A DNA stretch of 64,000 nucleotides, taken from NCBI GenBank assembly GCA_949292725.1, contig CASFAQ010000005.1, forward strand, positions 1 through 64,000. The letters run 5' to 3'. The notes under the pieces are model-generated. The model saw only the letters and a list, made by a program, of their open reading frames with translations, had not been told where the DNA came from and made no database searches. Positions 1 through 64,000 of this stretch are shown one piece after another (positions within the stretch are counted from its first letter, which is position 1; each line of letters begins with the position of its first letter). Source of the stretch: an uncultured Eubacteriales bacterium (GTDB lineage Bacteria > Bacillota > Clostridia > Lachnospirales > Lachnospiraceae). A program made the position numbers and the translations under genes.

Positions 1-105
1 ATGAAGGATATCACCGAGACAGAGCCTATGGTGACTATCAAATCTACGATGAACAAAGGCACTATCGAAGAATTTAACGTGCTGGCCGACGCTCTTGTAC
101 AATAA
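1..105 (+). CDS. C-terminal end of an unidentified protein (partial)
   Basis: An open frame runs from the left edge to a TAA at 103-105 and gives 34 residues ending ...EEFNVLADALVQ. It is probably the 3' end of a longer gene that starts outside the window; no ribosome binding site can be checked for the ATG at position 1. The fragment is too short and has no motif I recognise, so no function is proposed. A strong hairpin follows the stop codon, which supports a real gene end. Confidence 0.55.
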   Translation: MKDITETEPMVTIKSTMNKGTIEEFNVLADALVQ

Positions 106-128
106 ATGATCATATAGGCAAAAATTTA

Positions 129-172
129 CCCTGAAATGCAATTATAAGCTGCGCATTTCAGGGTATTATTTT
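129..172. terminator. Bidirectional intrinsic terminator
   Basis: A perfect 11-bp inverted repeat (CCCTGAAATGC at 129-139, GCATTTCAGGG at 153-163) is followed by a T-rich tract on the plus strand and preceded by an A-rich tract. It lies between the gene ending at 105 and the convergent remnant ending at 177, so it can serve both. Confidence 0.8.
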
Positions 173-176
173 ATGA

Positions 177-499
177 TTATTTCTTAACTCTTACATTGAT
201 TACAGCCTTTTGTCCATTGCTTAATTTCAGCGTTATCTTGCATTTACCTTTTTTTCTGCTCTTTATAACGCCCTTTTTTAAACGATCATTTTCTTTTTCT
301 TTACCGATATCTTATATACGCTATTATCATCCGTATCAGATACCTGCACTGTAGCAACCGGTGTAGTGGTCTGTGTCGTTGTCTGCGGAGTTGTCGGTGT
401 ATTCTGCACCGGGGGGCGTAGTGGAACTAATGTCGCCACTCCGGTTCCGTTCCAGCGTGAGCCTCTCCAATAATAGTTACCCGCCCTCCTCCACTTCAA
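177..499 (-). pseudogene. Remnant of a secreted Ig-like (lysine-rich) protein, frameshifted
   Basis: On the minus strand a Thr/Pro-rich linker (TPTTPQTTTQTTTP) runs into SDTDDNSVYKIS and then hits a stop. In another frame the text continues directly as GKCKITLKLSNGQKAVINV and ends VRVKK-stop at 177-179. This is the C-terminal beta-strand pattern of the Ig-like domain also present in the protein at 41763-42779 (KKILKCKINV). A frameshift therefore lies near 290-300. A second may lie at the G6 run near 412-417, because the frame upstream of it (WRGSRWNGTG) does not read like a linker. No signal peptide or complete domain remains. I read it as a decayed 3' end of a surface protein; the exact original 5' extent is unclear. 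Confidence 0.6.
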
Positions 500-642
500 T
501 CCTCCTCAATCACTTCGCAAATACTGCTCGGATTATTATTATCGATATAATTTCTCAAATATATTTAGAAAATAATGTATCTGCATCATTCAGTATATTT
601 TTTCCTGGTAATATTCAACAAAAAAATTTTTTCTAGAATGTC

Positions 643-671
643 TTGCAATATCATACTGGTAATGTTATACT
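643..671 (+). promoter_or_regulatory. Sigma-A type promoter for the radical SAM gene
   Basis: TTGCAA at 643-648, a 17-bp spacer and TATACT at 666-671, placed 50 bp ahead of the start at 722. Matched by eye to the consensus. Confidence 0.6.
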
Positions 672-721
672 TTTTTGCAGAACTTACGTTCGTGCATGTG
701 AATATTTTATGGAGGATGGAC

Positions 722-1639
722 ATGCAAAGCGCTGACTGGTTTGGTAAAGGGTATTACTCTCTTGGAGCATATTTTAAGAACAGATACGGGCACAGGCTCT
801 ACAAGATATCCGTGGATGCAGGTCTTAGCTGCCCTAACAGAGACGGCACACTGGATACAAGGGGCTGTATCTTCTGCAGCAGGGGAGGAAGCGGAGAATT
901 CTCGGTATCTCTTGCTGATGCACTTGATATATGCGGTAGGAAGTCCGATAAGAGGTATATTATATATTTTCAGGCATTTACGAATACATATGGGGATATC
1001 GACTATCTTCGGTACATATATACCCGTGCGCTCGCACACCCGAATGTTTACGGCATCTCCATAGGCACGCGCGCCGACTGCCTCGGTGATGACGTTCTAA
1101 GGTTACTGCGGGATCTTCATGTCCTGTACAGTAAGCAGGACAAGTTCATATGGATAGAGCTTGGTCTTCAGACTATTCATGAAGGCACTGCATCTTATAT
1201 AAGAAGAGGATATCCCCTGTCCGTATATGACAGAGCAGTATCCTCCCTTAGTGCTATTAATATACCGTATGTAACCCATATTATATTGGGCCTTCCTGAT
1301 GAATCATTCGATATGATGCTTGATACGGTGCGGTACGTATGCAGCCGTCCGGGTCTGTTCGGTCTGAAACTACAGCTTCTTCACGTACTTAAAGACACCG
1401 ACCTTGCAGATGATTATACGAACCACAGATTCAGGACCCTCACCTTTTCAGAATACCTTAATATTCTTACAGAATGCCTGAGGATCATACCCGATGACAT
1501 AGTCATTCACCGTGTTACCGGCGACGGGCCCCGGGATATGCTTATTGCTCCCGAATGGTCGCTTAAGAAAAGGAATGTGCTTAATTCCCTTCATAAGCTT
1601 ATGAAGGATAAGGATATCCGACAGGGCGACCGCATATGA
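722..1639 (+). CDS. Radical SAM protein, YhcC/TIGR01212 family
   Basis: A 305-residue protein whose N-terminal part carries the cluster-binding pattern CPNRDG...GCIFC with cysteines near residues 37, 49 and 52 (C-x11-C-x2-C), typical of the YhcC-type radical SAM family. These proteins bind a 4Fe-4S cluster and S-adenosylmethionine; their substrate is not established. Further family landmarks are GISIGTRADCL, WIELGLQT and ITHIILGLPDE-like segments of the TIM barrel. The ATG at 722 was chosen because GGAGG at 711-715 is correctly spaced; the in-frame ATG at 716 is too close to it. It has its own promoter and ends convergently, 4 bp from the stop of the ABC exporter gene. Length is normal for the family. 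Confidence 0.9.
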   Translation: MQSADWFGKGYYSLGAYFKNRYGHRLYKISVDAGLSCPNRDGTLDTRGCIFCSRGGSGEFSVSLADALDICGRKSDKRYIIYFQAFTNTYGDIDYLRYIYTRALAHPNVYGISIGTRADCLGDDVLRLLRDLHVLYSKQDKFIWIELGLQTIHEGTASYIRRGYPLSVYDRAVSSLSAINIPYVTHIILGLPDESFDMMLDTVRYVCSRPGLFGLKLQLLHVLKDTDLADDYTNHRFRTLTFSEYLNILTECLRIIPDDIVIHRVTGDGPRDMLIAPEWSLKKRNVLNSLHKLMKDKDIRQGDRI

Positions 1640-1643
1640 TATA

Positions 1644-3425
1644 TCAGCCGAACACCCTGCTTATCTGATCTTCCTCGTACTGATGTGTATACAGAGTATA
1701 ATAATATCCTTTTTTATCGAACAGAGCATCATGCCTGCCCTGTTCCACTATCCTACCGTCGCGCACCACAAGGATAAGATCCGCATCCTTAACAGTAGAG
1801 AGACGGTGTGCGATTACTATCGAAGTTCTTCCCTTTATGATGGTATCTATAGCAGACTGTATTCGTCTCTCCGTAATGGTATCCACGGAAGCGGTGGCTT
1901 CATCAAGTATGATTATCTTCGGATCGGAAAGAATGGCTCTTGCGAATGATATAAGCTGCTTCTCGCCGGTGGACAGGAGATCTCCTCCCTCGCCGACGTC
2001 GCTTTCAAGCCCATTTTCAAGATTGTCTATGATATCATCTGCGGACACAAGACTGAGAGCCCTTCTAATATCCTCATCCGTAGCCGAAGGATTACCATAT
2101 AAAAGATTCTCCCTTATCGTACCCGAAAAAAGATGCGGAGTCTGAAGCACATATCCTATAGCGCTGTGAAGCCACAGCTGTGAGCGCTCCCTTGCGTCGC
2201 GTCCGTCGATCAGTATTCTTCCTGCAGTAGGCTCATAGAATCTGCATACGAGATTTACCAGCGTGGATTTGCCGGCGCCGGTCTCGCCTACGATGGCAAT
2301 GTTCATACCAAACGGAATCTTAAGACTAAAGTTTCTTAGTACATATTCATCCCCGTCAGGGTATTTAAAACTTACGTCCTCAAATTCTATATCACCCTGT
2401 ATATCCTCCCAGTTCTGATACTTTGGATTAAAGCTGTCACCGTATTTTTCTACTACCTGCGGAGTATCAAAGACATCCGGTTTGATATTCATAAGATGCG
2501 TAAACCTTTCGATATTGACCTGTGTCGTAATAAGGTCGGATATGCAGTCTACAAGCCATCTGATCGGTTCCATCATACCCTGTGCATATGACATGAACAT
2601 GGAGAATGTACCAACCTCGTTTTCAGCAATGTAGCCTCCACACCAGAGAACTATTGCAATTGCACATGAGGACGCAAAATTCATTGTAGCGGCAAACATT
2701 CCCCTAAGCCTTGCTCCTTTGACTGATGTGCTGAGCATCGCATCCGTATCCTTTGTAAAATGTCTGCTCATTTTATCCTCTATTACAAGCGTTTTTATGG
2801 TCTTTGCCCCGGTAATCCCCTCGTTAAAATTACCGGTTATCGTTGAGTTAATCTCACGTATTCTGCGGTTTACCTTTATCAGCCTGTTCTGAAACAGCGA
2901 GAACATAATCACTATAAGCGGTATTATCATAACGACATACAGCGCAAGTCTGGCATTAACCGCAAACATTACTACGATTGAGCCCGCAAGATAGGAAAGA
3001 TGCCATACCGCATCCATAAGCCTCCATGACACAAGCGTTCCTATACGCGCGGTATCGCTGATAACCCTTGCATGTATATAACCCACGCTGTTCTGATTAT
3101 AGTATGAAAATGAGAGCATCTGCAGATGTCTGAATGCAGCATTTCTCAAATCTCGGTTAATGCTTACCTCTATCTGGGTTGCACGCGATGCCGATATGTA
3201 ATTAACTATTCCCGCACTTATGATAGTGATTATATATATGAAAATAAACTGCGGCAGTGTATCAAGCACGCCCTCGCCCACATAATGATTGAGCGCATAT
3301 CTCTGATAAACAGGCAGGAGTATATCCGTAAGGCTTCCAAGCAGCCCGCATGTTATCATAACGGCTATGATCAATCTGTATTTTTTCATGTACGGAATTA
3401 TTTTTCCTACGCCAAAGAATTTCAT
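1644..3425 (-). CDS. ABC exporter half-transporter, subunit with the catalytic Walker B glutamate
   Basis: A 593-residue half-transporter with an N-terminal six-helix exporter membrane domain followed by a nucleotide-binding domain: Walker A GETGAGKST, Q-loop YVLQ, signature LSTGEKQ and Walker B IIILDEATASVD with the catalytic Glu. The signature motif departs from LSGGQ. It lies 16 bp downstream of the partner gene on the same strand, so the two are co-transcribed. The pair matches the heterodimeric multidrug/lipid exporter type (LmrCD, BmrCD, TM287/288). In that type the deviant signature here completes the degenerate ATP site of the partner, and the Glu here completes the hydrolytic site. 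Substrate unknown. Confidence 0.9.
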   Translation of the reverse strand: MKFFGVGKIIPYMKKYRLIIAVMITCGLLGSLTDILLPVYQRYALNHYVGEGVLDTLPQFIFIYIITIISAGIVNYISASRATQIEVSINRDLRNAAFRHLQMLSFSYYNQNSVGYIHARVISDTARIGTLVSWRLMDAVWHLSYLAGSIVVMFAVNARLALYVVMIIPLIVIMFSLFQNRLIKVNRRIREINSTITGNFNEGITGAKTIKTLVIEDKMSRHFTKDTDAMLSTSVKGARLRGMFAATMNFASSCAIAIVLWCGGYIAENEVGTFSMFMSYAQGMMEPIRWLVDCISDLITTQVNIERFTHLMNIKPDVFDTPQVVEKYGDSFNPKYQNWEDIQGDIEFEDVSFKYPDGDEYVLRNFSLKIPFGMNIAIVGETGAGKSTLVNLVCRFYEPTAGRILIDGRDARERSQLWLHSAIGYVLQTPHLFSGTIRENLLYGNPSATDEDIRRALSLVSADDIIDNLENGLESDVGEGGDLLSTGEKQLISFARAILSDPKIIILDEATASVDTITERRIQSAIDTIIKGRTSIVIAHRLSTVKDADLILVVRDGRIVEQGRHDALFDKKGYYYTLYTHQYEEDQISRVFG

Positions 3426-3441
3426 ACCTCTCTATCCTTCC

Positions 3442-5226
3442 TTATGCTTCCCTGTCTTTTATGCCACCTGACTGGATCTCATATATTTTCTGATATATTC
3501 CCCCGGCGCCCTTTAGCATCTGATGCGTTCCTTCCTCCACTATCCTTCCGCAATCAAGCACAATTATCTTATCCGCCTTACTAAGCGTTGTGATTCTGTG
3601 CGAGATAAGTATCACGCTTGCCTTATGAAAATGTTTTTCGAGAGCATTTCGTATTTTTTCGTCCGTCTCGGTATCCACGGCGGAGAGCGAGTCGTCAAAT
3701 ATCATGATCGGAGTATTCTGAGTAAGAATCCTTGCAATGGCAGTCCTTTGCTTCTGACCTCCCGAAAGAGTTACTCCCCTCTCTCCGACAAATGTATCAT
3801 AACCCTTTTTAAAGCCGGATATCGTCTCCTCCATACATGCAGTCCTTGCTGCCTTGCGAATCTCACTCAATGTAATATCCGATCTTGTGATTCCGATATT
3901 CTCAGCCAGAGTCCTTGAAAACAGATATGGTTCCTGAAGAACCATTCCTATATTGCTTCTGAGGTACTCCGCCTTTATGTCGGCAATATCAACGCCGCCT
4001 ATGCTGATACGTCCCGAATTCTCGGGCAGGTCATACATTCTGTCCAAAAGAAGCATAAGGGTAGATTTGCCGCTTCCGGTGCCACCAAGTATTCCAAGCG
4101 TACTTCCTCCCTTCATGGTAAATGATATATTGGAAAGTACTTCATTGCATCCTTCATATGCAAAACTTACGTTGTCAAATACGATATCGCCATCCATGGG
4201 AGGTGTGAGCGCGTCAGGTCTGTCAGTCTCAATCTCCGATTCCATGATGTATCGTATACGCTCTATTGCGACTCTGGTCTGGCTCATATCCGATATCATT
4301 CGTCCAAGCTGTCTTATGGGCCACACAAGAAGTGAATTATATGAAATGAACGCAATATATTCTCCGGCGCTCATCGTTTTATTGATGCAAAATACCGCTC
4401 CAAATACAACCACAAGCATAACCTGCAATCCTGACAATATATCAGAGGTGCTCCAGAACCTGCTCATAACCTTGGCAAGACTGACCCAGAGCCCCGTATA
4501 TTTTTCATTCTGCGCTACGAACCGCTCTCTCTCATACTCTTCCCTTCCAAATGTACGTACGACGCGCACTCCGGTAAAATTCTCCTGCGCCATGGCTGAT
4601 AATATCCCCTCATTTTCATCACATTCCCTGAAGCCCCGTCTGAGTTTTTTGTGAAATATAAATGAATAGAAAATAATAAGCGGCATGGGAACAAGCGCTA
4701 TAACACCAAGCGTTATATCCATTGAAAACATGAAAGTTACCGATAATACAAGCAGTATTATAATACGAAAAACCGACATAAGCTGCTCGGAGATGAAATT
4801 CTTTATCGTCTCAATATCGGACGTGCACCTTTGAATGATGTCACCGGTCCTGTTCTTCATATGCCATGAATAAGGAAGATGCTCAATATGCGAAAAAAGC
4901 GAATCCCTCATATTCTTGACAAACATCTCTGACGCCCTTGTATTACTGACCCGAAATATGTATTGGAAGATAACCTTAACCAGCGCTATGAGTACAACGG
5001 CCAGCGCCATGATCCACAGATTCTTCCTAAGATATGCAAATCCACCGAATATATTTACGATATCCATTATGCTGCCGGAAAACTCTGACGGATTGCCTCC
5101 GATAACATTATCCACTGCCATTCTGATAATCTGGGGATTAATCATATCCGCAAGCGCCATGGCTATTGCAGATATGATACTTATAAGGAACATTCCCCTG
5201 CATCCCTTAATAAATCTATATATCAT
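3442..5226 (-). CDS. ABC exporter half-transporter, subunit with degenerate Walker B
   Basis: A 594-residue exporter half-transporter: an N-terminal six-helix membrane region, then a nucleotide-binding domain with Walker A GGTGSGKST near residue 380, canonical signature LSGGQKQR and Walker B IMIFDDSLSAVD. The residue after the Walker B Asp is Asp instead of the catalytic Glu, as in the degenerate-site subunit of heterodimeric exporters. The ATG at 5226 has AGGTGGATAGGATA upstream; an in-frame GTG at 5247 has no ribosome binding site. First gene of a two-gene operon that follows the ssrA terminator. Likely drug, peptide or lipid efflux; the substrate cannot be read from sequence. Confidence 0.9.
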   Translation of the reverse strand: MIYRFIKGCRGMFLISIISAIAMALADMINPQIIRMAVDNVIGGNPSEFSGSIMDIVNIFGGFAYLRKNLWIMALAVVLIALVKVIFQYIFRVSNTRASEMFVKNMRDSLFSHIEHLPYSWHMKNRTGDIIQRCTSDIETIKNFISEQLMSVFRIIILLVLSVTFMFSMDITLGVIALVPMPLIIFYSFIFHKKLRRGFRECDENEGILSAMAQENFTGVRVVRTFGREEYERERFVAQNEKYTGLWVSLAKVMSRFWSTSDILSGLQVMLVVVFGAVFCINKTMSAGEYIAFISYNSLLVWPIRQLGRMISDMSQTRVAIERIRYIMESEIETDRPDALTPPMDGDIVFDNVSFAYEGCNEVLSNISFTMKGGSTLGILGGTGSGKSTLMLLLDRMYDLPENSGRISIGGVDIADIKAEYLRSNIGMVLQEPYLFSRTLAENIGITRSDITLSEIRKAARTACMEETISGFKKGYDTFVGERGVTLSGGQKQRTAIARILTQNTPIMIFDDSLSAVDTETDEKIRNALEKHFHKASVILISHRITTLSKADKIIVLDCGRIVEEGTHQMLKGAGGIYQKIYEIQSGGIKDREA

Positions 5227-5261
5227 TATCCTATCCACCTGATCCACCTGTGTTTAATAAT

Positions 5262-5300
5262 CAAAAGGTCCCGAAAATACAGCATTTTCAGGACCTTTTG
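5262..5300 (-). terminator. Terminator-like hairpin after ssrA
   Basis: Long inverted repeat: CAAAAGGTCC at the 5' side (minus strand) pairs with GGACCTTTTG, and the inner GAAAAT/ATTTTC also pairs with one mismatch, just beyond the CCA end of tmRNA. The downstream T tract is weak. It separates ssrA from the ABC exporter operon. Confidence 0.7.
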
Positions 5301-5303
5301 AAG

Positions 5304-5639
5304 TGGAGTAGGCGGGAATCGAACCCGCGTCCAAAGCATCTTCCATTGTACTTCTACAAGCTTAGCCATCCATTTGACATTCCCTCTGCCACACCCCGGA
5401 TGGCGGGGTTATGGGTTTGGTAGCTTTTTAGTACGCCCATATGCTAAAAGCATCACATATGTCGTTTCCTGCATGAATGATGCCCGGCACACTAAGCGCA
5501 GGTACTAAGTGGCGGACAGCTGCCATTAGGCAGCGATTGCTAAATTATCTTCAGCGTTTATTTTTAATTTAAGATTTGACGCATCTACTACGGCTTGCTT
5601 CTCCAACTTCTAATACCCTGTCGAAACCTTTACTACCCC
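5304..5639 (-). ncRNA. ssrA: tmRNA (transfer-messenger RNA)
   Basis: The 5' end GGGGTAGTAAAGGTTTCGAC and the 3' end TTCGATTCCCGCCTACTCCA (minus strand) form the tRNA-Ala-like acceptor and T arm of tmRNA, with encoded CCA at 5304-5306. The tag reading frame lies at 5526-5555 and would add A-E-D-N-L-A-I-A-A before a TAA, very close to clostridial tags. tmRNA rescues stalled ribosomes with SmpB, whose gene lies immediately upstream, and RNase R, encoded next, degrades the released messages. Length of about 336 nt is normal. Confidence 0.95.
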
Positions 5640-5651
5640 AAAATATGATTA

Positions 5652-5681
5652 AGTATATAATATATACTCACTGTCTGTCAA
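5652..5681 (-). promoter_or_regulatory. Candidate ssrA promoter
   Basis: On the minus strand TTGACA at 5676-5681 and TATACT at 5652-5657, spacer 18 bp; an overlapping TATATA gives a 16-bp spacer. The -35 overlaps the smpB stop region, so ssrA can be made independently of smpB. The RNA 5' end is normally trimmed by RNase P, so exact spacing to 5639 is not informative. Confidence 0.5.
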
Positions 5682-6148
5682 ATGCGTAATGACGAAGACT
5701 TAAAGCTCCTTTCTGCATCACGTCTCAGGTCCTTCTTTGCTATATCCTCTCTTTTATCATAGAGTTTTTTACCTTTACAAAGACCAATCTCTGCTTTTAC
5801 AAGACTACCCTTAAAGTATATCTTAAGTGGTACAAGAGTATACCCTTTTTGCGCTATTTTGCCGGCAATTTTTCTGATTTCGCTTTTATGCAAAAGCAGT
5901 TTTTTTACGCGAAGCGGATCCCTGTTAAATATATTACCCTTCTCATACGGGCTTATATGCATATTATATACAAATACTTCTCCGTCATCTATTCTGATAA
6001 AGGATTCCCTGATACTGCATTTACCCATGCGTAACGACTTAACTTCCGTTCCGTATAATTCTATTCCCGCCTCATATTTTTCCTCCACAAAATAGTCATG
6101 ATAAGCCTTTTTATTATTAGTGATAAGTCCGGTCTGTGTATCTCCCAT
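5678..6148 (-). CDS. smpB: SsrA-binding protein SmpB
   Basis: A 156-residue OB-fold protein with the SmpB landmarks N-N-K-K-A-Y-H-D-Y near residue 15, GIELYGTEVKSLR near residue 30 and the basic tail KKLYDKREDIAKKDL that enters the ribosomal mRNA channel. It binds the tRNA-like domain of tmRNA and delivers it to stalled ribosomes. It starts 3 bp after the rnr stop codon, with GAGGT inside the end of rnr as ribosome binding site, so it is translationally linked to rnr. The order rnr-smpB-ssrA is conserved in Firmicutes. Confidence 0.96.
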   Translation of the reverse strand: MGDTQTGLITNNKKAYHDYFVEEKYEAGIELYGTEVKSLRMGKCSIRESFIRIDDGEVFVYNMHISPYEKGNIFNRDPLRVKKLLLHKSEIRKIAGKIAQKGYTLVPLKIYFKGSLVKAEIGLCKGKKLYDKREDIAKKDLRRDAERSFKSSSLRI

Positions 6149-6151
6149 TAT

Positions 6152-8092
6152 CTATACCTCATCAAACATAAAATCCACCGTGCGCGCCTCGACTGACGCT
6201 CCGATAACAATTACACTTACTCTCTGCCCAAGCTCATATACCTTACGGCTATGGCGCCCTACCATTCTGTATCTGTTTTCCTGAAATTCATAATCATCAT
6301 CATACATATAATCTATCCTTACCATTCCCTCAACTGTATTTGGGAGGGTAACATATATCCCCCAGCCGGCAACTCCGGATATTATGCCCTCATACTTTTC
6401 TCCTATATGATCAAGCATATATTCTGCTTTTTTAAGCTTATGAACCTCTCGTTCAGACTCCTCCGCACGCCTTTCCATCCTGCTTGAGTGCGCTGCTATA
6501 TCCACAAGTATCTCATTATAATGATCTATGCGTTCTTCATCGAGAATTCCGTTAAGATTCTCCTTAATGATCCTGTGAATCATAAGGTCAGGATATCTCC
6601 TTATGGGTGAGGTGAAATGGCAGTAATATTTGGCTGCAAGAGCAAAATGTCCGTCCGCTGTGGTCGTATAGTTTGCCCTTTTCATGGATCTTAAAGTAAG
6701 CCTGCTTATAAGATCCTCCTGCGGCACTCCGGCAATCTGTCCAAGAAGCTTCTGTATATCCATGGGGTGTATCTCATTGCCCATGGTTCTTACCTTGTAT
6801 CCGAAATTGCTTATAAAGACCGACAACTCGCGCATCTTCATTATATCCGGTGCTTCATGCGAGCGGTATATGAACGGACTCTCCTGCCAGTAATAGTCCT
6901 CCGCAACCGTCTCATTGGCCGCAAGCATGAACTCCTCGATTATCCTCGTGGCAACATTTCTCTCATAAGGTCTTATATCAACGGGCTTTCCCTTCTTATC
7001 GAGTATTATCTTGCTTTCAGGAAAATCAAAATCTATCGCGCCCTTTTTCCTTCTTATCGATATGCGAAGTTCGGACAATTCCCTCATAAGCATCAGCATA
7101 TCGGTGACATCTGAATATTTTCCATATAACTTCTTTCCCGTTACGATGTTATTGACTTCATTATATGACAGTCTGTGATTAACATTGATAACGGTTTCGG
7201 CAATTTCGTGTGAGATGATATTGCCGCTTTCGTCAATCTTCATGATACAGCTTAACGTAAGTCTGTCCACGCTTTCATTTAGCGAGCATATCCCGTTAGA
7301 TAATGCTTTTGGAAGCATGGGAATGACGCGGTCCACAAGATAGATACTTGTGCCTCTCTGCCTTGCCTCATCATCAAGTGCGCTGCCCTCTCTCACATAA
7401 TCCGCAACATCTGCGATATGCACTCCCAGTGTGTATACGCCCTCATTACAAGTAAGGGATACGGCGTCGTCAAGGTCCTTCGCATCCTCACCGTCTATGG
7501 TTACAGTCACCCAGTCTCTAAGGTCCCTTCTGTACTTTATGCTTTCTGCGCTGACCGTCTTATCCATAGCGCGCGCTTCTTTTTGCGTCTCTTTTGCAAA
7601 TCCTTCGGGAAGTCCCAAATCCTTTGCAACAGAGAGTATATCCACTCCCTTATCCTCAGGATAACCAAGCACGGATATAATCTCACCCTCAGGCTTTCTT
7701 ACGCCGGGCTCACCGTAATCGGTTATGACAGCTTCTACCTTCTGCCCATGTTTTGCCCCGTTAATGTGCGCCTTTGGTATATACAGGTCATAAAGGATTC
7801 TCCTGCTATCCGGAATAACAAATGCAAAATTCCTGCTTCTTGTCAGGGTTCCTACGATACGCTCAGTCTTTCTCTCTATTATATTGATGATTCTTCCCTC
7901 ACGCCTTCTTCCCATTCCTCTCTGCCTTGTAATAACGACCTCCACAACATCGCCGTGCATGGCGCTGTTCGTATATTTTTCCTTAACAAATATATCGTCC
8001 TTATCATCTTCGCAGATTACAAAACCAAATCCGCTCTTTGTCTGTGAGAATGTTCCGGTATAAGTCTCCTGTGAAATATTTCTTCTGCCCAT
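6152..8092 (-). CDS. rnr: Ribonuclease R
   Basis: A 646-residue RNB-family 3'-5' exoribonuclease. Two cold-shock-like domains at the N terminus (TGTFSQTKSGFGFV, then GTLTRSRNFAFV) are followed by the RNB catalytic domain with TIDGEDAKDLDDAV, whose aspartates bind the metal ions. A C-terminal S1 domain begins near YEGIISGVAGWGIYV. It degrades structured RNA and helps clear tmRNA-tagged messages. It is shorter than the E. coli and B. subtilis enzymes because it lacks the N-terminal helix-turn-helix extension. An in-frame TAA four codons upstream of the ATG and an AAAGGA ribosome binding site show that this is the true start, not a missed extension. Confidence 0.95.
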   Translation of the reverse strand: MGRRNISQETYTGTFSQTKSGFGFVICEDDKDDIFVKEKYTNSAMHGDVVEVVITRQRGMGRRREGRIINIIERKTERIVGTLTRSRNFAFVIPDSRRILYDLYIPKAHINGAKHGQKVEAVITDYGEPGVRKPEGEIISVLGYPEDKGVDILSVAKDLGLPEGFAKETQKEARAMDKTVSAESIKYRRDLRDWVTVTIDGEDAKDLDDAVSLTCNEGVYTLGVHIADVADYVREGSALDDEARQRGTSIYLVDRVIPMLPKALSNGICSLNESVDRLTLSCIMKIDESGNIISHEIAETVINVNHRLSYNEVNNIVTGKKLYGKYSDVTDMLMLMRELSELRISIRRKKGAIDFDFPESKIILDKKGKPVDIRPYERNVATRIIEEFMLAANETVAEDYYWQESPFIYRSHEAPDIMKMRELSVFISNFGYKVRTMGNEIHPMDIQKLLGQIAGVPQEDLISRLTLRSMKRANYTTTADGHFALAAKYYCHFTSPIRRYPDLMIHRIIKENLNGILDEERIDHYNEILVDIAAHSSRMERRAEESEREVHKLKKAEYMLDHIGEKYEGIISGVAGWGIYVTLPNTVEGMVRIDYMYDDDYEFQENRYRMVGRHSRKVYELGQRVSVIVIGASVEARTVDFMFDEV

Positions 8093-8145
8093 AGATGTCC
8101 TTTACTCCCAATTGCTGCTCTTAATTATGCTGTTCCCATAAACCT

Positions 8146-8173
8146 TAAAAACCCCCTTGCATTCACAAGGGGG
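8146..8173 (-). terminator. Intrinsic terminator after secG
   Basis: Perfect 8-bp stem CCCCCTTG/CAAGGGGG with a 6-nt loop, followed on the minus strand by GTTTTT. It lies between secG and rnr, so rnr either reads through or has its own start. Confidence 0.8.
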
Positions 8174-8191
8174 CATGTACACTGATCTAAT

Positions 8192-8431
8192 CTACCAGTC
8201 AAGGTTAAGGACCAATGATGCAACTATGAATAAAACTCCAAGCACCTGTGTGCTCCTGTGAAGTCCGCCTTCCATTGACCTTCCCTTATTCTTTCCCCAA
8301 TACGTCTCAGCAGCTCCGCTTATGGCTCCGAGTCCTGCTGACTTTCCTTCCTGAAGAAGAATTACTATAACGAGTGCAATAGCAACCAGAATATATAATA
8401 CTGTCGCGATGGTTCTGATAACAGGTAACAT
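8192..8431 (-). CDS. secG: Protein translocase subunit SecG
   Basis: A 79-residue membrane protein with two hydrophobic helices (near residues 3-24 and 56-76) around the conserved loop LLQEGKSAGLGAISGAAE, the SecG hallmark. It is the small non-essential subunit of the SecYEG channel. The ATG at 8431 was chosen because AGGAGG lies 6 bp upstream; a longer frame from 8464 has no such site. It sits upstream of rnr-smpB-ssrA, the usual Firmicutes order. Confidence 0.95.
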   Translation of the reverse strand: MLPVIRTIATVLYILVAIALVIVILLQEGKSAGLGAISGAAETYWGKNKGRSMEGGLHRSTQVLGVLFIVASLVLNLDW

Positions 8432-8518
8432 ACAAAATCCTCCTAATAATTCTAAACTAGACAAAGCTTAGTCTAACACATTGCATACGAGATTTCAACA
8501 ACTTTTTTGTCCTTACCT

Positions 8519-10063
8519 CTATTTTTTTACAAGAAGTGATTTGCCCGTCATATCCTCAGGCTTATCAAGTCCCATCATTTCAAGTAGCGTAGGTACTATA
8601 TCCGCAAGGCATCCGCCCTCTTTTAATGAATATCCCTCATCATAATTTACAAGTATAAAAGGAACCGGATTAATCGTATGCGCGGTAAATGCATCACCTG
8701 TTTCATAATCCACAAGCTGTTCGGCATTGCCGTGGTCTGCACATATGAACATCTGTCCATCTGCCTTTACAATGGCTTCATATGCTCTTCCTACACACTC
8801 ATCCACAACCTCTATCGCCTTAACCGCAGCGTCTAAAACTCCTGTGTGTCCAACCATGTCAGGATTGGCAAAGTTGATTATTATAACATCATATTTGTCC
8901 GACTCTATGGCCTCAACAAGCTTATCGCACACCTGATATGCACTCATCTCAGGCTTAAGGTCGTACGTTGCAACCTCCTTCGGGGAAGGTACCAGTACTC
9001 TGTCCTCGCCCGGATTTGGCTCCTCAACTCCTGCATTAAAGAAAAATGTTACATGCGCATATTTCTCAGTTTCGGCAATTCTCACCTGTTTCATACCTTT
9101 AGCCGCAAGAAGCTGTCCGAATGTATTATTAATCTCAACCTTCTTAAATGCGATTTCCTTATTAGGAATGGTAACATCATATTCTGCAAAACATATATAG
9201 GTAAGGTCCATTCTCTTACCTCTCTCAAATCCGTCGAAATCATCCGCACAGAAAGCCCTCGTTATCTCTCTTGCACGATCAGGTCTGAAATTATAGAATA
9301 TTATCGAATCATTTTCTTTAATAACCGCAACAGGTTTGCTATCCTCCATAACAACTATCGGCTCAACAAATTCATCCGTAACTCCGTTATCATATGAAGC
9401 TGCAACTCCTTCTACTGCTGATGCGGCAGGATTGCCCTCGCCGTAAACCATGGCTCTGTAAGCTCTTTCAACCCTGTCCCATCTGTTATCACGATCCATG
9501 GCATAGAATCTGCCCATAACCGTAGCAATCTTACCTGCCCCGATCTCATCCATCCTGTCTGACAGTTCCTGAACATAATCCTTACCTGATGCAGGAGGTG
9601 TATCCCTGCCGTCCAGGAAACAGTGAACATATACTTTATCAAGTCCTTCATTCTTAGCCAGCTTAAGAAGCGCATACAGATGTGTATTATGGCTGTGAAC
9701 GCCTCCGTCTGAAAGAAGGCCGTATATATGCAGTGATGAATCATTCTTCTTACAGTTCTTTACCGCATCCTGAAGCCCCTCATTGGTAAAGAATGTACCG
9801 TCTTCTATCTCCTTTGTAATCCTTGTGAGCTCCTGATAGACGATTCGTCCTGCTCCCATGTTGATATGTCCTACCTCTGAATTACCCATCTGGCCGTCCG
9901 GAAGACCTACGCTAAGGCCGCTCGCATAACCCAAAACAGCCGGGTATTTCTCTCTGAGCATGTCCATAACAGGGGTCTTTGCAATATTTACTGCATTACC
10001 TTTGTCATTATCATTAATTCCGTATCCGTCCAAAATCATAAGCACTGTTGGTTTCTTAGCCAT
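8519..10063 (-). CDS. gpmI: 2,3-bisphosphoglycerate-independent phosphoglycerate mutase
   Basis: A 514-residue enzyme of the alkaline phosphatase superfamily that interconverts 3- and 2-phosphoglycerate in glycolysis using two metal ions. It shows the N-terminal metal site LMILDGYGIN, the phosphoserine motif MGNSEVGHINMGAGR (Ser near residue 62), the DGRDTPP motif of the transferase domain, and the C-terminal metal ligands in CADHGNAEQ and TAHT. Length is standard. It stands alone between secG and the decayed ABC cassette and ends about 90 bp before secG. Confidence 0.96.
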   Translation of the reverse strand: MAKKPTVLMILDGYGINDNDKGNAVNIAKTPVMDMLREKYPAVLGYASGLSVGLPDGQMGNSEVGHINMGAGRIVYQELTRITKEIEDGTFFTNEGLQDAVKNCKKNDSSLHIYGLLSDGGVHSHNTHLYALLKLAKNEGLDKVYVHCFLDGRDTPPASGKDYVQELSDRMDEIGAGKIATVMGRFYAMDRDNRWDRVERAYRAMVYGEGNPAASAVEGVAASYDNGVTDEFVEPIVVMEDSKPVAVIKENDSIIFYNFRPDRAREITRAFCADDFDGFERGKRMDLTYICFAEYDVTIPNKEIAFKKVEINNTFGQLLAAKGMKQVRIAETEKYAHVTFFFNAGVEEPNPGEDRVLVPSPKEVATYDLKPEMSAYQVCDKLVEAIESDKYDVIIINFANPDMVGHTGVLDAAVKAIEVVDECVGRAYEAIVKADGQMFICADHGNAEQLVDYETGDAFTAHTINPVPFILVNYDEGYSLKEGGCLADIVPTLLEMMGLDKPEDMTGKSLLVKK

Positions 10064-10148
10064 ATTTATTCCTCTTTTCTTATATTAAATAATGCCTCCG
10101 GCACTCCTTTTAACAGTTTACATTCAGAGTTAGAATCTGTCAACTTGA

Positions 10149-11918
10149 TTATAAATTTTCATTCTTAAGAGCATCTATAGTATTATCTTTTTTTATCTTA
10201 CCAACCGAATAAAGCATGGTCGCAAACACCACAACAAATACGCTTGCTACCGATACACATATGCTGTACCAGGGAATATAAAAACTAAGCGTTACTCCAT
10301 CCGATATAATATTATACAGAAGATATGATACAAGAATTGATACCGGTATTCCATATATCAGGCCCTTCAGTCCGTAAAGCACGCATTCATAATTCATCAC
10401 CCGCTTCATACCATGATTTGACATGCCCACAGACGCGAGCATTGCAAATTCTCTTCTTCTTAACATAATATTGGTTGACATTGTATTAAATACATTTGCT
10501 AAAGCAATAAGCGATATAAGAATAACAAAGCCAAATGCAAACACGTTAATTACTTTTACCATGGCGCTCTGCGTCCTTTTTCCGTCTGTAAAATCCGAAT
10601 ATCCTGCATACGAATCCGTGCCCAGCTCATTTATCATCTGCGACGCTTCCTCATATACATTATTATCCTCATTAACCCTAAAACAATACTCCAGAGATGT
10701 ACTGTCTGACAACGCCTCCGGCAAAAGAACTTCCATTGCCTCATCAGGTAAAATAACCGATGGCTCTGAAGGATAAACTCTGTTTGCATAGTCAATTTTC
10801 CCTGCAATACTTAATTTTCCCTCTGCACAGGCCTCATTATCTGAAAATGCGGTAAAGTCACTTTCATCATCCTGTATTGTATTAGAATATTCATCCTGAA
10901 GAAGTCCGTAATACCTGCCGTCATCAGGAATACTTATACCGTTCTCCTCTGCAATCTCCGTATAGGTTTTATAGTCCACAAAACAAACTGTCATTGTAAT
11001 CTCATTATACTCTTTATCATCAAGAGCAACCTTCGTATCAATTGAGCCGAAGAGTATAAGTACAAAGAGTATACCCACAAAACCATACAATATGTGGAAA
11101 AGCCCGGAGTCATCTGTATACCCGTAAAACATAAGCAGACTTGTATGCTCTTTTATATTCCCATTTTCACCATCCGGAAATATATCAGATATATATTCAG
11201 CCAATTTTGCAGGCTGCTTTAGCGTTACGTATACCTCTCCGAAAAAGTCCTTTTCATTAACATCCCCTTTATCCTGACATGTAATAGCCGTATATCCCGG
11301 ACATTCATAATTCTCAATACCAAAATCAAGCCTTTCATAAAATCCAACGACAGTATAAGAACGCAAAACTATATCGCAAAGCGTCTCTCCTTCAATATAT
11401 GCGTTCGTTTTTGTAAGTTCAATCCCATCTGCCTGCCTTTTGCCAACATATAGTTCCAGCTTATCGCCAAGGTTATGGCTGACATTTCCGTTCATAAACA
11501 AATGGTCCGGAAGCGCTATCTCTAATTCATTTTCAGGAAGCCTTCCTTTGGAAAGCCTTACACCCGCCATTTCGGCAAAATTTTCATCTGCAGAAATAAT
11601 ATATACATACGGTTTTGCTTCATTTTCACTTCCTATATCGGCAAATCCGATTACATTAGCCAAGGATTTTGATTCAGTAAGCTTATTTTCATTAATATCA
11701 GAAACAACGGAGGCGTCCACATTCTCAAACAAAACTTCATAAGCACCTCCGGTCTTCTTCTCAATAGACATTCCATAATTTAATGCGCTTACAAGTCCTT
11801 CTGCAACAGCAGTAAATAATGAAACAGATAATACTATTCCAATTATGGTTACTATCGTCTTCATCTTGTTTTTCGCAGGCGACCTTCTGGTAAATTTTCT
11901 GAATATTTTCATCATCAC
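10149..11918 (-). pseudogene. FtsX-type ABC permease (BceB/MacB-like) with a large internal deletion
   Basis: The frame is open for 589 codons, but the architecture is wrong. The N terminus has the usual first helix (KTIVTIIGIVLSVSLFTAVA), an extracellular region and the second helix HILYGFVGILFVLILFGSI. In intact relatives this leads into a cytoplasmic segment, two more helices, a second copy of the N-terminal helix and the start of a second extracellular domain. Here GSI joins at once to TKVALDDKEYNEITMTV, text from inside the second extracellular domain. The last FtsX unit (MVKVINVFAFGFVILISL onward, three helices) is present. I estimate roughly 200 residues lost, with the frame preserved. 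The upstream ATPase, kinase and regulator are all broken, so this is very likely non-functional. Confidence 0.75.
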
Positions 11919-11940
11919 CTCCGAAGCCTGCTATCGCCTG

Positions 11941-12477
11941 CTATAGCGCCATCTTCGATGGTAATAATCCTGTCGGCTTGTCTGCAAGAACTATTGACGG
12001 TGCGTTCATAAGAGCCCTGCCTATCGACACCCTCTGCTGCTGCCCTCCTGAAAGCTGATTAGGCAGATGATGCTTTCTATCCTCAAGCTTAAGAACGTTA
12101 AGAAGCTCCGAAAGCCTTTCTTCATTTACTTTCTTTCCATCCATAAGAACAGGCAGAGTCATATTTTCAACAACATCAAGCACCGGTATAAGATTGTAGA
12201 ACTGATATATAAGCCCAACCCGCCTGCGTCTGAATATAGCAAGCTGCTCATCATTCTTGCTGTATACGTCCTGCCCCGAAAGCCACACCTTACCTGATGT
12301 CGGCTTATCAACCCCTCCAAGAATATGAAGCAGCGTAGATTTACCCGAACCAGAAGGTCCGATAATTGCAACAAATTCTCCGGAATCCACAGTAAACGAT
12401 ACGTCGTTAAGCGCACATACTCTGCCCTCGTCTTTTCCATACACCTTTGACAGATTTTCAATTTTCAGTATTTCCAT
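11941..12477 (-). pseudogene. ABC transporter ATPase, 3'-truncated, Walker B mutated
   Basis: A 178-residue remnant of a LolD/BceA-type ATPase. Walker A GPSGSGKST near residue 40 and the signature LSGGQQQRVSIGRAL near residue 142 are intact. The Walker B segment reads IVLADKPTG, where relatives have LADEPTG, so the catalytic Glu is Lys. The usual NLD after it is LLPS, and the protein ends within a few residues, losing the D-loop, H-loop and about 50 residues. The permease remnant starts 22 bp downstream, so the missing tail was deleted. It cannot hydrolyse ATP. Confidence 0.85.
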
Positions 12478-12594
12478 ATCAAATCTCCTCTCTCCGCACT
12501 CATATGCGACATTATTATTTGCTTGTATATTACTCTTTCACAGTGACATGGAAATGACTGCAATATTACAAATCTGTCATCTTACACAATTGTT

Positions 12595-13079
12595 TTATAA
12601 ACTTTCAATGAGCCATTCTATTCGTGTAATCTTCTTTTTAAGTCCTGTAATTATTTCCTGTTTTTTCTATAATCTATATCCTCATCCGAAAGCATTGATA
12701 TCAAAAGATTAACCGATGTAAGAGGAGTTCTTAACTGATGCGATATGTCGGCAATGGAATCCTTAAGCCATATTTTATCTTTCTTGAGCATTTCTCCCTG
12801 CTCTTTTATCCTTGTCAGTACTTTATATATCTCGTCAGAAAGCACGGCAAGCTCGCCTTCCCTGTAATCTGCAATATCCACTGAATAATTACCATATATA
12901 ATCGAATCAATATCCCTGCATATTTTTTTGATTTTTCTATACCGTAATCCGGTAATCAAAAAATGCAGCGCTGTAAGGAAAACCGCAGCCAGACATACAA
13001 ACATACCGCCTGTGGCTGCGCATATTATTATACATGTTATATGTATAAATAAGTCCCATACAATCTCTTTATTTCTCAT
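12595..13079 (-). pseudogene. Sensor histidine kinase remnant (BceS-like), frameshifted and truncated
   Basis: The N terminus has two membrane helices with almost no extracellular loop (intramembrane-sensing type), then a linker and the phospho-acceptor box ISHQLRTPLTSVN near residue 117. The frame ends at KNRK-stop (12651), but the text continues in another frame as LKKKITRIEWLIESL and stops at 12595-12597. That gives a frameshift near 12655, followed by loss of the entire HATPase domain. Such kinases partner with BceAB-type transporters, which fits the adjacent remnants. ATP cannot be bound, so it is inactive. Confidence 0.8.
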
Positions 13080-13107
13080 AAAGCCATAAAGTCCTTTCCC
13101 TTATGCA

Positions 13108-13776
13108 TCAGTCCAGCCTGTATCCGAGACCGCGAATGGTTTTAATTATCTGCGGGCAGGAAGGATTCTCCTCTATTTTCTCTCTGAGCCTCTTAATGTA
13201 TACCGTAAGAGTATTGTCATTAACAAAATCACCTGCTACGTCCCATATTTCCTCAAGCAGCCTGTTCCTTGACATTACATTACCTCTGTTATTGACAAAT
13301 ACCAGAAGCAGCCTGTATTCCAATGCTGACAAGGGCACCTCGCATCCGTCCTTTAAAACAATTCCTCTGTCCGGGTATATATTTACATTTTGGGACAGTG
13401 CAATACTTCCCGGACCTGCATATCTTCTTTGGACACTTCTTATGCGTGATACAAGCTCTCTTGGTCTGAAGGGCTTGGAAATATAATCGTCAGCTCCCAT
13501 ATCAAGTCCTGCCACAACACTGTATTCGTCGCCTGAAGCAGTAAGAAATATAACCGGATAATTCCTCTCTTTAGCCGCGGTACATACTGCGAAGCCATTG
13601 CCGTCAGCAAGCGATATGTCAACAAGAAGAATATCATATATATATATATTGTTCCATTAAGCTTACCGCCTTATTCTGTCCGTTAGCCGTATCAACTGTA
13701 AATCCCTCGCTCACAAGAAATTCTTTAAGGCTTTCAACTATGCTCTTATCATCTTCAACCAGAAGTATCCTGTTCA
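13108..13776 (-). pseudogene. OmpR-family response regulator with a TA-repeat frameshift
   Basis: From the ATG at 13776 the receiver domain reads MNRILLVEDDKSIVESLKEF and continues to LMEQ, then TATATATATATAT brings a TGA into frame. After the repeat another frame reads DILLVDISLADGNG, with the phospho-acceptor Asp, and continues without break through GADDYISKPFRPRELV into the winged-helix domain (VNNRGNVMSRNRLLEEIWD, TVYIKRLREKI) to the stop at 13108. Everything else is intact, so the gene is broken only by the length of the AT tract (about 13633-13646). Its start overlaps the last 22 bp of the upstream CDF gene. Confidence 0.85.
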
Positions 13777-14669
13777 TCGCAATCCTCCTCCGACGGATTC
13801 ACATGTATCATAATATGCTTTATCTTGGGAAATTTTTTTTCAAGCCCTTCATGAACACTTTCGGCAATTGCATGAGCGTCTCTAAGACTCATATCTCCCC
13901 GTACTATTATCTCTGCCTCAACATATATCCTGTTCCCAAAAAGTCTGGTCCTTAGGATGTCGATTCCAAGGACTCCTTCCTGTTCATTTATGAATTCTGC
14001 TATCTGTCTTTCATCCTCAGGTGTACAGGCGCGGTCGGTTATCTTACTTATCGCATCCCGTATAATATCAAATGAAGCCTTAAGGATAAACAGACATATG
14101 ATTATGCTTGCTATCGTATCCATTATGGCGTATCCCGCCATTGAACATGCGATGCCTATGAGCGCACCCACGGACGACATCGCATCCGTCCTGTGATGCC
14201 ATGCGTCAGCCATAAATACCGCCGAATCCATGATAAGCGCATAATGCCTCGTGTACCAGTACATGGCCTCTTTAACCGCTATGGATACGACTGCAGCCAC
14301 AAGCGCAAGAGCTCCCGGTACTGCTATATCGTCATAGTTGCCACTTGCAATCTTTGTCGCTGCACCAATACCTATGCCCAGCCCGGTAAGCATAAGTATG
14401 CTTCCAAGGATAAACGCGGCAACACACTCAAGTCTTTCATGTCCATATGGGTGATCTTCGTCCGCATCCTTCTCGGAAAGCTTCATTCCTATATATGCTA
14501 CAACTGTAGTAATGATATCTGACAAAGAATGCACCGAATCAGATATCATGGCTCCGGAATGCGCCCATATGCCGGCAAATAATTTGAATGCCGAAAGAAT
14601 TACATTTCCGATTATTGTTACTATAGATAGTTTTTTTGCCATTCCGGTATAATTATAATCCATACTCAT
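13755..14669 (-). CDS. Cation diffusion facilitator (CDF) family metal transporter
   Basis: A 304-residue CDF protein with about six membrane helices. Paired metal-site motifs are SDSVHSLSD in helix 2 and ADAWHHRTDA in helix 5, both of the HxxxD type, with the HPYGHER motif between helices 2 and 3. A cytoplasmic C-terminal domain follows (DILRTRLFGNRIYVEAEI to MIHVNPSEE). These proteins export Zn, Mn, Fe or Co divalent ions in exchange for protons; the metal is not predictable here. AGGGG lies 4 bp before the ATG at 14669 and 10 bp before the ATG at 14663, so either may be used. Downstream is the broken response regulator, upstream the SGNH hydrolase 21 bp away. Confidence 0.9.
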   Translation of the reverse strand: MSMDYNYTGMAKKLSIVTIIGNVILSAFKLFAGIWAHSGAMISDSVHSLSDIITTVVAYIGMKLSEKDADEDHPYGHERLECVAAFILGSILMLTGLGIGIGAATKIASGNYDDIAVPGALALVAAVVSIAVKEAMYWYTRHYALIMDSAVFMADAWHHRTDAMSSVGALIGIACSMAGYAIMDTIASIIICLFILKASFDIIRDAISKITDRACTPEDERQIAEFINEQEGVLGIDILRTRLFGNRIYVEAEIIVRGDMSLRDAHAIAESVHEGLEKKFPKIKHIMIHVNPSEEDCDEQDTSG

Positions 14670-14690
14670 TGCCCCTGTATGATACTTTGG

Positions 14691-15302
14691 TTATATTTTA
14701 TCCATTATATGCTCAGCAAGAGCTTTATGTCCCTGTTCCGACAGATGAAGTCCGTCGCCGGAGAGGCTTACATCCGGGATATCAGCATCAAGAAATGCCC
14801 ATCCGCGCTCTGCGGCCTTTTGTTCCAGCAGTCCTCCAAGCAGATGAGAGTTTTTCATAGAGGTCTCGTCAAATTCATCTCCAAGAGCCCTTTTGTCAAT
14901 CCCTTTCGGAGATATAAGTATTATCCTAAACTTTTCCGGCTGTTTCTCCAAAAGAATTCTTTCCATACCGGATACAAGCTCCACAATCGAATCTGCAATG
15001 TCAGCCGCCGACTTATTATATCTTTTCTTTATATCATTATTACCCAACATTACTATAAGTATATCAATGGGTCTGTGGGATAATACACAGGCATCGGCGT
15101 AATTTCTTCCGTTCAGATACGGCTCGTCCACATCTGTTTCATTGGCAGTACGCCCGTTAAGACCTTCCTCCACTATCTGATATCTGCCGGCAAGATTTTT
15201 TGCGATAATTCCGGTCCATCTTGTATCCCTGTCGAAACGCGTGCATCCGTCCGAACAGAATCCCCAAGTATTGGAATCCCCAAAACATACTATACTTCCC
15301 AT
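14691..15302 (-). CDS. SGNH/GDSL-type hydrolase (arylesterase-like)
   Basis: A 203-residue enzyme with the SGNH blocks: GDSNTWG near residue 7 (nucleophile Ser), Gly and Asn in EEGLNGRT, the MLGNND block III and DGLHLSEQGH with the catalytic Asp and His. It should hydrolyse ester bonds of small acyl or aryl substrates in the cytoplasm, as no signal peptide is present. The ATG at 15302 has GGAGG 8 bp upstream. It follows ribH by 16 bp and may be co-transcribed with the riboflavin operon. Confidence 0.88.
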   Translation of the reverse strand: MGSIVCFGDSNTWGFCSDGCTRFDRDTRWTGIIAKNLAGRYQIVEEGLNGRTANETDVDEPYLNGRNYADACVLSHRPIDILIVMLGNNDIKKRYNKSAADIADSIVELVSGMERILLEKQPEKFRIILISPKGIDKRALGDEFDETSMKNSHLLGGLLEQKAAERGWAFLDADIPDVSLSGDGLHLSEQGHKALAEHIMDKI

Positions 15303-15318
15303 CACGCATTCCTCCGAA

Positions 15319-15786
15319 TTATCTGTCAAGCTCTCTTATAAGGTTAACCATCTCTATTGCTCCAAGAGCACAATCATATCCTTTGTTGCCCGCCTTGGTT
15401 CCCGCTCTTTCAATCGCCTGTTCAATCGTATCCGTCGTAAGTATACCAAACATTACCGGAACCTCGCTTGAGAGCGCAACGCTTGCTATTCCCTTGGACA
15501 CCTCGCTGCACACATAGTCATAATGGCTTGTGCTTCCTCTTATTACTGCGCCAACGCATATAACCGCATCATATTTTCCGCTTCCGGCCATCTTCTTTGC
15601 AATAAGCGGAATCTCAAATGCTCCCGGAACCCATGCGATATCGACGTCATTCTCATTGACATCATGTCTTACGAGTCCATCCATAGCTCCGCTTACAAGT
15701 TTTGACGTTATGAATTCATTAAACCTTGATGCTACGATTCCGATTCTTATACCTGATGATACTACTTTTCCCTCAAATGTGTTCAT
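15319..15786 (-). CDS. ribH: 6,7-dimethyl-8-ribityllumazine synthase
   Basis: A 155-residue protein with the substrate-binding motifs ASRFNEFIT near residue 20, VPGAFEIPL near residue 53 and the catalytic-loop [12 protein letters not shown] near residue 82 with the conserved His. It condenses dihydroxybutanone phosphate with the ribityl pyrimidine to form lumazine and assembles into icosahedral or pentameric particles. Last gene of the rib operon, 28 bp after ribBA, with AAGGAGG as ribosome binding site. It appears intact, unlike ribD and ribBA upstream, so its substrates may no longer be made. Confidence 0.95.
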
Positions 15787-15814
15787 GATAAATATATCCT
15801 CCTTAATAAATTAA

Positions 15815-16896
15815 TTAATAATCTAATATATGACCCATCCTTATCTGTTTGGTCTTAAGATACTTAAGATCATAATCCGTGGCGTCCATCTGAATAGGCA
15901 CACGTTCCGTTATGGACAATCCGTAATCAGAAAGCTGATATACCTTATCCGGATTATTGGTCAGAAGCCTTAATGAGCGGACTCCCTGATCCCTTAAAAT
16001 CTGTGCTCCGATATAGTATTCTCTCAGATCACCCGGAAAACCAAGTGCAATATTGGCCTCAAGCGTATCAAGGCCTCTTTCCTGAAGCTCATAGGCGCGA
16101 AGCTTATTGATAAGCCCTATGCCCCTTCCCTCCTGACGCATATATAAGAGTATTCCTCTTCCTTCTTTTTCAATCTGTGTCATTGCGGCTGCAAGCTGCT
16201 GTCCGCAGTCACATTTAAGTGAGCCAAATGCATCTCCGGTAAGGCATTCTGAATGTACCCTGCAGAGCACATCCTTTCCATCCCCTATATCACCCTTAAC
16301 CAGGGCAACGTGATGCTCCCCGTTAAGTTTGTTGACATATCCGCATGCCCTGAAAGTTCCGAATTTGGTAGGAAGAAGTGTGTCAGTCTTTTTTTCGACA
16401 AATATCTCGGTGCGCTTACGGTAACTTTTGAGATCTTCTATAGTAATCAGTGTAATATTCCATTTATCTGCAAGCTCTACAAGCTCCGGCGTACGCATCA
16501 TGGTTCCGTCCTCGCGCATTATTTCACAGCATATTCCACAGGTTTTAAGTCCTGCAAGCCTTAGCAGGTCAACTGTAGCCTCCGTATGCCCGGGTCTGTC
16601 AAGCACGCCGTTCTTCCTTGCAAGAAGCGGAAACATATGCCCCGGTCTCCTAAAGTCCATGGGTCCTGCCTCGTCATCAACGCATTTCATGGCTGTAAGC
16701 GACCTCTCGGCAGCCGATATACCAGTTGTTGTATCCACATGGTCTATGGATACCGTAAATGCAGTTTCGTGATTATCCGTATTATGACTTACCATTTGCG
16801 GAAGCGCAAGCTTATTGACATACTTCTCGGACATTGGCATACATATGAGACCTTTTCCATATTTTGCCATAAAATTAATGTTTTACGTTCAGACAT
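15815..16896 (-). pseudogene. ribBA: RibBA (DHBP synthase / GTP cyclohydrolase II) lacking the start of the RibB domain
   Basis: The C-terminal GTP cyclohydrolase II domain is complete, with Zn-ligand cysteines in [18 protein letters not shown] and the RQEGRGIGL motif. The RibB domain begins abruptly at [16 protein letters not shown]. In intact RibBA about 45 residues precede this point, including the acidic catalytic motif of the DDEDRENEGD type. Upstream there is a good ribosome binding site (AAAAGGAG) and an ATG at 16894-16896 (MSERK), but that frame is out of register and the INFMAKYG frame is closed by TAA three codons before. A deletion of roughly 110-120 bp with frameshift is the simplest explanation. 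Translation from the Met at 16870 would lack a ribosome binding site and give an inactive RibB part. GCH II activity might survive. Confidence 0.85.
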
Positions 16897-16912
16897 ATAA
16901 TCACTCCTTTTA

Positions 16913-17563
16913 TCAGAATCCGTTTTTGTACAGAAAATCCATTGTAATACCGTCGGTTTTTTTCTCATTCACATCATAGGGTTGCAAAAGCTTTTCTACA
17001 TATTTGCCTATGACATCATTTTCTATGTTAACCGTATCCCCGGGTTTTTTCATGGTGAGTATCGTCTGTGACGCGGTATGCGGAATCACAGATACCGAAA
17101 AGTCACTATCAGTTACACCCGCTACAGTAAGGCTTATGCCGTCTATTGCAACGGAGCCCTTCTCAACTATATATCTTATTACTTCTTTCTGTGTCTTTAT
17201 CCTGTACCATATTGCATTATCATCCCTTGTAACACTGCATATGATGCCGGCCCCATCCACATGTCCGGATACGATATGTCCTCCGAATCTTCCACCGGCA
17301 GACATAGCCCTTTCAAGGTTAACCGGGCTTCCCGGTCTTAGCGTGGCAAGCGATGAACGCCTTAGAGTTTCGTGCATAACATCCGCACAGAAACCTTCAT
17401 TTGTAAATGATGTAACCGTAAGACACACTCCGTTTACCGCAACACTGTCTCCAATATGCATATCATCCGTGATATATTTCGCTTCAATTACCAGGACGGC
17501 CGAGTGCGCTCCCTTTCTTATCATATTTATGCGTCCGACCTCTTCAATTATCCCCGTAAACAT
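16913..17563 (-). CDS. ribE: Riboflavin synthase alpha subunit
   Basis: A 216-residue protein made of two homologous lumazine-binding barrels: MFTGIIEEVGRI at the N terminus, VAVNGVCLTV and the second-barrel counterpart VAIDGISLTV. It dismutates two lumazines to riboflavin and a pyrimidine. The ATG overlaps the last 20 bp of ribD (GTGGTGAATCATG), so it is translationally coupled. The stop lies 16 bp before the former ribBA start. No lesion is visible. Some nomenclatures call this gene ribC or ribE. Confidence 0.94.
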   Translation of the reverse strand: MFTGIIEEVGRINMIRKGAHSAVLVIEAKYITDDMHIGDSVAVNGVCLTVTSFTNEGFCADVMHETLRRSSLATLRPGSPVNLERAMSAGGRFGGHIVSGHVDGAGIICSVTRDDNAIWYRIKTQKEVIRYIVEKGSVAIDGISLTVAGVTDSDFSVSVIPHTASQTILTMKKPGDTVNIENDVIGKYVEKLLQPYDVNEKKTDGITMDFLYKNGF

Positions 17564-18594
17564 GATTCACCACTTCACTTTCTATAAGATAATCTTCGCC
17601 AAGCCTTTCCGTGCTTATATGCGAAAGCCTGAGTGCCTGATCCATGAGCTTATATCCTTCTCCCCTTACCGGCGACGGCGCAGCGTCTCCGCCGACAATC
17701 TTAGGCGCTATATACGTCTGCACTCTGTTTATTATACCCTGATTTACTGCGGACCAGTTAAGAGTTCCTCCCCCTTCAAGAAGAACACTGTCTATAGTCA
17801 TCTCACCGAGTTTTTTCATAAGTTCCTTAAGGTCCGTATGCCCACAAACTTCATTGACGGTAACGATCAATTATGGTTCTTACTTCATTTGCGCTTTCTA
17901 CTATAGTAGAACTTAGTGGGGTGCTAAGATTCGAATCGCATATTATCCTTATCGGGTTCTTCTTTCCCTCCAGCCTGCAGGTAAGTGACGGGTTGTCTGC
18001 GATAACGGTTCCTACACCAACCATTATTGCGCTATAGCGGTGTCTGTCTTCATGAACCCGCTTTCTCGCCTCTTCCCCCGTAACCCATTTGGAATCACCG
18101 GTGCAGGCGGCTATCTTCCCATCCATTGTCATGGCATATTTCATAACTACATAGGGCGTCTTATGAGTAATATAATGGAAAAACACATAATTCATCGCAT
18201 CGCATTCTTCCTTCATATAATCCGTTTCCACTATTATGCCGCATTGACGCAGCATCTCGTTGCCCCTTCCGCACACCAGTGGATTGGGGTCCCTTGAGCC
18301 TACTATAACTCTTTTTATACCGGCTTCTATTATAGCTTCCGTGCACGGTGGCTGCTTGCCGTAATGACAGCAAGGTTCAAGTGTCACATATATATCTGCG
18401 CCCTCCGGCGACTCTGTACAGGAATTAAGCGCATCTCTTTCCGCATGAAGCTGTCCGTAGCTTCTGTGATACCCTTCTCCGATAATTCTCGAATCCTTTA
18501 CGATCACCGCTCCCACAAGCGGGTTTGGAGAGGTGTATCCCTCCGCCTGCTTAGCAAGCATAATCGCACGTCTCATATAATCTGGACCATTCAT
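17544..18594 (-). pseudogene. ribD: Bifunctional deaminase/reductase RibD with deletion and frameshift
   Basis: The N-terminal deaminase domain is complete: LHAERDAL and EPCCHYGKQPPCTEAI supply the Zn ligands His and two Cys and the catalytic Glu. The reductase domain starts normally (MDGKIA, VGVGTVIADNPSLTCRL) but ends at VRTIIDRYRQ-stop (17851). The rest (GHTDLKELM, DSVLLEGGGTLNWSAV, YIAPKIVGGDAAPSP) is in another frame and ends at 17544. Compared with intact RibD about 18-20 residues are missing at the junction near 17855-17875, so this is a short deletion with frameshift, not just a one-base error. The reductase active site is lost. First gene of the operon behind the FMN riboswitch. Confidence 0.85.
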
Positions 18595-18648
18595 ATTCTC
18601 ATCCCCACATTTCCGATACCATTTCGCATTCTTCTCAAATTACACCAT

Positions 18649-18680
18649 CAAAAAATGCCCAAAGACTCAACTCAGGGCAT
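18649..18680 (-). terminator. Riboswitch-controlled terminator in the rib leader
   Basis: On the minus strand ATGCCC pairs with GGGCAT and is followed directly by a run of Ts. It sits between the FMN aptamer and ribD, where FMN-bound aptamer would favour termination. Confidence 0.75.
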
Positions 18681-18706
18681 AAATACGCATACGAATATAA
18701 ACCTGT

Positions 18707-18810
18707 CTTCTTCCATCCAGACTATACTGTCGGCTTCGGAATCACACCGAATCATGCCTTGCGGCTCGTGGGCTTTACCACCGGTGAGGAATTACGCCTC
18801 GCCCTGAAGA
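18707..18810 (-). ncRNA. FMN riboswitch (RFN element)
   Basis: The minus strand carries the conserved RFN blocks in order: CTTCAGGGCGAGG, GTAATTCCTCACCGGTGGTA, AGCCCACGAGC, ATTCGGTGTGATTCCG, AGCCGACAGTATAGTCTGGA and TGGAAGAAG. These are the joining regions of the six-helix junction that binds FMN. It is followed by an intrinsic terminator and ribD, so high FMN should switch the rib operon off at transcription. All core blocks look intact even though ribD and ribBA are broken. Confidence 0.95.
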
Positions 18811-18838
18811 TATATCGTTATCTTATTAAACTTTTTAC

Positions 18839-18867
18839 ATTATAGACCTTAAGGAATGATTTTGCAA
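18839..18867 (-). promoter_or_regulatory. Promoter of the rib operon leader
   Basis: Minus strand TTGCAA at 18862-18867, 17-bp spacer, TATAAT at 18839-18844, about 30 bp upstream of the FMN aptamer. Confidence 0.65.
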
Positions 18868-18890
18868 GAGAAAAATTCGTCTTACGACAA

Positions 18891-18919
18891 TTGACACATA
18901 TGTTAATATTACATATACT
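18891..18919 (+). promoter_or_regulatory. Promoter of the flavin reductase-like gene
   Basis: TTGACA at 18891-18896, 17-bp spacer, TATACT at 18914-18919, 23 bp before the start codon. It diverges from the rib promoter, with the two -35 boxes about 24 bp apart. Confidence 0.7.
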
Positions 18920-18941
18920 AATCTCTAAGGAGGTTGATAAT

Positions 18942-19460
18942 ATGTCAGTATTTAATGAAACCGATATCGATAACAGTTGCATCAATCCATACCGTCTTAT
19001 AGGCAGGAACTGGTTCGCACTCACTGCCGCAAAGGATGGCAAAGTCAATACCATGACGGCCGGCTGGGGCGGGCTCGGAGTAATGTGGGGAAAAAACGTA
19101 TGCTTCGTGGTTGTCCGCGAAAGCAGATATACTAAGGAATTTATAGATAATACGGATACATTCTCGCTTACTTTCTTTGCGGACACACCGGCAAACAAAA
19201 AAATCCTCGGTTATCTTGGAAGCGCTTCCGGACGTGATGAGGATAAGATAGCCAATGCATCCCTTACCATAGACTATCATAACGATACTCCGTATATAAC
19301 CGAGGGCAATATGGTGTATATATGCAAGAAGCTGTATCGTTCTCCAATGCCGAAGGAATGCTTTATCGACGCTAAAATAGAGCCTTCATGGTATAAGGAC
19401 GGCGATTACCATGACTTATACATCGGCGGGATAACCGCCCTTCTTACCAAAGAATCATAA
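18942..19460 (+). CDS. Flavin reductase-like (FMN-binding split barrel) protein
   Basis: A 172-residue protein of the flavin reductase-like split-barrel family. The N-terminal part NWFALTAAKDGKVNTMTAGW is the usual FMN-contact segment, followed by GKNVCFVVVRESRYTKEF and FADTPANKKILGYLGSASGRD. It probably binds FMN and acts in electron transfer or reduction; the partner is unknown. The ATG at 18942 has AAGGAGG 7 bp upstream. It diverges from the FMN-riboswitch operon, which suits a flavin-using protein, but no shared regulation is visible. Confidence 0.85.
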   Translation: MSVFNETDIDNSCINPYRLIGRNWFALTAAKDGKVNTMTAGWGGLGVMWGKNVCFVVVRESRYTKEFIDNTDTFSLTFFADTPANKKILGYLGSASGRDEDKIANASLTIDYHNDTPYITEGNMVYICKKLYRSPMPKECFIDAKIEPSWYKDGDYHDLYIGGITALLTKES

Positions 19461-19466
19461 TTAATC

Positions 19467-19500
19467 AGGCAGTGCGATGACTCTTACGTCTGCACTGCCT
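19467..19500. terminator. Bidirectional terminator
   Basis: Perfect 9-bp stem AGGCAGTGC/GCACTGCCT with a 16-nt loop between the convergent flavin reductase and L,D-transpeptidase genes. Confidence 0.75.
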
Positions 19501-19511
19501 TAATCTGTCTG

Positions 19512-21143
19512 CTACTGTAATTCTTTAAACTCTTTCTCAGCTTTCTCAAGTTTATTAAGATTCGTCACATATTTTTTCTGATTGGATGTCAGTCCGTTAT
19601 AACTGTCCCTTATACGCTTAAGTGTTTTCTCGAGAGCATTCTTCCTGCTCTGCACAACATTTCCTATACGGTCTATCGCATCCACTACAAACTGCGCTAT
19701 CTCCTTATCCCCCTGCGCGGTTGTGGATGTGGATTCCGTACCTGCAAGCTCGTAGCATATAACAGGAGTGCCCTTTTCTACTATGTTATATATCTTCTCA
19801 GCCACATAAAACGGAAGATTGATACATCCGTGCGAGCCGCCCGCCTTATACAGGTTAGCTCCAAATCTGTTACGCCATATGGCATCGTGCATTCCTATGT
19901 GCTTGTTAAACGGCATCCAATAAGACACAGGCGTCTCATAATCCTCTCCTACAAGTGTAGCGTCCCTTTCCTTATAGGTTATACCGTACACGCCGGAAGG
20001 TGTCCTTCTGTCCGGAGTATCCTTCCCCGACACAAAATCAGACTCCAGAACCATGCTCCCATCTTTATATACATACAGATGCTGTGCCGTAAGATTGATC
20101 TCGACATATGTATTACCATAATCATTGGCGCCGTACTGACTTGCCTCCTGATAATACACCGGCTTCCGATTCTCCTGTTTGCCCTTCTTCACAAGCTTAA
20201 CAAGCTCCTCCGTCTCGGCCGCACGGTTCATCCACCAGCCATAATCTCCCTCGCTAAGTGTTATCTCTTTACCATATGTAGTCACAAATTTTCTCGTTCT
20301 GAATATGGTATCATATTTCGAACCAAGGCTGTCAACGAACGCCCTGACCTTATCCGTATCTATCGTAACTTTTCCCTTCTTGCTGATGTTCATCCATTCA
20401 TACACAACGTCGCCGTCAACCACGACCTCATCATCACCAAATGTATATACTATCCTCGTATCAGTAAATCTGTTAAGATATTCTGCCTGTTCCGTAATAT
20501 CCTCATCCGTACTGTATACCCCGGGCTCCACGTAGCATCCTTCTTCATCAAGGTCTATCTCATCATCCATACTTAAAAGCGCATCGATAACAGCCCCTTT
20601 AAGCGCATCCCTGTCTATAGTATTGCCAGGAACCTCTGGTAATATCTTAAATCCCTCACCTGATACGTAATCCGCAATGTATGCATCCTCTGGTTGTACT
20701 ACATCGGTAGAGCTTACGCATTCCAAGCTTCCTATAACATCATCCAGCATTTGTTCATCATACTGCATATCAAATTTCGAGGTAAATACAGTCTTCTCAA
20801 ACAGATGCTTCGGCCATTCAAGTATGTTCTGTGCCGCAATGAGCTTCTCGCCATAATCCTCCGTTACAAATGCAAGCTTAACATCAGCACAGTCTATGAC
20901 CTCAGTCTCATCCTCTCTCGTAATAAGAACAAGCGAATAATCATCAAGCATACTGTTGATCTTTTTCTCAATACCCGCCTGAGATTCACCCGATATGCTT
21001 ACTTCCTGTATGTAAGTATTGGGAAATACATGACTGTTAAAATATATCGCTACTATAAAATACGCTGCCAGCAGAACAACAACTATGGCAGCCGCTGTAA
21101 TGACTAATTTCTTTCCAACTGACATTCCGTCTTTTGCCTTCAT
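19512..21143 (-). CDS. L,D-transpeptidase (YkuD domain) with N-terminal membrane anchor
   Basis: A 543-residue protein with a single N-terminal helix (KLVITAAAIVVVLLAAYFIVAIYF) and an extracellular region resembling tandem peptidoglycan-binding-4 repeats. The YkuD catalytic domain lies near residues 345-460, with GMHDAIW and the catalytic SHGCINL. A C-terminal lysine-rich coiled segment follows. It would form 3-3 cross-links in peptidoglycan or attach proteins to it outside the membrane. The ATG at 21143 is preceded by AGGGGTG at proper spacing; a TTG two codons earlier is less likely. It is monocistronic by context. Confidence 0.9.
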   Translation of the reverse strand: MKAKDGMSVGKKLVITAAAIVVVLLAAYFIVAIYFNSHVFPNTYIQEVSISGESQAGIEKKINSMLDDYSLVLITREDETEVIDCADVKLAFVTEDYGEKLIAAQNILEWPKHLFEKTVFTSKFDMQYDEQMLDDVIGSLECVSSTDVVQPEDAYIADYVSGEGFKILPEVPGNTIDRDALKGAVIDALLSMDDEIDLDEEGCYVEPGVYSTDEDITEQAEYLNRFTDTRIVYTFGDDEVVVDGDVVYEWMNISKKGKVTIDTDKVRAFVDSLGSKYDTIFRTRKFVTTYGKEITLSEGDYGWWMNRAAETEELVKLVKKGKQENRKPVYYQEASQYGANDYGNTYVEINLTAQHLYVYKDGSMVLESDFVSGKDTPDRRTPSGVYGITYKERDATLVGEDYETPVSYWMPFNKHIGMHDAIWRNRFGANLYKAGGSHGCINLPFYVAEKIYNIVEKGTPVICYELAGTESTSTTAQGDKEIAQFVVDAIDRIGNVVQSRKNALEKTLKRIRDSYNGLTSNQKKYVTNLNKLEKAEKEFKELQ

Positions 21144-21306
21144 GAACAATCACCCCTTAGTGCCGTTAGTAGTTACTATTCTAATGGTTTGCGGAGGAAA
21201 AAGCAATTGGAAAAGTTACGCAAATCACAAAAACTGAGCCAAAGTCACATTACGACTTTGGCTCATAAAAAATATGGGAATTTTGTATGTAGACGATTTG
21301 GTCTAC

Positions 21307-22977
21307 TTATTCGTCATTTAATGCAAGCTTACCTGTTGCTCCGGTACGGACACGCATTACATCTTCAATTCCGCTTACGAATATCTTACCGTCTCCAAGA
21401 CCGCCTGTGTAGAGTGCCTTTCTTGCGGCTGCCACAACCAGTTTCGGATCTACAGTCGATACAACGATATCAACCTTAACCTTAGGAATAAGATTCATGC
21501 TGGTCTTAACTCCTCTGTATATACCGCTCTTACCTTTCTCAATACCACAGCCCATAACATTGGAAACTGTCATTCCTGTTACGCCGATAGCTGCGAGCGT
21601 ATCCTTAAGGACTCCAAATCTTTCTTCATTACAGATGATACTGATATTAGTATATTTTCCTGTAGATGCATCCTGTCCAACCTCAATTGCAGCAGGTTTA
21701 AGTCCCGTAATATCAACTGCGTTGTCTTCCTCATCCATATAATTGGGAATCGTTGGCAGGAAGTCTGCGTATGCTGATGAAAGACCATGCTCACATACAT
21801 CAAGACCGATAATTTCTTCCTCAGCAGAAACTCTAAGACCGATAGTATGCTTGATTATAAAGAATACTATTGTCATAAGAACTGCGGTATATGCTGATAT
21901 TGTAAATATACCGAGGCACTGTATTCCAAGATGATGAAGTCCGCCACCGTAGAATAATCCGTCATTGTAATCAAATAATCCAACTGCTATAGTACCCCAG
22001 ATACCATTTACCATATGTACTGCAACGGCACCAACCGGGTCGTCAACATGAAGTACGTTATCAAGGAAGTTTACTGCCACATCAACAAGTATACCTGAGA
22101 CAATACCGATAACCGCCGAACCGATTACATCTACATTTGCACATCCTGCCGTAACACCTACAAGACCTGCAAGAGAAGCATTCAGACACATTGAAACATC
22201 AGGTTTGCCGTTCTTAATCCAAGTGAATATCATACATGATACAGTTGCCATAGCCGGTGCGATTGTAGTAGTTACGAATACGGATGATAATGACTCAATC
22301 GTAGTACATGCGGCACCGTTGAATCCGTACCAGCCAAACCAGAGAATGAATACTCCAAGTGCACCAAGTGTAAGAGAATGTCCGTGAATAGCATGAACAA
22401 CTGTTTTACCGTCCTTATCCTTGGTAAACTTACCAATTCTAGGTCCTACAAATATAGCTCCTACAAGTGCTGAGATACCACCGACTGTATGAATTGCTGC
22501 GGAACCTGCAAAATCAGTGAATCCCATCTGGCATAACCAGCCCTGTGAATTCCATACCCAGCCGGCCTCAATCGGATATACAACTGCACTGATTACTGCT
22601 GAATACACACAGTATGCCAGGTACTTAGTACGCTCTGCCATAGCTCCTGAAACGATTGTAGCAGCAGTTGCGCAGAAAACTAAGTTGAAGATAAAGTTTG
22701 AAGTGTTACCTGCTTCTGCAAATCCACTAAAATCTGTAAGTATTCCAAGATTCGGAACACCTATAATGCCCATGATGTAATCCTCTGATAACATCAATCC
22801 AAATCCCAGTAACACGAACATCGGGGTTCCGATACAGAAGTCCATAAGGTTCTTCATGATAATGTTACCGGCTGACTTAGCCCTGGTAAATCCCGACTCG
22901 ACCATTGCAAATCCACACTGCATGAAGAATACAAAAGCCGCGCCAATCAAAAACCAAATCGCAAATTCATATCCCAT
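21307..22977 (-). CDS. Ammonium transporter with C-terminal PII domain (Amt-PII fusion)
   Basis: A 556-residue protein. Residues 1 to about 410 form the Amt/Rh channel of eleven helices, with the family motifs NLMDFCIGTP, DFAGSAAIHTVGG, the pore histidines in VHAIHGHS and VAVHMVNGIWGT. After a short linker, residues about 445-556 form a complete PII-like domain. Its T-loop segment CGIEKGKSGIYRGVK retains the Tyr-Arg-Gly of GlnB/GlnK, and it ends GDGKIFVSGIEDVMRVRTG. Free GlnK normally plugs AmtB; here the regulator is tethered. The ATG at 22977 follows GGAGG at good spacing. Such fusions are known in Clostridia. No separate glnK lies nearby. Confidence 0.93.
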   Translation of the reverse strand: MGYEFAIWFLIGAAFVFFMQCGFAMVESGFTRAKSAGNIIMKNLMDFCIGTPMFVLLGFGLMLSEDYIMGIIGVPNLGILTDFSGFAEAGNTSNFIFNLVFCATAATIVSGAMAERTKYLAYCVYSAVISAVVYPIEAGWVWNSQGWLCQMGFTDFAGSAAIHTVGGISALVGAIFVGPRIGKFTKDKDGKTVVHAIHGHSLTLGALGVFILWFGWYGFNGAACTTIESLSSVFVTTTIAPAMATVSCMIFTWIKNGKPDVSMCLNASLAGLVGVTAGCANVDVIGSAVIGIVSGILVDVAVNFLDNVLHVDDPVGAVAVHMVNGIWGTIAVGLFDYNDGLFYGGGLHHLGIQCLGIFTISAYTAVLMTIVFFIIKHTIGLRVSAEEEIIGLDVCEHGLSSAYADFLPTIPNYMDEEDNAVDITGLKPAAIEVGQDASTGKYTNISIICNEERFGVLKDTLAAIGVTGMTVSNVMGCGIEKGKSGIYRGVKTSMNLIPKVKVDIVVSTVDPKLVVAAARKALYTGGLGDGKIFVSGIEDVMRVRTGATGKLALNDE

Positions 22978-23032
22978 AATAATTCCTCCCTTTTTCTTAT
23001 CATCTTTTAGGATAATAAATAGGCTTAAGCAC

Positions 23033-23079
23033 AAAAAAAAGACAATCGGCGAAAGTTAGATACTTATCGCTTATTGTCT
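23033..23079 (-). promoter_or_regulatory. Possible transcription attenuator in the amt leader
   Basis: On the minus strand AGACAAT at 23073-23079 pairs with ATTGTCT at 23040-23046, with a further GCG/CGC pair inside, followed by eight Ts (23033-23040). The gene starts 56 bp downstream, so this terminator-like hairpin lies in the leader. A weak promoter (TTTCAA, 16 bp, TAATAT) may lie near 23110-23140. An antiterminator or RNA-binding regulator is inferred, not seen. Confidence 0.5.
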
Positions 23080-23191
23080 CCATTGACTCGACATGTCGTT
23101 ATGCTATTTACCTGACGAAGCTATATTACATCAGTTTATACACTTTGAAAAGTGACAATTCTGTAGTTTTGTATGGGTACAATTTACCGGT

Positions 23192-23226
23192 AAAAAATGT
23201 AGCCTGCATATCTTCATCACAGGCTG
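23192..23226 (-). terminator. Terminator after the acidic membrane protein gene
   Basis: Minus strand AGCCTG/CAGGCT stem with a 13-nt loop followed by ACATTTTTT, 25 bp beyond the stop codon of the gene ending at 23251. Confidence 0.7.
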
Positions 23227-23250
23227 CAACCAAGTCTTTATCTGTATAAG

Positions 23251-23733
23251 TTATTCAAATACATCAAATGGTATCTCAATCTCATTCGGAGAAACTTCCT
23301 TTTCGGACAACGTTTCTTCTGTGTTATCACCGCTGTCGGCAGCATTATCACTTACCGCATCATCAACGTCCGTGGCGTCATCACCATCGGTTACGCTGTC
23401 AGTGGTTACCGCATCGTCGGTTGTCACATCATCACTGCTTACCGAATTGTCACCATCTGTCGCATCATCGTTTCTCACAGAGCCGTCATCATCCGGCTTC
23501 TCACCACTGTCCGTGTTCTCTTTCCCAACGGATACATCATCGTTCTCATTCTGAGAAGAATATTCAGAATCTCCGGCAACAGGTATATCGCCCTCTACAG
23601 CCCCCAAACCGGCATCGGGGGATACATCCTCATCCCCTGTTATACCGTTAATGAACGCTGCAAGCGATATCACAAGCAGAATTCCTATAATAGAATAGGA
23701 AATATATGCGAACAGACTTCTTTTTCTTCTCAT
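23251..23733 (-). CDS. Membrane-anchored acidic, repetitive protein of unknown function
   Basis: A 160-residue protein not recognised as any family. It has a basic start (MRRKRS), one hydrophobic helix at about residues 9-30 (YISYSIIGILLVISLAAFI), and then about 125 extracytoplasmic residues very rich in Asp, Ser, Thr and Val with irregular DDAVTTD- and DGDDATDVDD-like units. The C terminus SPNEIEIPFDVFE is more ordered and hydrophobic. No LPxTG signal is present. It lies 30 bp downstream of the 53-codon gene, in the same transcription unit. The low-complexity acidic stalk suggests a spacer or cation-binding surface protein; function unknown. Confidence 0.65.
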   Translation of the reverse strand: MRRKRSLFAYISYSIIGILLVISLAAFINGITGDEDVSPDAGLGAVEGDIPVAGDSEYSSQNENDDVSVGKENTDSGEKPDDDGSVRNDDATDGDNSVSSDDVTTDDAVTTDSVTDGDDATDVDDAVSDNAADSGDNTEETLSEKEVSPNEIEIPFDVFE

Positions 23734-23763
23734 TACTCATCACCCGTATTTTATAAGTCTCCT

Positions 23764-23925
23764 TTATTCTCCAAAAAATATTTCCATGAAATCCATAGTC
23801 ACATCACTTTGCGCTTCCTCTGCATATTTTCCTGCCAGGGTATTCGACTCAGACGACGTAATTATGATATCCTCATCAGAAAATGATACCACCGAAATCG
23901 AAAGATTTTCATAATTTTTCTTCAT
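23764..23925 (-). CDS. Small 53-aa protein, possible peptide precursor
   Basis: A 53-codon frame beginning MKKNYENLSISVVSFSDEDI and ending VTMDFMEIFFGE, with a TAA at 23764-23766. It sits 40 bp upstream of nothing else but a consensus promoter (24010-24038) and 30 bp ahead of the acidic membrane protein. The start has only a weak GGAT at long distance. The N-terminal pattern MKK-Y--(x)-VVSFS-EDI---S resembles small genes common in Lachnospiraceae that occur with PqqD/HPr-kinase-like proteins, one of which is present at 29877-31025. Whether it is a modified peptide precursor is inference; no cleavage motif is evident. Confidence 0.5.
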   Translation of the reverse strand: MKKNYENLSISVVSFSDEDIIITSSESNTLAGKYAEEAQSDVTMDFMEIFFGE

Positions 23926-24009
23926 GCAAAACCAGCCATCCTTTCTTATAAATAATGTAAGGACAGTTATATGCCGACAGTAGTATTTTCATCAAGATTG
24001 CTTATTTAG

Positions 24010-24038
24010 ATTGTATTCTAAAATGATTGCACAGTCAA
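24010..24038 (-). promoter_or_regulatory. Promoter of the 53-aa gene and acidic protein operon
   Basis: Minus strand TTGACT at 24033-24038, 17-bp spacer, TACAAT at 24010-24015, about 85 bp before the start of the 53-codon gene. A TTGCACA-type element (plus strand 24027-24033) lies in the spacer. Confidence 0.65.
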
Positions 24039-24132
24039 TAGCACCCACCTAAAATAACAACAATAATCGTGCAACCCCCTCCCCGAAAACTATTTTCGTC
24101 GGTAACACATTCGCTCAAATATATTATAATTA

Positions 24133-24180
24133 TTGCACATTTAATTAATTGCACATTAAATATGCACAGTTATATGCACT
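24133..24180. repeat. Cluster of four TGCAC elements upstream of the esterase gene
   Basis: Four copies of TGCAC, the first two as TTGCACAT, start at about 24134, 24150, 24163 and 24175 (spacings 16, 13 and 12 bp). A TATAAT lies just before them at 24124-24129 with a poor -35. Related TGCAC/GTGCA words occur at 24027-24033 and 24069. The 314-bp interval 23926-24239 holds this cluster and two divergent promoters and no other gene. The array could be an operator; this is inference. Confidence 0.5.
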
Positions 24181-24239
24181 GTCATTACATACCAAGATTG
24201 CTAAATACACACTATCTATGAATGGAGGATGATACGTAT

Positions 24240-26639
24240 ATGTTGATGTCAAGATACGAGAAAAAACTAATGTCCGTCGTAATGACTGCCGTTATAATAC
24301 TATCATGTTTTGCCCTTGTTCCCGGTTACGTTAAGGCCGCGGACTCATCCGAGCCACAGGTCAGCGTACTCGGAGCCACACTGAGACTTGCTGACAGCGA
24401 TAACAGCGCCGAAGGCAGACAATCCATGCGAATCGGAATCAGGGTGGCGAGTGCTGATAAGGCAAGCGATTGCGCAATCAGGCTTACAGTAAACGGCAAA
24501 TCCTACACCGTAGCCACAAGTGATGCGGCTAAGGGTGATGATACAGGCTATGTTCATAATAAATTGCATTCTATAAACAATGAAGATAACAGCGTTGTGT
24601 ACGCTGTAGTTCTTACTAACATACCGTATAAGCATTTCTATACGCCTATTGAGATAAAGGGACGTGCGATAACAAACGACGGAACATCTACGACGGTAAA
24701 TTCAGATAAAGAGAACAGGAATGTCATGGGAATCGTAAATTCCCTGCAGAGTAAGTACCCTAATCTTGGAATTAACATTAACGATAACGGAACCATAGTA
24801 AAGAGCAGCGGAGGTGCACTTACCGCTGCTGACCTGGCAGGTTATAGTACTGATTCTCCATCTGATTACGAGACCAAACAGATTGATTTAAATTCCTTTA
24901 ATGCATACGGTGCATACGGTTCCACTAGTGTAGCGTATAATGCATCCACCGGCATTACTGTTAATGCAACAGGTCTTTCATATTTTACACTGCCTATTGA
25001 TACATGTGTTCCAGGCGATACCATAGTTGTGCGTATAAAGGGAACTATTGGAGAGATTTCTAAGGGATTCCGTGTGTATCCAAGTCGCGGAGATAACGGA
25101 CGAATGGTGAAAAATGCGGATATTGAATTATTAGAAGAACCAGGCACGTTCGACAAAACATTAACATACACGATATATGATGATGAACAAAAAAACACGA
25201 ATGCGACAACCCTGTGTATAAATGGTCCGGCATATGACACTGCCCTTACGGATGTAACCATATCCTCTGTGGAAGTAACATATAAGGGTGGCAACCCTGC
25301 ACCGACCGCTGTACCGACAGCAAGGCCAACACCGCCAGCACCTGCAACACCTGCACCGGATTATGACTGGACAAAGATTAACTTTGATACTCTGAGTGTT
25401 GACAAAACAACACAGTATATAACCGATTCTGGCAGTCTTGTATTAAATAACGCTGATTATATAGAAGTTCCTTTAACTACCGCTCAGCCTAAAGAAACCA
25501 CGATAGAGGTATATATTACAGGAATATCATATACGGATACACAGGAATTTCGAGTATGGAGTGGCCAAAGAAATAATTCACGCACATCAAATGTTATCAC
25601 ACCGAATACAGGAACATACGGCACAGAATTTGCGCATACTATAGAGTTAAAGCCTCAGACTAAGGAAGATGGAAATAGTGATTATGATAATGTCACTGAA
25701 TTTAGTCATTTTACTATATGCGCTAAATATGATGGTAAGATTGATGATCTGGAAATAACCTCGCTTTATTACAGGGTTATTTCTGATACAACAGCCAGCG
25801 CATCTCTCCCCGATAAATTTGGCGGAAATAGCACGAACGTACCGGACGGATTTGCGGACACAAACGAATCGGTCGCAGGAACTGTTGTAGATATCAGCTA
25901 CGATTCAACCGCTATAACAGAAGGTAAAACCATAACAAGAAACGCTAAGGTCGTACTTCCAAAGGGCTACGATACTAACGATACTAATACAAAATATCCG
26001 GTATTATATATGCTACATGGTCTATTTGGCGACGAAAAAACCTTATATAACGATAAGACACAATATGTCATATGGAACGCTATTCATGCCGGTACTGCAA
26101 CTGATATGATAGTAGTATTTCCTAATGTATGCGCGAACGAAGCCGGTTCCGGATCAGGATATAATCTTGAACATTATAAGGCATATGATAACTTTATTAA
26201 TGATTTAATAAAATGCCTTATGCCTTATATTAATAATAATTATCATACCCTTACCGGAAGAAGGAATACGGCAATAGCAGGCTTTTCAATGGGAGGTCGC
26301 GAATCGCTCCATATAGGCTTTACCAGGCAGGATTCGTTCAGATACATTGGTGCGTTCTGCCCTGCATTTGGTATATTTGAATATAGCAATTATGGAGTTA
26401 CCGAAAGCGGACTCTTTAAACAGAAAGATTTTACCATTAGTAACGATTACATCAACGATACACTGATTATTATAGCTGCAGGTAAGAACGATGATATAGT
26501 AAAGGATGAACCTAAGCGGTATTCTGACGCTTTGGTAAATAATGGCGTTCCTCATCTTTATTATGAAACTGACGGTAGACACGATTCAAGCGTTTACAAA
26601 CACGGATTATACCAATTTATAACACGTATATTCAAATAA
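24240..26639 (+). CDS. Large secreted modular esterase (feruloyl/acetyl xylan esterase-like)
   Basis: A 799-residue protein with a signal peptide (LMSVVMTAVIILSCFALVPGYVKA). It has an N-terminal domain of unknown fold (to about 200), a beta-rich module (about 215-360), a Pro/Thr linker (PTAVPTARPTPPAPATPAPD), a second similar beta-rich module (about 380-520), and a C-terminal alpha/beta-hydrolase of the Fes/esterase-D type from about residue 540. The hydrolase shows the YPVLYMLHGLFGDE oxyanion strand, nucleophile GFSMGG, an acid near AAGKNDD and His in ETDGRHDSS. It probably removes acyl groups from plant cell-wall polysaccharide outside the cell, with the two modules as carbohydrate-binding candidates. 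GGAGG precedes the ATG at 24240. A strong terminator follows. Confidence 0.85.
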   Translation: MLMSRYEKKLMSVVMTAVIILSCFALVPGYVKAADSSEPQVSVLGATLRLADSDNSAEGRQSMRIGIRVASADKASDCAIRLTVNGKSYTVATSDAAKGDDTGYVHNKLHSINNEDNSVVYAVVLTNIPYKHFYTPIEIKGRAITNDGTSTTVNSDKENRNVMGIVNSLQSKYPNLGININDNGTIVKSSGGALTAADLAGYSTDSPSDYETKQIDLNSFNAYGAYGSTSVAYNASTGITVNATGLSYFTLPIDTCVPGDTIVVRIKGTIGEISKGFRVYPSRGDNGRMVKNADIELLEEPGTFDKTLTYTIYDDEQKNTNATTLCINGPAYDTALTDVTISSVEVTYKGGNPAPTAVPTARPTPPAPATPAPDYDWTKINFDTLSVDKTTQYITDSGSLVLNNADYIEVPLTTAQPKETTIEVYITGISYTDTQEFRVWSGQRNNSRTSNVITPNTGTYGTEFAHTIELKPQTKEDGNSDYDNVTEFSHFTICAKYDGKIDDLEITSLYYRVISDTTASASLPDKFGGNSTNVPDGFADTNESVAGTVVDISYDSTAITEGKTITRNAKVVLPKGYDTNDTNTKYPVLYMLHGLFGDEKTLYNDKTQYVIWNAIHAGTATDMIVVFPNVCANEAGSGSGYNLEHYKAYDNFINDLIKCLMPYINNNYHTLTGRRNTAIAGFSMGGRESLHIGFTRQDSFRYIGAFCPAFGIFEYSNYGVTESGLFKQKDFTISNDYINDTLIIIAAGKNDDIVKDEPKRYSDALVNNGVPHLYYETDGRHDSSVYKHGLYQFITRIFK

Positions 26640-26661
26640 TACTTCTAAGAAAGCATCTCAC

Positions 26662-26697
26662 AAAGCGCCTCCAGGAAGCACACATGGGGGCGCTTTT
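26662..26697 (+). terminator. Terminator after the esterase gene
   Basis: AAAGCGCCTCC pairs with GGGGGCGCTTT (one mismatch), followed by TTATAT; 23 bp past the stop codon. Confidence 0.8.
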
Positions 26698-26720
26698 ATA
26701 TAAAAGTTTAAAAAAAATGA

Positions 26721-26748
26721 TTGACAGCATATATTAATGTAGTACAAT
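26721..26748 (+). promoter_or_regulatory. Consensus promoter facing the Rpn nuclease remnant
   Basis: TTGACA at 26721-26726, 16-bp spacer, TACAAT at 26743-26748. It now reads into a gene that has lost its start. Confidence 0.65.
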
Positions 26749-27612
26749 AAAATACAGAAACAGAAGGAATCCACTGCTGCAGCCGAAAGCTTAACACGTC
26801 TAAGAGATATTTACAGGTACGCTTCGGCACGTACGGATGGCAAGACAGTATACCTTATGCTTGGTCTTGAACTTCAGAACCATATACACTATGCCATGCC
26901 CGTCAGGACAATGTTGTATGATGCGATTGAGTACGACTCCCAGGTCCAAAGAACTGCACGCGCCAACAGGCAGCATCCGGTAACATCAGCAGACGACAGC
27001 TCTTTATCTGACCATACGAGCGATACATTCCTATCAGGCTTTAGGAAAGAGGATAAGCTCATACCTGTCATAACCCTTGTTCTCTATCTCAAACCTGACA
27101 GATGGGACGGGCCAAGAAGCCTTTCCGAAATGTATGCGCCATATGACAAGGCCATAGAACCATATATTAATGATTACAGCATGAATCTTCTGTCTCCGGC
27201 AGAACTTGAATCAGATGATTTTAAATTATTTTCTACCGAGATTGGAAAAGTCCTCGAATTCATCAAATGCTCCAGAGACAAGAAGGATATGGAAACGTTT
27301 ATGAAAGAGAATACCAATCTTAACTTAAGCGGCAAGTCGGTTGTATTTCTTAACGAGGTAACCCATTCAAAACTTACGGTTGATGACAAAGGAGGAGATG
27401 TAGTTATGTGTAAAGCGCTTGATGATATGTGTGCAGATGCAATGGAAGAAGGTCTCAAAAAAGGTCTCAAAAAAGGCCTCAGTGAAGGCGAAAGCCGCAT
27501 GTCCAGACTGATATCTGTTCTGCTTTCACAGAACAACCTTGAAGCCGCAAAGCTGGCAACCAGCGATTCGGATGCCCGGAACAGACTGTATAAGCAGTAC
27601 AATATTATATAA
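26749..27612 (+). pseudogene. Rpn-family (PD-(D/E)XK) nuclease/transposase-like protein, 5'-truncated
   Basis: The frame opens after a TAG at 26740 and reads ...RDIYRYASARTDGKTVYLMLGLELQNHIHYAMPVRTML... to the TAA at 27612; no start codon with a ribosome binding site is available (first ATG 26857). Full Rpn proteins have a further N-terminal part with the first catalytic Asp, which is missing. The preserved part keeps IHYAMPVR-MLYDAIEY, the PVITLVLYL strand, and the Gly-rich tail EGLKKGLKKGLSEG typical of the family. Rpn proteins are mobile-like nucleases found in many copies in Lachnospiraceae genomes. The IS remnant abuts its stop codon. Confidence 0.75.
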
Positions 27613-28910
27613 CCACAAATATTCCTTCCATTTGCTTTTCTTCCGGATTGTTCTCATTTTACTTTTGGTTATGAATTGGTAGTCTGTCCGGAAACCACAG
27701 GCTTCATGAAGATCATCCGTAATTTTTTCCCGTCGATACAGTGGAATGAATCCCTGCTCCCGTATCCCGGCAAAAAATATCGCTTTTAGTGCGTCTAAGA
27801 GTTCTTCACATGTATATTTTGAATTCGGTTTTCTTTCAAGGTAACGGTAGATGGTCAATGCAAGGAAAGAGATCAGAAAATGTGCCTTGATCCGGTTTTC
27901 TTCTCGCAAATAAACCGGCCGCGCAGAAAAATCTGTTGTCATGCCCCGGAAGCATTCCTCAATCTGCCATCTGCCTTCACTTACTTTTAAAATATCACTG
28001 ACTTCATCATCCAAAAGATCCGTACATACTGCATAGAGTCCATCATACTGCGAATCCGGTATTTTTTGTGTCCGCTCCACCTGTTTGTCGCGGATAGATT
28101 TCTGATACAGAGCATACTTTGGAGAATAAGTTATGATTAAACGTCGGTGCAGTTTTTTTGTGGTATATGGTTCATCCTTGTAATAAAGCTCTTTGTCATC
28201 TTCCGGCAGTTTCGTGATATGATATAAGCCCGTTCTCCTATATGGTTGTATTCCCGGATGGATTTTGAACCCAGTTCGGCATCGCTGCAGTAAATAAATT
28301 TCTGGCAGCCAAAATCACCAAGAACTTTTTTTTCCAGCGGCTTCAGCGATGTCTGCTCGTTTGCGTTTCCGGGAAAGAGGGAGAAAGCGAGAGGAATCCC
28401 GTCTTCATCCATGAATAACCCCATTTGAATAATCTGGTTTGGCCTGTGCTCTTTACCCTTTCCGTATTTTTTACTGCCGTCCTCCTGTTCGATCTCGAAA
28501 TAATAATTCGAGCAGTCATAATAGAGGATCGTATCACTCCTTTGACTATTGATGTCATATTTAAACTTATATCTTTGTTTCAATTTTCGGCAGATTTTAT
28601 TCATCTGCATCTGATAATAGATTGATTGAAGGAAAAGGTAGCCTCCTCGGTAAAAAACCTGCTTATCATAATCTAACTGCCTGTCTGCATGAAATGGGAT
28701 CATAACCGTTTTAGCTTCTTTTTCCTTCTTATATTTTTCGGTTTCTATTTTCACTTCATTCTTTGCCCATGCAAGGACATCATCTCTTGTCGGACCATGC
28801 TTAACCAAAAGCTGTTCTAAAGTTCCCAGCTTGCGGACAATCATGGAAGAAGTGCTGCCATTATCTTTTACATAAGATCTGCAGATGTAAAACGACTCTG
28901 CATTTTTTGA
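27613..28910 (-). mobile_element. Degraded IS1634/IS4-family insertion sequence (transposase pseudogene)
   Basis: Minus strand transposase in two frames. The first part (to about 28140) contains YDCSNYYFE with the first catalytic Asp, then KGKEHRPNQIIQMGLFMDE and SDAELGS with the second. Near 28210-28225 the frame shifts: the other frame reads ITKLPEDDKELYYKDEPYTT and goes on to IEECFRGM, which has the DDE Glu. The 5' part extends in frame past the first ATG (ESFYICRSYVKDNG) to a TAA near 28915, so the native start is lost. At the other end the frame runs into the neighbouring Rpn gene, so the native stop is lost too. No terminal inverted repeats were seen. It is immobile unless helped by another copy. 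Confidence 0.8.
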
Positions 28911-28955
28911 TTACTCAACTGTCAAACTCGCGTGCAGACAAGCGACTGACAGGAT

Positions 28956-28984
28956 TTGCGTTACATCGTTTTTTAATATATAAT
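28956..28984 (+). promoter_or_regulatory. Promoter of the sortase gene
   Basis: TTGCGT at 28956-28961, 17-bp spacer, TATAAT at 28979-28984, 31 bp before the start codon and just outside the IS remnant. Confidence 0.6.
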
Positions 28985-29015
28985 GTAGAAATATTAAGAG
29001 TAAGGAGAGCCTGTT

Positions 29016-29861
29016 ATGTCACCGTGTGAGTGCATCTGGCGATACCAAAGTATGAAAAAGCATATTTCTACAATAATACTTGTTCTGATATTCTGTGTGG
29101 GTCTTACGGTGCTGTTATATCCCGTTGTCAGTGACTGGTGGAACAGTAAAGTACAGACGAGAGCTATTATGTCCTATGAGGAGAGCGTTGCAGATATGGA
29201 TGAGGCGGATTATGAAGCGGAATTTGCAAAAGCAGATGCATATAATGCTAGTCTTAGAGAGATTTCGATGCCGCTTATGAATTATGAGCAGGTTGAAGGT
29301 TATGAAGAGGCGCTTAATGTGACGGGCAATGGCATGATGGGTTATGTGACTATAGACAAGATTGGTGTCAGACTTCCGATATACCATGGAACGTCGGATA
29401 ATGTACTTAATGTGGCTGTGGGCAATCTGAGAGGTTCGTCGCTGCCGGTTGGGGGCATCGGTACACATTGTGTGTTATCGGCGCATCGCGGACTTCCAAG
29501 TGCAAAGTTGTTCTCTGATCTCGATAAGCTTAAGGAAGGGGATACATTTACGATAAATGTACTCAACAGGCTGCTTACATATGAGATTGATCATATTAGT
29601 ATCGTTGAGCCCGATAAGATAGAGGAGCTTTACATAGATGAAGAAAAGGACTACTGCACTCTTATGACGTGTACGCCATATGGTATCAATACGCACAGAC
29701 TGCTTGTACGTGCAGTTCGTATAGAGAATGCAAAAGAGGCAGTGACTCTTACAAATGACGCATATGAACTTGATTCACTTATTCTTGCACCGATAGTTGC
29801 AGTGCCGCTTCTACTGATACTTTTTGTGTTTGTGCTTGTAAGATATCGCAAAAAGAAGTAG
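29016..29861 (+). CDS. Class C sortase
   Basis: A 281-residue membrane transpeptidase with an N-terminal helix (ISTIILVLIFCVGLTVLLYPV), a class-C-like pre-domain (DEADYEAEFAKADAYNAS) and the sortase barrel: GYVTIDKIGVRLPIYHGTS, catalytic His in VLSAHRGLPSAKLFSDL, catalytic Cys in TLMTCTPYG and Arg in NTHRLLVRA. A second helix lies near the C terminus, followed by RYRKKK. Class C enzymes polymerise pilins bearing LPxTG-like signals. AAGGAG precedes the ATG at 29016 at normal spacing; an internal ATG (29052) is an alternative. No pilin or LPxTG protein is encoded in the window, so its substrate gene is elsewhere or was lost, perhaps with the rearrangements next door. Confidence 0.88.
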   Translation: MSPCECIWRYQSMKKHISTIILVLIFCVGLTVLLYPVVSDWWNSKVQTRAIMSYEESVADMDEADYEAEFAKADAYNASLREISMPLMNYEQVEGYEEALNVTGNGMMGYVTIDKIGVRLPIYHGTSDNVLNVAVGNLRGSSLPVGGIGTHCVLSAHRGLPSAKLFSDLDKLKEGDTFTINVLNRLLTYEIDHISIVEPDKIEELYIDEEKDYCTLMTCTPYGINTHRLLVRAVRIENAKEAVTLTNDAYELDSLILAPIVAVPLLLILFVFVLVRYRKKK

Positions 29862-29876
29862 TGGCATAATGCTTTG

Positions 29877-31025
29877 TCAGATGCAGTATGTATCTATATG
29901 TGTTTTCATGACGTCTGCAGCAGAGGGATTCTTGGTACATAACAGTCGGAAGAATGGAACAGAATCCAAGACAGCTTCCGCAAATTTTAATGAGTTTTCG
30001 ATATGGGACTGCGTCCATGAAGGAGATATCAATCTCTGTACGAAGAAGAGTATTTTTTCGTCCCTGTCAGGAATGATAACCCTATCGTAAGGCGCCTGTC
30101 TTAGGAAAGCGATTCCACCTAAAGGATGGGTTTCTGCAGAGTGTATACCGGACGTGCCGCACCATGGCAGACCATATACTACGGCAGAACCATTATGAAA
30201 GCCTATCATATTAAGGTCGCCGTTCAGAATAGGAGTGTTGTAATTATCCCTCCAGATGTTGGTGTGGGTGGATTTGCCGGTGCCGGCCATTCCGGAGAAA
30301 AGCCAGGCCTTACCCTTATATAATATGGAAGCGGAATGGAGTATGTACTTATCGTTTGCCATGGCAAGGATAAGAAAAGCAAATCTTATGGCATGAAAAA
30401 GTTCCGTTACGGCTTCATCGGACTGATTATCCTTACAGTAAACGCTCACATGGTTTCCGTCCTTTGAAGAGATGAGCTCATACACATTGGAACTAAGGAA
30501 TATGATTACATAACTGTCATTGGTTTCCGATACGATAAGCTCCTTGTTGCGCACGAGGATATTGCCGTTAATATGCTTGTAAGGATGATACGTAAGAACT
30601 TGTATCGTCTGATGACAGGTTTGAGCAGGTGGTTCACATGAAAAATCGCTAAAATATTGCTCGCATAGTTTATCAGCGCCCGAAAGCGCTATGTTAAGGT
30701 CGCCGATTCGTATATGTCGCGCGTTCATTCCCGAATAATTTGGGGAATTATCGCTCATAATTATATTATTGATCTTAAGGACATTAATATAATCCGATAT
30801 CTCCTGTTTAAGATCTGCAGGATTGTCCCAGGAAGAATCATATGCCTTTGATATGACATTAAGAAGCTCATCCTCATCGGCGCCGCTGATTATATGTGAT
30901 AATAAAAGGTCTGCTGTTTCGTTAAGCTTAAGAGCTTTTGAGAAATCAGCTGCCTGCTGGCCGTATGGGATGAGGTATGGTATACCATTAATTAATGTTC
31001 TTGTATACGAAGGATTAATCTTCAT
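29877..31025 (-). CDS. PqqD-like / HPr kinase-like ATP-binding protein
   Basis: A 382-residue protein. The first about 95 residues resemble PqqD-type peptide-binding domains (NGIPYLIPYGQQAADFSKAL, LNETADLLLSHI, SDYINVLKINNI). The C-terminal half is an HPr-kinase/PEP-carboxykinase-like P-loop domain: LHSASILYKGKAWLFSGMAG, Walker A SGMAGTGKSTHTNIW, NGDLNMIG and YGLPWCGTSGI. It is not true HPrK: the family signature around the HPr-binding loop is missing and the N-terminal domain differs. Similar proteins occur in clostridial loci with small precursor-like genes. The ATG at 31025 has AAGGAG at proper distance; an upstream in-frame start at 31043 does not. Function unknown; convergent with the sortase. 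Confidence 0.75.
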   Translation of the reverse strand: MKINPSYTRTLINGIPYLIPYGQQAADFSKALKLNETADLLLSHIISGADEDELLNVISKAYDSSWDNPADLKQEISDYINVLKINNIIMSDNSPNYSGMNARHIRIGDLNIALSGADKLCEQYFSDFSCEPPAQTCHQTIQVLTYHPYKHINGNILVRNKELIVSETNDSYVIIFLSSNVYELISSKDGNHVSVYCKDNQSDEAVTELFHAIRFAFLILAMANDKYILHSASILYKGKAWLFSGMAGTGKSTHTNIWRDNYNTPILNGDLNMIGFHNGSAVVYGLPWCGTSGIHSAETHPLGGIAFLRQAPYDRVIIPDRDEKILFFVQRLISPSWTQSHIENSLKFAEAVLDSVPFFRLLCTKNPSAADVMKTHIDTYCI

Positions 31026-31121
31026 TATCGGTCTCCTTATCAAATAATATCAATATATTACCATGGAATGTGGTTAAATGCAAAAAAACCCTGTTTTCGG
31101 GCTATCCTTGGCAATTTGTTC

Positions 31122-31150
31122 TTGACAAATGCGTTATTTGCAGTTATAAA
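31122..31150 (+). promoter_or_regulatory. Promoter of the HU gene
   Basis: TTGACA at 31122-31127, 17-bp spacer, TATAAA at 31145-31150, 67 bp before the start codon. Confidence 0.7.
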
Positions 31151-31216
31151 TTAAATATAGTACTGTTACATATTTGTAATAAAGTAATATATTAGAATTT
31201 GAGGAGGAGTTATTCC

Positions 31217-31489
31217 ATGAACAAGACAGAGTTAGTGGCAGCCATTGCTGAGCAGACAGAATTATCAAAGAAGGATGCAGAGAAGGCATTGAAGGCATTT
31301 ATTGATGTAGTTACGGACGAGTTAAAGAAAGGTGAGAAGGTTCAGCTTGTAGGATTTGGTACATTTGAGATTTCAGAGAGAGCTGCAAGAGAGGGAAGGA
31401 ATCCGCTCACAGGAGAGACGATGAGCATTCCGGCATCTAAGGCTCCTAAGTTTAAGGCAGGAAAAGCGCTTAAGGAAGCAGTTAACTAA
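31217..31489 (+). CDS. hup: DNA-binding protein HU
   Basis: A 90-residue histone-like protein: [38 protein letters not shown] and the DNA-binding arm GRNPLTGE followed by [16 protein letters not shown]. It binds and bends DNA as a dimer. GAGGAGG lies ahead of the ATG at 31217. It has its own strong promoter and terminator but heads the conserved sporulation/division block, as in many Firmicutes. Confidence 0.96.
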
Positions 31490-31516
31490 CATACATTTCA
31501 TTACTAAAACTATCTG

Positions 31517-31549
31517 AGGGCTGTTACTTATAACAGCCCTTTGTTTTTT
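31517..31549 (+). terminator. Terminator after the HU gene
   Basis: Perfect 10-bp stem AGGGCTGTTA/TAACAGCCCT with a 4-nt loop and a TTGTTTTTT tail. Confidence 0.9.
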
Positions 31550-31578
31550 AAAATAAAACAAGTATCAGGAGATAATAT

Positions 31579-31818
31579 ATGAGACTGGATAAGTATTTAA
31601 AGGTGTCCCGACTTATAAAGAGAAGGCCTGTGGCCAATGAGGCGTGTGATGCGGGCAGGATAAAGGTGAACGATAAGACGGCAAAAGCGTCGCTTTCCGT
31701 AAAACCGGGAGATATCATAGAGATTGCATTTGGCAATAAGAATGTTAAGGTAGAGGTGCTTTCGGTACAGGAGACCTATAATAAGGAAGAGGCTAAGGAG
31801 CTGTTCAGATATCTGTAA
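31579..31818 (+). CDS. rqcP: RqcP-type S4-domain ribosome quality control protein
   Basis: A 79-residue protein that is almost entirely an S4 RNA-binding domain: MRLDKYLKVSRLIKRRPVAN, AGRIKVNDKTAK and PGDIIEIAFGNK. It matches B. subtilis RqcP (YabO/YlmH-related, Hsp15-like), which works with RqcH to add alanine tails to nascent chains on split 60S-equivalent (50S) subunits. Location between hup and yabP is the same as in other Firmicutes. Length is normal. Confidence 0.92.
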   Translation: MRLDKYLKVSRLIKRRPVANEACDAGRIKVNDKTAKASLSVKPGDIIEIAFGNKNVKVEVLSVQETYNKEEAKELFRYL

Positions 31819-31875
31819 TAATATCATAAGGACCTGAATATACTGTATTAACCTTAGGTACAGGGAGGCAGAATA

Positions 31876-32142
31876 TTGGAGGGGAGCCATAAGCTTCAGA
31901 TTATGAACAGAAGCGAGATGGTCATAACCGGGGTCTCGGATGTACTGTCGTTTGACGCCGGCGAGGTTATTCTGGAGACGGTACAGGGAACGCTTATGAT
32001 TCGTGGTGAGCAGCTTCATGTCAGCAGACTTACAATTGATGCGGGAGAGATAGATCTTGACGGAAGGGTTGACAGCATAGCATATTCGGACGCCTCTGCG
32101 GGTAAGGCTGCCGGTTCGTTCCTTAGCAGGCTGTTCAGATGA
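31876..32142 (+). CDS. yabP: Sporulation protein YabP
   Basis: An 88-residue YabP/YqfC-family protein: LQIMNRSEMVITGVSDVLSF, GTLMIRGEQLHVSRL and GEIDLDGRVDSIAYSD. The family is required for sporulation, acting with YabQ at the forespore or coat. The start is a TTG at 31876 with GGGAGG upstream; no ATG fits. Its stop overlaps the yabQ start by 4 bp, so translation is coupled. Confidence 0.9.
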   Translation: MEGSHKLQIMNRSEMVITGVSDVLSFDAGEVILETVQGTLMIRGEQLHVSRLTIDAGEIDLDGRVDSIAYSDASAGKAAGSFLSRLFR

Positions 32143-32510
32143 TACGGCAGCAGCTTATATATGTAACGGCGTCATTTGCTGCGGGTATGGCGGTTATGCT
32201 CTTATATGACATGCTTCTTATAATGCGTCTTATCATAAGGAGGCCGGGCGTGCTTACGGCAGTTGAGGATGTATTATTCTGGATTGGAAGCGGTGTATTT
32301 GTATTTTACGTCTTTTACAGATGCAGTGAGGGAGTTGTAAGGGTGTATGCAATCGCTGCGTTGTTTTTCGGCATGTGGCTGTTGCAATGGTCCATCGGGA
32401 GACGTATAGTATCATTTGCAGAAAAAATTACAGAAATAATAAGAAAACGCTTGAAATTACTAGTTTACCGTTGTAGAATTAGAATATCAAAAAAAAGCAG
32501 AGACTGCTAA
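32139..32510 (+). CDS. yabQ: Sporulation protein YabQ
   Basis: A 123-residue membrane protein with about three hydrophobic helices (IYVTASFAAGMAVMLLYDML, VEDVLFWIGSGVFVFYVFY, AIAALFFGMWLLQW) and a basic C-terminal tail. Fits YabQ, needed for spore cortex formation in B. subtilis. ATGA overlap with yabP. Identification rests on membrane pattern plus position between yabP and divIC. Confidence 0.85.
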   Translation: MIRQQLIYVTASFAAGMAVMLLYDMLLIMRLIIRRPGVLTAVEDVLFWIGSGVFVFYVFYRCSEGVVRVYAIAALFFGMWLLQWSIGRRIVSFAEKITEIIRKRLKLLVYRCRIRISKKSRDC

Positions 32511-32526
32511 TGTATGGGTGACATGT

Positions 32527-32823
32527 ATGAAAAGAACCAGAAAAAGAAGGACCGGAACGGGACTTGGCTTCGTTGTATTTACGGTATTTGTACTGTTTGG
32601 GATAATTACATATAATAAGATAGGTCTTGACGCCAAATGCAGGGAGCTTAGCGCGCAGAAAGCGGATTGTGAGAAGGAGCTTGCCGAGCTTACTGAGGAA
32701 TGGGAGAATATGGATGCATACAGGGAGTATGTGTACTCTGATGAGAATATCGAAAGTATTGCAAGAGAGAAGCTTAACCTTGTATATCCTGACGAGATAG
32801 TGTTTGAAGCAGAAGATGAGTGA
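32527..32823 (+). CDS. divIC: Septum formation initiator, DivIC/FtsB family
   Basis: A 98-residue bitopic protein: a basic N terminus (MKRTRKRRTGTG), one helix (GFVVFTVFVLFGIITYNKI), then a coiled coil (ELSAQKADCEKELAELTEEW) and the family end motif SIAREKLNLVYPDEIVF. With FtsL and DivIB it forms part of the divisome. The ATG at 32527 follows GGGTGA. A terminator follows. Confidence 0.9.
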   Translation: MKRTRKRRTGTGLGFVVFTVFVLFGIITYNKIGLDAKCRELSAQKADCEKELAELTEEWENMDAYREYVYSDENIESIAREKLNLVYPDEIVFEAEDE

Positions 32824-32844
32824 ATTTGTCATAAGATGTAGATG

Positions 32845-32887
32845 AGTTTTGTAGAAGGACGACGTCTTTTTACAAAACTTTTTTTTT
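32845..32887 (+). terminator. Terminator between divIC and spoIIE
   Basis: Perfect 9-bp stem AGTTTTGTA/TACAAAACT with a 17-nt loop and nine Ts. It isolates spoIIE, which needs its own sporulation-specific transcription; a TATACT at 32896-32901 without a good -35 could be part of a Spo0A-activated promoter. Confidence 0.85.
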
Positions 32888-32936
32888 GCCCCTTATATAC
32901 TGTTAGGACAATATCAGTTTGAAAAGGGGGATATAT

Positions 32937-35228
32937 GTGAGACCGGTTATTGAACTTATAATATATTTTTTTATGGGGAGAGTAAGTTTTTTTAATATAA
33001 GCCCGGTTCCGCTTGCGGCATTTGCCGTTGCGCTTGCGGAAAAAAGAAAGAAGAATCCTGCAGTGCTTTGTATACTGGCAGGAATATTTACAAGATGTAT
33101 AATTTCGTTTTCACCCGAGCAGGGAGGAGATATGGTAAAATACTGCCTTATCATTCTGACCACTCTCACCACCGACTGGCTTTTGTACAGGCGAAAGATA
33201 TACCTTGGTCGTGTTGGCATTACATATCTTGTGGCAGCGATTTCGGCTGTTGTGGGTATGTGCGGAGGCGTGTTTGACTCGTATGAGAATATTCTGTTGT
33301 CGCTGTGTGAGGGCGCGCTTATCATAGTATGTTCGACTCTTTTGCATTACGGAACACATCTTATACGGTACGGCAGGATAGGACAGGCTCTGACAAGTGA
33401 GCAGCTTATAAGTGTTGTGCTTATGCTGACTTTTTGTGTAAATGGTTTCTTTGAACCGGCGCCGGATATTATATCGATACGTAAGGGGATGCTGTTTCTG
33501 CTCATTCTTTACATGTCGTTCAAATACGGCGCACAGGCCGGAGCAATCATGGGGGCTGCGGCGGGCGTCAGTGCGGGAGCTTACGGCGGCGGGGCAGCGC
33601 TTGTCGGTATGTACTGTATAGTCGGTATTGCAACGGGTATTGTGAGGGAAGCAGGAAGATGGGCGAGCATAGCTGTATTTATCGTATCGGGACTGGCGGT
33701 GGGGCTTATATACCCGGATGAGTTGTGGAATCCCGCGGAGCTAAAAGCTCTTTTGTCTGCCGCTGTAGGATTTGTCTTTTTGCCCAGGAGTATTCTTGTG
33801 CTGGATAGTAAGGGAGATGGCGGCGCCGGCGAGATTGTATACAATAACGTAAGAAATGAGGTGAGTACAAGACTTCTTGATTTTTCTGAGGCATTTGACC
33901 ATCTGGGAGATGTATTTGCCAGGGATAATCAGGAAAATGAAGTGATAAATCCTGACAGTACGCGTAGGATAGTGGGAAATCTTGTGTCAGGTATATGCGG
34001 CGGATGTGAGAATGTTTCGTACTGCTGGGAGCAGAAATACTATGATACGTATCACGAAACACACAGAATGCTCTGCAGTGCGGAGGGCTGTAACAGGATA
34101 GAGTATGAGGACGTTTCGGCTGATTTTGCTGAAAGATGCGTGCACTTTAATGATTTTGTACACGAGACCAATAAGCAGCTGGAGCTTATGAGGATGAGTA
34201 CTCTTATGTCTAACCGCACCAGGCAGAATAAGATGCTTCTTGCCGGGCAGATGAAGGAGATATCGAATCTTATCAGGGAGCTTGAGAAGGATGTTATGGG
34301 CATACGCAAAAAGGAGCTGCGTGAAGAAGCAAGAATTATCTCCGTTCTGTCGTCATATGGGGTGAAGATAAAGAAGCTTGCAATTATTGAAAAGGATGGC
34401 GGCCGTGCGCGCATATGTATGAGGGCAAGGGCGCATAAGGGGATGTGCATTACTACTAAGGAGGTTGCTGAGATAATCTCAGGCGTGTTAAGGAACAGAT
34501 GGATTGCGGCGCAGGAGTGTGGATGTATAATACCGAAGGATTACAAGGAGCTCGTATTTGTTCAGGATGTGAATTATTATCTGCTTACGGGCGTGGCGAG
34601 GGCTCCCAGGGAGGGAGAGGAGATCTCCGGGGATAACTATTCCGTTCTTTCGCTTCCTACAGGTAAGGTTGTGATGACGATTACGGATGGAATGGGTACG
34701 GGTAGCGCCGCATATGATGAAAGCGAGGCTGTAATTGAAATGATAGAGGGGCTTTCTGAGGCGGGATTCTCAGAGAGCATGGCATTAAGGCTGGTTAACT
34801 CTTCCCTTGTATTTTCGAGGGAGGGAGAAAATTTTTCTACGGCTGATATGAGTGTAATAGACCTTAATACAGGAATGTGCGAGTGTATCAAATGCGGTGG
34901 AGCGGTTACATTTATAAAGAGAAAAAAAGGCGTGGAAACGGTGAAGCTTTGTGCAATGCCTGTGGGCATACTGCCTGAGGCTGAACCTGAAAGTACTACG
35001 TATAAGTTGCGGGATGGGGATATGGTAATTATGATAAGTGACGGAATTCTTGATGGTGCGTGTGTGGATGTATCGGAGGATATTATAAAGGATATTATCG
35101 AGAAGGATAATGGATCAAATCCTCAGGCGATGGCAGAGCGCATACTCATGGCCGCAAGGAATAATTCAAAGAGGCGTAAAGGGGATGATATGACTGTTCT
35201 TGCATGCATATTATGGCATAAGGAGTAG
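32937..35228 (+). CDS. spoIIE: Stage II sporulation protein E (SpoIIE phosphatase)
   Basis: A 763-residue protein: an N-terminal region of about ten membrane helices (to about residue 285), a central oligomerisation and FtsZ-interaction region with cysteines in CGGCENVSYCW, and a C-terminal PP2C-type phosphatase domain (from about 560) with GDNYSVLSL, ITDGMGTG, CGGAVTFI and MISDGILDG metal-binding aspartates. SpoIIE dephosphorylates SpoIIAA-P and so activates sigma-F in the forespore. The GTG at 32937 has AGGGGG 7 bp upstream; an in-frame TTG at 32919 does not. Its presence argues for a sporulation-competent lineage. Confidence 0.94.
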   Translation: MRPVIELIIYFFMGRVSFFNISPVPLAAFAVALAEKRKKNPAVLCILAGIFTRCIISFSPEQGGDMVKYCLIILTTLTTDWLLYRRKIYLGRVGITYLVAAISAVVGMCGGVFDSYENILLSLCEGALIIVCSTLLHYGTHLIRYGRIGQALTSEQLISVVLMLTFCVNGFFEPAPDIISIRKGMLFLLILYMSFKYGAQAGAIMGAAAGVSAGAYGGGAALVGMYCIVGIATGIVREAGRWASIAVFIVSGLAVGLIYPDELWNPAELKALLSAAVGFVFLPRSILVLDSKGDGGAGEIVYNNVRNEVSTRLLDFSEAFDHLGDVFARDNQENEVINPDSTRRIVGNLVSGICGGCENVSYCWEQKYYDTYHETHRMLCSAEGCNRIEYEDVSADFAERCVHFNDFVHETNKQLELMRMSTLMSNRTRQNKMLLAGQMKEISNLIRELEKDVMGIRKKELREEARIISVLSSYGVKIKKLAIIEKDGGRARICMRARAHKGMCITTKEVAEIISGVLRNRWIAAQECGCIIPKDYKELVFVQDVNYYLLTGVARAPREGEEISGDNYSVLSLPTGKVVMTITDGMGTGSAAYDESEAVIEMIEGLSEAGFSESMALRLVNSSLVFSREGENFSTADMSVIDLNTGMCECIKCGGAVTFIKRKKGVETVKLCAMPVGILPEAEPESTTYKLRDGDMVIMISDGILDGACVDVSEDIIKDIIEKDNGSNPQAMAERILMAARNNSKRRKGDDMTVLACILWHKE

Positions 35229-35282
35229 AATTACCCTGCCGTCTGTGATATAGTTAGATTTAACATATGCGAGGTGAAGTCT

Positions 35283-36719
35283 ATGTTACAGTTGGCGGAT
35301 AAGGTGCGTTCATTTATAAGGGAAAATGACATAATATGCCCGGATGACATCATAGTCATAGGACTGTCGGGAGGCGCGGATTCGGTGTGTCTTCTGGATA
35401 TACTGGGCGGGCTTAGGGAGGAATACAATCTGACCCTGTATGCGGTGCATGTTAATCATGGCATAAGAGGAGAACAGGCTGATTGTGACGAGGAGTTTTC
35501 CGTAGAACTGTGCGGACGATATGGTATAGAGGCGTCGGTGTATCGTTATGATGTTCCGTCCATGGCAAGGGAGCGTCACATGACGGAGGAGGAGGCTGCA
35601 CGATATGCGCGCTATGAGGCGTTTGAGAGGGAGTGCGAAAAGCGTAAGGCCACAAAAATTGCGACTGCGCATAATAAAAGCGACCAGGCTGAGACGATTC
35701 TATTTAGGATGTCGCGGGGAACCGGAATCAGGGGAATGCTTGGTATGCAGGCGGTAAGGGATAATATCATAAGACCTCTTATCTGTGTTACGGGAGGGGA
35801 GATAAGGGATTACCTTTCGTACAGGGGAATGGAATACAGACTTGACGCTACTAACGATTCCACAGAATATGACAGAAATCGTATACGCCATAATGTGATT
35901 CCTGAGCTTGAGCGAATTAATGATAACGCGGTAGGGCATATAGCCGATATGGCGTCGCAGCTAAACAGTGTCTACGATTGGTTTCGCATGACTGTGGATG
36001 ATGCCGTAAAGGGCTGTGTAAGAGTGACTGAGCACGGCATGGAGGCAGATGTTGAAAGGATACGCAGCTTACACCCCGCCATTGCCGGAGAGCTCATAAG
36101 GGATGTGATTGCACGGATTAGCCACAGCCTTAAGGATGTATCCGCAGTTCACATAGAACAGACACTTAAGCTCATCCATATGGATTCGGGAAAAATGGTG
36201 TATCTTCCATATGGAATCAGGGCTTACAGGGATTATGATGTGATAAGGCTTACGGATGATGAAAGCCCTTGTATGCCCATAGCTGATGCAGAGTATGCAG
36301 TATGTATAAGCGAGCTGTCAGGTAATGGGGCGGACTCAGTATTTTATAATGTATATCTTCCCGATGAGGGAAGGCTGTATCCTCAGATACGTATAACCGC
36401 ACATACTGCGAAATATAACGGAATGTGTGCAGATATTCCGAAAAATATCTGTACGAAATGGTTTGATTATGGTAAAATGGGGGATACATTATATATAAGA
36501 AGAGTAAGGTTCGGGGATTATATGATTATAAATGACGGACATAAGAAGATGCTCACGCGCTATGTGATAGATAAGAAGATACCAAGGCAGTACCGCGACA
36601 GACTTTTGGTGGTGGCAGATGGCAGCAGGATAATCTGGATAGCCGGAGGAAGAAGCTCTGAGGAGTATTATCTTAAGGATGATTCGGAGAATGTACTGGT
36701 GATGAATATTGAACCCTAA
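35283..36719 (+). CDS. tilS: tRNA(Ile)-lysidine synthase
   Basis: A 478-residue N-type ATP pyrophosphatase with the P-loop GLSGGADSVCLLD near residue 25, VNHGIRG, TAHNKSDQAET and RMSRGTGIRGM, then a substrate-binding middle domain and a C-terminal TilS domain (DGHKKMLTRYVIDKKIPRQY, LVVADGSRIIWIAGGR). It converts the wobble C of tRNA-Ile(CAU) to lysidine and is essential. The ATG at 35283 has GAGGTGA upstream. Position before hpt and ftsH is conserved. Confidence 0.95.
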   Translation: MLQLADKVRSFIRENDIICPDDIIVIGLSGGADSVCLLDILGGLREEYNLTLYAVHVNHGIRGEQADCDEEFSVELCGRYGIEASVYRYDVPSMARERHMTEEEAARYARYEAFERECEKRKATKIATAHNKSDQAETILFRMSRGTGIRGMLGMQAVRDNIIRPLICVTGGEIRDYLSYRGMEYRLDATNDSTEYDRNRIRHNVIPELERINDNAVGHIADMASQLNSVYDWFRMTVDDAVKGCVRVTEHGMEADVERIRSLHPAIAGELIRDVIARISHSLKDVSAVHIEQTLKLIHMDSGKMVYLPYGIRAYRDYDVIRLTDDESPCMPIADAEYAVCISELSGNGADSVFYNVYLPDEGRLYPQIRITAHTAKYNGMCADIPKNICTKWFDYGKMGDTLYIRRVRFGDYMIINDGHKKMLTRYVIDKKIPRQYRDRLLVVADGSRIIWIAGGRSSEEYYLKDDSENVLVMNIEP

Positions 36720-36759
36720 TATCGTATGATATTGGAATAAATTAACGAGGAGATAAATT

Positions 36760-37284
36760 ATGAAAGAAACGGTCAGCGAATTGATTTCGGAAGAGAGATT
36801 AATGAAGCGTATTGATGAGCTTGCTGAGGAGATTAACAGGGATTATCAGGGAAAAACACTGAGCCTTATATGCATACTTAAGGGAAGTATATTCTTTACC
36901 TGCGAGCTTGCAAAGAGGCTTACGATACCGGTGAAGATAGATTTCATGGAGGTGTCAAGTTACGGGGATGACTCTAAGAGCAGCGGTAATGTTAAGATAA
37001 TTAAGGATCTTGACGCGCCTGTTACCGGTAAGCATACGATGATTATTGAAGATATCCTTGACTCGGGAAGAACCCTTTCAAGGCTTTTATCCATTCTTGA
37101 GATGAGTAATCCAAAAAGCCTTGCAGTATGTACGCTTCTCGATAAGCCTGCGCGCAGGGAGTACCCTGTAGATGTGGATTATAACGGTTTTGAAATTGAG
37201 GATGAATTCGTGGTGGGCTTTGGACTTGATTATGCTCAGAGATATCGTAATCTTCCTTATATAGGCGTATTAAAATTACAATAG
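36760..37284 (+). CDS. hpt: Hypoxanthine phosphoribosyltransferase
   Basis: A 174-residue type I phosphoribosyltransferase with the PRPP loop IIEDILDSGRTLS near residue 95, the KGSIFF dipeptide loop and DYAQRYRNLP near the C terminus. It salvages hypoxanthine and guanine to IMP and GMP. GAGGAG precedes the ATG. Lies between tilS (40 bp) and ftsH (19 bp), as in Bacillus and Clostridia. Confidence 0.95.
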   Translation: MKETVSELISEERLMKRIDELAEEINRDYQGKTLSLICILKGSIFFTCELAKRLTIPVKIDFMEVSSYGDDSKSSGNVKIIKDLDAPVTGKHTMIIEDILDSGRTLSRLLSILEMSNPKSLAVCTLLDKPARREYPVDVDYNGFEIEDEFVVGFGLDYAQRYRNLPYIGVLKLQ

Positions 37285-37303
37285 TTAACCGGGAGGTCAG
37301 AAT

Positions 37304-39163
37304 TTGAAAAGACAGATAAAAGGCAATGGTTTTTTTGTGGTTTTATTGCTTCTTGTTGTTGTGTCAGTATATCTGGCAAATGGCATCAGAAGGAATTATT
37401 CGACTGCTTACAACACTTCGGATCTTATAAGCGACATTAAGCTTAATAAGGTTAAGAGTGTGGAGATATCACAGGATCAGAACACTCCGACAGGAAGAAT
37501 TGACGTAACGTTCAAAGATGAAAGCACGGCTTATTATTATTCGACGGATGTAAGTGATGTTGAATCGAAGCTGTATGAGCTTTCGGAGGATGCTGAATAT
37601 AAGGACACATTTGGTTATGTGACCAATGAAGTTAAGAAGACTCCGTGGTGGCTTACCATTCTTCCGGATCTGCTTCTTGTAGGGCTTATAATGATCATGA
37701 TGTTTACGATGATGAGCGCGCAGAACGGAGCCGGTGGCGGAACCAAGGTTATGAATTTTGGCAAGAGCAGGGCCAGGATGACAACGCCTGATGAAAGAAG
37801 TAAGAAGTTCAGGGATGTTGCGGGGCTTGTTGAAGAGAAGGAGCAGCTTGAGGAGATCGTGGATTTCCTGAAAGCTCCGGACAAATATACTAAGCTTGGG
37901 GCGAGAATTCCTAAGGGTGTGCTTATGGTAGGGCCTCCGGGAACCGGTAAGACTCTCCTTGCAAAGGCAGTTGCAGGAGAAGCGGGCGTGCCGTTCTTCT
38001 CGATATCCGGTTCGGATTTCGTGGAGATGTTCGTCGGAGTCGGAGCATCGAGGGTAAGGGATCTTTTTAATGACGCTAAGAAGCATGCGCCGTGCATCGT
38101 ATTTATCGATGAGATAGATGCTGTTGCAAGAAGAAGAGGAAGCGGTCTCGGCGGCGGTCATGATGAGAGAGAGCAGACCCTCAATCAGATGCTTGTTGAG
38201 ATGGACGGGTTTGGAGTTAATGAGGGAATAATCGTTATGGCGGCGACGAACCGTGTTGATATACTTGATCCGGCTATACTGCGTCCGGGCAGATTTGACA
38301 GAAGGGTTGAGGTTGGAAGACCTGATGTGCGTGGCAGAGAGGGTATACTTAGGGTTCACGCAAAGGATAAACCTCTTGGTGATGATGTGGATCTTGCAGG
38401 TATTGCGCAGACGACTGCCGGTATGACCGGAGCTGACCTTGAGAATCTTCTTAACGAAGCGGCTATCTGTGCTGCGCGTGAAGGAAGATCATATATCATG
38501 CAGGAGGACATTACCAAATCATTTATAAAAGTTGGCATAGGACCTGAAAAGAAGAGCAGGATTGTATCCGATAAGGATAAGAAAATAACGGCTTATCATG
38601 AGGCGGGGCATGCTATCCTGTTTCATGTGCTTCCTGATGTGGGCCCGGTTCATACCGTATCCATTATACCGACCGGCCTTGGAGCGGCGGGATATACCAT
38701 GCCGCTACCTCAGAAGGATGAAATGTTCCAGACCAGGGGCAGGATGCTTCAGAGTATAGTGGTTTCGCTTGGAGGAAGAATTGCGGAGGAGCTTATATTT
38801 GACGATATAACGACCGGAGCTTCGCAGGATATAAAACAGGCAACGGCTATTGCGACGGATATGGTTACCAGGTACGGATTTTCGAACAGAATAGGACTTA
38901 TCAACTATGATGATGACGATGAGGTATTCATAGGCAGGGATTTTGGAAGGACCAGAAACTTCAGCGAGAATATTGCCGCAACCATAGATGAGGAAGTTAA
39001 GAGCATTATAGACGAGTGCTACGAAAAGGCAAGGTCAATATTATATTCTAATATTAATGTATTGAAACGCTGTGCGGATCTTCTTATTCAGAAAGAGCGT
39101 ATAGGGCGTGAGGAATTTGAGGCATTATTTGATGTTAAAGGAGAAGATGCGCAGACTGTATAG
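37304..39163 (+). CDS. ftsH: ATP-dependent zinc metalloprotease FtsH
   Basis: A 619-residue membrane AAA protease: two helices (near residues 7-25 and 112-133) around an extracytoplasmic domain, AAA module with Walker A GPPGTGKT near residue 207, Walker [10 protein letters not shown] and second region of homology [19 protein letters not shown]. The Zn-protease motif HEAGHAI (near residue 431) is followed by the third ligand Asp further on. It degrades membrane and regulatory proteins. The start is a TTG with GGGAGG upstream. Length is normal. Confidence 0.96.
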
Positions 39164-39445
39164 ATGTATATGGGGAATGTTCACTATAGGACGACAGAAA
39201 TGGACATAAAATAATACAAAATCAACAAAGAGTATATTATTATTGTTAAATTCGCACAATGAAAAGTACAAAAAAAATCAAATTTTGTGCACAATATTTT
39301 AAAACACGGTGCTATACTCCTACTCGTAAACCCCAATACATTATATAGTTTTTGCTACACCCCATAAGTAACAAAAATACCTTCTCCAAAACAGGATAGT
39401 GTAAACTATCCTGTTTTACTGTTCTTTTATAAGGAGTGAACGAAC
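39164..39445 (+). promoter_or_regulatory. AT-rich leader/spacer with terminator hairpin before the GH13 gene
   Basis: This 282-bp gap contains no gene. It holds TATACT near 39313 (without a clear -35), an A/T-rich stretch, and a perfect 13-bp hairpin AAAACAGGATAGT/ACTATCCTGTTTT (39388-39417), 29 bp before the GTG of the GH13 gene. The hairpin may terminate ftsH or a short leader RNA of about 100 nt. Confidence 0.45.
39388..39420 (+). terminator. Terminator/attenuator hairpin upstream of the GH13 gene
   Basis: Perfect 13-bp stem with a GTAA loop and TTTT in the 3' arm. Only 29 bp separate it from the next start codon and 225 bp from the ftsH stop. Confidence 0.75.
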
Positions 39446-41503
39446 GTGGACGCCATATTCAGTGATGGAACAGAATTATTCAGACACCCTGCGGAACCGG
39501 GGCCATATGATGATGTATATATAAGAATTCGTACCGGAAATACGGATATCGATAATGTATATCTGATTGCTGACGGAAGCCGGTATGCGATGAGTATATT
39601 GAGGCGTGACAGGCTTTTTAACTATTATCAGGCCAGACTTGCGCTTGATACCCATACGGTAAGGTATTATTTTGAGATACAGCGTGAGAGTGGCATCATA
39701 TATTATAACAGGCTTGGCGCCGGCTATGAACATAAGGAGCGGGGAGATTTCGAGATAATTCCGGGATTTGCGGTGCCTGAGTGGGCAAAGGGCGCTGTTA
39801 TGTATCAGATATTTACCGACAGATTCTGTAATGGGGATAAGACGAATGATGTATTGACTGATGAATACCATTATATTGACGGACATGTATCACGTGTGGA
39901 GGACTGGAATGACCTTCCGCGCGCGATGGATGTAAGCAGATTCTACGGAGGCGATATCGCCGGGATAATCAAGAAGCTGGATTATCTTTCGGATATGGGC
40001 GTCGAGATCATATATCTTAACCCGATATTTGTATCTCCATCCAACCACAAATATGATATTCAGGATTATGACTATGTTGATCCTCATTTTGGGAAGCTTG
40101 TATCGGACTTTGGAGGACTTCTTGCTCCCGGTGATAATGATAATACGCGGGCCGAAAGATATATAAGCCGCGTTACACAAAAGTGTAATCTTGAGGCCGG
40201 AAACGAGCTTTTTTGCGAGTTTGTAGAAAGGGCGCACGAGCGGGGAATAAAGGTAATACTTGATGGGGTCTTCAATCACTGCGGTTCATTTAACAAATGG
40301 ATGGACAGGGAAAGGATTTATGAGAATCAGGAGGGATATGAAAAGGGCGCTTATATAAGTGCAGATAGTCCTTACAGGTCATTTTTTAAATTTAATGCGG
40401 AGGAATGGCCGTATAATGAGCACTATGACGGCTGGTGGGGGCATTATACGCTTCCTAAGCTTAATTATGAAGAATCTGAGCTTTTGATGAATTATATTAT
40501 GAGGATTGCCATAAAGTGGGTTTCTCCGCCGTATAATGCGGATGGCTGGAGGCTTGACGTTGCGGCAGATCTGGGTTGCAGCGAGGAGTTCAATCACAGG
40601 TTCTGGAGAACATTCAGGGAAAATGTAAAGAAGGCGAATCCGGACGCCATAATACTTGCTGAACATTATGGAAGTCCTAAGAACTGGCTTATGGGCGGCG
40701 AGTGGGATACCGTGATGAATTATGATGCGTTCATGGAGCCGCTGTCGTGGTTCTTTACGGGAATGGAGAAGCACAGCGACGCATACAGGGAGGATCTTTT
40801 GGGTAATTCGAGGGCGTTCTATGAGGCAATGACGGAGAATATGCTTAATATGACGACGCCTTCCATGCAGGCCGCGATGAATGAACTTTCGAACCATGAC
40901 CATTCGCGTTTTCTTACAAGAACCAATCATATAGTAGGAAGAATACAGTCCGTAGGTGCGGAGGCCGCAAATGCCGGCGTCAATAAGGCGATTATGAGAG
41001 CGGCGGTAGCGTTTCAGATGACATGGCCCGGAGCTCCGACGGTGTATTATGGCGATGAAGCGGGTGTGTGTGGTTTTACTGATCCGGATAACAGAAGAAC
41101 ATATCCGTGGGGAATGGAAGATAAGGATATGCTTATGTTCCATAAGGAAGCCATAAGGATTCACAGGGATTATAAGGCGCTTAAGACCGGCTCGCTTATA
41201 TATCTTAACCTTGAACCGGGTATAATATGTTTTGGAAGGTTTGATGAAAGGGATATACTCATTACGGCTGTCAGTGTGGCAAAAGAGCCGGTAAAACTTG
41301 AGATTCCGATATGGAAGCTTGGTGTAACGGAAGATATACGGATGGTTTCTCTTTTGGAGACCACGAAGGAAGGGTACTCGGTGTCAGCGAGGATATATTC
41401 GACATACGATGGGCGGCTTTGGCTCGAGCTGTCGCCTGAGAGCGCAATTATAGTAAAAAATATAACTAAAATAGACTTGAATTTTCCTACTCGTATGCTA
41501 TAA
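39446..41503 (+). CDS. GH13 alpha-glycosidase (neopullulanase/cyclomaltodextrinase-like)
   Basis: A 685-residue enzyme: an N-terminal beta domain of CBM34-like type (about 1-115), a (beta/alpha)8 catalytic domain with the GH13 blocks VILDGVFNHCG, DGWRLDVAAD (nucleophile Asp), IILAEHYG (acid/base Glu) and ELSNHDHSRF (transition-state His-Asp), and a C-terminal beta domain. It should cleave alpha-1,4 or alpha-1,6 bonds in maltodextrin or cyclodextrin. No signal peptide, so cytoplasmic. The GTG at 39446 has AAGGAG upstream. With phosphoglucomutase and glgB at 59-63 kb it suggests glucan metabolism. Confidence 0.92.
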   Translation: MDAIFSDGTELFRHPAEPGPYDDVYIRIRTGNTDIDNVYLIADGSRYAMSILRRDRLFNYYQARLALDTHTVRYYFEIQRESGIIYYNRLGAGYEHKERGDFEIIPGFAVPEWAKGAVMYQIFTDRFCNGDKTNDVLTDEYHYIDGHVSRVEDWNDLPRAMDVSRFYGGDIAGIIKKLDYLSDMGVEIIYLNPIFVSPSNHKYDIQDYDYVDPHFGKLVSDFGGLLAPGDNDNTRAERYISRVTQKCNLEAGNELFCEFVERAHERGIKVILDGVFNHCGSFNKWMDRERIYENQEGYEKGAYISADSPYRSFFKFNAEEWPYNEHYDGWWGHYTLPKLNYEESELLMNYIMRIAIKWVSPPYNADGWRLDVAADLGCSEEFNHRFWRTFRENVKKANPDAIILAEHYGSPKNWLMGGEWDTVMNYDAFMEPLSWFFTGMEKHSDAYREDLLGNSRAFYEAMTENMLNMTTPSMQAAMNELSNHDHSRFLTRTNHIVGRIQSVGAEAANAGVNKAIMRAAVAFQMTWPGAPTVYYGDEAGVCGFTDPDNRRTYPWGMEDKDMLMFHKEAIRIHRDYKALKTGSLIYLNLEPGIICFGRFDERDILITAVSVAKEPVKLEIPIWKLGVTEDIRMVSLLETTKEGYSVSARIYSTYDGRLWLELSPESAIIVKNITKIDLNFPTRML

Positions 41504-41539
41504 TAGTCGTGGACTTGTGATGTAACACGAGTTTCCGAT

Positions 41540-41625
41540 GCCGGTGTGGCGGAACTGGCAGACGCACAGGACTTAAAATCCTGCGGGTGGCGACACCTGT
41601 ACGGGTTCGATTCCCGTTGCCGGCA
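41540..41625 (+). tRNA. tRNA-Leu (anticodon UAA)
   Basis: An 86-nt class II tRNA: acceptor GCCGGTG pairs with TGCCGGC (two G-U pairs), D arm GCGGAACTGGCAGACGC, anticodon arm CAGGACTTAAAATCCTG with anticodon TAA, a long variable arm CGGGTGGCGACACCTG and T arm ACGGGTTCGATTCCCGT. The discriminator base is A; CCA is not encoded. Confidence 0.95.
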
Positions 41626-41637
41626 CAGATTAGTAAT

Positions 41638-41697
41638 GGGAGCTGTTGCTTTGCGATTTTCCAATCGTTAATGCGACAGCTCTTACTTTTTTTGCTT
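41638..41697 (+). terminator. Terminator after tRNA-Leu
   Basis: GGAGCTGTTGC pairs with GCGACAGCTC (a G-T pair inside), long partly paired loop, then CTTACTTTTTTT. Confidence 0.7.
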
Positions 41698-41724
41698 GCA
41701 TTAGAACCCTGGGGGCATTATAAT
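41696..41724 (+). promoter_or_regulatory. Promoter of the Ig-like protein gene
   Basis: TTGCAT at 41696-41701, 17-bp spacer, TATAAT at 41719-41724. Confidence 0.65.
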
Positions 41725-41762
41725 TATCCTGTAAAGTTTGTTATTTTAGGAGGTAAATGTGT

Positions 41763-42779
41763 ATGAAAAAATTCAGACTGCCGGCTCTGGTTCTTACTAT
41801 GGCTCTGGTTCTGACTGCGGTTCCGGTTAATACACAGGCTGCCAAAAAGGTAAAGCTCAGTAAAAAAACCGTAAATATTGACGTAGGTAAGAAAGCAACC
41901 ATTAAGGTTAAGAACGCGGCAAAGAAAGCTAAGGTTTCATGGAAATTAAAGAAAACTTCGGTTGCCAGAATCTCTAAAAAGGTTGTTAAGGGTAAGAAGG
42001 CAAAAGCAGTGGTTAAGGCGGTAGCGCCGGGTAGTGCGGTACTTAAAGCCACATATAAGCTTGGTAAGAGTAAGAAGATTCTAAAGTGTAAGATTAACGT
42101 AAGGAGCGAAGTCTCAAATGTGACTCCGTCTCCGGATACTCAGAACACACCGGTTGCGGTACAGACGCCTGCAGCTACGGCGCCTGCGAATGTGCCTGAA
42201 GGGGAAGCAACCCAGACTCCAAGACCAACGAGAACACCAAGGATAACGCCAACGCCTTCGCCTACGCCAACGGCAAAGCCGGCGGCAGAGGCCAAGCCTA
42301 CAGGCAACGTGCTTAATATCCTTTCGGATACTACCATAGTAACCAATCCTACAAGGGATGAGGACCAGGACAAGACTGTATATACTATAAATGAGGATGG
42401 CTCGGTAACACTTGATTTTACTGACACGGTATATTATGGAATAAGGTTTACATTTGATGAGCCTCTTAATCTTGAGGATTTCTCATACATGGTGGTTGAG
42501 GGAACCAATGCGTCAGGCTCCGGGGAAGGACATCAGCTGGCATGCCAGTTCCTTGATGCAATTGATTACAATTCAAGTCACGGAGGCCGTCTTGAGATTG
42601 ATACCCAGATGGATATAGTATTCCCTGTTAAATACGAGCTTGCAGATCAGAGCACCCGTACGAATGTTGACTCATTTGAAATATATTCAACTGACGGAGA
42701 CAAACCAAAGGGACCGATTACGGTTACCGCCATAAAGCTGTATAAGTCTGAACAGGATTATATAAATGATTCTGTTTAA
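41763..42779 (+). CDS. Secreted Ig-like domain protein with C-terminal beta module, ends at an early stop
   Basis: A 338-residue secreted protein: signal peptide (FRLPALVLTMALVLTAVPVNTQA), one very lysine-rich Ig-like (BIG2-type) domain (KLSKKTVNIDVGKKATIKV to KKILKCKINVRS), a Pro/Thr linker (about 115-175), and a beta-rich, carbohydrate-binding-like module (about 180-338). The ATG at 41763 has AGGAGG 8 bp upstream; the ATG at 41757 is too near. The reading frame continues for another 75 codons beyond the TAA at 42777-42779 with protein-like text (see next entry), so the gene was probably longer. Likely a cell-surface or glycan-binding protein. Confidence 0.75.
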   Translation: MKKFRLPALVLTMALVLTAVPVNTQAAKKVKLSKKTVNIDVGKKATIKVKNAAKKAKVSWKLKKTSVARISKKVVKGKKAKAVVKAVAPGSAVLKATYKLGKSKKILKCKINVRSEVSNVTPSPDTQNTPVAVQTPAATAPANVPEGEATQTPRPTRTPRITPTPSPTPTAKPAAEAKPTGNVLNILSDTTIVTNPTRDEDQDKTVYTINEDGSVTLDFTDTVYYGIRFTFDEPLNLEDFSYMVVEGTNASGSGEGHQLACQFLDAIDYNSSHGGRLEIDTQMDIVFPVKYELADQSTRTNVDSFEIYSTDGDKPKGPITVTAIKLYKSEQDYINDSV

Positions 42780-43007
42780 CCGTTTGAGGCTACATTTGTT
42801 AAGGATGAGCATGTACAGTCCATTACAACATATTATACTCAGGATTATACGAATCCGGATAATATATTCGAAAATCAGACTACCGCGTATGCAAGGAGCT
42901 CGAATACCGGGGAGATACTCACGAATGGCGACGGACAGGTTAATTTTACTGCCGTGGTAGAGCCTGGTTATGTTGTTGATACGGTTACGGTTGTTCCGGC
43001 AACTTAG
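42780..43007 (+). pseudogene. In-frame continuation of the Ig-like protein after a stop codon
   Basis: Directly after the TAA the same frame reads PFEATFVKDEHVQSITTYYT and then TTAYARSSNTGEILTNGDG, QVNFTAVVEPGYVVDTVTVV, ending PAT-TAG at 43005-43007. This looks like the start of a Cthe_2159-type polysaccharide-binding repeat, whose remaining C-terminal strands are missing. A nonsense mutation (or a small deletion creating it) therefore separates it from the upstream protein, and a second stop truncates the repeat. Confidence 0.65.
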
Positions 43008-43012
43008 ACTGA

Positions 43013-43048
43013 TACCCCCATCTTTCTTATATTAGAGGGATGGGGGTA
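43013..43048. terminator. Bidirectional terminator
   Basis: Perfect 10-bp stem TACCCCCATC/GATGGGGGTA, between the convergent Ig-like and CobW-like genes. Confidence 0.8.
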
Positions 43049-43057
43049 ATTATATGT

Positions 43058-44005
43058 CTAAAAATATACAAGATCATCCTCAGGCTTTTCTGCGGTTTTT
43101 ATATCCTTCAGGTAAAGAACAGGTCCCATGTCATGATAGTCGCGCACATATTCGACCTTTATTTCGGCGGTTATGTTAATCCACTGCCGATCGTCAAGGT
43201 CGACATCGTTTGCGGTTTTGCAGACAAGCGCAAGATATGTTATATCATCAGCGCAACAGGTCATGGCAAATCTTCCGGGAACGAATTGGTTCATCGGATA
43301 TCCTTGCGGCCTGAAGAATATACAGTTGTAATTAACTGTCTTTCCGGCGTATTTGTTGGAATTCTCCATCGCGTCCATATACCATATACCATAGTCATCA
43401 TCCTCTATGGTGATAACCGGGGCGTCCACATTAAAAGGAAGCGTCTCCGGCAGGGCATTGCCATCAAATCCATCGACCCAGTCGTATGCAATCTGAGCCT
43501 TTTTGTTGAAAACTTTAATGCATCGCCTCAGGTCATTGCGTCCGGTAGTGCCGTCGCATCGGTTGAATATTACCATATCGGACATGCTAAGCTGGTCTAT
43601 GACCATTGAGCGCATATTGGTCCAATACATGTTAAAGGTTGTGTAATCGACCATGGATATAACCTGTGTGAGCACCCAATTATCAGGATACACATCCTCC
43701 AGAATATCCTCAACAGGCCACATGCCGTTATATTCTATAAGCACACGCCGCGGCTTATGCGAGGCATTCCATGACGCAAGAAGTTTTGCCGATATATCCT
43801 CTTTATTTTCAATATATTCGACATAGGCGTTCTTCTTGCGAAGCATCTCGGTATCATATTCTTTTTCACCTTCCTCGCACGCGATTATAAGAGTGCGTTC
43901 GCCCGTTGCAAAATAATCCTGGGAAAGCGTATCCAGTATGAATGTCGTCTTACCGCTTTCTAAAAAGCCTGTAAATAAGAAAACGGGTATTTCTCTGTGA
44001 AACAT
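43058..44005 (-). CDS. CobW-family GTPase-like protein without the CxCC metal motif
   Basis: A 315-residue COG0523-type protein: Walker A GFLESGKTTFI near residue 13, IIACEEGEKEYD in place of the usual effector region, RVLIEYNGMW and VIFNRCDG (guanine-specificity position), with a C-terminal domain of CobW_C type. It has no GCICC motif and no His-rich stretch, unlike its neighbour. It begins 11 bp downstream of that gene in the same operon. A role with the neighbour in metal handling is inferred; it may have lost metal transfer and act as a partner. Confidence 0.75.
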   Translation of the reverse strand: MFHREIPVFLFTGFLESGKTTFILDTLSQDYFATGERTLIIACEEGEKEYDTEMLRKKNAYVEYIENKEDISAKLLASWNASHKPRRVLIEYNGMWPVEDILEDVYPDNWVLTQVISMVDYTTFNMYWTNMRSMVIDQLSMSDMVIFNRCDGTTGRNDLRRCIKVFNKKAQIAYDWVDGFDGNALPETLPFNVDAPVITIEDDDYGIWYMDAMENSNKYAGKTVNYNCIFFRPQGYPMNQFVPGRFAMTCCADDITYLALVCKTANDVDLDDRQWINITAEIKVEYVRDYHDMGPVLYLKDIKTAEKPEDDLVYF

Positions 44006-44016
44006 GTTACCTCCTG

Positions 44017-45039
44017 TTAATCAATGCAAAACAGCTTTCTAAGCCCTGCTTCATCAATGTCGGTTCCGATAACGCAGATTCTTCCTGTGTAATCGCCGGC
44101 TCCGTGCCTTACCTCGTATTCGCCCGGGGTAAAGTCAAAGTGAAGCCATTCGCCATCATCCATAGGAACAATTCCCTTTGCCCGTAGTATAAAACCATAA
44201 TCCGACGTATCCGACAGTGTTGAGAGGATGTTCTCAACAGATCCTTTGGTGTAGGTATTCGGGGTTTCAACGCCCCAGCTTGTGAATACGTCGTCGGCGT
44301 GGTGATGTCCGTGGTGATGGTGCTCGTGTTCATGTTCATGCTCGTGATGATGACAGTTGCATGTATCCCCATCATGATGGTGGCAATGCCCATGCTCATG
44401 TTTATGTTCTTTTATAAGTTCATCTATAAGATTATCTAATACGTCCGTACGCTCCATGGCACCGAGTATGGTCGATGCGCTAATGGTATCCCATGGGGTG
44501 GTCACAACAGAGGCGTTAGCATTAAGCCCTTTTATAAGGGATACACACTCTTTAAGCTTATCCTCCGTTACATTCTGGGTACGGCTCAGAATTATCGTGT
44601 TGGCGCTTTCTATCTGATTGTTATAGAATTCTCCAAAGTTCTTGATATACATCTTTGCCTTACTGCAATCAGCCACCGTGACTGCACTGTTGAGAGTTAT
44701 ATCCGCATGTTCTCCTACGTCAAGCACAGCTTTTATAACGTCGGAGAGTTTGCCTACGCCGGACGGTTCTATGATGATGCGGTCAGGCGAATATCTGTCT
44801 ATGACCTCCTTAAGAGCCGTTCCAAAGTCCCCGACCAGAGAACAGCATATACAGCCGGAGTTCATTTCGGTTATCTCTATGCCGGAATCCTTAAGAAAAC
44901 CTCCGTCGATACCGATCTCGCCAAACTCATTCTCAATAAGAACTATCTGTTCATCTGCAAGCGCTTCACCTATAAGCTTCTTTATAAGAGTTGTCTTTCC
45001 GGCGCCTAAAAAGCCGGATATTATATCTATCTTAGCCAT
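44017..45039 (-). CDS. CobW/ZNG1-type metallochaperone GTPase with His-rich loop
   Basis: A 340-residue COG0523 GTPase: Walker A GFLGAGKTT near residue 10, metal-binding NSGCICCSL (CxCC) near residue 62, EPSGVGKL (Walker B region), and a region of about 40 residues near 215-255 made largely of His with Glu, Gly and Asp. The CobW C-terminal domain follows (SDYGFILRAKGIV). Members insert or buffer Zn, Co or Ni. The ATG at 45039 has CGGAGG upstream. The His-rich loop suggests Zn or Ni storage; no metal-responsive site was recognised upstream. Confidence 0.88.
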   Translation of the reverse strand: MAKIDIISGFLGAGKTTLIKKLIGEALADEQIVLIENEFGEIGIDGGFLKDSGIEITEMNSGCICCSLVGDFGTALKEVIDRYSPDRIIIEPSGVGKLSDVIKAVLDVGEHADITLNSAVTVADCSKAKMYIKNFGEFYNNQIESANTIILSRTQNVTEDKLKECVSLIKGLNANASVVTTPWDTISASTILGAMERTDVLDNLIDELIKEHKHEHGHCHHHDGDTCNCHHHEHEHEHEHHHHGHHHADDVFTSWGVETPNTYTKGSVENILSTLSDTSDYGFILRAKGIVPMDDGEWLHFDFTPGEYEVRHGAGDYTGRICVIGTDIDEAGLRKLFCID

Positions 45040-45079
45040 TATGATACCTCCGTTATGATATAAATTATCGGTACATATT

Positions 45080-45107
45080 AGTATATACTTCTGAAAATTA
45101 ATGTCAA
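45080..45107 (-). promoter_or_regulatory. Promoter of the CobW operon
   Basis: Minus strand TTGACA at 45102-45107, 16-bp spacer, TATACT at 45080-45085, about 40 bp before the start codon. Confidence 0.6.
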
Positions 45108-45179
45108 GCACGGAATAACTGTTACAAAATCAGGGATACTAATAAAAAGTAAGTGTAGTCAGGTATGGAGGTTTTTAGC

Positions 45180-46811
45180 ATGTACAAATATGTCGGCAAA
45201 GGGGTATTTAAAGCTGTAGCTATCGGAAAAGTGTCGGTTTTCAAGCGTAATGAGGCTTCCGTAAAGAGAGTTCACATATCTGATACGGAGCATGAGAAGG
45301 AGAGGCTGGCATGCGCAAAACGGCGCTCCATAAAACAGCTTAAGCAGATATATGAAAAGGCGCTAAAGGAGGTTGGCGAGACGGGCGCCCAGATATTTGA
45401 CGTCCATATGCTAATGATAGAAGATGATGACTACAATGAGTCTATCGACAATATAATAGAAACGCAGCACGTAAATGCGGAGTATGCGGTTGCTGTTACC
45501 GCCGATAATTTTGCGGAAATGTTTTCACAGGTGGACGATTCCTATATGCAGGCAAGGGCAGCTGATATAAGGGATATCTCCAACAGGATAATAAGTAATC
45601 TGTCAGAGGAGGGGGAGCAGGAAAGCACGTCCACAGGAAGGATGATCGTGTGTGCGGATGACCTGGCTCCGAGTGAAACGGTATCCCTCGATAAGGAAAG
45701 AGTTCTTGCGTTTGTTACCGCGCATGGTTCGACAAATTCCCATACTGCCATACTCGCAAGGAATATGAATATCCCCGCCGTTATCGGTGTGGGAGAGGAA
45801 TTCCTGGCAAATCTTAGCGACGGCACGGAGATGATAGTCGACGGTTATACGGGTGAGATATATATTGAACCTGATTGTGATATACGAAAAAAATATGAGG
45901 AAAAAATGCAGGAGGATAATGAGAAGAAAGAGCTTTTGTATGCTCTTAAGGGTAAGGACAATGTGACCCTGTGCGGAACATCCGTCGAGGTATACGCCAA
46001 TATAGGGGGTGTTGATAATATTGCGGCGGTTCTTATGAATGACGCGGGAGGTATAGGGCTGTTCAGGAGCGAATTTCTGTACCTTGAGGGCGATGATTAT
46101 CCGGATGAGGAAAAACAGTTTAATGCGTACAGAAAGGTTCTTGAAAGTATGGCGGGGAAAAAGGTTATAATTCGTACGCTTGATATAGGGGCCGATAAAC
46201 AGGCGGATTATTTTCACCTCGACAAAGAGGAGAATCCGGCGCTGGGTTTCAGGGCGATAAGAATATGCCTTTCCAATCCGTCCATATTTAAGACGCAGCT
46301 TCGTGCGCTATACCGCGCGTCGGTATACGGAAGGCTTGGCATAATGTTTCCCATGGTAACGTCGGAATCGGAGGTCGAGAGGATAAAAGAAATGTGCGAG
46401 GAGGTAAAAAGGGAGTTAAAGGGGTCCGGAATAGAATATTCGGATACAGTAGAGCTTGGTATAATGATCGAGACGCCGGCTGCTGCGATTATAAGCGACA
46501 GACTTGCGCCGATGGTGGATTTCTTCAGTATAGGAACCAATGACCTTACCCAGTATGTACTTGCGTGTGACAGGCAGAATCCAAAGCTCGATGAATTCTG
46601 CGATACACACCATGAGGCAATTATGAGGCTCATCAAAATAACGGTGGATAATGCGCATCAATACGGCGCGTGGGCAGGAATTTGCGGGGAGCTTGCGGCG
46701 GATATGTCGCTTACGGAGACGTTCTTACGTATGGGGATAGACGAGCTTTCGGTATCGCCGGGATACGTACTTAAGCTTAGAGATACGATAAGGCATATTA
46801 AGCTCATTTAA
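45180..46811 (+). CDS. ptsI: Phosphoenolpyruvate-protein phosphotransferase (PTS enzyme I)
   Basis: A 543-residue enzyme I: HPr-binding helical N-terminal part, the swivelling domain with the active-site His in AHGSTNSHTAILAR, and the C-terminal PEP-binding barrel with GGIGLFRSEFLYL, MFPMVTSESEV, FFSIGTNDLTQYVLACDR and GICGELAAD. It moves phosphate from PEP to HPr. GGAGG precedes the ATG at 45180. ptsH lies downstream beyond a Nudix gene. No sugar-specific PTS permease is in the window. The sequence around the His (GSTNSH) differs from the usual GGRTSH but keeps the His. Confidence 0.93.
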   Translation: MYKYVGKGVFKAVAIGKVSVFKRNEASVKRVHISDTEHEKERLACAKRRSIKQLKQIYEKALKEVGETGAQIFDVHMLMIEDDDYNESIDNIIETQHVNAEYAVAVTADNFAEMFSQVDDSYMQARAADIRDISNRIISNLSEEGEQESTSTGRMIVCADDLAPSETVSLDKERVLAFVTAHGSTNSHTAILARNMNIPAVIGVGEEFLANLSDGTEMIVDGYTGEIYIEPDCDIRKKYEEKMQEDNEKKELLYALKGKDNVTLCGTSVEVYANIGGVDNIAAVLMNDAGGIGLFRSEFLYLEGDDYPDEEKQFNAYRKVLESMAGKKVIIRTLDIGADKQADYFHLDKEENPALGFRAIRICLSNPSIFKTQLRALYRASVYGRLGIMFPMVTSESEVERIKEMCEEVKRELKGSGIEYSDTVELGIMIETPAAAIISDRLAPMVDFFSIGTNDLTQYVLACDRQNPKLDEFCDTHHEAIMRLIKITVDNAHQYGAWAGICGELAADMSLTETFLRMGIDELSVSPGYVLKLRDTIRHIKLI

Positions 46812-46874
46812 TATGCCTTTGACAAAATGCTCTGAATGTGCCACAATTAGGCAGATGAATGGGAGGCGCAGGAT

Positions 46875-47435
46875 ATGAAGTTCAGATCAATTAAAAAGGT
46901 ACATGAGGGTGTATTTATCACAAGATATGATGTTACATACGAGACGGTGGACCACAGGGAAAAGATATATGAGATGATAAGCCGTAATCATAATCTTACA
47001 AGTGACAGCGACCTTTCTGAGGGCGCGGATGATGCGGTGGTTCTTATCATGCATGATGAATCGGGAGAGAAAATACTGCTCAATAAGGAGTTTCGTATGG
47101 CAGTGGGCAAATTCATATATAATTTTCCTGCGGGGCTTATCGAGCCGGGTGAGAGTCTGTACGAGAGCGCGAGAAGGGAGCTTAAGGAGGAGACGGGGCT
47201 TGATCTTATCGAAATTAAGCACACGCTCTATGACAGTTACAGCGCGGTTGGATTTAGCAATGAGAGGAATAAATGCGTCATTGGAGTAGCGGGAGGCGAG
47301 TTTGCTCCAAGCGACTCCGTATATGAGGAAATAGAGGCGGCATGGTTTACAAAGGATGAGATCAATGAGCTTCTTAAGGACCAGCCTTTTGCAGCAAGGA
47401 CACAGACGTATTGTTATATGTGGGCTAAAAGCTGA
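46875..47435 (+). CDS. Nudix hydrolase (ADP-ribose pyrophosphatase-like)
   Basis: A 186-residue Nudix protein. The Nudix box begins at GLIEPGES and ends in ARRELKEETGL, matching Gx5Ex7REUxEExGU, near residues 95-117. The upstream text (AVVLIMHDE, NFPAG) fits the ADP-ribose pyrophosphatase group; the exact nucleotide substrate cannot be settled. GGGAGG lies ahead of the ATG. Sits between ptsI (63 bp) and ptsH (76 bp) on the same strand, which is unusual; the link to sugar transport is not obvious. Confidence 0.88.
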   Translation: MKFRSIKKVHEGVFITRYDVTYETVDHREKIYEMISRNHNLTSDSDLSEGADDAVVLIMHDESGEKILLNKEFRMAVGKFIYNFPAGLIEPGESLYESARRELKEETGLDLIEIKHTLYDSYSAVGFSNERNKCVIGVAGGEFAPSDSVYEEIEAAWFTKDEINELLKDQPFAARTQTYCYMWAKS

Positions 47436-47511
47436 TTTGCCTGAAAAGAATAAAAAAGCCGGTATATAAGCCATACTAATTACAGTCAGTAAATGTAAAG
47501 GAGGAGCTTAT

Positions 47512-47769
47512 ATGCAGGCTTTTAATTATGTTATCAAGGACGAGGTGGGAATTCATGCAAGACCGGCAGGTCTTCTTGTAAAGAAGGCGAAGGAGTATAA
47601 GAGCGACATATATATCGTAAAGGGCGATAAGGAGGCAGAAGCAGTAAAACTTATGGCGCTTATGGGTCTCGGAGTCAAATGTGGAGATGAGATAACGGTA
47701 CGCATTGAGGGAGAGAATGAAGAGGAGTGTGCCAAAGAAATCAGGGAATTTCTTGAAAAAAATTTTTAA
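47512..47769 (+). CDS. ptsH: Phosphocarrier protein HPr
   Basis: An 85-residue HPr with the enzyme I phosphorylation site GIHARPAG (His15). The segment that in Bacillus carries the regulatory Ser46 (KSIMGVMSLG) reads KLMALMGLG here, and position 46 is Lys. It therefore should not be a target of HPr kinase and cannot support Ser46-dependent CcpA repression. AAGGAGG precedes the ATG. A perfect terminator follows. Confidence 0.93.
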   Translation: MQAFNYVIKDEVGIHARPAGLLVKKAKEYKSDIYIVKGDKEAEAVKLMALMGLGVKCGDEITVRIEGENEEECAKEIREFLEKNF

Positions 47770-47773
47770 AATA

Positions 47774-47802
47774 AAAGACTAGCCGCATTCTGGCTAGTCT
47801 TT
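47774..47802. terminator. Bidirectional terminator between ptsH and trpA
   Basis: Perfect 11-bp stem AAAGACTAGCC/GGCTAGTCTTT with a 7-nt loop. Confidence 0.85.
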
Positions 47803-47805
47803 ATA

Positions 47806-48549
47806 TCAAAGAGCTTCTTTTATGGATTTGGCATATTCATATATGTAAGGAGGGCATTTGCTGCCGTATTTGGCTACAAGCTTCATGATTGCCGAGCCTA
47901 TTATCACGCCGTCGGATGATTCGGAGATTTTATGCGCCTGCTCGGGTGTGGATATTCCGAATCCTACCAGCGCCGGGATATCCGTAACGCTTCTTACAAG
48001 CTCTGTCATTGAAGCTATATCAGTGGTTATCCGTTCCCGCGTTCCGGTTACTCCAAGGGAGGATACGCAGTATACAAAGCCCGTGGCTTCTTTTGCAATC
48101 ATTGTGATACGCTCCTTTGATGTAGGGGCAATAAGCGATATATAGTCCAGGCCGTATTTTTTAGCCGGTACGGCAAATTCGTCCTTTTCCTCGTAAGGTA
48201 CCTCAGGCAGGATGATTCCGCTTATGCCCGCTTCTGCCGCTGTTTTCATAAATCTTTCGGTTCCGTAGGAGAATACTACATTGGCGTATGTCATGAAAAA
48301 AAGTGGTATATGTATATCATTGCGGATGTCTCTTACCATGTCAAATATTTTGTCGGTAGTTATCCCTCCCGACAAGGCTCTGTAATTGGCTTCCTGAATT
48401 ACAGGGCCCTCGGCAGTCGGGTCTGAAAATGGGATTCCAAGTTCTATCAGGTCCGCCCCGCCGCGTTGCAGTTCGTATATGATCTGTTTGGTGGTTTTAA
48501 TGTCGGGATCTCCGCATGTTACAAATGCTGCAAATAATTTGTTACTCAT
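47806..48549 (-). CDS. trpA: Tryptophan synthase alpha chain
   Basis: A 247-residue TIM barrel that splits indole-3-glycerol phosphate into indole and glyceraldehyde phosphate. It contains the catalytic Glu in [11 protein letters not shown] near residue 38; the position of the second catalytic acid (Asp60 in E. coli, LADGP) is Glu here (TAEGP). I recall that substitution in other clostridial TrpA but could not check it. Phosphate-binding VGFGIST and GSAIMK are present. Last gene of the operon, overlapping trpB by 4 bp. Confidence 0.95.
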
Positions 48550-49730
48550 TCTCTTATATCCTCCCCTCTGTAGCGCGCTATGGCTGCGCAGTCCTTATCT
48601 CCGCGTCCGGATATGGTTATCACGATAATCCTATCCTTATCCATCGTAGGAGCGAGTTTTATGGCATGTGCAACTGCGTGTGCGCTCTCGATGGCAGGAA
48701 TTATTCCCTCCGTTCTTGAGAGATATTCAAATGCATTTACGGCTTCCTCGTCCGTCACCGGCACATACTCTGCGCGTCCGGTATCATAAAGATTCGCATG
48801 CTCAGGGCCTATACCCGGATAATCGAGCCCTGCCGATATCGAGTATACCGGCGCTATCTGGCCGAATTCATCCTGGCAGAAATAACTCTTCATCCCATGG
48901 AAGATGCCAAGACTTCCCGTTGCAATGGTAGCGGCAGTGGACGCCGTATCTATTCCGCGGCCTGCGGCTTCACAGCCTATGAGACGTACCGAGGTATCTT
49001 GTATAAAATTATAAAATGAGCCTATTGCATTGGAGCCGCCTCCGACGCATGCCATAACAACATCCGGAAGCCTTCCCTCGATTGCAAGGCACTGAGCCTT
49101 AATTTCTTTTGATATTACTGACTGAAAATCCCTTACTATCATTGGGAATGGGTGAGGTCCCATTACGGAACCAAGCACATAGTGGGTATCGGATATGCGT
49201 CTTGTCCACTCGCGCATTGTTTCGGATACGGCGTCCTTAAGTGTCATAGTGCCGGATGTGACTGCGTGCACACCGGCTCCGAGAAGTTTCATGCGGTATA
49301 CATTAAGGGCCTGTCTTTCGGTGTCCTCTTTCCCCATGAATATCTCGCATTCCATATCCATAAGCGCGGCTGCGGTAGCGCATGCAACGCCGTGCTGTCC
49401 GGCTCCCGTTTCTGCGATTACTCGTGTTTTACCCATTTTTTTTGCCAGGAGTGTCTGACCAAGCACATTATTTATCTTATGTGAGCCCGTGTGATTAAGG
49501 TCCTCGCGTTTGAGGTATATCTTAGCTCCGCCAAGATCCTTTGTCATCTTTTCGGCATAATAGAGCCCTGATGGGCGGGAGGCATATTCATTTAACAGGG
49601 TGGTAAGCTCGCTGTTAAATTCAGGGTCATTCTTATAATATTCATAAGCTTCCTCAAGTTCAATGACGGCATTCATAAGCGTTTCCGGTATGTATTGTCC
49701 GCCGTGTATTCCATATCTTCCTTTTGACAT
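48546..49730 (-). CDS. trpB: Tryptophan synthase beta chain
   Basis: A 394-residue fold-type II PLP enzyme that joins indole and serine. PLP Lys lies in [10 protein letters not shown] near residue 85; the catalytic Glu is in ETGAGQHG and the phosphate loop is [10 protein letters not shown]. Its start overlaps the trpF stop (TAATG) and its end overlaps trpA, so the three are translationally coupled. Intact. Confidence 0.96.
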
Positions 49731-50374
49731 TATATTACTCCTTTCCTGCAGGCGTTTGCGGTTGTTACGACGGATATTATTTTATCCCTGTCTTTTACTC
49801 CGTCGGTTTCGGCGCCTGAGCTTATATCTATCCCCCATGGATTCAGTCGCTTTGCCGCGTCGCAGATCATATCGGCAGTAAGTCCTCCGGCAAGTATATA
49901 TGGTCTGTTCATGTTGTTGATCAGGTCCCAGTTAAATGCACGTCCGGTTCCATAGCCGTTATCAAGCAGGACCATATCTGCATCGGAATCCATACATTGT
50001 ATGATATCAGATTTTTGTCTGATTTTAAATGCTTTCCATATAACTGCGCCGGGAATGTGGCGCCTGAGTTCATGTATATAGGCGTTATCCTCATGCCCGT
50101 GCAGCTGGATTACATCCAGGGCGCCCGTTTCGTACAGTTTACATATATTTGCGATATCCTCATCCACATATACGCCGACTGAGCGGATATCGGAATGCAG
50201 CATTTTTTTAAAAGCTATTACTGTATCGGGCGGTACGTAACGGTGGCTTTTTTTATAATTGACTATAAAACCGGCATAATCGGGACGGGCTTCATTTACA
50301 TAAATTATATCTTCGGAACGAAAAAGCCCGCATATTTTTATATGTATCCGGTCATGTCCTTTTTTTGATTCCAT
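49730..50374 (-). CDS. trpF: Phosphoribosylanthranilate isomerase
   Basis: A 214-residue TIM barrel with the general base Cys in IKICGL near residue 14, VQLHG-type [11 protein letters not shown] and [10 protein letters not shown] near the phosphate site, and the general acid Asp in [14 protein letters not shown]. It performs the Amadori rearrangement in tryptophan synthesis. The ATG at 50374 lies inside the end of trpC with AAAGGAG upstream. Confidence 0.93.
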
Positions 50375-51131
50375 TTATAAATGCTCCTTTATCCCCGCTT
50401 CTCATAAGCGCCTCGCCGATTAAAAGTGCGTCTGCTCCAGTGTCTGCGAGTCTTATGGCGTCCTCTATGCTTTTAATTCCGCTTTCGGATACCAGCACGG
50501 TGCCCTCCGGTATAAGCGCTTTAAGTCTTTCGGTGTTCGAGATGTCCTCTGAAAATGTATACAGGCAGCGGTTATTTATGCCGATTATCTTTGCGCCTGC
50601 GGATGCGGCCATATGTATCTCTGTTTCGTCATGTGTCTCAACAAGCGCGGAGAGTTTAAGCTCTTTACATATGTCGAGATGTCTTTTGAGAGTATCATCA
50701 TCAGTGAGTGCGCATATCAACAGTACGGCGTCTGCGCCCATGGCTTTGGCCTGATATATCTGGTATTCGTCCACCGTAAAGTCCTTTCTTAACATCGGAA
50801 GTGTTAGATGCTTACGTATCTCTGTAAATATGTCGTTGCTTCCGAGAAACCATTTTGGTTCCGTAAGTACCGATATGCAGTCGGCGCCGGATGATTCGTA
50901 GTCTTTAGCTATGTCCACGTATGGAAAATGCCCGGCAATTACACCTCTTGATGGTGACGCCTTTTTAACCTCGCATATAAGGGAGATGCCGTCTCTTTTT
51001 AGCGCCCTATAGAATGCATAATCAGTATCGGCTGTGTCATACGCAAGCTTTTTCATCTCGCCTAAGGGGCAGATATTCTTTTCGTCGGCAACTCTTATGC
51101 GTGTTGCTGCCGCTATATCATCTAATATCAT
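50352..51131 (-). CDS. trpC: Indole-3-glycerol phosphate synthase
   Basis: A 259-residue TIM barrel with ICEVKKASPSRG (catalytic Lys), MLRKDFTVDEYQ, IGINNRCLYTF and VSESGI. Closes the indole ring in the tryptophan pathway. 17 bp downstream of trpD and overlapping trpF by 23 bp. Intact. Confidence 0.95.
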   Translation of the reverse strand: MILDDIAAATRIRVADEKNICPLGEMKKLAYDTADTDYAFYRALKRDGISLICEVKKASPSRGVIAGHFPYVDIAKDYESSGADCISVLTEPKWFLGSNDIFTEIRKHLTLPMLRKDFTVDEYQIYQAKAMGADAVLLICALTDDDTLKRHLDICKELKLSALVETHDETEIHMAASAGAKIIGINNRCLYTFSEDISNTERLKALIPEGTVLVSESGIKSIEDAIRLADTGADALLIGEALMRSGDKGAFINGIKKRT

Positions 51132-51148
51132 AATATAACTCCTTTGGT

Positions 51149-52156
51149 TTATCTGTTGGTTGCTGCGATGAATTCGTTGAGCTTGGCAAGCGCCTTTCCG
51201 CTGTCAATGGTTTCTTCGGCTATCTTTATTGCGTCTTCGAATGACAGAGTATCTTTTGCAATATATAAACCGGCGGCGGCATTGAGCACTACGGTATCCC
51301 GTTTAGGAGATTTTTCGCCTTTTAAGATGCTTAGTGTTATTTTGGCATTTTCATCAGGCGTTCCTCCTATGAGCTCCTCCTTTGAACACATTGTAAAGCC
51401 GTAATCTTCCGGATTTATGGTATATTTTTTCTTAATTCCGTTTCTGAATTCGCATACGCTTGTTTCGCGGCTTAAGGATATCTCGTCAAGACAGTCCATT
51501 CCGTATACTACCATTCCTGATTTGACTCCAAGCTTCATAAGTACCTCGCTTAGCGGGTCCACAAGCGCTTCGTCGTATACGCCCATTACCTGAAGCGTTG
51601 CGCTTGCCGGGTTTGCGAGAGGACCCAGAATATTAAATATTGTACGTATTCCAAGGGTCTGCCTTACAGATGCGACATATTTCATTGCGGAATGGTATTT
51701 TTGTGCAAATAGGAAGCAGATGCCGGTTTCGGAAAGTATCTTACTGCTTTCCTGAGGCGAGATGCCTATATTGACGCCAAGTGCCTCAAGCACGTCTGCA
51801 GCGCCGCTTTTACTGGATGCAGCCCGGTTTCCGTGTTTTGCAACCGGAACGCCTGCGGCTGCAAGTACGATTGACGCCGTTGTGGATATATTAAATGAAT
51901 TGGAACGGTCGCCGCCTGTTCCGACTATCTCCAGAACGTCCCCGCCATGTGAGAGGTTAACTGCGTGTTTTCTCATACCGGATGCTGACCCCGATATCTC
52001 GTCGATTGTCTCGCCTTTCATGGCAAGTGCGGTAAGATAGGAGCTTATCTCAATATCGCTTACCTTTCCGCTCATTATTTCATCCATGACAGTCTCTGCC
52101 ATGTCGTATGATAAATCCTCGTGGTTCGTTAATTTGGTTATGGCTTCTTTAATCAT
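51149..52156 (-). CDS. trpD: Anthranilate phosphoribosyltransferase
   Basis: A 335-residue class III phosphoribosyltransferase with VGTGGDRSNSFNIST (PRPP loop), KHGNRAASSKSGAADVLEAL and ILGPLANPA. Couples anthranilate to PRPP. Start overlaps trpG by 8 bp. Intact. Confidence 0.95.
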   Translation of the reverse strand: MIKEAITKLTNHEDLSYDMAETVMDEIMSGKVSDIEISSYLTALAMKGETIDEISGSASGMRKHAVNLSHGGDVLEIVGTGGDRSNSFNISTTASIVLAAAGVPVAKHGNRAASSKSGAADVLEALGVNIGISPQESSKILSETGICFLFAQKYHSAMKYVASVRQTLGIRTIFNILGPLANPASATLQVMGVYDEALVDPLSEVLMKLGVKSGMVVYGMDCLDEISLSRETSVCEFRNGIKKKYTINPEDYGFTMCSKEELIGGTPDENAKITLSILKGEKSPKRDTVVLNAAAGLYIAKDTLSFEDAIKIAEETIDSGKALAKLNEFIAATNR

Positions 52157-52724
52157 TGTATTTACCTCCCAGAAAGTTTTGTAATATTTTTTTGCCGTCC
52201 GGCGTCAGTATCGATTCGGGATGAAACTGAACACCGAATACGGGATATGTAGTATGTTGTACCGCCATTATTTCGCCATCTTCTGCATAAGCGGTAATTC
52301 TAAGGCAGTCCGGCAGACTGTCTTTTTTAGCTGCAAGCGAGTGGTATCTTGCAACCTGTATCTTATCGCTAAGACCCGTAAATATGCCTTCATTTATTAC
52401 TGTTATCATGGATGTTTTGCCGTGCATGAGCTTCTTTGCATGTACGATTTCGGCTCCAAACGCCTCACATATTGCCTGATGTCCGAGGCATACGCCGAAT
52501 ATGGGATATTTCGTATGCAGTTTTTTAACGACATCTATGCATACACCGGCGTCTGTGGGTCTCTTGGGACCGGGTGAGAGTATGATATGTGAGGGCTTAA
52601 GGGCGTCTATCTCTTCTGTTCTAAGCTCGTCGTTTCTTATCACCATAATATCCGGTTCCATCTCTCCTATATACTGATATAGATTATATGAAAAGCTGTC
52701 GTAATTATCGATTAAGAGAATCAT
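52149..52724 (-). CDS. trpG: Anthranilate synthase component II (glutamine amidotransferase)
   Basis: A 191-residue class I amidotransferase: LLIDNYDSFSYNL at the N terminus, ILSPGP, nucleophile Cys in FGVCLGHQAI and His-Glu in VQFHPES. Supplies ammonia to TrpE. The ATG at 52724 is 1 bp past the trpE stop (TAATATG), with GGAGG inside the end of trpE, so its translation should depend on ribosomes finishing trpE. The amber in trpE could therefore lower TrpG as well. Confidence 0.95.
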   Translation of the reverse strand: MILLIDNYDSFSYNLYQYIGEMEPDIMVIRNDELRTEEIDALKPSHIILSPGPKRPTDAGVCIDVVKKLHTKYPIFGVCLGHQAICEAFGAEIVHAKKLMHGKTSMITVINEGIFTGLSDKIQVARYHSLAAKKDSLPDCLRITAYAEDGEIMAVQHTTYPVFGVQFHPESILTPDGKKILQNFLGGKYND

Positions 52725-52725
52725 A

Positions 52726-54138
52726 TTATTCCACCTCCAGTGCATTGACAACGGCTTTTGCCTTATTGATACATTCTTCGTATTCCTTTTTTGGAACGGA
52801 GTCGGCAACTATTCCCGCACCCGAGCGGACATATACTCTGCCGTTTTTCTTAAATGCCAGGCGGATTGCGATGCATGTATCGACATTGCCGTTAAAATCG
52901 AGATATCCTATGGCGCCACCGTATATGCCTCTTTTGGTCTGCTCGAGTTCGTTGATTATCTCACATGCCCTAATCTATGGCGCACCCGATAGTGTGCCCG
53001 CAGGAAGTATGGCGTCGACTGCATCAAGAGCGTCCTTGTCCTCCCGTATCTTTCCCGAGACTGTTGAGCCGATGTGCATTACGTGGGAAAATCGTTCAAT
53101 CTGCATGTATTTTTCTACTGACACGGTGCCGATATTGCTTATATTGCCGATATCATTGCGCCCAAGGTCCACAAGCATATTATGTTCGGCACATTCTTTT
53201 TCGTCCTTGAGAAGTTCCTCGGCAAGGGCAGTATCCTCTTCTTCGGTCTTGCCCCGCGGTCTTGTTCCGGCAAGTGGAAATGTGGTTATGGTGCCGTAGT
53301 CAAGCTTTACAAGCGTTTCGGGCGACGCACCTGCCATCTCGATATTATCACTTGAAAAATAGAACATATAAGGTGACGGATTGGTGTCGCGCAGTATGCA
53401 GAATGTATCGAAAAGGCTTCCCTCATAGCGTGCCTGAAGTCTGTTTGAGAGGACAACCTGAAATATATCCCCGTTTACGATGTACTTCTTGGCCTTCTTA
53501 ACCATGTTACAGTACTGCTCTTCATCAAAGAGAGGAGTAAGGGGTTCTAAGAGGCGTCCTTTCTTTTCTTCAACCGGCGTTCCGCATTCCACAAGCTCTG
53601 CCATTTCGTCAAGTGTCTTTTTGGCGAGGGAATAATTTTCCCTGAAGTTATCCGTGCATACATTGACGATATAGATTATCTTATGCATAAGATTATCAAG
53701 GACAATAAGCTTATCGAACAGCATAAGGTCGACGTCATTGAATTCTTCTTCGTCATCTGCCGTAAGATTGAGTGTAGGTTCGCTGTATTTTATGAATTCG
53801 TATGAAAAATAACCTACAAGTCCGCCGGTAAATGGCGGAAGTCCCGATATCCTTGGACTTTTGTTATCCGCAATAACCTTGCGGATGCGCTCATGAGGCG
53901 CTTTGTCGGTACTTGTAATCTCGAGTGTCGGATCATACCCGATAAAGGTGTAGCGGCCCCAGACCTTACTGTCCTCTGCGGATTCAAGAATGAATACATT
54001 CCGGCTCCTGCCCTTAAGAATCCGGTAGACATCCGCAGATGTTTTTGCGGAAGGTACGCTGATGCTTAGCGGGAATCTCTTGTAATCGCCCGTATTAAGG
54101 ATATTCAGCGCTTCTTCGTAATTTGGATAAATACTCAT
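52726..54138 (-). pseudogene. trpE: Anthranilate synthase component I with in-frame amber codon
   Basis: A 470-codon gene in one frame that is typical TrpE: feedback-site-like N terminus, NRLQARYEG, FYFSSDNIEMAGASPE, TFPLAGTRPRGKT, NMLVDLGRNDIGNIS, VMHIGSTVSG and LPAGTLSGAP. At 52975-52977 the codon is TAG, where relatives have Lys (SGAPK-RA). The frame continues perfectly as [25 protein letters not shown] and [11 protein letters not shown] to the proper TAA. A single A-to-T change (AAG to TAG) explains it. Truncation removes the C-terminal catalytic segment with the metal-binding Glu in CEIINELE. Other genes here end in TAG (rnr, hpt, ftsH), so the codon is not reassigned. Tryptophan synthesis should be blocked. 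Confidence 0.88.
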
Positions 54139-54191
54139 TATGTCTCCTCCTTGCTTTTATATCGCTTAAGTGTCCGGGCAGCGTAGGAAAT

Positions 54192-54230
54192 AAAAAACGT
54201 CCCTGACAGATATACATATCTGTCAAGGAC
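54192..54230 (-). terminator. T-box terminator
   Basis: Minus strand GTCCTTGACAGATA pairs with TATCTGTCAGGGAC (G-T pairs included), followed by GTTTTTT. It would form when uncharged tRNA-Trp is absent. Confidence 0.9.
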
Positions 54231-54440
54231 GAATAAAAACAATCCGTGGTGCCACCTTGATTTATGGCTATGCCATACACTCTAACGAAATACTATCATA
54301 TCTCAGACTATTAACGTAAGTTCTAACGTCACAGAGTACTAAGCGATAACGCCTTTGACTGTGCCCTCAACGGTCCATTTAATAAGCAGTGGCTATCCGG
54401 TTCCCATCATCCCGGACTCTCTGGGAGCTCTTATCTTATT
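54231..54440 (-). ncRNA. Tryptophan T-box leader
   Basis: The minus strand carries the T-box sequence AAGGTGGCACCACGG (54244-54258), which matches AGGGTGGNACCGCG with two changes, just upstream of the terminator. The stem I region (about 54440-54340) includes AGAGAG, GGGATGATGGGAACCGGATAG and a candidate specifier TGG at 54375-54377 followed by a purine (AATGGACC), i.e. tryptophan. Uncharged tRNA-Trp should cause readthrough into trpE-G-D-C-F-B-A. All parts look intact. Confidence 0.88.
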
Positions 54441-54481
54441 TTTATCTCCGTCTCATCGGTTTGAGTTATTTGATTTTTTAA

Positions 54482-54510
54482 AAAATATCACAATGTGAAA
54501 GGTGTGTCAA
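54482..54510 (-). promoter_or_regulatory. Promoter of the trp operon
   Basis: Minus strand TTGACA at 54505-54510, 17-bp spacer, TATTTT at 54482-54487, just upstream of the T-box leader. Confidence 0.65.
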
Positions 54511-54528
54511 GAGGAAATTAAATAAATA

Positions 54529-56238
54529 TTAATTTAATTCCTCAACAAGCTTCTTAAGAGCTGCCAAAGCCTCGTCAGGAAGTTTATCATAGCCTTCCTT
54601 GTTCTTAGCGAAACCTTCTACTGCATCTACACGAGCCTGCATAGCGTTCTTAAGCTGGGCAACATAATCAGCGTCGTTAAGATCAGGAGTAAAGTCTCCG
54701 GTCTGACCCATCCACTCGTTCATGATCTCGATATCTTCGAATGGTCCCCACTGCTCGAACTTAGCCTTTCCTTCAACGATGGTTTCAAGGATTCCGAGAG
54801 TGTCTTCCTTCTGGCACTTGTGACCCATGAAATCACCCGTATTAACGATGTAGCATGCTACGTTCTTCTCTTCAACGAGCTTCTTGAATTTCTCGTAATC
54901 GTTTACGAGAGGATATGTTCTGAATGGGTTAGCATATGGAACGATACGGATAGCATTCATATCTGTACCGGCCTTAACACGCTCTGCGGTTGATGTCTTG
55001 GTTGCAAGAGTAGCTCCCATAACTGATGCAAGAGCAGCACCCTTAAGCTTAACTACAGGAGGAATGGTAGGATCCTTCATAATCCAGAAGATAGCGTTAA
55101 CAGGAGCGTCAATCTTATCTACACGGTTCGGAGACCAGAGCTTTGACTTGATGGCACGTCCGTTACCGTTTCTGATATCCTCTGTTACAAGCTGGACTTT
55201 TCCGTCCTCATCGAGTGTAGCCGAGCAGTTCTGAGCTGATAACAGATACTTGTTATCTTCACAGCCCGTAGGATAATCTGCAGTTTTATCAAAATAAGTA
55301 GGCTCTAATGCGATAGAAGCACATGTATCTGAGTTGATGATAAATGCGTCATCATGAAGAACCTTGATTGCAGGATATTTGTCATCATGCTTAGCATGTG
55401 TAAGAGTTGATTTACCTGAACCTGAAAGTCCGAATACGGCAGCAACGTACTTGGAATTATCTGAAAGAGTGTACTCTTTCTGTCCACCGTGACATGAAGC
55501 GTATCCGTTTCTGTTAGCAATAGCCCAAGCCATCGTAAGAGTTCCCTTCTTGTGCTCGCCAAAATATTTCATACCAAGGATTGCAGCACAGTTCTCATCA
55601 GTATCAAAGTAGCAGCATGTAAGGTCGTCGCTTAAGCAGCTGTAATCAACATCAGGACTTGGTGTCGGAACCCACTGTGGATCAGAGAAGATGTAGATGT
55701 CAGGCTCTGAACCGTTACCGATAGGAAGTGAGTCGCGATACATCTTAACATACTCGTCAGACATATACTGGAAGTTGATCATCCAGTTGTACATAAGGTT
55801 CTCCTCACCTTCCGGAATAAGAAGATGTGCCTTAACCATGAATTCAGGATCAAGACCAACAAAACATGTCGCATGATAGAGCTTCTTGAATCTTGTCTTG
55901 TAGATGGCGTCCATAACTACTTTATCAAGCTTGGTATCGTCAACGCCAGGCTCGCCCTTTATACGGCGTGCTGCTGCGTAACGTCCGGTAACTGCACCAT
56001 CGTTAAACAGAAGAACCTTTGCATCTTTATCAAGACCAAATTCTTCGCCCCTGTATACAGGCATATCTGTAACGATAGTTCCAGGTGAATTCTTTGCAAG
56101 ATTATAAGCCTCTTTAAGAGTTTCAACTTTAACTACATTGTTGCCATAGAAAGCGGCTTCGATAATAGAACGTGTCTTTGAGAAACCAACTTTGCCTTTT
56201 CCAATTTCATTTATTGGATAATTTGCTTTTGTTGCCAT
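54529..56238 (-). CDS. pckA: Phosphoenolpyruvate carboxykinase (ATP)
   Basis: A 569-residue enzyme with the P-loop FGLSGSGKST (near residue 268), metal-site HDDAFIIN and the adenine-binding region RIVPYANPFR; the oxaloacetate/PEP site shows YHATCFVGL. It interconverts oxaloacetate and PEP with ATP/ADP. In anaerobes it often runs toward CO2 fixation, which is inference here. Start at 56238 with AGGAGG-like sequence in the leader (TTAGGAGG). Monocistronic with its own promoter. Confidence 0.94.
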   Translation of the reverse strand: MATKANYPINEIGKGKVGFSKTRSIIEAAFYGNNVVKVETLKEAYNLAKNSPGTIVTDMPVYRGEEFGLDKDAKVLLFNDGAVTGRYAAARRIKGEPGVDDTKLDKVVMDAIYKTRFKKLYHATCFVGLDPEFMVKAHLLIPEGEENLMYNWMINFQYMSDEYVKMYRDSLPIGNGSEPDIYIFSDPQWVPTPSPDVDYSCLSDDLTCCYFDTDENCAAILGMKYFGEHKKGTLTMAWAIANRNGYASCHGGQKEYTLSDNSKYVAAVFGLSGSGKSTLTHAKHDDKYPAIKVLHDDAFIINSDTCASIALEPTYFDKTADYPTGCEDNKYLLSAQNCSATLDEDGKVQLVTEDIRNGNGRAIKSKLWSPNRVDKIDAPVNAIFWIMKDPTIPPVVKLKGAALASVMGATLATKTSTAERVKAGTDMNAIRIVPYANPFRTYPLVNDYEKFKKLVEEKNVACYIVNTGDFMGHKCQKEDTLGILETIVEGKAKFEQWGPFEDIEIMNEWMGQTGDFTPDLNDADYVAQLKNAMQARVDAVEGFAKNKEGYDKLPDEALAALKKLVEELN

Positions 56239-56294
56239 GTGTTTACCTCCTAAATTTCGTATATATCGGCACTTTGCAGCCGAGCTTATCTGTT

Positions 56295-56323
56295 ATTATA
56301 GATTTGTCAATGTTAAAAGTCAA
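56295..56323 (-). promoter_or_regulatory. Promoter of pckA
   Basis: Minus strand TTGACT at 56318-56323, 17-bp spacer, TATAAT at 56295-56300, about 57 bp before the start codon. Confidence 0.65.
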
Positions 56324-56345
56324 CATATTAAATGTTAAAAAATTA

Positions 56346-58082
56346 TCAATTATCTGACTGTAAACCCAGCCATTTATCAAGTCTTTCATCCAGTAATGAA
56401 AACCATGTCGGACCTGTACGGAGTATAAAATCATGGTAAGCGCGTGCATCAAATGAATCTTTAAGTCTGTCTTCGGCCTTTTTTCTAAGCCGTAAAAATT
56501 CGATACAGGATACGGTATATTTTGGGTAGAGTCCGGGTTCCGATAATACGGCCAGATATATTTCGTTTATTATGTCTGCGTCCGTTATGCCGACGTCTGC
56601 AAGAAGGTCGGATGATTTATCCTCATCCCATCCGTAGTAATGTATGCCGATATCTAACAGGCTGTATATACACAGGGTGCTTAGTTTATTATATTTCAGT
56701 ATGTCGCCCATACCCGCATCAAGTCCGGCAATATCGTATGAAAAAAGCTCGGCATATGTTGCCCAGCCCTCGCAGTATCCGCCGAAATTTAAAAGCATGC
56801 GGATGGGCCTTGGTGATGATGACATATAATATCTTGTCTGGTACATGTGTCCCGGAAATCCCTCATGTGCAAGTGTAGGAAATATGGCGCTTTTGTCCGT
56901 GGACGCGTTATTGATATATATGGAATCCGTGCTGTCGGTATCTATAGGAGGAGTAATATACATTGCAGGACTTAGTATGTCCTCAAGTGACGGGTGGACA
57001 TATTTGATGGCGTAGGACATATCTGCAGGGGTGGGAAATTCGCAGGTAATATTATCTGCAAGATATTCCATAATGCTCTCCGGCTCATATGCGGGATATG
57101 TGGGATTATGAAGCATGTTTACTATAGAAGGGTCTGATGCGGCGGTCTTGGTTATATTAAGACTGCACATTTCTAAAGTATCAAAAAGAAGTTCATATAT
57201 GTCCTCGGGAGATTTGTCGGACCCGGTCATGTCGCACAGCAGATGAGCATAGTAATCCCTGCCGTACGGAAGGCTGCACAGTCCGCCGGTATGCTTTCCC
57301 TCATCAAGTTCTGTAAGTGCGGTTGCAAGCTCGTTATAGGCGGGGATAAGGGTATTGATGATAAGCTCCTTATTTTTTCTGCAATACTCTCTAATCTGCG
57401 CATCAGTGATATCAGAAATCTCAGATATATTATCCCTGAATACTTCTATAAGATAGTTGCCCCGGGGATTGGCTGTAAAATCATTGCACTCGTTTATCAG
57501 CTGCTCCACAATGCGTGAGTCCATGAAAAGACCGGCGCGCGCACGCTCTTTCTCATAATCTATAATACTTCTGAAATGAGCCGGTATGCTTTCTATAATA
57601 TGAAAATAAGATTCAATTTCTTCTATATCATAAAAATTATATTCCGCAAGGAGAATGGGAAGCTGTGTCTGGATGCCGGAAACAGGGGAAAGCACTTCCT
57701 CGTACAGGATATATTTGTCCATGCCCCTGCTGCGGCTAAGAGTTTTGCATATGGTATCGTATGTAAGTGAATCGGAGTCCGAAAGAGTTTTTTTGTCTAT
57801 GGACTCAAGTCTTGAAAGTACGTTTTCACAGTAAGCATATTCATTTAATAAGGCGTATGTTCCATATTCGCCAAGGTCCGGACGGCATGCGGTGATTTCA
57901 TACGCATCCGGATTCGATAATGAGTAATTCAGTGTGATTCCGTCCGAGGTAAGAATGTGACGGGTAAGGTCATCGCATATAAGGCCAAATTCCGCTGTGG
58001 CGTCTGATTGGGATGGGCGACATCCGATAAGCACTGTCAGGGACAGTAAAAGACATACAATATATTTGCATATTCGTGGCAT
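56346..58082 (-). CDS. DUF885-family lipoprotein (putative M3-like metallopeptidase)
   Basis: A 578-residue lipoprotein: signal peptide with lipobox LTVLIGC (Cys near residue 21), then a helical DUF885 domain ending with the Zn-like motif HEGFPGHMYQ (HEGFPGH) and CEGWATYAELFSYD, which in the family carries the third ligand. It should be anchored outside the membrane and probably cleaves peptides or amides; the substrate is unknown. AGGAGG precedes the ATG at 58082. It is the only gene between pckA and the divergent CotS-type gene. Confidence 0.82.
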   Translation of the reverse strand: MPRICKYIVCLLLSLTVLIGCRPSQSDATAEFGLICDDLTRHILTSDGITLNYSLSNPDAYEITACRPDLGEYGTYALLNEYAYCENVLSRLESIDKKTLSDSDSLTYDTICKTLSRSRGMDKYILYEEVLSPVSGIQTQLPILLAEYNFYDIEEIESYFHIIESIPAHFRSIIDYEKERARAGLFMDSRIVEQLINECNDFTANPRGNYLIEVFRDNISEISDITDAQIREYCRKNKELIINTLIPAYNELATALTELDEGKHTGGLCSLPYGRDYYAHLLCDMTGSDKSPEDIYELLFDTLEMCSLNITKTAASDPSIVNMLHNPTYPAYEPESIMEYLADNITCEFPTPADMSYAIKYVHPSLEDILSPAMYITPPIDTDSTDSIYINNASTDKSAIFPTLAHEGFPGHMYQTRYYMSSSPRPIRMLLNFGGYCEGWATYAELFSYDIAGLDAGMGDILKYNKLSTLCIYSLLDIGIHYYGWDEDKSSDLLADVGITDADIINEIYLAVLSEPGLYPKYTVSCIEFLRLRKKAEDRLKDSFDARAYHDFILRTGPTWFSLLDERLDKWLGLQSDN

Positions 58083-58214
58083 AGTAATTCCTCCTAAGAA
58101 TAATCTATTCATGCAGACGTCAGGTATTCTTTATTATCAGGAATTAAATAACGCTAAGTTACATAAGATTGAACAGACACTATTTACGGCTGTAAGCCGC
58201 AGGGGGGATTACCT

Positions 58215-59201
58215 ATGGAGGACAGATTTGATGATGTGCTTTCCGGGTACAATTTTTCGGTGAGAAAAATGGGACGGGTAAGAGGAGCCGTTCTTCTTGA
58301 TACGGATAAGGGATATAAGCTTATGCAGGAGACCAACGCCTCTGCAGGACGGCTCGTATGGGAAAACAGGGTCGGTATGCATCTGAGGGCAGGGGGTTTT
58401 GAGAGAATAGACGCTTTTAATCTGAATAAGGAGGGCAATATAAGCACGCCCGGACCAAGGGGCGTAAGATATACGATAAGGGACTGGTATATGGGGACTG
58501 AATGTAATCTTACCAAAAAGGATGATGTGTATGAGGCGTCTAAGAATATGGCGCAGCTTCACAAAAGTCTTTTGGGGATACAAAGAGATGATACAGCCTT
58601 ATGCGCCGGCACCGAGGACATTCTGTATGTATTTAACAGGCATCAGTCGGAGCTTAGGCATATACGTAATTATATAAAAGGCAATAAGGATAAAAATGAG
58701 TTTAAGATAGCTCTTCTTAAGGTATTTCCAATGTATTATGAGCAGGGGAGCAAGGCCGTGGGAATGCTTATGGGCGAAGAGTATCAGAAATTGTGCCGGC
58801 GAATAAAAGAAGAGGGGCAGGTATATCACGGTTCATATACATATCATAATCTGATTATGTGCGACGAAGGAATTGCAACGACTGTATTTGACAAATGCGC
58901 CTATGGCATGCAGCTCCTTGACCTGTATTATTTTCTCAGGAAGGTGATGGAGAAAAACGAATGGAACAGTGCGTTTGGAGATACGGTAATACGGGGTTAT
59001 GAAAGTATTAAGCTGCTTGATGATACGGAGAGGAGTGTTCTGGGTATATTCTTAATGTACCCTGAAAAGTTCTGGAAACTTTCAAGCTACTATATGAATG
59101 GAAAAAAGACGCTTATGACATCGAAGAATCTTCGAAAGCTTGAGATAATTAACAGTCAGTTTAACGACAGGGAGAGATTCATACGTGAAATTATGCCATA
59201 A
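58215..59201 (+). CDS. CotS-family spore coat protein (kinase-like fold), degenerate catalytic site
   Basis: A 328-residue protein of the CotS/choline-kinase-like fold. N-lobe RGAVLLDTDKGYKLMQET, C-lobe loop VYHGSYTYHNLIM and VFDKCAYGMQLLDLYYFL, typical of CotS-like proteins in Clostridia. The catalytic Asp of HGDxxxHN is Ser (HGSYTYHN), and the DFD-type Mg motif reads FDK. So it probably is a coat scaffold or pseudokinase, not an active kinase. GGGGGG precedes the ATG. Consistent with spoIIE and yabPQ in pointing to sporulation. Confidence 0.75.
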   Translation: MEDRFDDVLSGYNFSVRKMGRVRGAVLLDTDKGYKLMQETNASAGRLVWENRVGMHLRAGGFERIDAFNLNKEGNISTPGPRGVRYTIRDWYMGTECNLTKKDDVYEASKNMAQLHKSLLGIQRDDTALCAGTEDILYVFNRHQSELRHIRNYIKGNKDKNEFKIALLKVFPMYYEQGSKAVGMLMGEEYQKLCRRIKEEGQVYHGSYTYHNLIMCDEGIATTVFDKCAYGMQLLDLYYFLRKVMEKNEWNSAFGDTVIRGYESIKLLDDTERSVLGIFLMYPEKFWKLSSYYMNGKKTLMTSKNLRKLEIINSQFNDRERFIREIMP

Positions 59202-59224
59202 ATGATTTGTTTGTTATGTTTTAG

Positions 59225-59253
59225 TTGAAAGAATCATAAAAATTTGGTATAGT
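59225..59253 (+). promoter_or_regulatory. Promoter of the phosphoglucomutase gene
   Basis: TTGAAA at 59225-59230, 17-bp spacer, TATAGT at 59248-59253. Confidence 0.6.
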
Positions 59254-59282
59254 TTTAATAAAAAATAAAGGAGGCTGTGCGG

Positions 59283-61019
59283 ATGAACTATAAAGAGGTG
59301 TATGAATCATGGATTAATAATCCATACTTTGATAAGGATACAATAGAGGAGCTTAAAGGTATTGAAGGGAACGAAGCGGAGATACAGGACAGGTTTTACA
59401 GGGAGCTGGAGTTTGGTACCGCCGGATTAAGAGGAGTAATCGGAGCCGGAACGAACAGGATGAACATATATACTGTAAGGAAGGCTACGCAGGGTCTGGC
59501 TAATTATATCAATAAGCAGGGCAGGGCTGATAAGGCCGTTGCGATAGCTTATGATTCGAGAAGGATGTCGCCTGAGTTTGCTGACGAGGCGGCGTTATGT
59601 CTTGCGGCGAACGGGATAAAGGCTTATATATTCGAGAGCCTGAGACCTACGCCGGAGTTATCTTTTGCGGTAAGGGAGCTTTCGTGTATAGCGGGCATTA
59701 ATATCACCGCCAGTCATAATCCGCCTGAGTACAATGGATATAAGGTGTATTGGGAGGACGGAGCGCAGATTACTCCGCCTCATGATACCGGAATCATGGA
59801 TGAGGTTAAGGCTGTGACGGACTATGCCACGGTTAAGACGATGTCAAAGGATGATGCCGTTAAGGAGGGCCTGTACGAGGTTATAGGACAGGCCATAGAT
59901 GACAGTTATATGGCATGCCTTAAGAAACTGATAATTCATCAGGACAGCATAGATGAGGTTGGCGACAGCCTGAAGATTGTATATACTCCCCTTCACGGAA
60001 CCGGCAATATTCCTGCAAGGAGAATTCTTTCCGAGATAGGATTTAAGAATGTCTATGTTGTTCCGGAGCAGGAGCTTCCTGACGGGGAATTTCCTACGGT
60101 AAGTTATCCTAACCCGGAAGCTGCTGAGGCATTTGAACTTGCCCTTAAACTTGCAAAAGAGGTTTCGGCAGACCTTGTTCTTGCTACTGACCCTGATGCG
60201 GACAGGCTCGGCGTATATGTAAAGGATTATAAGAACGGAGAATATATAACCCTTACCGGCAATATGTCAGGATGCCTTATAGGGGATTATGAGATAGGTC
60301 AGAGAAAACAGACGGAGGGTCTTCCTGATGACGGCGTATTTGTTAAGACCATCGTTTCATCCAATATGGCCGATAAGATAGCGGAGTATTACGGAGTTAA
60401 ATTGATAGAGGTTCTTACGGGCTTTAAGTATATAGGTCAGCAGATACTTGGATTTGAGATTTCGGGCAAGGGTCATTATCTGTTCGGGTTTGAAGAGAGC
60501 TACGGATGTCTTGTGGGAACGCATGCGCGTGATAAGGATGCGATAGTTGCCGTTATGAAGCTTTGCGAGGCTGCAGCCTATTATAAGACGCAGGGTAAGT
60601 CCCTGTGGGATGCAATGCTTGATATGTACGAGAGGTACGGATATTATAAGGACGACGTTACCGCAATTACCATGAAGGGTAAGGAAGGACTTGAAAAGAT
60701 ACAGGCAATAATGGAAGCGCTCAGAAATGATACTCCAAAAGAGGTCGGAGGATATAAAGTTCTGGCCGCCAGGGATTATAAGCTTGATACCATTACGGAT
60801 ATGACTGACAACAGCGTCAGGTCTACGGGGCTTCCGTCATCCAATGTTCTTTATTATGAACTTGAGAATAATGCATGGTTCTGCGTAAGACCTTCGGGTA
60901 CTGAGCCTAAGGTGAAATTCTACTACGGAATAGTCGGTAACAGCCTTGAGGATGCGGAAGCAAAATCAGCTGCATTTGAAGAAGCAGTTCTTGCAATGAT
61001 AGATGAAATAACTGCTTAA
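59283..61019 (+). CDS. pgcA: Phosphoglucomutase / phosphomannomutase
   Basis: A 578-residue alpha-D-phosphohexomutase with four domains: phosphoserine loop NITASHNPPEYNGYKV (Ser near residue 143), metal loop ATDPDADRLG, sugar-specificity loop GFEESYGC and phosphate-binding loop VRPSGTEPKVK. It interconverts glucose-1- and glucose-6-phosphate, feeding glycogen and cell-wall precursors. The ATG at 59283 has AGGAGG 8 bp upstream. It lies 28 bp before glgB, likely one transcript. Confidence 0.93.
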   Translation: MNYKEVYESWINNPYFDKDTIEELKGIEGNEAEIQDRFYRELEFGTAGLRGVIGAGTNRMNIYTVRKATQGLANYINKQGRADKAVAIAYDSRRMSPEFADEAALCLAANGIKAYIFESLRPTPELSFAVRELSCIAGINITASHNPPEYNGYKVYWEDGAQITPPHDTGIMDEVKAVTDYATVKTMSKDDAVKEGLYEVIGQAIDDSYMACLKKLIIHQDSIDEVGDSLKIVYTPLHGTGNIPARRILSEIGFKNVYVVPEQELPDGEFPTVSYPNPEAAEAFELALKLAKEVSADLVLATDPDADRLGVYVKDYKNGEYITLTGNMSGCLIGDYEIGQRKQTEGLPDDGVFVKTIVSSNMADKIAEYYGVKLIEVLTGFKYIGQQILGFEISGKGHYLFGFEESYGCLVGTHARDKDAIVAVMKLCEAAAYYKTQGKSLWDAMLDMYERYGYYKDDVTAITMKGKEGLEKIQAIMEALRNDTPKEVGGYKVLAARDYKLDTITDMTDNSVRSTGLPSSNVLYYELENNAWFCVRPSGTEPKVKFYYGIVGNSLEDAEAKSAAFEEAVLAMIDEITA

Positions 61020-61047
61020 AATATATGAAATACGGGAGTGATATGTA

Positions 61048-63002
61048 ATGCAGGAGAATTTGAATGTCATCACGGAATTTGACCGGTATCTTTTTGCAGA
61101 AGGAACACACTATGAGATATATAAGAAGCTGGGCGCGCATCCTATGACGATTGATGGGGTGGACGGAACATATTTTGCGGTCTGGGCGCCCAATGCGGCC
61201 GGAGCAAGCGTCGTCGGTAACTTTAACGGCTGGGATGCTGGCGCGGATGAGATGAGGCGCATTGCTGATTCCGGAATATATGAGCTTTTTATTCCGGATA
61301 TAAAGCAGGGAGAGGTATACAAATACTGTATCAGGACCGGAGCGGGTGATGCAGTGTATAAGACGGACCCGTACGGATGCTTCTGTGAGCTTAGACCGGC
61401 CAATGCCTCCATAGTATATGATGCGGGCGGATATAAGTGGAATGACGCAGCCTGGATGAGAATGCGTGCTGCGACGGGCAGGGAAGAGAGACGCAGAAAA
61501 CCCATGGCGATATATGAGTGCCATCCGGGGGCATGGAAAAAAGACTCAAACGCACAGGATGAGGATGGTTTCTATAACTACAGAAGGCTTGCGGATGAGC
61601 TGGGGGAATATCTGACGGATATGCAGTATACACATGTTGAGCTCATGGGCATATCGGAATATCCGTATGACGGTTCGTGGGGGTATCAGGTGACCGGATA
61701 TTATGCCCCTACAAGCAGGTACGGTGTGCCTGAGGATTTTAAATATTTTGTCGACCACATGCATAAGCTTGGTATTTCTGTAATCCTTGACTGGGTGCCG
61801 GCACATTTTCCGAGAGATGCACACGGACATGCAAGATTTGAAGGTACTCAACTGTATGAATTTGCCCACCCTAGGAGCGGAGAGCATCCGGACTGGGGAA
61901 CATATATATTTGATTACGGGAGAAGCGAAGTAAGTAATTTCCTTATAGCTAATGCGCTCTACTGGGCAAATGAATATCATATAGACGCGTTGAGAGTGGA
62001 CGCTGTTGCATCCATGCTGTCGAGAACAGGGATGTTATAGAGTTCTTCAGGCATCTCAATAATATAATGGAGAAGCGTGCATCGGGAGTTTATATGATTG
62101 CAGAGGAATCCACGGCATGGGCGGGCGTTACCGCGCCCGTAAGTTTTGGAGGACTTGGCTTTACGTTCAAGTGGAACATGGGCTGGATGAATGATTTCCT
62201 TGACTATATGAAGACGGACCCGCTGTTTCGTGCAGGCAATCACGGAAAGCTTTGCTTTAGTATGATGTACGCTTACAGTGAGAATTTTATTCAGGTGCTG
62301 TCGCATGACGAGGTGGTTCACGGAAAGGCGTCTATGATATATAAGATGCCCGGAGAGCCCGCAGAGAAATTTGCGAATCTCAGGACAGCATATGGGTTTA
62401 TGTACGGACATCCGGGCAAAAAGCTTCTGTTCATGGGGCAGGAATTCGCACAGACAAATGAATGGAACGAGGCTGTTGAGCTTAGCTGGGATATGCTTGG
62501 ATTCCCTGAGCATGAGGGCATGAGACAGTTTGTAAGAAGGCTTAATGAGATATATAATACCTATGATGCGATGTATTATAATGACTGTGACCCTATGGGA
62601 TTTGAGTGGATGAGCTGTGATGACAATATGAACAGTGTTGTGTCATTTGTAAGAAGGGGCTCAAGTGCGAAAGACCAGCTTTTATTCATCTATAATTTCA
62701 CGCCGGTTAAGCATAAGACGTATAAGATAGGTGTGCCGTGTCCGGGAAAATATACGCAGATACTTAATTCTGACGACATTGTCTTCGGAGGAACGGGACA
62801 ACCCGTAAAGAGCGTGCTTACGGCTAAAAAGGAAAAATATTCGGGCAGGGAATATGCACTTAATATAGAGCTTCCACCGCTTAGCGTACGGATATTCAAA
62901 TATGATTATTCCATGCCAAAGCCAAGGCCCGGGGCGAAATCTAAAAAAGCGCCGGTAAAGGGCAGGACAAATAACAAAACGACAAGAACTCGCAAAGGAT
63001 AA
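61048..63002 (+). pseudogene. glgB: 1,4-alpha-glucan branching enzyme with short deletion and frameshift
   Basis: The N-terminal part has the CBM48 (YFAVWAPNAAGASVVGNF), the start of the GH13 barrel (VELMGISEYPYDGSWGYQ, SVILDWVPAHFP) and the nucleophile segment DALRVDAVASML. It then stops at SRTGML-TAG. In another frame the text resumes as ENRDVIEFFRHLNNIM, YMIAEESTAW (acid/base Glu) and VLSHDEVVHGK to the C-terminal beta domain and a basic tail at 63002. Intact GlgB has about 19-20 residues (of the YLDYG--GEW-PN-YGG type) between these points, so about 58 bp are missing near 62016-62018 with a frame change. Either half alone is inactive. Confidence 0.88.
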
Positions 63003-63053
63003 AATAATAAGGCGCCGTCTCGCTGATTACTCAGTGAAACGGCGCGGTTATTA
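63003..63053. terminator. Bidirectional terminator between glgB and prs
   Basis: GCGCCGT (63012-63018) pairs with ACGGCGC (63039-63045), extended by AATAA/TTATT, with inner CTGA/TCAG pairing. Confidence 0.75.
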
Positions 63054-63060
63054 TAATTAA

Positions 63061-64000
63061 TTATCTTTGATTATATTTCTTAAGAATATTCTGAATTCTT
63101 TCTGTAGGACTCAGAAGATCGCTTATTGATGAATCATGATTAAGTGTATCCACAAGCAGCGCGATATACTTGCTCATGTCCACGTTGATATAATACTCAC
63201 GTTTCAGAAGCTCGTCCGTCTGGTAGATAAGGTTAGTGGTAAGCAGACGGTATATGAGCCCGCTCTCGTATGCCTGATCGAATTTGGCAAGTCCGTTAGT
63301 AAACAGACCAAATGTTGCGGCAACAAAGATTCTGTTCGCCTTTCGACGCTTGAGTTCCGTAGCTACATCAAATACGCTTTCTCCGGAGGATATCATATCA
63401 TCTATAATGATAACGTCCTTACCCTCGACATCTGCTCCCAGAAATTCGTGAGCAACGATTGGATTGCGTCCGTTTATAATGGTCGAGTAATCCCTTCTTT
63501 TATAGAACATGCCAACATCTATTCCAAGTACGTTTGCAAAGTATACTGCGCGTCCCATGGCTCCCTCATCAGGACTTATTATCATCATATGTCCTGCGTC
63601 CAGAGAAAGATTTGGGACATTCTTTAACATGGCCTTGATAAACTGATATGTAGGCTGGACTGTCTCAAAACTCTTAAGAGGGATAGCATTCTGCACACGA
63701 GGGTCGTGCGCGTCAAATGTTATGATGCTTTCAACGCCCATATTTGTAAGCTCCTGCAGGGCAAGTGCACAGTCAAGAGATTCTCTTCCGCTTCTTTTAT
63801 GCTGTCTGCTCTCATACAGGAACGGCATTATAACGGTAATTCTTCTTGCCTTGCCCCCTATGGCAGAGATGATTCGCTTAAGATCCTGATAATGATCGTC
63901 AGGCGACATGTGGTTAGGATATCCGCACACGGAATAGGTAAGGCTGTAATTACATACGTCAACAAGTATATACAGATCCATTCCGCGGACGGATTCTTTT
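63061..64000 (-). CDS. prs: Ribose-phosphate pyrophosphokinase (partial, runs off right edge)
   Basis: About 313 visible codons of a PRPP synthase variant. Visible parts: ESVRGMDLYILVDVCNYSLT, HMSPDDHYQDLKRI, VIMPFLYESRQHKRSGRESL, TFDAHDP and the PRPP-binding loop IIIDDMISSGESVFD. The frame is open across 63981 to the window end, so the true start lies outside. It makes PRPP for nucleotides, His and Trp. The C-terminal ends NILKKYNQR. It resembles the longer clostridial type rather than the classic 315-residue enzyme, so its full length is unknown. Confidence 0.9.
   Translation of the reverse strand, partial: KESVRGMDLYILVDVCNYSLTYSVCGYPNHMSPDDHYQDLKRIISAIGGKARRITVIMPFLYESRQHKRSGRESLDCALALQELTNMGVESIITFDAHDPRVQNAIPLKSFETVQPTYQFIKAMLKNVPNLSLDAGHMMIISPDEGAMGRAVYFANVLGIDVGMFYKRRDYSTIINGRNPIVAHEFLGADVEGKDVIIIDDMISSGESVFDVATELKRRKANRIFVAATFGLFTNGLAKFDQAYESGLIYRLLTTNLIYQTDELLKREYYINVDMSKYIALLVDTLNHDSSISDLLSPTERIQNILKKYNQR

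Follow-up and report, generated by a model that had tools for sequence, protein, structure and literature searches.

The 64,000-nucleotide stretch of Lachnospiraceae DNA analyzed here (the window) contains a 53-codon frame, P0001, which raises two questions: does it encode a precursor peptide, and which enzymes would act on it? A PqqD-HPrK-like fusion, P0003, is encoded on the same stretch. The features concerned are the following.

23251 to 23733, minus strand: acidic protein of 160 aa with a single hydrophobic segment at its N-terminal end, finishing in NEIEIPFDVFE; 30 nt downstream of P0001, same strand
23764 to 23925, minus strand: P0001, precursor-like small gene of 53 aa (own-genome profile match, pN/pS)
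23854 to 23925, minus strand: leader-like part of P0001, residues 1 to 24 (alignment of 16 proteins)
23764 to 23853, minus strand: variable C-terminal part of P0001, residues 25 to 53 plus stop, ending in MDFMEIFFGE
24240 to 26639, plus strand: secreted CBM/esterase-type protein (Esterase PF00756, E = 3.5e-18), divergent from P0001
27526 to 28844, minus strand: insertion sequence (IS) remnant between P0001 and the fusion, transposase broken into two frames (DDE_Tnp_1)
29877 to 31025, minus strand: P0003, PqqD-HPrK-like fusion of 382 aa, 5.95 kb from P0001; probably a component of a sister (class-2) system
30732 to 31025, minus strand: PqqD/RRE-like domain of P0003 (PqqD Pfam)
29880 to 30734, minus strand: HPrK-like kinase domain of P0003 (H230, GxxGxGKS at 245-252, D270)

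P0001 is a real gene with a conserved leader-like part

The frame is short and no convincing Pfam or NCBIfam model matched its family, two features that would fit a chance open reading frame. Against this, relatives are present in many other genomes and pN/pS was 0.21 to 0.42 in 10 of 11 small-gene pairs, so the frame is more than chance; the eleventh pair, the most similar one with 11 changes, gave 1.76. The conserved partner genes described below also argue against a chance frame, which is extremely improbable. P0001 is a real gene, and the conservation whose lack the first-pass annotation had named as one of the points on which its reading could fail was found. AAAGGA lies about 14 nt upstream of the ATG. 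In its own genome P0001 matched the family profile, of which it was also a seed, at E = 1.6e-16.

The leader follows the pattern Y..[P/L].[ILV]..7..E-D-[IV]-I..S, which matched 32/32 small proteins but was misplaced in two (L065 and L130). P0001 carries Y5, I10, F15, E18, D19, I20 and S24 at the family's conserved positions. Y5, F15, E18, D19 and S24 are invariant in the 16 aligned proteins, S24 being the sole invariant Ser/Thr of the family. YxxPx[ILVM] is present in 17 of the 32 small proteins; in P0001 (YENLSI) Leu replaces the Pro.

A paralogous locus joins the small gene to a kinase, a PqqD protein and a protease

No terminator was found between 23050 and 24300 (mean of 0.5 in shuffled sequences). 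The arrangement of small gene and acidic protein gene, including the 30-nt gap, recurs on contig C24 of the same genome (L003:6341-6493 and 6524-6985), and an acidic membrane protein accompanies the small gene repeatedly. The C24 locus also encodes an HPrK-like kinase, an S26-like protease, a PqqD protein, a nucleotidyltransferase and an ABC exporter.

Using the motif list (His, P-loop GxxGxGKS, Asp) given in the accessible part of PMC10368454, we found H90, G108, G110, K111 and D132 of the kinase to be invariant in 15/15 sequences. The first Gly of the P-loop is Ala in this split-class kinase and Gly245 in the window's fusion. The HPrK-like kinase is likely the modifying enzyme, which overturns the earlier statement that none was visible. 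The C24 PqqD protein scored 52.4 bits against PF05402, passing the cut-off of 23.4, and the PqqD profile had its nearest structures among lasso B1/RRE proteins (TbiB1, E = 1.3e-7, and also TfuB1).

Ser26, His69 and Asp90 of the protease are invariant (21/21), and its nearest structures are SEC11/SpsB. The Ser, His and Asp positions and the fold are common to SipW and archaeal-ER type signal peptidases (S26). In contrast with these, the cassette protease is about 150 aa long, has no evident N-terminal membrane anchor, always occurs with the kinase and PqqD in the studied loci, and falls below the curated SipW and TIGR02228 cut-offs (29.6 bits against 190 and 28.8 against 51.85). This signal-peptidase-like protease completes the core formed with the kinase and PqqD. 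A role in anti-phage defense was rejected, as six proteins had no match in PADLOC.

Small gene, kinase and PqqD co-occur across genomes

In a sample of 250 genomes of the family, the small gene was found in 15, the HPrK-like kinase in 65 and PqqD in 71. All 15 small-gene genomes have both kinase and PqqD (hypergeometric probabilities of 4e-10 and 2e-9), as do all 11 that are left once the 4 seed genomes are removed (1e-7 and 3e-7). Small gene and kinase lie within about 10 kb of each other in 11 of the 15; in the other four, the two are either on separate contigs or 49 kb from each other.

Because no stretch of the small-protein alignment was conserved enough for a scan, the kinase alignment served as the query, and 80 named loci were recruited with it alone, the small gene playing no part in recruitment. 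PqqD was present in 60 of these loci, the protease in 53 and the small gene in 20, including loci of Faecalibacterium, Blautia and Eubacterium barkeri. At E<=0.01 there were 26 small-protein matches, against 0 among 13,542 reversed decoys. The small gene was absent at threshold from 50/65 kinase genomes and 60/80 kinase loci; the kinase therefore has further partners, or precursors that have diverged. The C24 locus, the 15 genomes and the 20 recruited loci bear out the first-pass proposal that the small family, the anchored acidic protein and PqqD/HPrK-like proteins belong to one system; the lack of co-occurrence that would have spoken against it was not what we saw. The small proteins form a widespread and seemingly undescribed family of precursor-like peptides in gut Clostridia.

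A second family, f11, has the kinase in 30/32 small-gene genomes, compared with 1/18 other-family genomes without the small gene, and up to 17 small-gene copies per genome. The triad of kinase, PqqD and protease was seen in 11 of 12 stretches, without a full exporter or a nucleotidyltransferase adjoining, and 20/20 small genes in the examined stretches follow a co-directional gene of 279 to 1,591 aa (from a 4-nt overlap to a 58-nt gap). A large secreted-type neighbor is the rule for the small family; in the window this place is taken by the esterase-type protein. The f11 arrangement would suit a small protein that is neither processed nor exported and acts inside the cell as a regulator or chaperone of the coupled surface protein, the kinase, PqqD and protease serving for control or mainly for other substrates. 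We consider this unlikely, as f1 cassettes repeatedly encode an ABC exporter of the peptide type and both the leader grammar and the RRE point to a substrate role for the small protein.

The cassettes resemble lasso phosphorylation machinery without the lasso enzymes

In the parts of PMC8498205 and PMC10368454 available to us, phosphorylated lasso clusters have an RRE, an HPrK-like kinase, NTP_transf_5 and an ABC exporter as their tailoring set, and the latter source reports that the HPrK-like kinase BsfK phosphorylates BsfA faster with BsfB1 and that the YxxPxL motif of the leader matters. As far as these sources go, the paeninodin (pade), Bradymonas (bsf) and pseudomycoidin (psm) clusters share with the cassettes a PqqD-type RRE, an HPrK-like precursor kinase, an ABC exporter and often a nucleotidyltransferase; their YxxPxL leader motif has a counterpart in the 17 of 32 small proteins that carry YxxPx[ILVM]. 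The likeness, YxxP included, could mean that the cassettes are phosphorylated lasso clusters whose lasso enzymes were missed or are encoded elsewhere. The B2 cysteine protease (PF13471) was matched in 3 of 22 genomes, once above the cut-off (in G002 on contig C4, not on the cassette contig C21), and never at a small-gene cassette. The lasso cyclase (PF00733) was matched in 15 of the 22, never beside or on the contig of a small-gene cassette. The cyclases of G002 were found on C4 and C51, the one on C51 next to a kinase match of low score; lasso clusters were thus visible to the search. A lasso cluster was thus rejected as very improbable, and the loci resemble lasso phosphorylation machinery without the lasso. 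They also differ from lasso clusters in having the signal-peptidase-like Ser/His protease, many dispersed precursors beside secreted surface proteins, and the anchored acidic partner.

In the open-access literature, to which our search extended, we found no paper describing an HPrK-PqqD-protease peptide system other than lasso systems, and the words kinase and HPr are absent from the RRE-Finder paper (PMC7470986) and a 2025 RRE paper (PMC12710340). MAM of Faecalibacterium was considered and set aside: its leader, as the accessible part of PMC12184118 describes it, is of the double-Gly kind used by a C39 transporter.

The fusion of the window probably belongs to a sister system

P0003 matched PqqD (PF05402) at E = 0.0032 and 18.2 bits, under the curated cut-off of 23.4. 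Its AlphaFold2 model (pLDDT of 86.4) had PEPCK and HprK/P as best PDB fold matches, and a scan of genome contigs with P0003 alone returned no relatives. TIGR04352 (HprK-related kinase A) and the SynChlorMet proteins ScmC/ScmD (TIGR04249/TIGR04248) are known cases of an HPrK-related kinase beside a PqqD-related protein, but scores here were 15 to 26 bits against curated cut-offs of 125 to 200; for TIGR04352 (cut-off of 200), P0003 scored 15.2 bits and the C24 kinase 20.4.

Since no more than 5.95 kb, IS remnant included, separates P0001 from the fusion, the latter might be the dedicated modifying protein of P0001, split off by the IS. It is the same broad kind of protein, and the leaders of both precursor classes share their spacing, the positions Y, +3, +5, +13 to +16, +19 and +20 coinciding. 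However, PqqD and kinase in one frame occur at 16 loci, and at none of the 15 outside the window (0/15) does the contig also carry the small gene. Elsewhere, fusions are accompanied by an ABC exporter, a protease and longer EGVYAASG precursors, which measure 120 to 150 aa and whose C-terminal part is long. In 7/7 other genomes examined, the class-2 precursor and a class-2 kinase are no more than a few kb from each other, the precursors themselves having been found at those loci. The window's own genome has its EGVYAASG precursor on contig C13 and exporter and protease on C11. The pairing of the fusion with P0001, suggested by the first-pass annotation, therefore seems distinctly unlikely, and P0003 is probably a component of the sister class. 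That class, for which we found no name or paper, is like the small-gene system in leader spacing, kinase, protease and exporter, and unlike it in having the kinase fused to PqqD and longer precursors.

The first-pass annotation had also placed an IS and an Rpn remnant between the two genes. The IS part was retained, one of the two transposase frames matching DDE_Tnp_1 at E = 1.3e-4, slightly below the cut-off; the frame called Rpn had no Pfam match at E<=0.01.

A model for P0001 and the C-terminal resemblance to its partner

On balance we favor the reading that P0001 is a precursor peptide matured by an RRE-type system whose enzymes, encoded on C24, act in trans, the window's fusion serving a sister class. 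The N-terminal 24 or so residues of P0001 would be the leader bound by the small PqqD (RRE) protein, and once the peptide is bound, the HPrK-like kinase would phosphorylate one of its Ser/Thr residues; the nucleotidyltransferase may decorate that phosphate. Cleavage near the conserved TS(G/S) is assigned tentatively to the signal-peptidase-like Ser/His protease and, in the window bacterium's family, export to the ABC exporter encoded with the cassette. Action in trans would be as in f11, where one cassette appears to serve many dispersed precursor genes. P0003 would serve the longer EGVYAASG precursors, such as the one on C13, and the acidic membrane protein would be a membrane-anchored partner of the peptide.

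If so, a lasso-type phosphorylation apparatus has been uncoupled from lasso formation and spread over gut Clostridia, HPrK-like, PqqD and NTP_transf_5 proteins now without a function would gain one, and a signal-peptidase-like leader protease would join RRE systems. In abundant gut bacteria, surface proteins would also become linked to modified peptides. A bolder scheme, which as a whole we regard as rather unlikely, has the cell surface controlled by peptides: a single kinase-RRE-protease cassette would mature many peptides, each made with its own large adhesin- or enzyme-like surface protein; outside the cell, the anchored acidic stalk would display a copy of the C-terminal motif of the peptide and so compete with it for a shared partner; and phosphorylated peptides would set the hold or release of surface proteins.

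The resemblance between the C termini of peptide and anchored partner makes a search for that partner directly testable. The C terminus of the acidic protein tends to copy that of the peptide (exploratory p of 0.0005, 15 pairs; 0.0016 to 0.032 with one pair per genus, in eight choices). An earlier test with 11 pairs was weak (p of 0.015; 0.03 to 0.16 with one pair from the window's genus), and both tests are exploratory, the sequences having been viewed beforehand. The 15 pairs were partly hand-picked: three acidic proteins missed by the filter, those of the window, G153 and G034, were included by hand, and we left out L060 (not the same kind of candidate), L164 (from the record already used as G002), L058 (C-terminal membrane segment in the acidic protein), L084/G016 (contig without a small gene) and L128 (truncated). 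Failing pairs were kept, G153, G084 and G111 ranking 12th, 14th and 15th of 15. The window's own pair showed a weak resemblance and ranked 5th. A C-terminal F/W-x-x-L-F, a pattern derived from these proteins, was present in 8 of 744 called genes, all of them encoding small or acidic proteins.

A conserved small gene and its surroundings

The positions given in the first-pass annotation for the small gene, the acidic protein and the PqqD-HPrK-like fusion were all borne out. The layout of the region is as follows.

23251-23733, minus strand: acidic protein
23764-23925, minus strand: small gene
24240-26639, plus strand: divergent secreted CBM/esterase gene, between the small-gene/acidic pair and the fusion
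29052-29861, plus strand: class C sortase gene, intact and scoring 269 bits against the NCBIfam model (cut-off 160), directly adjoining the fusion
29877-31025, minus strand: PqqD-HPrK-like fusion

An IS transposase split in two frames also lies between the small gene and the fusion, as does the frame previously named Rpn, which had no Pfam match. In a single phmmer query against the other loci, the class C sortase was found in the window alone.

The 53-codon frame proved to be conserved. Y5, F15, E18, D19 and S24 were invariant in a search of 61 relatives and a 16-member profile, and synonymous changes prevailed, with pN/pS of 0.21-0.42 in 10 of 11 small-gene pairs. No Pfam or NCBIfam model fitted the family, each giving a weak unrelated match in 1 of the 16 members. 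The small gene is thus a genuine gene of a family without a name. C-terminal parts rich in Cys and Trp were seen in Faecalibacterium, Blautia and related loci (L183, L202, e.g., L202:13315, L221 and L233), in contrast with the window's genus, where these parts are acidic.

Co-occurrence with kinase and PqqD

We searched 250 genomes of the window's family, one per genus, with all three profiles. The small family was present in 15, the kinase in 65 and PqqD in 71. The first-pass proposal of a shared system was supported, as all 15 small-gene genomes contained both kinase and PqqD (hypergeometric 4e-10 and 2e-9), as did 11/11 when four genomes that had supplied profile members were left out. The small gene was not seen in 50 of the 65 kinase genomes. 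The two genes lay within about 10 kb of each other in 11/15 genomes; they were on separate contigs in G084, G130 and G273, and in G142 they lay on other contigs or at a distance of 49 kb.

For an unbiased look, loci were recruited from the kinase side. Among the loci of the best 80 of 588 kinase relatives, 60 had PqqD, 53 the protease and 20 a small gene, one of the 20 (L164) being a record of a seed genome. These 80 loci yielded 26 small-gene matches at E<=0.01 versus 0 among 13,542 reversed decoys. Among the named organisms that carry the small gene are Faecalibacterium gallinarum, F. prausnitzii, Blautia schinkii, Eubacterium barkeri and an Erysipelotrichaceae MAG. In L165, L166, L173, L188, L189 and L238, the kinase is preceded by a related-looking 213-222-aa protein with an N-terminal hydrophobic stretch and the end ..Y.xxNI..F.

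A paralogous cassette and the role of the fusion

Contig C24 of the same genome carries a second small gene (L003:6341-6493) and acidic protein (L003:6524-6985), arranged as in the window with an identical order and 30-nt gap, and adjoining paralogues of the window's CBM/esterase gene. A split HPrK-like kinase, an S26-type protease, a PqqD protein, an NTP_transf_5-like protein and an ABC exporter are found at the same locus. The grouping of small gene, acidic protein and PqqD/HPrK-like protein was therefore correct in kind, and C24 probably encodes the enzymes serving the window's peptide.

The window's own fusion, however, is probably not the partner of its small gene, as none of the 15 PqqD-kinase one-frame loci outside the window (16 in total) had a small gene on the same contig. 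Fusions elsewhere adjoin genes for an ABC exporter and an S26-type protease, together with proteins of 120-150 aa starting MKxYxKPxV...EGVYAASG, and the window's fusion is a member of this sister class. The same genome encodes a precursor of that class on C13 (E 9e-43; it was not among the profile seeds) and, on C11, an exporter and a protease. Most simply, then, the fusion's proximity to the small gene is a chance outcome of a rearranged region. In ten examples set side by side, Tyr, Pro/Leu, Glu, Ser and Gly had matching spacing in the two precursor classes, the Gly at +20 being present in only 2/5 of the small-gene class. The fusion structure was predicted with good confidence (pLDDT 86.4); the closest solved folds were PEPCK (E 3e-6) and HprK/P (E 2e-5), with low TM-scores.

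Two more PqqD proteins are encoded in this genome (G000:C3:29863-30117 and G000:C85:4672-4929), one adjoining an NTase-like protein. Secreted Big_2-domain proteins adjoin a PqqD gene at L003:708-1265, L055:7086-7769 and L065:6617-7282; they terminate in DDGWIQGWY, DEGWVPGWY and DDGWIPGWY, respectively, a type of C-terminus also found in some small and acidic proteins.

A proposed anchored partner and surface-protein neighbours

A recurrent neighbour of the small gene or kinase is a short protein whose N-terminus holds a membrane segment or resembles that of a lipoprotein, and whose long tail is acidic and disordered. It was upstream of the kinase in 9/55 cases versus 16/619 other genes (p 6e-5). 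Given the N-terminal anchor, the tail should be extracellular. Its C-terminus tends to resemble that of the small protein at the same locus (GWSGYY/GWTGYY in genome G163, IELPVIPID/IELPVIPIG in L237, ELPILPAN/ELPIIPVQ in L234 and ILFDDLF/ISFEDLF on C24). An exploratory permutation test on 15 pairs gave p 0.0005, or 0.0016-0.032 with one pair per genus; several pairs lack the likeness, and the window's own ranked 5th.

In the window's family, 24/32 small genes had a secreted-type protein of 300 aa or more encoded within 700 nt, versus 54/221 other small genes of those loci (p 4e-8). In a second family of the same order, all 20 small genes, from stretches picked among the stronger matches, came after a gene in the same orientation encoding 279-1,591 aa, with spacing of -4 to +58 nt. 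Seven of the preceding proteins were scanned and showed BspA-type LRR, List_Bact and InlB B-repeats, NEAT, pectate lyase or nothing.

Among the matches listed at order level, 35/295 genomes had the small family, 32 of them in this second family, with up to 17 matches per genome. The kinase was found in 30 of these 32, the two others being assemblies 70-71% complete, and in 1/18 checked genomes of the window's family lacking the small gene. Kinase, PqqD and protease were adjacent in 11 of 12 stretches of the second family, with no full exporter or nucleotidyltransferase seen next to this triad. At L250, the kinase was placed by genome search, having been missed by the gene caller.

Proposed maturation and comparison with lasso clusters

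By analogy with lasso clusters, we infer the chemical steps as follows. PqqD would bind the precursor leader, the HPrK-like kinase would phosphorylate the peptide, and the S26-type protease, whose Ser26, His69 and Asp90 are invariant in 21/21, would remove the leader. Wherever an exporter exists the peptide would be exported, and outside the cell it would interact with the surface protein and the anchored partner. In lasso clusters, phosphorylation by the HPrK-like kinase BsfK is reported to be sped up by the RRE protein BsfB1, and in pseudomycoidin a nucleotidyltransferase adds sugars to the phosphate (PMC10368454, PMC8498205).

No description of a small-gene/kinase/PqqD system was found in the open-access papers searched, and the words kinase and HPr are absent from RRE-Finder (PMC7470986) and a 2025 RRE survey (PMC12710340). 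On the basis of this open-access search, we provisionally regard the system as undescribed, and as RRE-dependent peptide maturation in a form new to the literature searched.

Lasso clusters and small-gene cassettes share an RRE protein and an HPrK-like kinase, but PF13471 and PF00733 were absent from the cassettes in the 22 genomes tested, and a lasso system was rejected. The search used can detect lasso genes, since contig C4 of G002 carries true lasso-type ones. Probable lasso clusters of the same genus lie at G002:C4, with PF13471 and PF00733, and at G002:C51, where a PF00733 cyclase adjoins a weak kinase match.
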